From the IMG/VR virus record IMGVR_UViG_3300034190_000169, positions 1 through 24,454 of that record: a stretch of DNA of 24,454 nt; one strand, given 5' to 3'. Under the pieces are notes generated by a model. It ran no database searches. It saw only the letters and a list, made by a program, of their open reading frames with translations, and was not told the origin of the DNA. Origin of the DNA: a virus. Position 1 is the first letter of the stretch. Each line of letters opens with the position of its first letter. The translations under genes were made by a program, and so were the position numbers. Positions 1 to 24,454 of this stretch are shown here, in pieces.

Positions 1-214
1 TGTTGTCGAAGATTAAGAAGCGGGTAGCAAAAGCAGAGGTTATCTTGTCCTGATCCACATATGCCCAGACATGTATTTGTCCGAGCATCGCCTGTTGGAA
101 GGTTTGAAATGTGGTTATCTCGCCAGCAGAATGCTCAAGTGCGGCATCAATATGTGGTGAGATGTTAGGCCAGTAAGTTAGGATTTCCTCTGCACTAAGT
201 AGGTGCAGTGACAT
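1..214 (-). CDS. N-terminal part of a phage protein cut by the window edge
   Basis: An open frame on the minus strand starts with ATG at 214 and runs off the left edge, giving 71 codons that begin MSLHLLSAEEILTYWPNISP. A Shine-Dalgarno-like AGGA sits about 7 bases before the ATG. The frame holds no stop and the text looks like real protein: an N-terminal helix, then alternating hydrophobic strand residues around IHVWAYVDQDKI and FATRFLIFDN. Its place after the fibre genes would fit the small assembly or internal-virion protein found there in T7-like phages, some of which have a GNAT-like fold. That reading is a guess from position and strand pattern only; the catalytic part would lie outside the window. 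Confidence 0.6.
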   Translation of the reverse strand, partial: MSLHLLSAEEILTYWPNISPHIDAALEHSAGEITTFQTFQQAMLGQIHVWAYVDQDKITSAFATRFLIFDN

Positions 215-241
215 ATAAATTCCTGATTTGTTTGATAGTGC

Positions 242-270
242 ATAATAGCACTTTGCTATTTATAATACAA
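242..270 (-). promoter_or_regulatory. Candidate promoter with overlapping inverted repeat
   Basis: On the minus strand TTGTAT (265-270) is followed after 17 bases by TATTAT (242-247). The -10 matches 5 of 6 consensus bases, the -35 only 3. A perfect 7-base inverted repeat with a 3-base loop (AATAGCA, CTT, TGCTATT; 244-260) covers the -10 and spacer. It could give the leftmost gene its own transcription, or the repeat could be a weak stem ending the upstream transcript, though no T-run follows it. Confidence 0.3.
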
Positions 271-288
271 GCACTTAACTAAATATTA

Positions 289-591
289 CTACGCTGCTGA
301 ACTTCCGTCCATATCGCTTTGGGCCATAACCCAAGCGTAACATTTTGCTAGAAATGTAGCACCAGATGCTGCTTCTACTGCGTCTAGTGGTGCATCATAC
401 CGTTTGAAATCCACCTCACGGGTGTCATCATCAGGAGTTGCCGCATAGCCCGACAGGTCAATCATGACGCTGAACTTTGGATCAGTACCCCGTTGCCGAC
501 TGACTGCTGTAGTAGCAATCCGATAGTAAGCACCGTTAAATGCAATACCGTACTGTGAATTTTCTGTAGTAATATTGTTAGTAATAGCCAT
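289..591 (-). CDS. Unknown 100-aa phage protein after the fibre genes
   Basis: The ATG at 591 is preceded by a good Shine-Dalgarno (AAAGGAGC, about 7 bases away). The protein opens MAITNNITTENSQYGIAFNG, is soluble, and has no signal peptide or membrane segment. It has a basic SRQRG stretch, a beta-rich FSVMIDLSGY segment and an alanine-rich C-terminal helix (TFLAKCYAWVMAQSD). It follows the third adhesin gene by 30 bases and is probably co-transcribed with it. Small proteins in this position are often structural or fibre-associated, but I recognise no domain and assign no function. Confidence 0.75.
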   Translation of the reverse strand: MAITNNITTENSQYGIAFNGAYYRIATTAVSRQRGTDPKFSVMIDLSGYAATPDDDTREVDFKRYDAPLDAVEAASGATFLAKCYAWVMAQSDMDGSSAA

Positions 592-605
592 TTTATTTTG
601 CTCCT

Positions 606-621
606 TTTAAGCGTATGTGAC
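606..621. repeat. 16-bp copy of the long fibre's 3' end
   Basis: The 16 bases TTTAAGCGTATGTGAC are identical to 3655-3670, where they encode the last residues VTYA and the stop of the 1240-aa fibre. Here they lie just after the stop of the 473-aa fibre, in the matching position, so they appear to be a leftover of the ancestral gene end. Confidence 0.8.
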
Positions 622-2043
622 TTAGTTGTTTACCACTTCAGATGACATAATCTGAGCAGACCACCAAATTGATAAAGAGGCTTCTCCTGTAACAGAAACT
701 CTGAGTGAATTATGTGCATCATGGGCAGTGAGGGCTACCGCCCAATTGTTAGGATTGTATAATGCTGTAACAGTACTTGCGGGTAATGTTGTTGTACCTG
801 CGGCATTTTTTAGATGCCCTTTAATTTCCCAACCACCAGTTTTTGTACCATCAGGGCCACAGGCTACAACCGTACCAATAAAAGACAATGCAGAGTCATC
901 CACCAAGAAAACTTGATCAGTAGACAATGAGCCGTTTGATCCATTTTCTGCACCCATAATTCTGGTTGTTGCATCACTAGTGGTGCAGTTTAAAGTAAAC
1001 CAACTAGTTTGCATCTCACCCGCACTGCCTTGTCCGCCTGATGCACGGGCAAACTGGCCTATTGTCCTTGCCTTTGCTTTTTCACCCGAAGCGAAACCTT
1101 TAGATTGGTTTACGGCGTTATCGTTACCCAGACATACAGCGTAGCCAGCATAGGATTGGTTATTTCGCCCCAGTGCAACAGATGCGTAATGAGTAGCGTA
1201 GTTACCTGTACCGATTGCAGTAGCAAAACTATTTGTGGCTTGGTTTGAAGACCCAATTGCTACAGACTTACTACCACTAGCTCTGTTTTGATAACCCAGA
1301 GCAATACTGTTAGAACCAGTACCTCCATAGGTGTTAGTGTGAGAATCAATTTGTACAGAAAACCCTTTACTGCCCCCGCTAGGGATATTAGCCTTTCCTA
1401 GAACAATTCCGCTGGCTTGAGCATTGTAACTAGCGTCGCTACCGGAAATGTTTACAGAACCCTGACCCGTACTTTTCCCTTTGCCTATGCCAACAGAGGA
1501 ACCCCCTGTTGCAGCAGAATCAGTGGTCCCACCTGCAATAGAAATAGAATTACTTCCTGATGCTTCTGCCCCAGCACCCAAAGCGGTACTATCCTGACCC
1601 TCTGCTTTAGCCTCATTACCCAATGCTACAGATTTGCTTGTGCTTGTACCCTGCGCACCTGCCTTAGTACTAGGACCAATAGCTATAGAATATTGAGACA
1701 TTGCTCCCACGTGAGCGGCATTACTGTCTACGCCTATCGCTATTGACCAATTACCAGCGGCTCTGGATTTTCCTAGTGCAAGCGCACTTATACCACTAGC
1801 AATAGCTAACTCACCGATAGCAAAGGTATCTGCACCAGAAGCCGTAGCACTATCACCTATGGCTACAGCATTGGCACCAGTAGCTGAAGGTTGTCCTGCA
1901 GGACTGCTTTCATTTGCAGCATATAAGTCAGCACCACCACCACCACCACCTACTGCACTACCACCTAGTAAAAGATTAGTCCCATCAGATGATAACGTAA
2001 TTGCTCCACCAGAGCCTGTGTGATCAGTATTTATAACGCCCAT
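622..2043 (-). CDS. Tail fibre/adhesin with YadA-like head repeats (third of three)
   Basis: This 473-aa protein is probably a trimeric host-recognition fibre or spike. Residues 1-38 hold an HTGSGG ... LSSDGT.LLLGGSA segment ending in a glycine run, almost the same as the start of the neighbouring 533-aa fibre. Residues about 55-335 are repeats of roughly 14 residues of the form SxAIGxxAxASG, the left-handed beta-roll pattern of YadA/Hia-type heads. Residues about 350-473 form a C-terminal domain shared with the 1240-aa fibre (WEIKG, ALT.HD..NSLRVSVTGEAS). It lacks the YT...CDGSNF domain present in both sister genes. It starts 10 bases after the stop of the upstream fibre gene. Bases just after its stop still encode VTYA and a stop, the end of its paralogue. 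Confidence 0.85.
   Translation of the reverse strand: MGVINTDHTGSGGAITLSSDGTNLLLGGSAVGGGGGGADLYAANESSPAGQPSATGANAVAIGDSATASGADTFAIGELAIASGISALALGKSRAAGNWSIAIGVDSNAAHVGAMSQYSIAIGPSTKAGAQGTSTSKSVALGNEAKAEGQDSTALGAGAEASGSNSISIAGGTTDSAATGGSSVGIGKGKSTGQGSVNISGSDASYNAQASGIVLGKANIPSGGSKGFSVQIDSHTNTYGGTGSNSIALGYQNRASGSKSVAIGSSNQATNSFATAIGTGNYATHYASVALGRNNQSYAGYAVCLGNDNAVNQSKGFASGEKAKARTIGQFARASGGQGSAGEMQTSWFTLNCTTSDATTRIMGAENGSNGSLSTDQVFLVDDSALSFIGTVVACGPDGTKTGGWEIKGHLKNAAGTTTLPASTVTALYNPNNWAVALTAHDAHNSLRVSVTGEASLSIWWSAQIMSSEVVNN
1932..1950. repeat. CAC triplet tract encoding a glycine run
   Basis: Six CAC triplets plus one base encode the glycine run after LLLGGSA in the 473-aa fibre. An equal tract lies at 3544-3562 in the 533-aa fibre. 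Slippage by whole triplets would change hinge length without breaking the frame. Confidence 0.75.
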
Positions 2044-2053
2044 TCAACTATCC

Positions 2054-3655
2054 TCAATATGTGACCTCGGTTGAGTCCATGCGACCCACCCAGCGTATGC
2101 TTGTGCTGGCTTGACCTGTGCATGTGATAACCAACCCGCCAATTGTAGTATTTGCGGCGATTGATACGTCCCAGTTTGCCGCTCCGCTATCTTCGGCTAC
2201 TGTGGTTTTGATAACACTGCCGATTAATGCCGTTGCAGAGGCAGACGCACCTCTTTTAACCGCCCCTTCCAATTTCCACGCTTTGCTGTTCCCACCGCCT
2301 GTAACATTAGCGATTACGGTCAGACTAAATGTTGCCGCTGCGTTGTTGGGTAAAGTAAAACTGTTATTTGCATTGACCGAATGATTGCTAGTGTAGCCAT
2401 TCATTGGTAATGGCGAGGCATCAGCAGTTTGTTTTGCATAACCTGTGATGCGAGTTTGAGATGCGCCATCGGGCGTAGAACCTGATGTCCAAGGTTGACC
2501 AGCTAGTCCAAAGGCTAAAGTGTGGTTCTGGTCACGTTGGCTTACCGTTCGCCCGATAGCAGCACCATAGTCTCCGTCAGCCGTACTTCCGTAGCCTACA
2601 CAGAAATTTGCTGCCCCAGAGTTTGTGTTCCCCGATCCAAGGGTTGCCGAGTATGCTCCTGAACCTGTATTTTCGTAGCCACCCACAAAAGCCCAGTGAT
2701 TGGAAGCAATATTTAGCTTGCCCAGTGCTATTGAATGTTCGCCTGTGGCCTTTGCCTGATTCCCAATAGCCACAGAGTTAGCACCAGTAGCGCCGTAGCT
2801 TGAGGAATTAGATGTTATACCAGCGGCAAAGGAGTGTGATCCTGAAGCAAGAGAATGGCCTATAGCTGAAGCATTTGCGCCTGTAGCATTAGCGTATTGT
2901 CCAATCGCAAGACTTCCTGATGCATTTGAAACTGTTTGACCAATAGCAATAGAACCAGCACCCCTTGCCCCATTGTAATTCCCCGCAGGAGAACCATTTC
3001 CAAGACTAACACTGTACTGCCCTGTGGCTGTTGATTTTGGCCCTGCAAATGAATTACTACCAGTAGATTTCGAGTCATACCCAAGGGCTACAGACCCAGT
3101 TCCACTAGATAATGCTGCACCACCTAAAGCAATAGCATACGCCCCCGAAGCTTCTGGTTGAGCAAGAGGTTGACCATAAGTTCCAACACCACCATAGAAG
3201 ACGTTGTGAGAAAAAGCCCTGCTTTCATCGGAAGATAAAATATGGAAGTTAGAACCGTCACATAAGATTTGAAAAGTTTGACCGCCCTTCATATTCCTTG
3301 TTGCTTCACCATCTATTGTTTCTGATCCGTTTGGGTCAATAATAACTTTATAAGCATAACCTGCTGGTCCACTTGCAATTGCAGAATAACGAACATAGCA
3401 AAACCATCCTGCACCCAAAGTTGCAGCGGCAGTTAATGTAAGTGTTTTATCTGCTGATATTGATGTAAAGTGGATAAGTTTACCTAAATCACCGGCAACA
3501 GCAGTGTAGTTATCAGTTTTTGTATCAATGGTATAAGCAGAAGCACCACCACCACCACCACCAATAGCACTACCACCTAACAGTAGATCAGTGCCATCAC
3601 TACTAAGGACAACACCCCCACCAGACCCTGTATGATTAATTTCTATCTGACCCAT
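2054..3655 (-). CDS. Tail fibre/adhesin with YadA-like head repeats (second of three)
   Basis: This is a 533-aa modular fibre. Residues 1-38 match the start of the 473-aa fibre. Residues 41-140 (YTIDTKTDNYTAVAGDLGKL ... CDGSNFHIL) match residues 846-937 of the 1240-aa fibre and look like a compact beta domain. Residues about 165-385 are SxAIGxxAxASG repeats of a YadA-like beta-roll. The C-terminal part, about 420-533, ends SIRWVGRMDSTEVTY and is a diverged version of the domain ending the other two fibres. The ATG directly follows the upstream TAA (TAAATG), so translation is probably coupled. The likely role is receptor binding by a trimer; attachment to the particle is presumably through the N-terminus or the larger fibre. 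That is inference from the domain order. Confidence 0.85.
   Translation of the reverse strand: MGQIEINHTGSGGGVVLSSDGTDLLLGGSAIGGGGGGASAYTIDTKTDNYTAVAGDLGKLIHFTSISADKTLTLTAAATLGAGWFCYVRYSAIASGPAGYAYKVIIDPNGSETIDGEATRNMKGGQTFQILCDGSNFHILSSDESRAFSHNVFYGGVGTYGQPLAQPEASGAYAIALGGAALSSGTGSVALGYDSKSTGSNSFAGPKSTATGQYSVSLGNGSPAGNYNGARGAGSIAIGQTVSNASGSLAIGQYANATGANASAIGHSLASGSHSFAAGITSNSSSYGATGANSVAIGNQAKATGEHSIALGKLNIASNHWAFVGGYENTGSGAYSATLGSGNTNSGAANFCVGYGSTADGDYGAAIGRTVSQRDQNHTLAFGLAGQPWTSGSTPDGASQTRITGYAKQTADASPLPMNGYTSNHSVNANNSFTLPNNAAATFSLTVIANVTGGGNSKAWKLEGAVKRGASASATALIGSVIKTTVAEDSGAANWDVSIAANTTIGGLVITCTGQASTSIRWVGRMDSTEVTY
3544..3562. repeat. CAC triplet tract encoding a glycine run
   Basis: This is the counterpart of the tract at 1932-1950, in the same place in the 533-aa fibre and also 19 bases long. 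Flanking bases are also similar, so the two sites form a patch of homology between neighbouring genes. Confidence 0.75.
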
Positions 3656-6600
3656 TTAAGCGTATGTGACCTCCGAAGTATGTACGTTAGCTACCCACCT
3701 AATGTTATGACTAGCCTCACCTGTAACTTGTATCTTTAAAGCATTGTACGTGTTATCAGCACTGAGTGCTACTGCCCAGCTAGAGGCATTTGTAGCTGCC
3801 ATATCAGACACGTTTCCAAGGGCTAATGTTGTAGTGCCGCCATCGTTGACCAACATGCCTTTGATCTCCCAACCAGCATAGGCTTGCGCCCCGTTCTGCA
3901 TTGCGACTACAGTGCCGTGAAAGGTAATACAGGTGTCAGATGCTGCTACAAGTTGGGCATCAGAAGTAACCCCGTTTGTACCAGTAAACATAGCGGTAGG
4001 GGTAGCATCTGTGGTGGCACATTTAAGTATCATCATACCGCCTTGGCAATCACCCTCTAATGCAAAGGGTTTCCAACCAAAAGCGTACTTTCCGATCTGA
4101 GCAGATTTGATCCCAGAGCCAATACATACTGCACCATAGTTACTAGCCGTTGTGGTAGCGCTCCCAGTGTTTATAACAGTGGATTGTATACCTGTTGCTT
4201 TAGCATTAGAACCTATGGCTTTTGATCCGTTTCCAGAAGCAACCGCATTATTGCCTATGGCAATGCTGTCCTGACCAGAGGAAAGTGCCGCCGTAGATGA
4301 TCCACCTATTGCTACACTTTCATATCCAGTTGCATGACCCGCCCCAAGAGCCAGAGAATAATCAGCGGTTGCATAAGCACTACTACCAAATGCGTCTGAA
4401 CTTGTTCCAGAAGCAACCGCCTGATACCCTATAGCCGTAGTAAAATTTCCTGACGCTACAGTTTGATACCCTAGTGCTAAAGCGTTAGTTCCCGAAGCCC
4501 TAGGTTGATTTAAATAATGGCTTTGTTCTGAAAAATTTGTTGATAGACCGTTTATTTCACCTCTTAAAGAAAAAAAGTTGCTACCATCACAAACTAGTTG
4601 GACGCCTTCATTTAGTCTTACTGTTCTAGACTGCATACCATCAATAGTTTCAGAGCCATTTGTTGCTATTGTAATTTCATGGGTGGCGTCAGTTGCAGTA
4701 TTCGTAATATGCACATAAAAACCATCGCCTAATGTAGCTGCTGCTGTAAGTGTAAGGGTTACATCATTTGCAGTAACATCAATAATTTTACCTAGATCAC
4801 CTGCAACAATTGTATAGTCTGCCGTTTTAGCTGCACGTGTATAGGCAAAAGCACCACCACCAGCATCAGCAAAACTTAACGCACCAGAGCCATTAGTTGT
4901 CAAAAACTGTCCTGATGAACCATCCGAAATAGCAGCCGTAGGAGCCGTAGTAAATACAGCCAGATTACCTGTAGCATCGGGCAGAGTAATTGTTCTATCG
5001 GCAGTCGGGTTAGTGAATGCTACCGTAGTCTCATTGCCATCTGCACCAGAGCCTTCAACGGTAAAGCCTGAGTCATTCAGATGCATTCCCGTGACTACTG
5101 GGCTGGTCAGTGTCTTATTGGTAAGCGTCTTGGTGGTCTGCGACAGATAGGTATCAAACGTATCGACAGTAGTCTGGAGCATCACATTGCCAGATGTGTC
5201 CTGCGTAACGATCCCATCGCCACCAGCTACGGCTGTAGTTCCAATAGACGTATCAGGGTCTGCTACTGTGTTAATCTCTGCTCCAGAAGCATTAAGGCCA
5301 GTTACGTTATTGGCTGTACCATTAACTGCTTGAATACGTGCCTCAACGGACTGTTGAGTAGGAATAAGAGTAGCAGAATTAGATGACATATCATCTTCAT
5401 CTACAAAGCCTGTAATAGTAATAGAGCCATCTGCTAGTGAGCCAAAGTTAATTGTGCCAGTTGTAGTGATTGCGCTGGAGCCGTTGTCTATTGCACCGAA
5501 GCCTGATGTGATCGAACCCGCATTCAATGCACCGACTGTGGTCACATTGGAAAGTGTGTCTAGGCTAGTCTCCATGTACGTTTCAAAATCGCTCAATGCG
5601 ACCTGCTTCATGGTTCCAGCATCATTGACCACTACACGATCAGCATCTGCAAGAGTTGTGCTGGATGCAGAAGTATCGCCATCCATAATATTAAGTTCAG
5701 CAGCGGTGCTATTAACCCCAGTTAAATCCGTTGGAGCAATGCTGATGTTGCCAGTACCATCGAAAGATTGACCAGCAATATTACGGGCAGTTGCTAAAGC
5801 CGTGGCTGTGGAAGCGTTACCTGTGACTGCGCCCTCAACATTGGCAACTAAAGTACCTGTTGTGATAGACAGGTTACCAGTGGAAGCACCTGTGAATGTG
5901 CCTGTACCAACCTTAAATTTATCAGCACTCTCATCATAGCCAATAAATGCATTAGCCGAATCGCCACGTTCAATGACCAGACCAGCATCGTTAGACGGTG
6001 TCCCAGTAGTGCCAGAACCCAACTCAATAAGCGCATCAGACACAACCATGTTGGTTGTATCGACAGTGGTAGTGGTGCCGTTTACCGTTAGATTACCGCC
6101 AACAATAGCATTGCCTGTAGTCGTTACTTGGGCAAACTGTACGGTATCGCCTGTGGCTAGACTTTGGTCTGTATCCGACAAATCTGTGGCAGCGATTGTA
6201 ATATTGCCAGTTCCATTAAACGATTGCCCCGCAATTGTTCTGGCGGTTTCAAGAGCGGTAGCTGTAGCCGCATTACCAGACGTGTCTTGGTTACCAGTGG
6301 CATTCACACCAGCTAGATCAATATTTGCAGAGCCGTCGAAACTTACCCCGCCAATGGTCCTTGCCGTGGCTAGAGCAGTTGCCGTGGCTGCATTTCCAGA
6401 CGTATCCTGATTACCAGCGGTATTTACTCCCGCTAGATTTATGTTGCCAGTACCGTCAAAACTAACCCCGCCGATTGTTCTGGCAGTTGCTAGAGCGGTG
6501 GCAGTATCAGCATTACCCGTGACATCTCCCACCAAAGACGATCCTGTGATGGTTGTACCAGTGATCGCCGCTGCAGAATTAGCGCCGATAACTGTACCAT

Positions 6601-7378
6601 CAATTGCTCCAGCATTGATGTCTACCGTTGACGGGGCGAAGGTTCCGGTAGCAGTTAAATCAGTAAATGTACCTGCAGCCGCTGAAGCGGCTCCGATAAC
6701 TGCTCCATCAACTGATCCCCCATTTATGTCTGCAGTATCGGCTACAAGCGCATCGATATTCGCAGTGCCATCTACATATAGATTACGCCATTCTGAGCCA
6801 GAGGCTCCGAGGTCGTATGTATCATCGGCAGAGGGAATAAGAGGCGAGGCTACGTCAGCGGTAACAGTCACCGTGTCAGAGGCAGCATTGCCTAGAGTAG
6901 TATTTCCAGTGACCACCAGATTACCAGACAGAGTGCTATTCCCAGTTACTCCAAAAGTACCCGCAACAGTCGCATTGGCATCGACATCCAGTGTATCGAC
7001 ATGGGCTGTGCCATCTAAATACAGGTCTTTAAATTCTACCGAGGATGATCCCAGATCGATGTCATTATCGGTGACAGGCACGATAGCACCGTCTTGGATT
7101 CTGACTTGCTCAACAGTCGATCCAGCACCAGATGCGTCTACAAAGACGCCAATACGATTGTTTGTATTATCAACCACAACTTTGTTTAGTGGGGCTGCAA
7201 CACCGGGATCGCCAATCAATCCAATGACCGGACCTTCCGCAGCCGTACCATCATGCTTGTGGCCTGTAGTATTATTAAAAGTATCAACGACTTTATTAAA
7301 TTCCGCATTCAAGGGCGGGGCTGTAATATCAGACCCGTTAATAATCGATGACGCAGATTGTCTTGTGTAGCCAGCCAT
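3656..7378 (-). CDS. Long tail fibre, 1240 aa
   Basis: This is the largest protein here and the likely main tail fibre. Residues 1-85 (MAGYTRQSASSIINGSDITA ...) resemble fibre N-termini that dock to the tail. Residues about 105-285 hold repeated DLG/F..LYLDGTA modules. Residues 289-408 contain three near-copies of a 40-residue unit with TATALATARTI.G.SFDG, and a fourth copy begins at 521. A TLTNKTLTSPVVTG motif, common in phage fibres, lies at 751-764. Residues 846-937 are the YT...CDGSNF domain, 958-1100 are YadA-type SxAIG repeats, and 1116-1240 are the C-terminal domain shared with the two following fibres. It follows the nozzle gene by 3 bases. Repeats and stalk suggest an elongated trimer; the receptor is unknown. 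Confidence 0.9.
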   Translation of the reverse strand: MAGYTRQSASSIINGSDITAPPLNAEFNKVVDTFNNTTGHKHDGTAAEGPVIGLIGDPGVAAPLNKVVVDNTNNRIGVFVDASGAGSTVEQVRIQDGAIVPVTDNDIDLGSSSVEFKDLYLDGTAHVDTLDVDANATVAGTFGVTGNSTLSGNLVVTGNTTLGNAASDTVTVTADVASPLIPSADDTYDLGASGSEWRNLYVDGTANIDALVADTADINGGSVDGAVIGAASAAAGTFTDLTATGTFAPSTVDINAGAIDGTVIGANSAAAITGTTITGSSLVGDVTGNADTATALATARTIGGVSFDGTGNINLAGVNTAGNQDTSGNAATATALATARTIGGVSFDGSANIDLAGVNATGNQDTSGNAATATALETARTIAGQSFNGTGNITIAATDLSDTDQSLATGDTVQFAQVTTTGNAIVGGNLTVNGTTTTVDTTNMVVSDALIELGSGTTGTPSNDAGLVIERGDSANAFIGYDESADKFKVGTGTFTGASTGNLSITTGTLVANVEGAVTGNASTATALATARNIAGQSFDGTGNISIAPTDLTGVNSTAAELNIMDGDTSASSTTLADADRVVVNDAGTMKQVALSDFETYMETSLDTLSNVTTVGALNAGSITSGFGAIDNGSSAITTTGTINFGSLADGSITITGFVDEDDMSSNSATLIPTQQSVEARIQAVNGTANNVTGLNASGAEINTVADPDTSIGTTAVAGGDGIVTQDTSGNVMLQTTVDTFDTYLSQTTKTLTNKTLTSPVVTGMHLNDSGFTVEGSGADGNETTVAFTNPTADRTITLPDATGNLAVFTTAPTAAISDGSSGQFLTTNGSGALSFADAGGGAFAYTRAAKTADYTIVAGDLGKIIDVTANDVTLTLTAAATLGDGFYVHITNTATDATHEITIATNGSETIDGMQSRTVRLNEGVQLVCDGSNFFSLRGEINGLSTNFSEQSHYLNQPRASGTNALALGYQTVASGNFTTAIGYQAVASGTSSDAFGSSAYATADYSLALGAGHATGYESVAIGGSSTAALSSGQDSIAIGNNAVASGNGSKAIGSNAKATGIQSTVINTGSATTTASNYGAVCIGSGIKSAQIGKYAFGWKPFALEGDCQGGMMILKCATTDATPTAMFTGTNGVTSDAQLVAASDTCITFHGTVVAMQNGAQAYAGWEIKGMLVNDGGTTTLALGNVSDMAATNASSWAVALSADNTYNALKIQVTGEASHNIRWVANVHTSEVTYA
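6155..6514. repeat. Three tandem 120-bp units in the long fibre gene
   Basis: This stretch encodes residues about 289-408 of the 1240-aa fibre. The first two 40-residue units differ at only a few positions (TATALATARTIGGVSFDG in both); the third has diverged (ARTIAGQSFNG). A related fourth unit lies near 5705-5818. Unequal crossing-over between units would change fibre shaft length. Confidence 0.75.
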
Positions 7379-7381
7379 AGT

Positions 7382-9046
7382 TTATCTTCTCCCTGCAAGG
7401 CTAAATTCAACAACAATGCCTTGGATAGTGTGTGGTTGGGTCTGTCCAATAGCCACATAGGTGGCCCGAACCGCAAAGCCGCTACCTTGCACATCGGTCA
7501 CCATAATCGGCTTGCTTGCACCGCCATACAGGACGTTTGCGCCATTATACGTGATGCCTCGACCACGATAGACCGCTGGCCCACCCAATGATGCGGGGGT
7601 GTAATCATTAGGTGCAGCGGCGGTGTAATCGCCCCAATCGTATGTTAGGGCTAATGACAGTTCCATTGGACCTTCGGCCCGTACAAACGTATTAATTTTA
7701 CGCATCACTTTTCGTTGTTCTGTCTCGCCAAAATCTAAATACGGCGTTGCATAAACGGATATAATATCAGCCCCGTTAAAACTGGTGCCTGACTCCTGCT
7801 GGTACACGTTGCCATCATGATCGCCATGTAAAACAAATTCTGATGCACCAATATATTCCGAGGTGCAGCATGATGCCCTGATGCCAAGCATCTCAGCAAA
7901 TTCCCACTTCAGAGTGCCAGAGTTTTCAGTAAGACCGCCGATAATGCCAATACTATCGCCAACGGCTGTGGAACTACCGCCGATAAAATATCGGACTTGG
8001 GATTTGCTTCTGATGACCACGCCATTAAGCGTAGACATATCTTCGTTCTGGATAAGATCAACGAGAGTAGCCTGTATCTTTTTGCTAATCGAACCTAATT
8101 CAATGTCACCAATTCGGCTGGTGCCAGATACTGGGCGCAGACCGTCCGGTGCTAAAAACATCAGATCGCCGCCAATTTCTTGCACACTATCTGGAGACAC
8201 ACAGCCAACATTGGCAGTAACTTGCTCTAGGGCAAAATCAGCAGAGGAATTTACAGTAATTTTCTTAATTGCGTTGCCGCCAAATACGAACAGATTATCT
8301 CTAAACGGCTTGATCTGGATAACATCAAAACCAGAGGATATCTGCCCACCACCCGCTGCAGAGGTCCACGTATATCCATCCTTTGGCGCAGAGTGGGCTA
8401 TGGTAGGTCGATTAGCTGCGTTACCTGATAAAAATACATGATTTTCAAACACATCTACCAAAGAAGGCCGATCTAACGCTTGATTGCCCCCAGCAGTATT
8501 ATTCGATGCGTGATAGCCACCAGAATGAGATGATTTAATTTCTTTCCAGTTTGTGCCATTGTAAGCAATTGCTGGGTTCACGCCATCCACAAAAATAATC
8601 GTATTGCCGCTGCCAAAATTAAACTGGACGTGTCGGAGTTTATCCACTGTCAGACCACTGGCACTCATCGGCCTAGTCACTGAATGGTCGAGGGTAAATT
8701 TTCTCCAACCTATAAAGGCAGTGTAATAATAAAATGAATAAGTGGTTGCCCCTGCGTCCTGTCGGGCGGCAATAATCGTGTTAGCACCTGTGACATCGTT
8801 TTTGAAAATAGCAATGCCAAGCACTTTACCTTGGCCCGTTGTACTGCCAGCTACGGTAACTTCGCCATAGTCCGTATCGTATTTTGAGAAGCCTTCAATA
8901 CGACGATAGCCGCCAAAAAGTGACGGCTCATAGTTCACCAGACGAGTAGCTTCGCCGGGGAAATTCTCTGATAAATCTAGGTGATTTTCGTTGGAATTTA
9001 ACCCGCCAGAGCAAATCAGTTTATATGACTGAATCTCATCAGGCAT
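7382..9046 (-). CDS. Tail tubular protein B / nozzle-like structural protein
   Basis: This 554-aa protein lies directly after the gp11-like adaptor and before the long fibre, the place of T7 gp12 (nozzle). It is beta-rich throughout with no membrane segment. Near the N-terminus (about 36-57) is a LVNYEPSLFGGYRRIEGF-type motif seen in phage tail proteins of this kind. Repeating blade-like segments follow (IKPFRDNLFVFGGNAIKKI, DLMFLAPDGLRPVSG), consistent with a beta-propeller core. Its ATG shares one base with the TGA of the upstream gene, so translation is probably coupled. Position and composition support the call; similarity to T7 gp12 itself is too low to judge by eye. Confidence 0.75.
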   Translation of the reverse strand: MPDEIQSYKLICSGGLNSNENHLDLSENFPGEATRLVNYEPSLFGGYRRIEGFSKYDTDYGEVTVAGSTTGQGKVLGIAIFKNDVTGANTIIAARQDAGATTYSFYYYTAFIGWRKFTLDHSVTRPMSASGLTVDKLRHVQFNFGSGNTIIFVDGVNPAIAYNGTNWKEIKSSHSGGYHASNNTAGGNQALDRPSLVDVFENHVFLSGNAANRPTIAHSAPKDGYTWTSAAGGGQISSGFDVIQIKPFRDNLFVFGGNAIKKITVNSSADFALEQVTANVGCVSPDSVQEIGGDLMFLAPDGLRPVSGTSRIGDIELGSISKKIQATLVDLIQNEDMSTLNGVVIRSKSQVRYFIGGSSTAVGDSIGIIGGLTENSGTLKWEFAEMLGIRASCCTSEYIGASEFVLHGDHDGNVYQQESGTSFNGADIISVYATPYLDFGETEQRKVMRKINTFVRAEGPMELSLALTYDWGDYTAAAPNDYTPASLGGPAVYRGRGITYNGANVLYGGASKPIMVTDVQGSGFAVRATYVAIGQTQPHTIQGIVVEFSLAGRR

Positions 9047-9735
9047 CAGAATTTAACCCGTGTATCACGAATATATTCGTAGTTATTTATATATAGGGTC
9101 TGTAGGTCTTTAACCCCTTTTTCAAAGGCCATAAACGCTGCTTGCGCCATCTCGACGTTGTCCTTGAACATGTACATTTGGTACAAAGCACCATCTACCA
9201 GAACCGAGTCAAAACTGTCTGGTATGCGGGTTTCATCAGTGGCATTGGTAATTACAGCGTAGTTCAAGTAATACCGAAATTTTATGACATAGGCTTTGTC
9301 AGGGGAGGGAGTAATGCCGTAGCCATTGCCGTGACTAGGGAAAACGTACAATGGTACGCCTCGACCATCACTGCCAGCATTCTGATCAAGATCACGATGG
9401 TTTTGATAATACTCATCACGATCCATATATTTTAGGGTTGTAAAATTTACACCTAAACTATCGGATTTTTGGATTTGGAAACTATTCCAATCGGTAGATT
9501 TATAATAAGTGGGCCAGACGTATTCTTCGACGCCAACGCTTAGAGTGTCGGTTTCCTCAGAGGCGTTAAAAGGCCATTCAAACTCAGCCTGATTAATCTT
9601 GGCTTGTGCTGTGATTACAGCATCCTTGACCAAGGCTTGTACACCTCGACAAGTACCAAATTCAGCCTCAACAATTTCTACTTCGTTAAGTCTACGCAGA
9701 ACCTGATTGCATAAAGATATATATGTGCTGGGCAT
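9046..9735 (-). CDS. Head-to-tail adaptor, tail tubular protein A (gp11)-like
   Basis: This 229-aa protein starts MPSTYISLCNQVLRRLNEVE, then has an early helical region, a Trp/Tyr-rich beta part (EEYVWPTYYKSTDWNSFQI) and a C-terminal helix with ALYQMYMFKDNVEMAQAAF. This order fits the gp11-like/gp4-like adaptors that bind below the portal and receive the nozzle. The length is close to that of T7 gp11 (about 200 aa). It is followed at once by the nozzle-like gene and preceded by a hairpin that may limit read-through from the capsid genes. The Shine-Dalgarno is weak (GAAAG), which would suit a protein needed in few copies. Confidence 0.75.
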   Translation of the reverse strand: MPSTYISLCNQVLRRLNEVEIVEAEFGTCRGVQALVKDAVITAQAKINQAEFEWPFNASEETDTLSVGVEEYVWPTYYKSTDWNSFQIQKSDSLGVNFTTLKYMDRDEYYQNHRDLDQNAGSDGRGVPLYVFPSHGNGYGITPSPDKAYVIKFRYYLNYAVITNATDETRIPDSFDSVLVDGALYQMYMFKDNVEMAQAAFMAFEKGVKDLQTLYINNYEYIRDTRVKF

Positions 9736-9757
9736 GTCAGACTTTCAGAAATGGCAA

Positions 9758-9783
9758 TGGGGCCAGCGGTAAAGCCAGCCCCA
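9758..9783 (-). terminator. Hairpin after the capsid genes, possible terminator
   Basis: On the minus strand TGGGGC pairs with GCCCCA around a 14-base interior that can add a further GC/GC pair. It lies in the 54-base gap between the decoration-like gene and the adaptor gene. Only a mildly T-rich ATTGCCATTTCT follows, so it may be a partial terminator that keeps tail genes below capsid level, or an RNA processing site. Confidence 0.45.
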
Positions 9784-9789
9784 AAGTGT

Positions 9790-10275
9790 TTATGCTAGGT
9801 AGTCGCGGTCAGCGAGTGACGCAGTCATGTCGTGACCCATATCAGTACAGTCCATCATAACTGCCCAAATACGCAACTTGCCTGTAGTAACTGCACCACC
9901 AGAAAGTGTAGCAATAGTCAGGTCAATGTTGTCATCTGCAACAGCCATTACTGGCTGATATGCTGCAGGATTTTGTGCAACAACAGCAGCGGCTGAAGTA
10001 GCATCAAATCCATCTACAAATACATCAGCGTCAACCATACCAAGGTCCACAGTGAAGGTAGAACCATCACTAGCAGTATCTACTTCGATACCTGCGTTAA
10101 GAACCATGTTCCCTTTAGGGACAGCAATTACTGGAATGACATCAGATGCTGCAAGAGCAGAACCTTTGTCAGACAAAGCAGTTGCCAGATTGAGTACAGT
10201 CTGTACCATATGAGGAGCGCGACCTCGTTGCGTGTTGCCACGAGCCGCTTGCAGTGTGTTATCACCAAGTGCCAT
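9790..10275 (-). CDS. Decoration-like capsid-associated protein
   Basis: A very strong Shine-Dalgarno (AGGAGG, 8 bases before the ATG) and a place right after the major capsid gene point to a highly made structural protein. The 161-aa sequence has a short basic N-terminal arm (AARGNTQRGRA) and then is beta-rich, Val/Ala/Asp-rich and acidic (VIPVIAVPKGNMVLNAG, TFTVDLGMVDADVFVDG), with no membrane or signal segment. This matches the usual profile of head decoration or stabilisation proteins. I recognise no specific family, so the role comes from position, size and translation signal. Confidence 0.65.
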   Translation of the reverse strand: MALGDNTLQAARGNTQRGRAPHMVQTVLNLATALSDKGSALAASDVIPVIAVPKGNMVLNAGIEVDTASDGSTFTVDLGMVDADVFVDGFDATSAAAVVAQNPAAYQPVMAVADDNIDLTIATLSGGAVTTGKLRIWAVMMDCTDMGHDMTASLADRDYLA

Positions 10276-10289
10276 TTATCAGTCCTCCT

Positions 10290-11360
10290 TTAAGCGGCGT
10301 TGTATTTGGCGGTTACGAGTGCTTCGGGACGAAGTATCTTCGAACCGTAGACTTGCATCCCGCGCACGATGTCCGAAAATGAGTCTGGATCACGGTAAGT
10401 CTCAGTTTTCGAAATGGTTTCTGCAGTAGCAACCGCCGAGTTGTGACCCGCTACGATAATGCCATAGTTGGTATTTTGATTGGCAGTACCAGTTGTACCG
10501 GAACCCGTCCCTACCGCTGGAAGATTACTTGAAGTATATACACGGAAGCCGTGGAAGTTCTTCAAGGTCAGTCCGTTGCGTAGTCCACCAGACTCGCCGT
10601 AGTCTGCATTCATGAAGCGTGAATCCTCGTCTGCGAGGAGTTCCATAAACACCGGATCGCAACAAAGCCATCTATTCTGGCTATCAACTTGCTGCTGATC
10701 CATCAGACGTTTCATACGAGCGACAACCATTGCTGGCGATACTGTAGCTGTTGGCAATGTAGTAGCACCGGGCAAACGTGCTGCCAGTGGAATGGAATGA
10801 TCTCCCGGTGAACCTGTAATGTTACCGAAGCTATCTTTCCGAAGTTTCATGCTGGTGAGCAACTCGTCAGAGCCAGCAGTGGCAACAGCCTTATCACCAC
10901 GGGCTGTGGTATTTGCTGTATCGGCTACACCATGAAGAGCGGACTGTTTGAAGCCACAGAGATAACCAAGAACGTCTTGATCAAATTGGTCAGCCAAACG
11001 ATAAGCTGCACGATCCGTAGCTAAATCCATGAAATTGATATGCGAGTGTGCGCTTTCAATATCATCCATCTTAAAGGCGAAATAGTTTGCCTTATTTACA
11101 ACCAGAGAAAAGTCTTCATCGTCTAAATCTTGTGGTTGAATCGTGGTGCCACGGGCATACGCACTGACTGAAATCTCAGGCTCTTTAACGATGCGCACTG
11201 TATCACCTTGGGCATTGATCTCGCCAAAATAATCAGTGTTGGAAATGTCACCTACTACAGTGGCCTTTCTAAACGCAAGTTGGGTTTTTTTGCTATAAAT
11301 TACGGAACTGAACGCGCCATTGGGCAGGTTGCCATGTCCTGTTGCGGATTGGAATGCCAT
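10290..11360 (-). CDS. Major capsid protein
   Basis: This 356-aa protein probably has the HK97/P22-type coat fold. Features that fit are its length, the place after the scaffold, an N-terminal arm (MAFQSATGHGNLPNGAFSSV), a P-domain-like helical stretch (FMDLATDRAAYRLADQFDQD), a RWLCCDPVFMELLADEDSRF segment around residue 230, and a C-terminal half ending ADY/YGSKILRPEALVTAKY, typical of such coat proteins in marine podoviruses. The ATG has AGGAG eight bases upstream. It has its own upstream control region (11361-11754) with a promoter and a Fur-like box, unlike the packed genes before it. Confidence 0.9.
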   Translation of the reverse strand: MAFQSATGHGNLPNGAFSSVIYSKKTQLAFRKATVVGDISNTDYFGEINAQGDTVRIVKEPEISVSAYARGTTIQPQDLDDEDFSLVVNKANYFAFKMDDIESAHSHINFMDLATDRAAYRLADQFDQDVLGYLCGFKQSALHGVADTANTTARGDKAVATAGSDELLTSMKLRKDSFGNITGSPGDHSIPLAARLPGATTLPTATVSPAMVVARMKRLMDQQQVDSQNRWLCCDPVFMELLADEDSRFMNADYGESGGLRNGLTLKNFHGFRVYTSSNLPAVGTGSGTTGTANQNTNYGIIVAGHNSAVATAETISKTETYRDPDSFSDIVRGMQVYGSKILRPEALVTAKYNAA

Positions 11361-11416
11361 TATTATTTCTCCTGAATGAAATGGCTTTAAGAAAATCTCT
11401 GGTCATTAATACTTTT

Positions 11417-11435
11417 GTGAATGATAATCATTCTC
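11417..11435. promoter_or_regulatory. Fur-box-like palindrome upstream of the capsid gene
   Basis: The 19-mer GTGAATGATAATCATTCTC matches 16 of 19 positions of the classical Fur consensus GATAATGATAATCATTATC. Its core is a perfect 7-1-7 inverted repeat. It lies 57-75 bases before the capsid ATG. A weak promoter (TTGTGT, 18 bases, TATCAT) on the minus strand would place its -10 inside the box. A related copy is at 24204-24222. A phage-encoded repressor site is an alternative reading. Confidence 0.55.
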
Positions 11436-11492
11436 AAGTAATGGACACAAAGACAGCTAGATCAGACAATTAAAACGATAGTAGCAGTTAGA

Positions 11493-11522
11493 ATGAGAGT
11501 ATCATACAAGTATGGTTCTCAT
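11493..11522. other. Imperfect 12-bp hairpin in the capsid leader
   Basis: ATGAGA (11493-11498) pairs with TCTCAT (11517-11522), and ATCATA pairs with TATGGT (one G-U pair in plus-sense RNA) around a CAAG loop, with a 2-base bulge. There is no T-run, so it looks like a leader structure or operator rather than a terminator. Confidence 0.45.
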
Positions 11523-11616
11523 CTATCTGGTGGACATAGGTTTTTTATTATCTGGAAGATTAGCGCGGGGTATACTTCTATAAGCCGTATTCTGCTTAGG
11601 AGTGTCCTACGCTTTG

Positions 11617-11652
11617 TTATCTCAATGTAATCATTATACCACAGTGAGATAA
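11617..11652 (-). promoter_or_regulatory. 8-bp operator-like dyad around the capsid promoter -10
   Basis: TTATCTCA (11617-11624) and TGAGATAA (11645-11652) form a perfect inverted repeat with a 20-base gap. The TATAAT -10 of the promoter at 11633-11661 sits in the centre. The arrangement suits a dimeric regulator that blocks open-complex formation, or a two-site operator. Confidence 0.45.
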
Positions 11653-11661
11653 GTATTGCAA
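11633..11661 (-). promoter_or_regulatory. Sigma-70 promoter for capsid and tail genes
   Basis: On the minus strand TTGCAA (11656-11661) is followed after 17 bases by a perfect TATAAT (11633-11638). The spacer ends in TGG, giving an extended -10 (TGnTATAAT). Predicted start is near 11626. It points to the capsid gene and would raise it above the read-through level of the packaging operon. Confidence 0.65.
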
Positions 11662-11678
11662 TAGTTAAATACTATATA

Positions 11679-11698
11679 CTGCACCCCCAAGGGCGCAG
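11679..11698 (-). terminator. GC-rich 8-bp hairpin after the scaffold gene
   Basis: On the minus strand CTGCGCCC pairs with GGGTGCAG (one G-U) around a TTGG loop, a very stable stem. No T-run follows, so it is not a textbook intrinsic terminator. It lies 57 bases after the scaffold stop and could protect the 3' end of the packaging mRNA or slow polymerase before the capsid promoter. Confidence 0.45.
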
Positions 11699-11754
11699 CC
11701 GCAGGCTATAGCTAAGTGGCATTTTAGTCAAGTAGCAAATAGCATTTTATTTTA

Positions 11755-12516
11755 TTATCTCGCACTTCCCGACATATCATAGGAAAACTTACCGGATTTT
11801 ATGGCTTCCATAATGGCTACCTCATTATCGGCGTATTCCTGAGAAGACATTCTATCGACTGCGCTCTCAGAGAAGGTAGCACGATCTGTGGATGCCGGTG
11901 ATGATTTAGATGTACGGCCTACAGATTGTGCGGCTGTACGGGAACTGCTCTTGTTACCTGTGTCGGCTTTGTACAGATCGATAGTTCTAGAAGCCCATGT
12001 AGCGTCTGTATTATTCTTATACACGCTGTCTTGAATGGCTTGGGGCTGCAAGGCTACCCAATCGTGGAATTTCTTATCCTGACGAATGCTTGAGAAATCC
12101 GGATGCATTTGCATTAGCTGCTGTTCTGCGCCCTGTTTCTGTACCTGCCGTTCAAACTGCTCTACTTTTTCAAGACGCTTTTCACCTTGAGCAAGAACTT
12201 CATTGGCACGTTTGTGCGCAATCGTATCAACAATTTTAGCAACGTCAGGATATTTAGAAGCCCAAGCCTCTACTTCTTCATCTGTTTTTGGGAATTTAAT
12301 CTGCTTTCTAGTAGCCTGCTCCAGTTGCTGTTGCATGGTCTGGACTTTTTCATCGGCCTGATTTCTGACAGTCTGGATATGTCGCTGAATATCCTGATAT
12401 CGTTTCTTGTAACTTTCCTCTTCAGCATCTAGCTGAGGTTCTGCAGAAACTTGTGCCACTTCTTGTGAATATGACAATTCATTATCTTCATCGGCTGCGC
12501 GTTTATACTTACTCAT
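11755..12516 (-). CDS. Capsid scaffolding protein
   Basis: This 253-aa protein is highly charged and mostly helical, as expected of a scaffold that fills the procapsid and leaves before packaging. Residues about 34-125 are a long coiled coil (YKKRYQDIQRHIQTVRNQAD onward). A middle motif, MHPDFSSIRQDKKFHDWVAL, with IQDSVYKNNTDATWA after it, is a pattern I associate with podovirus scaffold proteins. A low-complexity Ser/Thr linker follows, and the C-terminus ends SGKFSYDMSGSAR, a helix-plus-basic tail that could bind coat protein. It lies just before the capsid gene. A hairpin (CCAGC TAT GCTGG, 12534-12546) and a GAGGT ribosome site precede the ATG. Confidence 0.8.
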   Translation of the reverse strand: MSKYKRAADEDNELSYSQEVAQVSAEPQLDAEEESYKKRYQDIQRHIQTVRNQADEKVQTMQQQLEQATRKQIKFPKTDEEVEAWASKYPDVAKIVDTIAHKRANEVLAQGEKRLEKVEQFERQVQKQGAEQQLMQMHPDFSSIRQDKKFHDWVALQPQAIQDSVYKNNTDATWASRTIDLYKADTGNKSSSRTAAQSVGRTSKSSPASTDRATFSESAVDRMSSQEYADNEVAIMEAIKSGKFSYDMSGSAR

Positions 12517-12555
12517 TAGTACCTCATCTGGGTCCAGCTATGCTGGGTATCCAAG

Positions 12556-13314
12556 TTAAACCCTAAATGCGAAGGTATTTCCCTTACGCATACTAGGCAG
12601 TTTAGATGTCTTCGGTTTCAACTCCTTGGTATCTTCCTCGTCATCAAGTTTATCGTCCACCTCTATGGTAGCGACCTCTACATCTACTCCTTCTCCGGAG
12701 TAAATTTCTTCGGATGCTTCGGCTTTCGCTTTGGCACCTTTTTGTTTGGAATTACTCTCGGACGGAACTTCGCTGTCCTTAGAGCCTTTGCTATCGGATT
12801 TCTCTTCGACATGTTGAATAAGGCCGTCCATCTGCATGGACATCAGACCCATCTCCGCTTCACTCTGCATCATTTGGATGTGCTTGAGGCCGTGCCATTT
12901 CACGACATGCGCTGGCAGGACGTACTCGTCAGTGGATAACTTAGCGTCTATGTCATCTCGTACATTTTCTGCGTTGGAGCCTACTGGGATGGGATTACCT
13001 GATACGCCGTCATAGCCCATGAGGCCGTCCATCATACCACACATGCAGTCTTCTTCTGACATGGCCCCGCACCCGCAAGATGACCCATAAGTAGCCATAC
13101 CACCGTGGGACATCTGCACTTTTTCATCGTCAGTAATTTCGGTGTCTACATTGCGTTGGACTGCCTTGCCGATCTCCTTCTCACGGGTACTAAGTTTGCC
13201 GTCACCGTTTGTATCGGCATCTTTATCGTCCAGTTGGAATTTCTTCTTAGCCATAGTTAATCCTTCCGGCGTTGTGATGCCCTTGTTAGTTGTTGCCAAA
13301 CCGCCTAGTGCCAT
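12556..13314 (-). CDS. Acidic virion-cluster protein with EF-hand loop and CxC pairs
   Basis: This is a 252-aa protein. Residues 34-45 (DTNGDGKLSTRE) form a complete 12-residue EF-hand-type calcium loop with D34, N36, D38, S42 and E45 as side-chain ligands. Residues 80-92 hold two CxC pairs (C80, C82, C90, C92), a possible metal site. Residues 107-146 contain the motif NPIPVGSNAENVRDDI and LSTDEYVLPAHVVKWHGLKH, which I recognise from unnamed phage head-cluster proteins. The last 80 residues are acidic and disordered, ending in a basic-aromatic tip. M1 overlaps the upstream stop (TAATG); M21, preceded by AAGGA, is an equally good start. It may help head assembly, but the role is unproven. Confidence 0.75.
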   Translation of the reverse strand: MALGGLATTNKGITTPEGLTMAKKKFQLDDKDADTNGDGKLSTREKEIGKAVQRNVDTEITDDEKVQMSHGGMATYGSSCGCGAMSEEDCMCGMMDGLMGYDGVSGNPIPVGSNAENVRDDIDAKLSTDEYVLPAHVVKWHGLKHIQMMQSEAEMGLMSMQMDGLIQHVEEKSDSKGSKDSEVPSESNSKQKGAKAKAEASEEIYSGEGVDVEVATIEVDDKLDDEEDTKELKPKTSKLPSMRKGNTFAFRV

Positions 13315-15968
13315 TATTGATACTCCGGTTCTGAGGCGAAGCCTTCTTCCATTGCACCGGCTGTGAGTAGTCCACCGGCAGCAAACATGGTTGAACTTCT
13401 ACCATCGCCTATAGATCGATTTGTTCTTGGTGTGAGTACTTGTTGGGTTTGTGGGAAGCCGCCCACTTCCGCTTCTATTAAATCCAAGGCTTGTTGTTGT
13501 GTTAGGCTACCATCATCAACCCTTGACCATATGGTATTAACCCTACGTTTCACGTTATCACTTTTATTATTAAACAGGCTACGAATTGCTTCCCAAGTGA
13601 TAGATTGTGTTTCTCTAGGCAGCAGTCCTCTATTGCCTGCCACTGCTCTGTAATCATCTGCTATAAATCCGTAATTTCCCTTGGCACCCGTTTTAGCGTC
13701 CTTGCCACCTACAGCACCTAGCCCTTGTGCAACTAGACGATCATCGCCGCCTAGAGGTCGCATAAGAGCCGCTGCAATAGCATGTGTATCAATGGTAACA
13801 TCACCCATGTCGGAGAAGGGTACTTCAATATTGTTGAAGAAGTTTCTAACCTTGTGCATGTCTCCCATTGCATCGGATAGGATGTTAAAGTCACCGCCAC
13901 TCTCTAGCGCGTCTACGGCTTTTTCAATAGTGTTAAATCCACCCCAAGAAATGTCTCTAGTCTTATTTCCGGCTGTAACTATATCGCCAAGATCACCCTC
14001 TGGAGTTAACGCCCTGTAGGTCTTTGGATTGTGGGCTTCATCAAAAGCCCTGACCCACATGGCTTTTTGAGGAGTTGTTTCTAATTCAGAGTATTTCTTA
14101 CCTCGTATACTCTCCCAAATGGCAGCATTTCTACCTCTACCGCCGGTCTTAAATACGGGATACTGTTTAACAACTGCTTCCATTTCACTAGACCAAGGAA
14201 AGTTCCTATTGTTAATCACCGCATCTGCTACACGCTCTCCAAGAGAAGCATTCTGGAACCAGTCTTTCTGTGGGGATAATGCTGCAAGTACACCCGACAT
14301 AGACTGTCTTGGTACGCCATATTTAGAGGCTAGTTCTTCTGAAAATCTATTAGCACCAGTGTACCAGAGTTTGGCACGATCTTGAAATTCCTTTGGAATT
14401 TTATTCATAATCCATTCTAGATTTTCCTGTTGCATGGCAGAAACAAACTTGGCTCTGTCTTCTGTAGACATCCCTTCTAGGGCCTTAAAACCGGGGAAGT
14501 AGGGTACATCGCCAATGTCTGCATATGGATTAGGAGTGCTACTGGTAAACAAAGGTCTTTCGTTATCTTTTCCCTTGTTAACAACATCATCGCTTTGTTC
14601 ACGTCTACTTGCTAAATATTCCATATTCTTTTTCAGAGTGCCGCCTTCTTCCATGACATCTCTGCCAATGGTCAGTTCGCCGGAATAAACCGCTGGGTCT
14701 ACACCACCGCCTTCCTTCTTAGGCTTGATAGGCATTCTTGTGGAAATTCTACCTGTAGGGCTAAATTCCGGATTACCCTCTGGTACAGTGTTGTCTCCTA
14801 CACGGGCCACCTCATTAAAATCTACACCGCCGAATAATTCATCTGTCTGTGCGTCTACCGTAGACATCTCCCCACCGATATCCTTGGGAACCATATTGGC
14901 TGCTACATTCGCAGACGGCATACCTAGAGCGTCTGTTGTAACATCTTCTCCAGCATATGCTCCCTCAAGGTAAGGGTCTTTCCGGTATTCAATATCATCA
15001 AGTAACTTCTGGGTTTCCGGAGTGTTAATACCCCTTGCGGAAAGTTCATCTAGTACATCTTGTACTGAAGTATCCAAGGATTCTGCCAGCGCACCGTTAT
15101 CAAAATCAGCCGCTTTCATATAGGCATCGTCGGCCCTAGCAGACAATTCACTCGCGGCGAACAGCAATTCATCATCTTTTAATGTGGAGATATTATCCTT
15201 AGTCAAAGCAGGTACTACGCTGTCGAAAAATTCATTCCGCATACTTTCTGCAAGGTCATTCATACTATTGTCATGGGCAGCAAGTTCTGGATTGCTTCGT
15301 GATGTCATCCAGTAGTTGGTATACTTGCCTTCTTTGACCCGCTGGAAAATATCCTGACCTTTTAAAAATCCATTTTGAAAATCCGTAGCCATGCCGTCTA
15401 GTTTACCAAGAGACTGACTAAGAGGATTAAGTGCTCCTGCAGTCTTCTTTACTACAGGTGCTATAACTTCCTCCAGTACGCCTCTGGTTGCATCAGACGC
15501 CAAAACAGGTGCTGCTACTGCAGCCGCCCCCATTTGCTGCATTGCCTTACGTCTACTAGGATCAAACGGTTTGGGTTTAGCAGAGAAGCCGGTCAGAGTT
15601 TCACTGACCATATCGACGGCGTCATCTGCTTTATTCGCAACTGCCTTTGCCAGTGGTTTTGCAACTACAGCACCGGCTAGTGGTACTGCAGCACCGGCTA
15701 GGTCTGTAACGCCATCGACATAACGACCTTCTTTAAATGCAACACCGGAATCTTGCAGACCTACCACTGGATTTAATAATTGATTACCGCTGTCTAGTAA
15801 GCCATTTTTTGCACCAAGGTACGGGCCTAAGTAATATCTAATGGCATCATTCAAAGCCTTGCTACGCGCCTGACCGCGCTCTTGGCTGAAAAATCCTGCA
15901 GTCTGTTCTAGGTCATCACTCTCAACCGGAGCATCGTCAGATTTAAATATGTCAGAAAAATACCCCAT
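13314..15968 (-). CDS. 884-aa virion-type protein with DNA-glycosylase-like domain
   Basis: Encoded between portal and scaffold, this is probably a structural or ejected protein. The N-terminal third is helical and Ala-rich and includes a hydrophobic stretch (84-110) and SRRKAMQQMGAAAVAAPVL at 138-156. The middle (350-480) is low-complexity and probably unstructured. Residues about 530-840 look like a globular domain: LWYTGANRFSEELASKYGVP, GVLAALSPQKDW, a Lys-containing KVRNFFNNI helix and VTIDTHAIAAALMRPLG with D727. The order helix, K..NFF, then V.IDTHA resembles the HhH-GPD DNA-glycosylase core with its catalytic Asp, and phage domains of the DUF7178 kind. That is inference by eye. It shares one base with both neighbouring genes (TAATG), so it is translationally coupled. 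Confidence 0.7.
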   Translation of the reverse strand: MGYFSDIFKSDDAPVESDDLEQTAGFFSQERGQARSKALNDAIRYYLGPYLGAKNGLLDSGNQLLNPVVGLQDSGVAFKEGRYVDGVTDLAGAAVPLAGAVVAKPLAKAVANKADDAVDMVSETLTGFSAKPKPFDPSRRKAMQQMGAAAVAAPVLASDATRGVLEEVIAPVVKKTAGALNPLSQSLGKLDGMATDFQNGFLKGQDIFQRVKEGKYTNYWMTSRSNPELAAHDNSMNDLAESMRNEFFDSVVPALTKDNISTLKDDELLFAASELSARADDAYMKAADFDNGALAESLDTSVQDVLDELSARGINTPETQKLLDDIEYRKDPYLEGAYAGEDVTTDALGMPSANVAANMVPKDIGGEMSTVDAQTDELFGGVDFNEVARVGDNTVPEGNPEFSPTGRISTRMPIKPKKEGGGVDPAVYSGELTIGRDVMEEGGTLKKNMEYLASRREQSDDVVNKGKDNERPLFTSSTPNPYADIGDVPYFPGFKALEGMSTEDRAKFVSAMQQENLEWIMNKIPKEFQDRAKLWYTGANRFSEELASKYGVPRQSMSGVLAALSPQKDWFQNASLGERVADAVINNRNFPWSSEMEAVVKQYPVFKTGGRGRNAAIWESIRGKKYSELETTPQKAMWVRAFDEAHNPKTYRALTPEGDLGDIVTAGNKTRDISWGGFNTIEKAVDALESGGDFNILSDAMGDMHKVRNFFNNIEVPFSDMGDVTIDTHAIAAALMRPLGGDDRLVAQGLGAVGGKDAKTGAKGNYGFIADDYRAVAGNRGLLPRETQSITWEAIRSLFNNKSDNVKRRVNTIWSRVDDGSLTQQQALDLIEAEVGGFPQTQQVLTPRTNRSIGDGRSSTMFAAGGLLTAGAMEEGFASEPEYQ

Positions 15969-16183
15969 TATTTGGCACCTGTAATAATTTCATCTCGAAG
16001 AGTGGTAATGCGGCGTAATTCCGCAACTGCGCCTTGAATGCGCTTAACTCTCTCCATATCCTTTTCCATGCTCATCTGATTTAGATGCTGGCTAATACGT
16101 ACATCTGCGTAAGTCTGGAGTAGGTTCATGCTGGTCTTATCATTGACCAACGGCAGTAGTGATCGAATAAACTGTTTATCCAT
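15968..16183 (-). CDS. Small coiled-coil protein after portal
   Basis: This 71-aa, all-helical protein has a heptad pattern in its second half (HLNQMSMEKDMERVKRIQGA, then VAELRRI). It has no membrane segment. Start and stop codons each share one base with the neighbours (TAATG), which locks its output to that of the portal gene. Small helical proteins between portal and scaffold are often head-assembly accessories, but I recognise no family. Confidence 0.7.
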   Translation of the reverse strand: MDKQFIRSLLPLVNDKTSMNLLQTYADVRISQHLNQMSMEKDMERVKRIQGAVAELRRITTLRDEIITGAK

Positions 16184-18330
16184 TATTGAATTGGAACCCC
16201 TGCAGGCTGCTGTGGTGGTTGCCCACCATTGTCTCCACCGCCGCCGCCAGTGAAGCCTGCAGCATCTGGTTCTGGAGCCGCACCAGCGGCTATGTTACCC
16301 CCGCCATTACCAGTAGGGTCTGCCGGTGATGGTACGGGTGGACCGCCTTGTGGGCCTGCCTGTGGTGGCGGTGCTGGCTGCTCCGGCATGAGTGCCTTAA
16401 TCTCAGCCATCATCTTCTGTTGGATTGCCGCCTCGCGTGGATCATTGAGAATTTTATCCTCATCCAAGTCCATCGATGCAGCTAGTTCACGCAGGATGTA
16501 GTCGTACTTAACAAACGGTGCCATCTGCTCATTGCTAGTCATCTGCATAAACTGCAGTAGTCGTTGGCTACGCACTTCATTCCGCATCAGGCTCTCAGTG
16601 CCACGCGCTTTAACGTCTAGGTCACCAATAAACTCTTCATCAAAATTAAACTGCATATTGAAAGCAAACAGGCTGCGACCTAATGGTGCTAATAAGTAGT
16701 CATCTATATTACGGACCACCGCCTTGATGTTCTGAGCAGCCGCTCCCATCAGCATAGACATACCAGAGGCAGTTCGCCCTACGCCGCCTACTGAACCAGA
16801 ACCGTGGCTGTAGGATGGTATTCCTGTAGCCTCGTCTGCAAGTTGTCGAGATTTGTCGAACATCATCAGTAACTCTTGGGAAACATTGGGAAATTTGGTC
16901 CCGAAGATAGCCTGCCCCGGTGCGCCTGCCTGTCTCCGAAACACTTTGCCGGGGTAAATACTCATATCCTGGCCCGGAACTAGGTTAGTTTCATCTACTT
17001 CGATAATAAGGTTTCCAGACAATGCCCCATTGTCTACAGCCATACGCATAAACCCATTCATTAAAAGTTGGGTATCTGTCATATTTTCAGCAACGCCTAT
17101 ACCAAAGAATGAGTAAGGATTTAATTCGTATGGCACAGACAGGTAGGGAATACGTGCTGGGGTAAATGGATTGAGGACTAGGCGTAAGATTTGCCCGTTA
17201 CATACCCATATATTAACTTGAACTTCATCTTTATCCTTCAATTCAGAAGGTATCTTAATATCGGCATTTTCAGCCAATTCAGCGTCTAAAACACCCCAGT
17301 ATTCGAGTACTTCAAACCGATCCATGTCGGAATGCGTGGAATCATCCTCTAAGGCATCTTCCCAGTACTCTCTGGTGTAGTTAGAGCCGTATTCTAGGGC
17401 TATTTCTATGCTTTCGTCGCGGAAATGAGGTCTTTTCTTTAGTGTACGCAATTGTGTACGGTTTAATCTGTGCCGTTGAATGGTAAATTCGGCTTCATTC
17501 ATATTTCTGGCGTCAGGGTCGGGGTAAAAGTCCCAAATGCTGACGTATTCCATTTTAGGGATGGTTTCAAACAAGGGAGTGTACGTGCCTTCCTTGTCCC
17601 AGCGGGGATATTCCTTATCTTGCGCAAATGGACCCTTGAATACGCCTGTACCAAAGAGGCAGCACTCAAATGCAATCGATCTTAGGTGTTTTGGCGCGTC
17701 AGTCTCTTCCAACTGATCGTGCATCAACTTTTCCATCTTCTGCGCAGCACGTTTAGCCGGTTCATAAGTAATAGAACCCTGACCTGTACCCGCACCTAAT
17801 TCTAACTCGTCTTTTACCGGCTCAAGAACGTCCTTATACAGTCCTAAGTCTTTGGCAATGTCAGGGCGAACGATACTAGAGGGTACATTATAGTCTACGC
17901 CGACTTGTTCTTTGATTTTCTCGTCAGTGAGTGTGTTTGGGTTGTATGAAACGGCCCCAGCTACGTTATTTGGAAACTGCCGTGCCTCAATACCAATGGG
18001 GAACTTCGATCCGGCAAACAAAACGTCTACAACCTGCGCATAAGCAGCCAAAACCTTAGTCTTGGTAATCTTAATAAAGGCTTTTGACTTCTCACTTTCG
18101 GTGAATTGAACTTCAGACGAGTACAGGCCACGATAATTGCGGTAGGAATCCAGCCATCTCTGCTCATCAGTCATTCTAGCGTCTTTGGAACGCTGATACT
18201 GACTTTCAATAAAGCCTACTGCTCCGGAATACTCTTGGTTTTCCTGTTCAACGTCACCATCTTCCGACAAAGGCAGTACAATATCAGTATCCGTAACGTC
18301 TTCGGGAAGAGGTTTATCCATTAAGGCCAT
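16183..18330 (-). CDS. Portal protein
   Basis: This 715-aa protein is the dodecameric ring at the capsid vertex through which DNA passes. Its length matches large podovirus portals of the P22 type. The N-terminal part contains a WLDSYRNYRGLY motif near residue 60, followed by FIKITKTKVLAAYAQVVDVL. The clip/wing region includes YVSIWDFYPDPDARNMNEAE and a motif rich in R/H (TIQRHRLNRTQL). Later come PYSFFGIGVAENMTDTQLLM and a long helix region with GVGRTASGMSMLM. The last 70 residues are a Pro/Gly-rich, probably disordered tail. It begins 2 bases after the terminase stop, the standard terminase-portal order. ATG at 18330 or the in-frame ATG three codons later could start it. Confidence 0.9.
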   Translation of the reverse strand: MALMDKPLPEDVTDTDIVLPLSEDGDVEQENQEYSGAVGFIESQYQRSKDARMTDEQRWLDSYRNYRGLYSSEVQFTESEKSKAFIKITKTKVLAAYAQVVDVLFAGSKFPIGIEARQFPNNVAGAVSYNPNTLTDEKIKEQVGVDYNVPSSIVRPDIAKDLGLYKDVLEPVKDELELGAGTGQGSITYEPAKRAAQKMEKLMHDQLEETDAPKHLRSIAFECCLFGTGVFKGPFAQDKEYPRWDKEGTYTPLFETIPKMEYVSIWDFYPDPDARNMNEAEFTIQRHRLNRTQLRTLKKRPHFRDESIEIALEYGSNYTREYWEDALEDDSTHSDMDRFEVLEYWGVLDAELAENADIKIPSELKDKDEVQVNIWVCNGQILRLVLNPFTPARIPYLSVPYELNPYSFFGIGVAENMTDTQLLMNGFMRMAVDNGALSGNLIIEVDETNLVPGQDMSIYPGKVFRRQAGAPGQAIFGTKFPNVSQELLMMFDKSRQLADEATGIPSYSHGSGSVGGVGRTASGMSMLMGAAAQNIKAVVRNIDDYLLAPLGRSLFAFNMQFNFDEEFIGDLDVKARGTESLMRNEVRSQRLLQFMQMTSNEQMAPFVKYDYILRELAASMDLDEDKILNDPREAAIQQKMMAEIKALMPEQPAPPPQAGPQGGPPVPSPADPTGNGGGNIAAGAAPEPDAAGFTGGGGGDNGGQPPQQPAGVPIQ

Positions 18331-18332
18331 AT

Positions 18333-20207
18333 TTAGTATCCAAATGTTGCATCGGCAGGACGCCAGACTTGTTCGGGAACACCTCTACCCATATCGAAAG
18401 GAGAAAAGGCTTTTGGTCGGCTCATAACTGCATACCTAACGCTGTCGTAGGCATGGTCTGAGGCGTATCTTGGGTCTATATCGTCAGAACCTTTAGGGTC
18501 AGCCGGTATCACAGGTAAATCGGCTATAATTTGTCTGCATGTGTTGAAGAATTGTATGGCAGGTAGGTCTGTGTACTCGTCTACCTTGAGGACTTCATGC
18601 AGTCTGTTCTTGCCAGCCACTCTTGCACCGTTACTTCGATCAGAAGGACGCCATCTGGTGCCTTCGTTTATCATCTCTTCGGCAATACTAGGGCCAATTT
18701 GACCGCGATTATGCCAGCAACTTGAATCGAGTACGCCGTATTGTATCCGGTCACCCTCTTCAGCAGCCTTAATAGCCTTGGCTAGATCACGTCCGGTGTG
18801 TTTTGAAACGTATAATTCCCGATAATTGATTAAAGTACCAAAGTTGGGATCAATTGCGAACCAATGACAAGCAGAATAACTGCTATATCCGTAGTCGCAT
18901 GACCTAAACCTGATCCAATCATGTGGGATGTCATACGGTTCAATAACATGTACAGACTGCCGAAACTCCGAAAAAGCGGCTCCATCAGCAACTGCCCAAT
19001 CTCCCTCAAGAAGTTGCCGCCGCTGCATTTCTGGGAGCGATAATAAGTTAGCCTCATACTGCCCACCTTCCATTAAGTAGGGATTGTCTTTCAATGATGC
19101 GGGAATGAAACGTCTGTAGAATAAAGGTTCTCCCGCCTTCTCATGTCCTTCTGGGTATACTAGGTCTTTTCCGCTATCTAAGTCTTTTGCTATGAATTTT
19201 GTGTTAGCAGGAGCAGGGTCAATCCAAGTACGTTTAACCCATCCATGCCCAATTCCACCGGGGTTGGTTGTTGCTCTCATGTAGATGGGAAGGGTAGAAT
19301 CAGTAGTTCTCAAACGGCTCCTGAGATATGTCCATGCGAAGGGGGTGGCATACTGGGTTAACTCATCTACCGCTATGTAACTAAATGATTGCCCCTGATA
19401 TCTGAGAACGTCTTGATCGCGTTCTAGGTAGCTAAACCACAGCTTGGCACCAGATGGAAAAGTCCATTGTGATTTCTTCTCACCCCATTTTGCCCCTTTA
19501 AATGCAAGAGGGTATAACTCTTGAGATTTCCAAATTAATTCGCGTAACTCATCATTAGTTCTCCTGAGTATCAGACCACTAAAATTAGGATTGCTAAAGT
19601 AACGCATCGGGTCAGCAAGTAATCCAAAAGACTTGCCGCCACCGGCTGCACCGCCATAAAGTACTTCTCTTTCGGACGCTGCTAGGAACTCCGTCTGTGG
19701 ACCTTCATTAGGAGCGAATACTACTTCCTGCTCTTGCCTCTGTTCTTCAATTGCAGAAAAGTCTAAGTTGGCAGTGTCTAGTTCTTCTTCTTTCGGTTTG
19801 AGGGTGTCTAGGTTCTTCTTGGCGATAGTCAGACTTCTTCTAGCGTCTGCTTGCTTGCGTTTAGCAGTGGCTAGTCTCTTCTCTTCAGCCGTCTTGGGCT
19901 TCCGCTTACGGTTCTCTCTGCCTAAATCTTTCAGCCGTTTGGATGGATTGGCAGTACCCCTACCTCTTTCCCGCTTCCAGATGTAGATTAAGCCTTGATG
20001 GCTGATAGGCTCTCCGGTTTGCTTAGACAGCCATTCGGCAGACTTACGGGTGGAATTACCCTGATCTAGGTAATCCAAAGCCTTCTCAATCTTGTCCACC
20101 ATGTCTTGTTTGGCAACCAGTACTAGCGGATCATCTTCAGACTCCTCGTAGGCGTAGGGTTTTTTGGCGTACTTATTTGGACGAGTTTTGTCAGGCCATT
20201 TGGTCAA
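18333..20207 (-). CDS. terL: Terminase large subunit with N-terminal extension
   Basis: This 624-aa packaging motor and nuclease has Walker A GGAAGGGKS (185-193), Walker B YIAVDE (277-282), a coupling motif RATTNPGG (311-318), and an RNase H-like nuclease with D438 (SCDYG), D494 (GVLDSS) and D584/D588 (SDHAYD). The first 160 residues are unusual: a helix-turn-helix-like segment (about 40-80, STRKSAEWLSKQTG) and a long basic coiled coil (90-160). The start codon seems to be TTG at 20207, giving a 4-base TTGA overlap with the terminase small subunit stop; no ATG lies near. Overlap with the upstream gene links the two subunits in translation. Confidence 0.95.
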   Translation of the reverse strand: MTKWPDKTRPNKYAKKPYAYEESEDDPLVLVAKQDMVDKIEKALDYLDQGNSTRKSAEWLSKQTGEPISHQGLIYIWKRERGRGTANPSKRLKDLGRENRKRKPKTAEEKRLATAKRKQADARRSLTIAKKNLDTLKPKEEELDTANLDFSAIEEQRQEQEVVFAPNEGPQTEFLAASEREVLYGGAAGGGKSFGLLADPMRYFSNPNFSGLILRRTNDELRELIWKSQELYPLAFKGAKWGEKKSQWTFPSGAKLWFSYLERDQDVLRYQGQSFSYIAVDELTQYATPFAWTYLRSRLRTTDSTLPIYMRATTNPGGIGHGWVKRTWIDPAPANTKFIAKDLDSGKDLVYPEGHEKAGEPLFYRRFIPASLKDNPYLMEGGQYEANLLSLPEMQRRQLLEGDWAVADGAAFSEFRQSVHVIEPYDIPHDWIRFRSCDYGYSSYSACHWFAIDPNFGTLINYRELYVSKHTGRDLAKAIKAAEEGDRIQYGVLDSSCWHNRGQIGPSIAEEMINEGTRWRPSDRSNGARVAGKNRLHEVLKVDEYTDLPAIQFFNTCRQIIADLPVIPADPKGSDDIDPRYASDHAYDSVRYAVMSRPKAFSPFDMGRGVPEQVWRPADATFGY

Positions 20208-20581
20208 TCGTCAGATTTCGGTGGTAGTATAAACATCGCACCGCCTGTATTTTTAACCTCAACCTGTTCCTTCTTCACCAAACCAGTGCGGTCTAGTATC
20301 TGAGCAGCGGCTGCGATTGAATTACGTGCGCCCATAGCCGAAGGATCGTCTAAGACATCCCGCATGGAAAAGGCTGCTTTTGGAGCATTCATAGCCAGCA
20401 TTAGATTTGCCTGCTCGTTAATCTCCTTAGACAAAGGCCGGACTACTGCCGTTGCATTTGTATTAGAGGCGTAACCCGCCGCCGTCATGGCTTTGCGGAT
20501 ATTCCCTCTGCATTCCTCAGACATGAGAGCCTCAAGGAATAGCCTTTGTTTTTCAGTGTAATCTCGTTGTGCTTCTAGCAT
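20204..20581 (-). CDS. terS: Terminase small subunit-like protein
   Basis: This 125-aa protein lies directly before the large subunit with a 4-base overlap. The opening KQRLFLEALMSEECRGNIRK then AMTAAGYA is the helix-turn-helix pattern of small terminases that recognise the packaging start on phage DNA. A conserved middle helix (ISQ-type KEINEQANLMLAMNAPKAAF) would support oligomer formation, and the C-terminus is acidic (PPKSDD), suited to contact TerL. A GGAG ribosome site is 6 bases from the ATG. Confidence is good because position and the N-terminal motif agree. Confidence 0.85.
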   Translation of the reverse strand: MLEAQRDYTEKQRLFLEALMSEECRGNIRKAMTAAGYASNTNATAVVRPLSKEINEQANLMLAMNAPKAAFSMRDVLDDPSAMGARNSIAAAAQILDRTGLVKKEQVEVKNTGGAMFILPPKSDD

Positions 20582-20595
20582 TTAAAACTCCGACA

Positions 20596-20859
20596 TTAAT
20601 CCATAAAAAATATGAAGCCAGAAAATGCGGTTACTGCGACCCAGAATAATCTTTCAGCAAAGGCTATCTTTTGGCCTCTCTGAATGGCCTGTTTTTCTAA
20701 CTCGTCCATGCGGTCATCAAACTTCTTATACTGACCTTCCATACTGTCCATCCTTTTAAAGACCGTGATAATACGTTCTTCAATACGGGCCATATAGACA
20801 ACTGCCTCAGATAGTTTGTCTATTTTGTCCTCCATTCGGGACAGCCTCTCTTCGGTCAC
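20596..20859 (-). CDS. Coiled-coil protein with C-terminal membrane segment, possible holin-type
   Basis: This 87-aa protein has a coiled coil (residues 3-65, ERLSRMEDKIDKLSEAVVYM onward) and one membrane segment at 69-86 (LFWVAVTAFSGFIFFMD). The layout resembles XhlA-like hemolysin/holin accessory proteins, where the coiled coil lies on one side of the inner membrane. It starts with GTG and overlaps the stop of the 44-aa gene by 4 bases (GTGA). The lysis role is inferred from architecture; no endolysin is visible in the window to support it. Confidence 0.7.
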   Translation of the reverse strand: MTEERLSRMEDKIDKLSEAVVYMARIEERIITVFKRMDSMEGQYKKFDDRMDELEKQAIQRGQKIAFAERLFWVAVTAFSGFIFFMD

Positions 20860-20990
20860 TTTTTCTTCTTCTTTTTCTTAGGCCATCCCGCTTTCATATC
20901 TGCGTAAGCCTTTGCAGATACCGTGGAATTTTTCTTAGAATTAGAAGTTCCTGCCTTTTTCTTGGCATTTATATTTCTGACCAGCGACAT
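20856..20990 (-). CDS. 44-aa lysine-rich small protein
   Basis: ATG at 20990 shares a base with the TAA of the upstream gene (TAATG), and its TGA overlaps the GTG of the next gene by 4 bases. The protein starts MSLVRNINAKKKAGTSNSKK, has an SAKAYADMKAGW motif and ends in seven lysines. The strict overlap at both ends and codon pattern support a real gene despite the length. Very basic small proteins of this kind occur beside terminase in marine phages and may bind nucleic acid; the function is unknown. Confidence 0.65.
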   Translation of the reverse strand: MSLVRNINAKKKAGTSNSKKNSTVSAKAYADMKAGWPKKKKKKK

Positions 20991-21301
20991 TATTTCTTCT
21001 TTTTTTTCATAGCCATGCCGCCATAAGCCATTTTCTTGGCTGTAGGTTTCTTAGGAGAAGCAGGCTTTGACTCTGGCTCTTTTTTCTTAGTCATAGTCTT
21101 GCCGGTTTTTTTGGCTTCCGCTTTAGCAGCCGCCTTGCCTTTTTTATCATAGGGAAATTTCTTACCGCCAACATTAGGCATAGTTGCACCTCTTTCTCTA
21201 ATAAGTCTGGATTGATTTCGTATTTCTAATTGTTGCTGCTCTAAGAGTAAGAACTGCTTGTCGATTTCTGATAATTGGGGAAATTGGACTACGGTCACCA
21301 T
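20990..21301 (-). CDS. Lysine-rich small phage protein
   Basis: This frame ends in a KKMAYGGMAMKKKKK tail and contains MPNVGGKKFPYDKKGKAAAK, a motif shared by small basic phage proteins near terminase. I chose ATG 21301 (overlapping the upstream stop by 7 bases as ATGGTGA). The family start may instead be the ATG at 21181, which has AGAGG seven bases upstream and would give 63 aa. The intervening 40 residues (QFPQLSEIDKQFLLLEQQQL onward) form a coiled coil and may be a fused or separate leader. A TTG start at 21316 is also possible. The charge suggests nucleic-acid contact, not shown. Confidence 0.65.
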   Translation of the reverse strand: MVTVVQFPQLSEIDKQFLLLEQQQLEIRNQSRLIRERGATMPNVGGKKFPYDKKGKAAAKAEAKKTGKTMTKKKEPESKPASPKKPTAKKMAYGGMAMKKKKK

Positions 21302-21558
21302 TTGCGGCAAGACCAATAACCTGCAGTTAACTTTGACTTCTTCTCATCGCATTTATGTCTTGCTCTGAAGGACTTCCTTGCGGCTGCGTTATCCTTGCGG
21401 ATTTCCATATTAGGATCGCCAAAGGTGACGTACTTCACGTTGTCACCCTCAACCGCCAGTACTTCAAACTTCTTAGGCCCACCGCGACGAGGCTTGTTAA
21501 CCGCCTTAAATCCATGCCGCTTCTTACCGGCTGCTATCTTTTCGGCCTTAGAAGCCAT
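21295..21558 (-). CDS. Conserved phage protein with FGDPNMEIRKDN and Cys-rich C-terminus
   Basis: This 87-aa protein has a basic N-terminus (KKRHGFKAVNKPRRGGPKKF) and a core of V-K-YVTFGDPNMEIRKDN, then SFRARHKCDEKKS and YWSCRKW. This core is familiar from marine phages, including large myoviruses, where it occurs alone or fused to other proteins. H68 and the Cys residues at 69 and 84 might bind metal. The ATG overlaps the upstream stop by 11 bases. I know of no settled function. Confidence 0.7.
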   Translation of the reverse strand: MASKAEKIAAGKKRHGFKAVNKPRRGGPKKFEVLAVEGDNVKYVTFGDPNMEIRKDNAAARKSFRARHKCDEKKSKLTAGYWSCRKW

Positions 21559-21805
21559 CGCTAATACCCTTCATAATATCCTTTAAGGTAACCCTGCCCT
21601 TGCTGTTAGGCGCATACCTACATTGGAACTGGCGGGGACACTCGGTGAACGACCTTTGAGCGTAGTGGTATGCTATTGTTCCGTTCACGCCAGAGTAGAT
21701 ACACACCTTGCCATCTCTACCTTCTGTTCTCTTCCACAAGTGGCAGGTTACATATTCTGGGTTAACCAGAGAGCCTATCAGGATTAAGGGTATGACTACG
21801 TTCAC
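21548..21805 (-). CDS. Small exported or membrane-linked Cys protein
   Basis: This 85-aa protein opens with a hydrophobic stretch (MNVVIPLILIGSLV), a signal anchor or signal peptide. Four cysteines (VTCHLWKRTEG, GKVCIYSG, TECPRQFQCRY) would suit disulfides outside the cytoplasm. The start is GTG at 21805 with a 4-base overlap (GTGA) with the upstream coiled-coil membrane protein, so the two are probably made together. The pair might act in lysis or superinfection control; this is inference from location and topology only. Confidence 0.65.
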   Translation of the reverse strand: MNVVIPLILIGSLVNPEYVTCHLWKRTEGRDGKVCIYSGVNGTIAYHYAQRSFTECPRQFQCRYAPNSKGRVTLKDIMKGISDGF

Positions 21806-22278
21806 AAGGCTAACATCAGCAGGTATACACCGCCGCCTAGTACCCCTAATATACCAGTAGATAGCCCAAGAATAACAGCATTGTTCATCATCTCGCGCTT
21901 GGCCTCCATAGCCCTGTAGACTGTCTTCTCGCGCTCTTCTCTAATTTGCTTTCTAAGGTCGGTCATCTCCTTATACGTGTTAGGACCGTACCTATAGTTG
22001 AGTAGGAATTTTATCTCCTTTTCCTTCTCAAGCAGGGCTTTCCTACGGACAATAAGGTCTAGTGCTTCCCTTTCTAAACTGTCAGAGCCTTGGCTCATTT
22101 TCTCAAAAGTCTTGGGGTTCTTGCGTTGGCTTTCAGCCTTGTTTACGTCTGAACAGGCTTCATACCACTTCCCGATTTGCGAACTTACGTCATGTAATTC
22201 CCGCCCAGCACCAATCAGTTTCTTAGTGACGGAAAATGCGGCTTGGGCGGCTGCAAAGGCACTTACAGGGTCTATCAT
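21802..22278 (-). CDS. Coiled-coil protein with C-terminal membrane anchor
   Basis: This 158-aa protein starts MIDPVSAFAAAQAAFSVTKK, has a helical middle with a LIVRRKALLEKEKEIKFLLN coiled coil and ends in a membrane segment of about 20 residues (AVILGLSTGILGVLGGGVYL). I recognise this MIDPV...QIGKWYEA...C-terminal TM pattern as common in marine phage small-gene clusters near terminase. The function is not known to me; a holin-like or envelope-bound role would fit. The ATG has an AGG seven bases upstream. Confidence 0.7.
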   Translation of the reverse strand: MIDPVSAFAAAQAAFSVTKKLIGAGRELHDVSSQIGKWYEACSDVNKAESQRKNPKTFEKMSQGSDSLEREALDLIVRRKALLEKEKEIKFLLNYRYGPNTYKEMTDLRKQIREEREKTVYRAMEAKREMMNNAVILGLSTGILGVLGGGVYLLMLAL

Positions 22279-22286
22279 CCTTATGC

Positions 22287-22400
22287 CTATTTCTTCGGGG
22301 GCTGTGATGCTGGCTTCTTGTAAGTCGCACCTTCTGGGTATAACTTGGATACCTTGTGAACAGGTTTGATTAAGGCTGCATTATTAGCCAACTTCCTCAT
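22287..22400 (-). CDS. 37-aa small protein
   Basis: The frame MRKLANNAALIKPVHKVSKL continues to PASQPPKK and stop. The ATG overlaps the end of the 87-aa upstream gene and has GAGGAA seven bases before it, a good ribosome site. It fills the otherwise empty stretch between two genes on the same strand. The Pro/Lys-rich tail (YPEGATYKKPASQPPKK) looks unstructured. Short length limits certainty; function unknown. Confidence 0.55.
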   Translation of the reverse strand: MRKLANNAALIKPVHKVSKLYPEGATYKKPASQPPKK

Positions 22401-22647
22401 CTAGTAATTCCTCTAAATATACGTCTGGTAAAAATCTTGACGGCTGAAATGGTACGTCTACTGAATTATCTTCATATGCAAAGAAACGTCCGTATCCCTC
22501 AAACTCTTTAGCCAGAGGATTGGAATTTAACTCCTTCTGAGAAATTAAACCTTCCTCTACTAAAAGCCGACGTATGTGCTTAAAGGTAAGTACTCTTCCG
22601 GTGCGCTGTTGGATTGCAGCACGTATGTAATATAAGTTAAATGCCAT
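22384..22647 (-). CDS. Unknown 87-aa phage protein, first gene of the packaging operon
   Basis: The protein begins MAFNLYYIRAAIQQRTGRVL and has a second helix FKHIRRLLVEEGLI, a possible small helix-turn-helix, then an acidic C-terminal half. I have seen similar RAAIQQRTGR...VRRLLLEEGL proteins in marine phages. It is the first gene after the leader hairpin and promoter at 22787-22815, so it might act in early control of the operon, but nothing proves DNA binding. The ribosome site is weak (GAAAG). Confidence 0.7.
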   Translation of the reverse strand: MAFNLYYIRAAIQQRTGRVLTFKHIRRLLVEEGLISQKELNSNPLAKEFEGYGRFFAYEDNSVDVPFQPSRFLPDVYLEELLDEEVG

Positions 22648-22666
22648 GCTACTTTCTGTGAAAAAG

Positions 22667-22707
22667 TGGGCGCGAGAAAAAGACCCCCATCAGTAATCCC
22701 GCGCCCA
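22667..22707 (-). terminator. GC-rich leader hairpin followed by CTTTTT, attenuator candidate
   Basis: On the minus strand TGGGCGCG pairs perfectly with CGCGCCCA across a 25-base loop, and CTTTTTC follows at once. It lies about 20 bases before the first ATG of the packaging operon and about 75 bases after its predicted start, so it could stop early transcripts. A 13-codon frame (MGVFFSRPLFHRK, 22649-22690) starts in the loop and runs through the right arm, raising the chance of translation-linked control. Confidence 0.5.
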
Positions 22708-22786
22708 GTTATCTCTGCAGAGAATAGAATGTGCGACCAGCGAACATAACAAAAACTGGAGACTACTCAATCTGCTTTGATACTAC

Positions 22787-22815
22787 ATTGTACCACTTAC
22801 TAGGTGGCGTGTCAA
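22787..22815 (-). promoter_or_regulatory. Strong sigma-70 promoter for packaging genes
   Basis: On the minus strand a perfect TTGACA (22810-22815), a 17-base spacer and TACAAT (22787-22792, 5 of 6). The spacer is almost filled by a near-palindrome CCACTTA-C-TAGGTGG (22793-22807), operator-like. It drives everything from the 87-aa gene through terminase, portal and scaffold, pointing to use of host RNA polymerase. Confidence 0.75.
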
Positions 22816-22851
22816 CTATTTAATTAATATTAATCATACGCCACTTTACTG

Positions 22852-22880
22852 TAGACAAAGGGATACTTCCATGCTATAAT
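22852..22880 (+). promoter_or_regulatory. Rightward sigma-70 promoter facing the DUF1127 gene
   Basis: TAGACA (22852-22857, 5 of 6) is followed after 17 bases by a perfect TATAAT (22875-22880). Transcripts would start near 22887 and run antisense to the DUF1127 gene, with no rightward gene ahead. It lies back to back with the packaging promoter. Confidence 0.55.
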
Positions 22881-22886
22881 GGAGTT

Positions 22887-22950
22887 GTCCCTCCCAGCCG
22901 TATACTATATAGGTACTGGTAGTATTCGTCTTTAGAAGACGGCTTTAAGT
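22887..22950 (+). ncRNA. Candidate small RNA antisense to the DUF1127 3' end
   Basis: This is the predicted output of the promoter at 22852-22880. It contains AGCCGT/ACGGCT (22896-22901, 22939-22944) and ATACTA/TAGTAT (22902-22907, 22920-22925) stems, and a perfect 6-3-6 hairpin CGTCTT TAG AAGACG (22927-22941) that competes with the first stem. A short T-rich GGCTTT follows. There is no coding potential. The end point is a guess. Confidence 0.35.
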
Positions 22951-23154
22951 CGTTTCCCGCTGACCATTCCACTCGCCGTTGGCTGCTCTACGGATATCTC
23001 CACGGGTTATCCCAATATCTTTAAGCATCTTGTCGGACAGGTTATTCAATTGCCAGTAGGCTACCCGTTTTAACTGGTGTTGTTGTATCTTCTTAACAAT
23101 AGCCGCTTCTCCAGAAAAGAAGTGTACTACCACAGCAATAATCTTAGTTAACAT
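22945..23154 (-). CDS. DUF1127 (YjiS-like) small regulator
   Basis: This 69-aa protein has the DUF1127 signature at residues 28-57: RVAYWQLNNLSDKMLKDIGI followed by TRGDIRRAA. These proteins are short, Arg-rich and mainly bacterial; a Rhodobacter member (CcaF1) binds RNA and affects RNA turnover. The N-terminal 20 residues are hydrophobic (LTKIIAVVVHFF), longer than needed for the domain. A very good Shine-Dalgarno (AAGGAG, 7 bases) and its own extended -10 promoter imply separate expression. It sits between the nuclease gene and packaging operon. A role in shifting host or phage RNA metabolism is inference. Confidence 0.8.
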   Translation of the reverse strand: MLTKIIAVVVHFFSGEAAIVKKIQQHQLKRVAYWQLNNLSDKMLKDIGITRGDIRRAANGEWNGQRETT

Positions 23155-23183
23155 GTATATTCTCCTTAGTATGTATACATATC

Positions 23184-23192
23184 ATTATACCA
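23184..23192 (-). promoter_or_regulatory. Extended -10 promoter of the DUF1127 gene
   Basis: On the minus strand TGGTATAAT gives a perfect -10 with TGn extension, about 30 bases before the ATG. No good -35 is present. A 5-3-5 inverted repeat CTAAG TGG CTTAG (23194-23206) lies just upstream, and a palindrome ATGTATACAT (23171-23180) just downstream, both suitable for a regulator. Confidence 0.55.
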
Positions 23193-23222
23193 ACTAAGTG
23201 GCTTAGATAGTAGATACTAAAG

Positions 23223-23232
23223 GGGTATACCC
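23223..23232. other. Perfect palindrome after the endonuclease VII stop
   Basis: GGGTATACCC lies one base after the stop codon of the nuclease gene and is followed on the minus strand by CTTTAG. It is too short and too tight for a good terminator loop. It may be a protein site. Confidence 0.3.
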
Positions 23233-23233
23233 G

Positions 23234-23659
23234 CTATGCGTCTAGGTATTTAATCATCTTCTTCAAAACATCCGTATCATCGCAGGCTAGTCCCAAAGCA
23301 GTATTGCATCTATTGCAAATCCAACCTCTAACCTTCATCGTAGTATGGCAGTGATCCACAGAGAACGGCGTTCTATTCAAGTACCTGCCATTTTCCTTGA
23401 AATTCTCATGTGTCATTCCGCAAATCTGGCATGAGTAATTATCCGGTAGTGGGTTAGCCTCTCTCCATTCAGCCTTGATCTTCTCAGCCTGCTTGTTGCA
23501 TTCCCTGCAACACGGATGGAAAGACGTATTCCCACTACGTCTGTAGATAAGTATATTAAAGTCAGTCTCAGGCTTAACCTTCTTGCAGCCTTTGCATTCC
23601 CTATCAGGGCAAACCTTTTCCGGTTCGACGTGTTCTTCTGGGAATAAACTTAACTGCAA
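23234..23659 (-). CDS. Endonuclease VII-type HNH nuclease
   Basis: This 141-aa protein belongs to the T4 gp49-like (recombination endonuclease VII) group, which cut branched DNA before packaging. Residues 77-80 (CQIC) and 115-118 (CNRC) supply the zinc ligands, D102-H103-C104-H105 is the beta-beta-alpha metal core, and N119 is the likely partner. Helix VLKKMIKYL follows. An N-terminal zinc-ribbon-like part has C22/C25 (CKGC) and C51/C54 (CREC), as in many phage copies. The start appears to be TTG at 23659 (no ATG near; MQLSLFPEE). No dimerisation tail like that of T4 gp49 is visible. It follows the 103-aa gene by 4 bases. Confidence 0.88.
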   Translation of the reverse strand: MQLSLFPEEHVEPEKVCPDRECKGCKKVKPETDFNILIYRRSGNTSFHPCCRECNKQAEKIKAEWREANPLPDNYSCQICGMTHENFKENGRYLNRTPFSVDHCHTTMKVRGWICNRCNTALGLACDDTDVLKKMIKYLDA

Positions 23660-23663
23660 GATG

Positions 23664-23975
23664 CTAGACGTTAAACAAATCAGCCACGGCTTCTTCAGAA
23701 TCAGACATACTGACTGCTTCCATGCGGATACGCTCTGCCTCTCGCGTCATCTCCTCTGAAATTGCAAATAAATGATGATACTCTCCGGTATCCTTATGAT
23801 GAGATAAAATTTTCTCGGTGATATTATAAAAGTCGATACGGACTTTCTGAGAATTACCCTCGTCAGATGCAAACAAGTTGAGTACTATCTGGAGAATACC
23901 GCCTTCGTTAACCTCTACAGAAGCAATAGCCCCGAATAAAACCTCCAGAGATACCTCTGACCCACAATCGTCCAT
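23664..23975 (-). CDS. Acidic 103-aa unknown protein, first leftward gene
   Basis: This is the first gene after the strong promoter at 24013-24041, with AAGGA six bases before the ATG. The protein is acidic, about half strand (SLEVLFGAIASVEV, GILQIVLNLFASD) and half helix (EEMTREAERIRMEAVSM). It has no membrane segment. The early position and strong promoter suggest high early expression, as for small inhibitors of host functions, but I recognise no family. Confidence 0.7.
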   Translation of the reverse strand: MDDCGSEVSLEVLFGAIASVEVNEGGILQIVLNLFASDEGNSQKVRIDFYNITEKILSHHKDTGEYHHLFAISEEMTREAERIRMEAVSMSDSEEAVADLFNV

Positions 23976-24012
23976 GCAAGTTCCTTATGCATTAGTAGTG
24001 GGGTCTAACATA

Positions 24013-24041
24013 AGTATAACAAGGTGGCACATGAATGTCAA
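24013..24041 (-). promoter_or_regulatory. Strong sigma-70 promoter for the endonuclease VII operon
   Basis: On the minus strand a perfect TTGACA (24036-24041), 17-base spacer and TATACT (24013-24018, 5 of 6). Predicted start is about 30 bases before the ATG of the 103-aa gene. The spacer carries the word CAAGGTGGC (plus strand 24020-24028). Confidence 0.8.
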
Positions 24042-24095
24042 TACTTAGCACATAAGAATAGTATGTTTACAATATCTAGTGGTAGAAATACTAAA

Positions 24096-24181
24096 GGGTG
24101 GATGCTTGGGTGGTCGTTTACGGTTTGTATTTTCTGAAAATATGTCAGGGTGGTATACGCTACCGGTAGGGGGGTGGGTGG
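24096..24181 (+). repeat. Cluster of five GGGTGG words
   Basis: GGGTGG begins at 24096, 24108, 24148, 24172 and 24176, all on the plus strand. The last two lie in a run of six G followed by TGGGTGG and a later GGGG, with some G-quadruplex potential. Iteron-like or structural roles are possible. Confidence 0.55.
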
Positions 24182-24203
24182 CACTGGCAGGGGTCGGCTT
24201 TCT

Positions 24204-24222
24204 GCGAATGAGAATCATTCTC
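24204..24222. promoter_or_regulatory. Fur-box-like palindrome in the right control region
   Basis: GCGAATGAGAATCATTCTC matches 15 of 19 positions of the Fur consensus and forms a perfect 6-3-6 inverted repeat. It shares 20 of 22 bases with the box near the capsid gene (TTGAGAATGATTnTCATTCnCA). It is about 160 bases upstream of the leftward promoter and about 140 before the possible rightward gene. Confidence 0.55.
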
Positions 24223-24284
24223 AAAAGAAAGTGTTTAAAAACAACGGTTTAAATAAACCACCGATAAAACTAGACCAGCCTGCC

Positions 24285-24306
24285 ACCTGCAAAGTCACAG
24301 GTTTTT
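24285..24306 (+). terminator. Weak terminator-like hairpin
   Basis: ACCTG pairs with CAGGT over an 8-base loop and runs into TTTTT. The stem is only 5 bp, so the call is weak. No clear rightward gene precedes it, unless a small RNA starts in the control region. Confidence 0.25.
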
Positions 24307-24359
24307 AAAAAATAACCTAGTAATAACAGGCGGTTGTCCGGTTTTATGGCATTTGATCT

Positions 24360-24454
24360 ATGGAAAACTGCCAGAATAAAACGATCAATGAAATCAGATC
24401 GAACCGGCCAGTGATCCGGCGGGATGACGTGCGCAAAATAGCCGAGCGCGGGGC
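24360..24454 (+). CDS. Possible start of a rightward gene
   Basis: An open frame starts at ATG 24360 and is still open at the edge: MENCQNKTINEIRSNRPVIR followed by RDDVRKIAERG. It reads like a charged, possibly DNA-binding N-terminus. There is an in-frame stop 2 codons before the ATG and no clear Shine-Dalgarno, so the start is uncertain. The minus strand is also open here, which lowers confidence. Confidence 0.25.
   Translation, partial: MENCQNKTINEIRSNRPVIRRDDVRKIAERG

Follow-up and report, generated by a model that had tools for sequence, protein, structure and literature searches.

A nine-base word, C[TA]A[AG]GTGGC, found at four promoters of a marine podovirus fragment, is, judged from sequence comparison, a genuine DNA control site that recurs in promoters throughout a subgroup of marine phages. 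The element lies in intergenic promoter DNA, is conserved among relatives, and is restricted to the phage subgroup. Reading of the aligned promoters makes the word (GCCACYTWG on the transcribed strand) one local form of CACYTARYTA, an element found across the subgroup, the full dyad form of which is CACYTARTTARGTG. These sites are probably dispersed operators of a phage-encoded repressor, with the word representing a lineage-specific version of one half of a dyad operator.

The window, i.e., the whole stretch of DNA analyzed here, is a linear IMG/VR fragment of 24,454 bases from an HMO-2011-type podovirus. It has terminase, portal, and capsid genes homologous to those of this group, arranged in the gene order of the left-transcribed arm, and it stops short of the replication arm. 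The terminase large subunit (TerL), which was used for phage placement, is 80% identical to that of Roseobacter phage CRP-738 and 70 to 72% identical to those of CRP-235, CRP-212, and CRP-3.

18333..20207, minus strand: terminase large subunit gene

A relative with 77% terminase identity was found in a Rhodobacteraceae metagenome-assembled genome (MAG), and strain FZCC0040 is the common host of phages CRP-207, CRP-3, CRP-212, and CRP-235. HMO-2011-type phages are reportedly one of the dominant marine viral groups. In some subgroups, an integrase is present in most of the phages (PMC6918029, PMC9038755), and CRP-3 is reported to integrate into tRNA-Met (PMC6918029). The CRP-212 record (MZ892988) contains, some 130 bases ahead of the primase gene, a stretch that resembles the 3' end of a tRNA gene and is possibly an attP core.

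Copies of the word at 24020-24028, 22800-22808, 23194-23202, and 11712-11720, as listed in the original prediction, were confirmed, and the window contains no others. All four are intergenic, as had been noted by eye, in a window of which intergenic DNA makes up about 6%. They all read on the plus strand, which corresponds to GCCAC[CT]T[AT]G on the transcribed minus strand, and the genes around them are all on the minus strand. Their predicted placement was also borne out: the words at 24020 and 22800 lie within the 17-bp spacer of near-consensus promoters, that at 23194 is immediately upstream of TATAAT, and that at 11712, on the capsid side, also lies between promoter-like boxes (TTGACT-N17-TAGCCT). 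Sites that had gone unnoticed are an inverted copy at 22840-22848 (TAAAGTGGC), a palindrome at 22793-22807, and two copies at 249-258 and 272-281. The sites and the genes behind them are as follows.

22787..22815, minus strand: promoter A, with TTGACA at 22810-22815, a 17-bp spacer, and TACAAT at 22787-22792, before gp51 and the packaging genes
22793..22807: site A, predicted palindromic operator CCACYTA-N-TARGTGG in the -35/-10 spacer, reading CCACCTAGTAAGTGG on the minus strand and overlapping the word at 22800-22808
22840..22848, plus strand: inverted second word copy upstream of promoter A, reading GCCACTTTA
23190..23202, minus strand: site B, GCCACTTAGTTGG, abutting TATAAT at 23184-23189 in the promoter of the DUF1127 gene
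22945..23154, minus strand: DUF1127 protein gene behind site B (Pfam PF06568, E=1.8e-9)
24013..24041, minus strand: promoter C, with TTGACA at 24036-24041, TATACT at 24013-24018, and the word at 24020-24028 in the spacer, before gp54 and the endonuclease VII gene
23664..23975, minus strand: gp54, the first gene behind promoter C
23234..23659, minus strand: endonuclease VII gene, the second behind promoter C (Pfam PF02945, E=1.3e-14)
11703..11731, minus strand: promoter-like D, with TTGACT at 11726-11731, TAGCCT at 11703-11708, and the word at 11712-11720, upstream of the capsid gene
10290..11360, minus strand: major capsid protein gene behind D (PHROG 267, E=8.8e-63)
242..282, minus strand: site E, with TTAGTTAAGTGC at 271-282 abutting TTGTAT at 265-270, AGCAAAGTGC at 248-257 in a 17-bp spacer, and TATTAT at 242-247, in the promoter of an acyltransferase-like ORF
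2..214, minus strand: acyltransferase-like ORF behind site E, running off the window (42% identity over 52 residues to CRP-738 gp29, a putative acyltransferase)

Site A forms half of a 15-bp palindrome, and the inverted word copy is 40 bases away. The pair at site E flanks the -35 box TTGTAT, and one of the two copies occupies the last part of the spacer, up to TATTAT. The -10 box of promoter D is poor. Half-sites standing alone, and not full dyads, make up most of the window sites.

Dinucleotide shuffles gave an expectation of 0.75 exact copies of the word in the window, and none of 100 shuffles contained 4. One-mismatch copies numbered 18, against 19.7 expected, which is chance level. The window has 22 patterns of the same form with at least four intergenic and no genic sites; shuffles of its intergenic DNA average 12 such patterns, and 90% of these shuffles yield at least one. 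Since the word was picked post hoc and similar patterns are common in shuffles, the window alone is no proof, and significance drawn from it alone was rejected; the relatives must decide. Chance, with a degenerate 9-mer chosen after four copies had been seen, is favored by the similar patterns in shuffles of the window alone, but it is refuted by the counts in relatives and in held-out contigs and by the matrix test described below, and the probability left to it is negligible.

The close relatives were IMG/VR contigs whose terminase or DUF1127 protein most resembles that of the window. L009, L012, L089, and L090 keep the word at all three of promoters A, B, and C, L014 keeps it at A and B, and L091 and L013 keep it at A; absence from the matching promoters of relatives, which the original prediction had named as a refutation, was thus not what close relatives displayed. 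In the alignments of A, B, and C, the promoter boxes and the word are constant and the intervening bases vary. For example, promoter C keeps the word in L009, L012, L089, and L090 although the spacer flanks differ, with TTCATGT-GCCACCTTG in the window, TTGTTAC-GCCACCTTG in L090, and TTAGTAC-GCCACTTTG in L089. Among the close relatives compared, site A persists, with a single base different in L009 and more in L011, and the inverted copy at 22840-22848 is conserved in L009, L012, L014, L089, L090, L091, and L013/G001 but not in L011. Site D is conserved in L019/G002, where the word is intact, and in L029/G004 as GCCACTTAA, where its last base is changed; in both it lies between TTGACN and TAGCCT. 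Drift from the word was seen in some relatives, namely, in L011 and, at A and B, in CRP-738. A DNA-level blastn search of the promoter region against the phage collection gave no match.

The exact 9-mer was not found at the homologous promoters of CRP-738, CRP-235, CRP-212, and CRP-3. Its absence from these cultured relatives was dropped as a refutation once the homologous promoters were read side by side, the putative operator there being CACYTAR or ACACYTA. A TARGTG-like element, whole or decayed, is the counterpart of site E at the acyltransferase-side promoter of G006, G008, G009, CRP-212, and CRP-738. Relaxed by one position to GCCACYTWR, the word has 24 intergenic and 49 genic matches in 22 distant genomes, in which intergenic DNA amounts to 8%; 400 permutations of its letters gave an intergenic mean of 3.3 and a best of 13, none reaching 24. 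Several of the relaxed matches are in promoters with no counterpart in the window, chiefly the promoter that follows the DNA polymerase gene, on the opposite arm, where the spacer element is kept in ten phages (TTGATTGAAACACCTAACTAATGTATAATG in CRP-738, TTGATTACGCCACCTAGTTAGCGTATAATG in G006, and TTGATTTGGACACCTAATTATCGTATAACT in CRP-212).

The core CACYTARYTA has 46 intergenic versus 7 genic matches in 14 subgroup genomes, counts that, like the other intergenic counts given here, are approximate since genes were called by a simple ORF script and that concern a consensus read partly from genomes later tested with it; 400 letter permutations had an intergenic mean of 1.0 and a maximum of 10. 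Among 62 held-out contigs that were not used for the core, it has 11 intergenic versus 6 genic matches (permutation mean, 1.3), and 3 of the 400 permutations reached 11, the best being YRCYTAACTA, a near variant of the motif. The dyads CACYTANNTARGTG were found 7 times in intergenic DNA and never in genes of the 14 subgroup genomes, each strand reading of a palindrome being counted as a match, and other half-site permutations of the dyad averaged 0.05. Among the full dyads, CRP-212 has ACACTTAGTTAGGTGT both in a tail-side promoter and upstream of its integrase gene; at the G004 primase, GCACCTAATTAAGTG is joined to TTGACA, and at promoter A of G010, CCACCTAATTAAGTGG is beside TTGACC. Phages on the HMO-2011/CRP-1 side have 4 intergenic and 6 genic matches to the core and no dyads. 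Enumeration of exact palindromes without degeneracy did not single out the operator.

A weight matrix built from other phages only was run over the window (about 49,000 positions), and its five best matches are all intergenic (272-281, 11709-11718, 22797-22806, 249-258, and 23191-23200); they comprise three of the originally predicted sites and the two new copies at 249-258 and 272-281, and the word at promoter C ranks 15th. In total, 15 of 53 sites are in or directly beside strict promoter predictions, compared with 4.7% of random intergenic positions, which is a sixfold excess. The sites are 1 to 8 bp away from the -35 box, and G009 has one copy in reverse orientation. A search for dyads joined to a -35 box with a variable gap returned 12 stretches from a collection of 2.9 million viral contigs, and 11 of the 12 encode proteins of this group, though the stretches are mostly from one subclade and hence not independent; a strict dyad-N-TTGAC pattern returned one contig only, as the spacing to the -35 box varies. 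The shared site is therefore concentrated in intergenic promoter DNA and conserved at homologous promoters, as is the case in an operator regulon. The coordinated target set, predicted to comprise early, DUF1127, packaging, and capsid transcription, proved wider: element-bearing promoters are those of the integrase, the primase, the gene after the DNA polymerase, endonuclease VII, DUF1127, packaging, capsid, and acyltransferase genes, of which the integrase, primase, post-polymerase, and acyltransferase promoters are additions.

In the proposed mechanism, the operator core CACYTARYTA, with a full site of approximately CACYTA-N(1-2)-TARGTG, would be bound by a phage-encoded regulator. On both genome arms, host-type sigma-70 promoters have the sites in the stretch between their -35 and -10 boxes or right next to one of these boxes. 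Most simply, the bound regulator would exclude the host RNA polymerase, and one repressor could silence the integrase, replication, packaging, capsid, and tail-side promoters together. It is solely from the position of the sites that we infer repression. The range of the promoters, from integrase to capsid, together with the integration of CRP-3 into tRNA-Met, suggests a lysogeny or superinfection-immunity repressor with dispersed operators, in a group with one member known to integrate.

A phage-encoded activator or temporal switch that recruits the host RNA polymerase to the same sites would account for an element common to early, packaging, and capsid-side promoters and for the single orientation of the word at the four window promoters. 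However, the boxes of promoters A and C match the consensus at 11 of 12 positions with a 17-bp spacer, and therefore no activator should be needed there. Spacer-acting activators, e.g., those of the MerR family, use spacers of 19 to 20 bp, unlike A and C. The varying offset from the -35 box, the reversed copy in G009, and the presence of the integrase promoter among the sites also speak against activation, which we regard as unlikely. A spacer or extended -10 feature intrinsic to the promoter and read by the host RNA polymerase with no separate regulator would suit a word that lies in spacers, at times directly before the -10 box (TTGG-TATAAT and GTGC-TATAAT). Such a feature is highly improbable because the register of the word to the boxes varies, a full dyad also occurs immediately upstream of the -35 box, symmetry of this kind would not be expected, and phage CRP-207 does without the element in the same host. 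Promoter overlap, variable register, reversed copies, and dyad symmetry are together better fitted by a dimeric repressor than by an activator or a polymerase feature.

Phages often carry operator sites of their hosts, and a host transcription factor might bind the site, with the phage borrowing host control. However, CACYTARTTARGTG occurs in none of 150 genomes of the family of the relative-bearing MAG, which is the putative host family, and a backward control pattern does occur in them; the MAG itself has one dyad compared with four control matches. Moreover, CRP-207 has no enrichment of the core, even though it shares strain FZCC0040 with CRP-3, CRP-212, and CRP-235. The site is thus specific to the phages in these comparisons, and host control is hardly plausible, despite two Fur-box-like palindromes that are also present in the window. 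These palindromes, at 11417-11435 (capsid leader) and 24204-24222 (upstream of promoter C), match GATAATGATAATCATTATC at 16 and 15 of 19 positions, respectively; shuffled windows contain 0.05 such matches. Boxes resembling them are present on the C side in L009, L011, L089, and L090 and on the capsid side in G001, with little intergenic sign in the other group members scanned.

The original prediction of an operator of a phage regulator is partly upheld: relatives strongly support a phage-specific site common to several promoters, and its core is enriched between genes across the subgroup at nonhomologous promoters as well; the exact word was too narrow a description. One weak candidate for the regulator is encoded directly behind the palindromic site.

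22384..22647, minus strand: gp51, a small conserved protein, the first gene behind site A

The AF2 model of gp51 has three helices (residues 5-16, 22-31, and 37-42) with high pLDDT in the first 40 residues, and the protein has a subthreshold match to HTH_33, a winged-helix family (E=0.13). A fold search against the PDB gave nothing significant, and one against BFVD gave one probable homologue without a name. A profile search found gp51 homologues across the HMO-2011 group, weak in HMO-2011 itself. Phylogenetic profiling for the regulator had pointed to gp09, gp15, gp16, gp51, and gp54 as seemingly confined to the operator-bearing subgroup, and gp51 was not singled out, as it also occurs on the HMO-2011/CRP-1 side. 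Because its distribution is wide and does not track the operator, gp51 is a lead only. It is conceivable, but doubtful, that gp51, a small, group-wide, three-helix protein for which the searched libraries hold no known relative, is a new kind of phage repressor acting on its own packaging operon and, via dispersed CACYTARTTARGTG operators, on the lysis-lysogeny choice. Among early hypothetical proteins of CRP-3, CRP-738, and CRP-212, Pfam and PHROG scans found no clear helix-turn-helix (HTH) repressor; an HTH-like stretch is present in CRP-212 gp55.

The lambda repressors CI and Cro bind dyad operators that overlap or adjoin the -35/-10 boxes of sigma-70 promoters and are clustered at two control regions. 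In contrast, the operators proposed here are dispersed, are often single half-sites, and reach capsid and tail-side promoters. In phage P1, the C1 repressor acts on scattered operators, 17-bp asymmetric sites that overlap promoters of unrelated functions. The likeness to P1 consists of one repressor with dispersed, promoter-overlapping operators, and the differences are in the sequence, the host, and the asymmetry of the P1 sites; general family scans yielded no C1 homologue. As here, mycobacteriophage L5 and other cluster A phages have many short repressor-site copies genome-wide, in promoters and short intergenic gaps (PMC9283540). Each L5 site is an asymmetric 13-bp sequence to which a monomer binds, and the sites stop elongation as well (PMC9283540). 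The single orientation relative to transcription at the four window promoters is a further likeness to L5, whereas full dyads, reversed copies, and many copies inside promoters set the present sites apart from the exclusively asymmetric sites of L5. No gp71-type (L5) repressor was seen in general Pfam and PHROG scans of selected proteins. By analogy, the sites may work like the dispersed operators of L5 and P1, and membership in either class is not claimed.

A text search of papers on the HMO-2011-type group, PMC6918029 and PMC9038755 among them, found no mention of a promoter or repressor, and an operator regulon of this known kind is apparently undescribed for the group. The operator map is a first testable handle on gene control in HMO-2011-type phages: it predicts which promoters are coregulated, and the site can serve as DNA bait for the regulator, e.g., as a CACCTAATTAAGTG probe. 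In addition, metagenomic fragments can be assigned to the subgroup with the element as a sequence marker.

Other conserved features adjoin the promoters described above. At the -35 position of the DUF1127 promoter, which has no TTGACA-like box, TATCTACT at 23209-23216 is nearly invariant in the relatives compared, and the phage-encoded DUF1127 protein is conserved on both sides of the HMO-2011 group. The main capsid promoter (11623-11670) is separate from site D and has an invariant TAACTATTG block and TATAATG or TACAATG in all aligned relatives. Just downstream of promoter D, a GC-rich stem, GCGCCC-TTGG-GGGTGC (11673-11710), is conserved in L019 and L029, a structure that the 5' end of the D transcript could adopt. 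An Rfam search of the window gave no match, including for a conserved noncoding element upstream of promoter C (24112-24184) that consists of GTGCCACC, a C-run, CGTATACCAC.CTGAC, and ACCGTAAACGACC. This element recurs in CRP-738, CRP-235, CRP-212, CRP-3, and many IMG/VR relatives and is perhaps related to the origin or to packaging.
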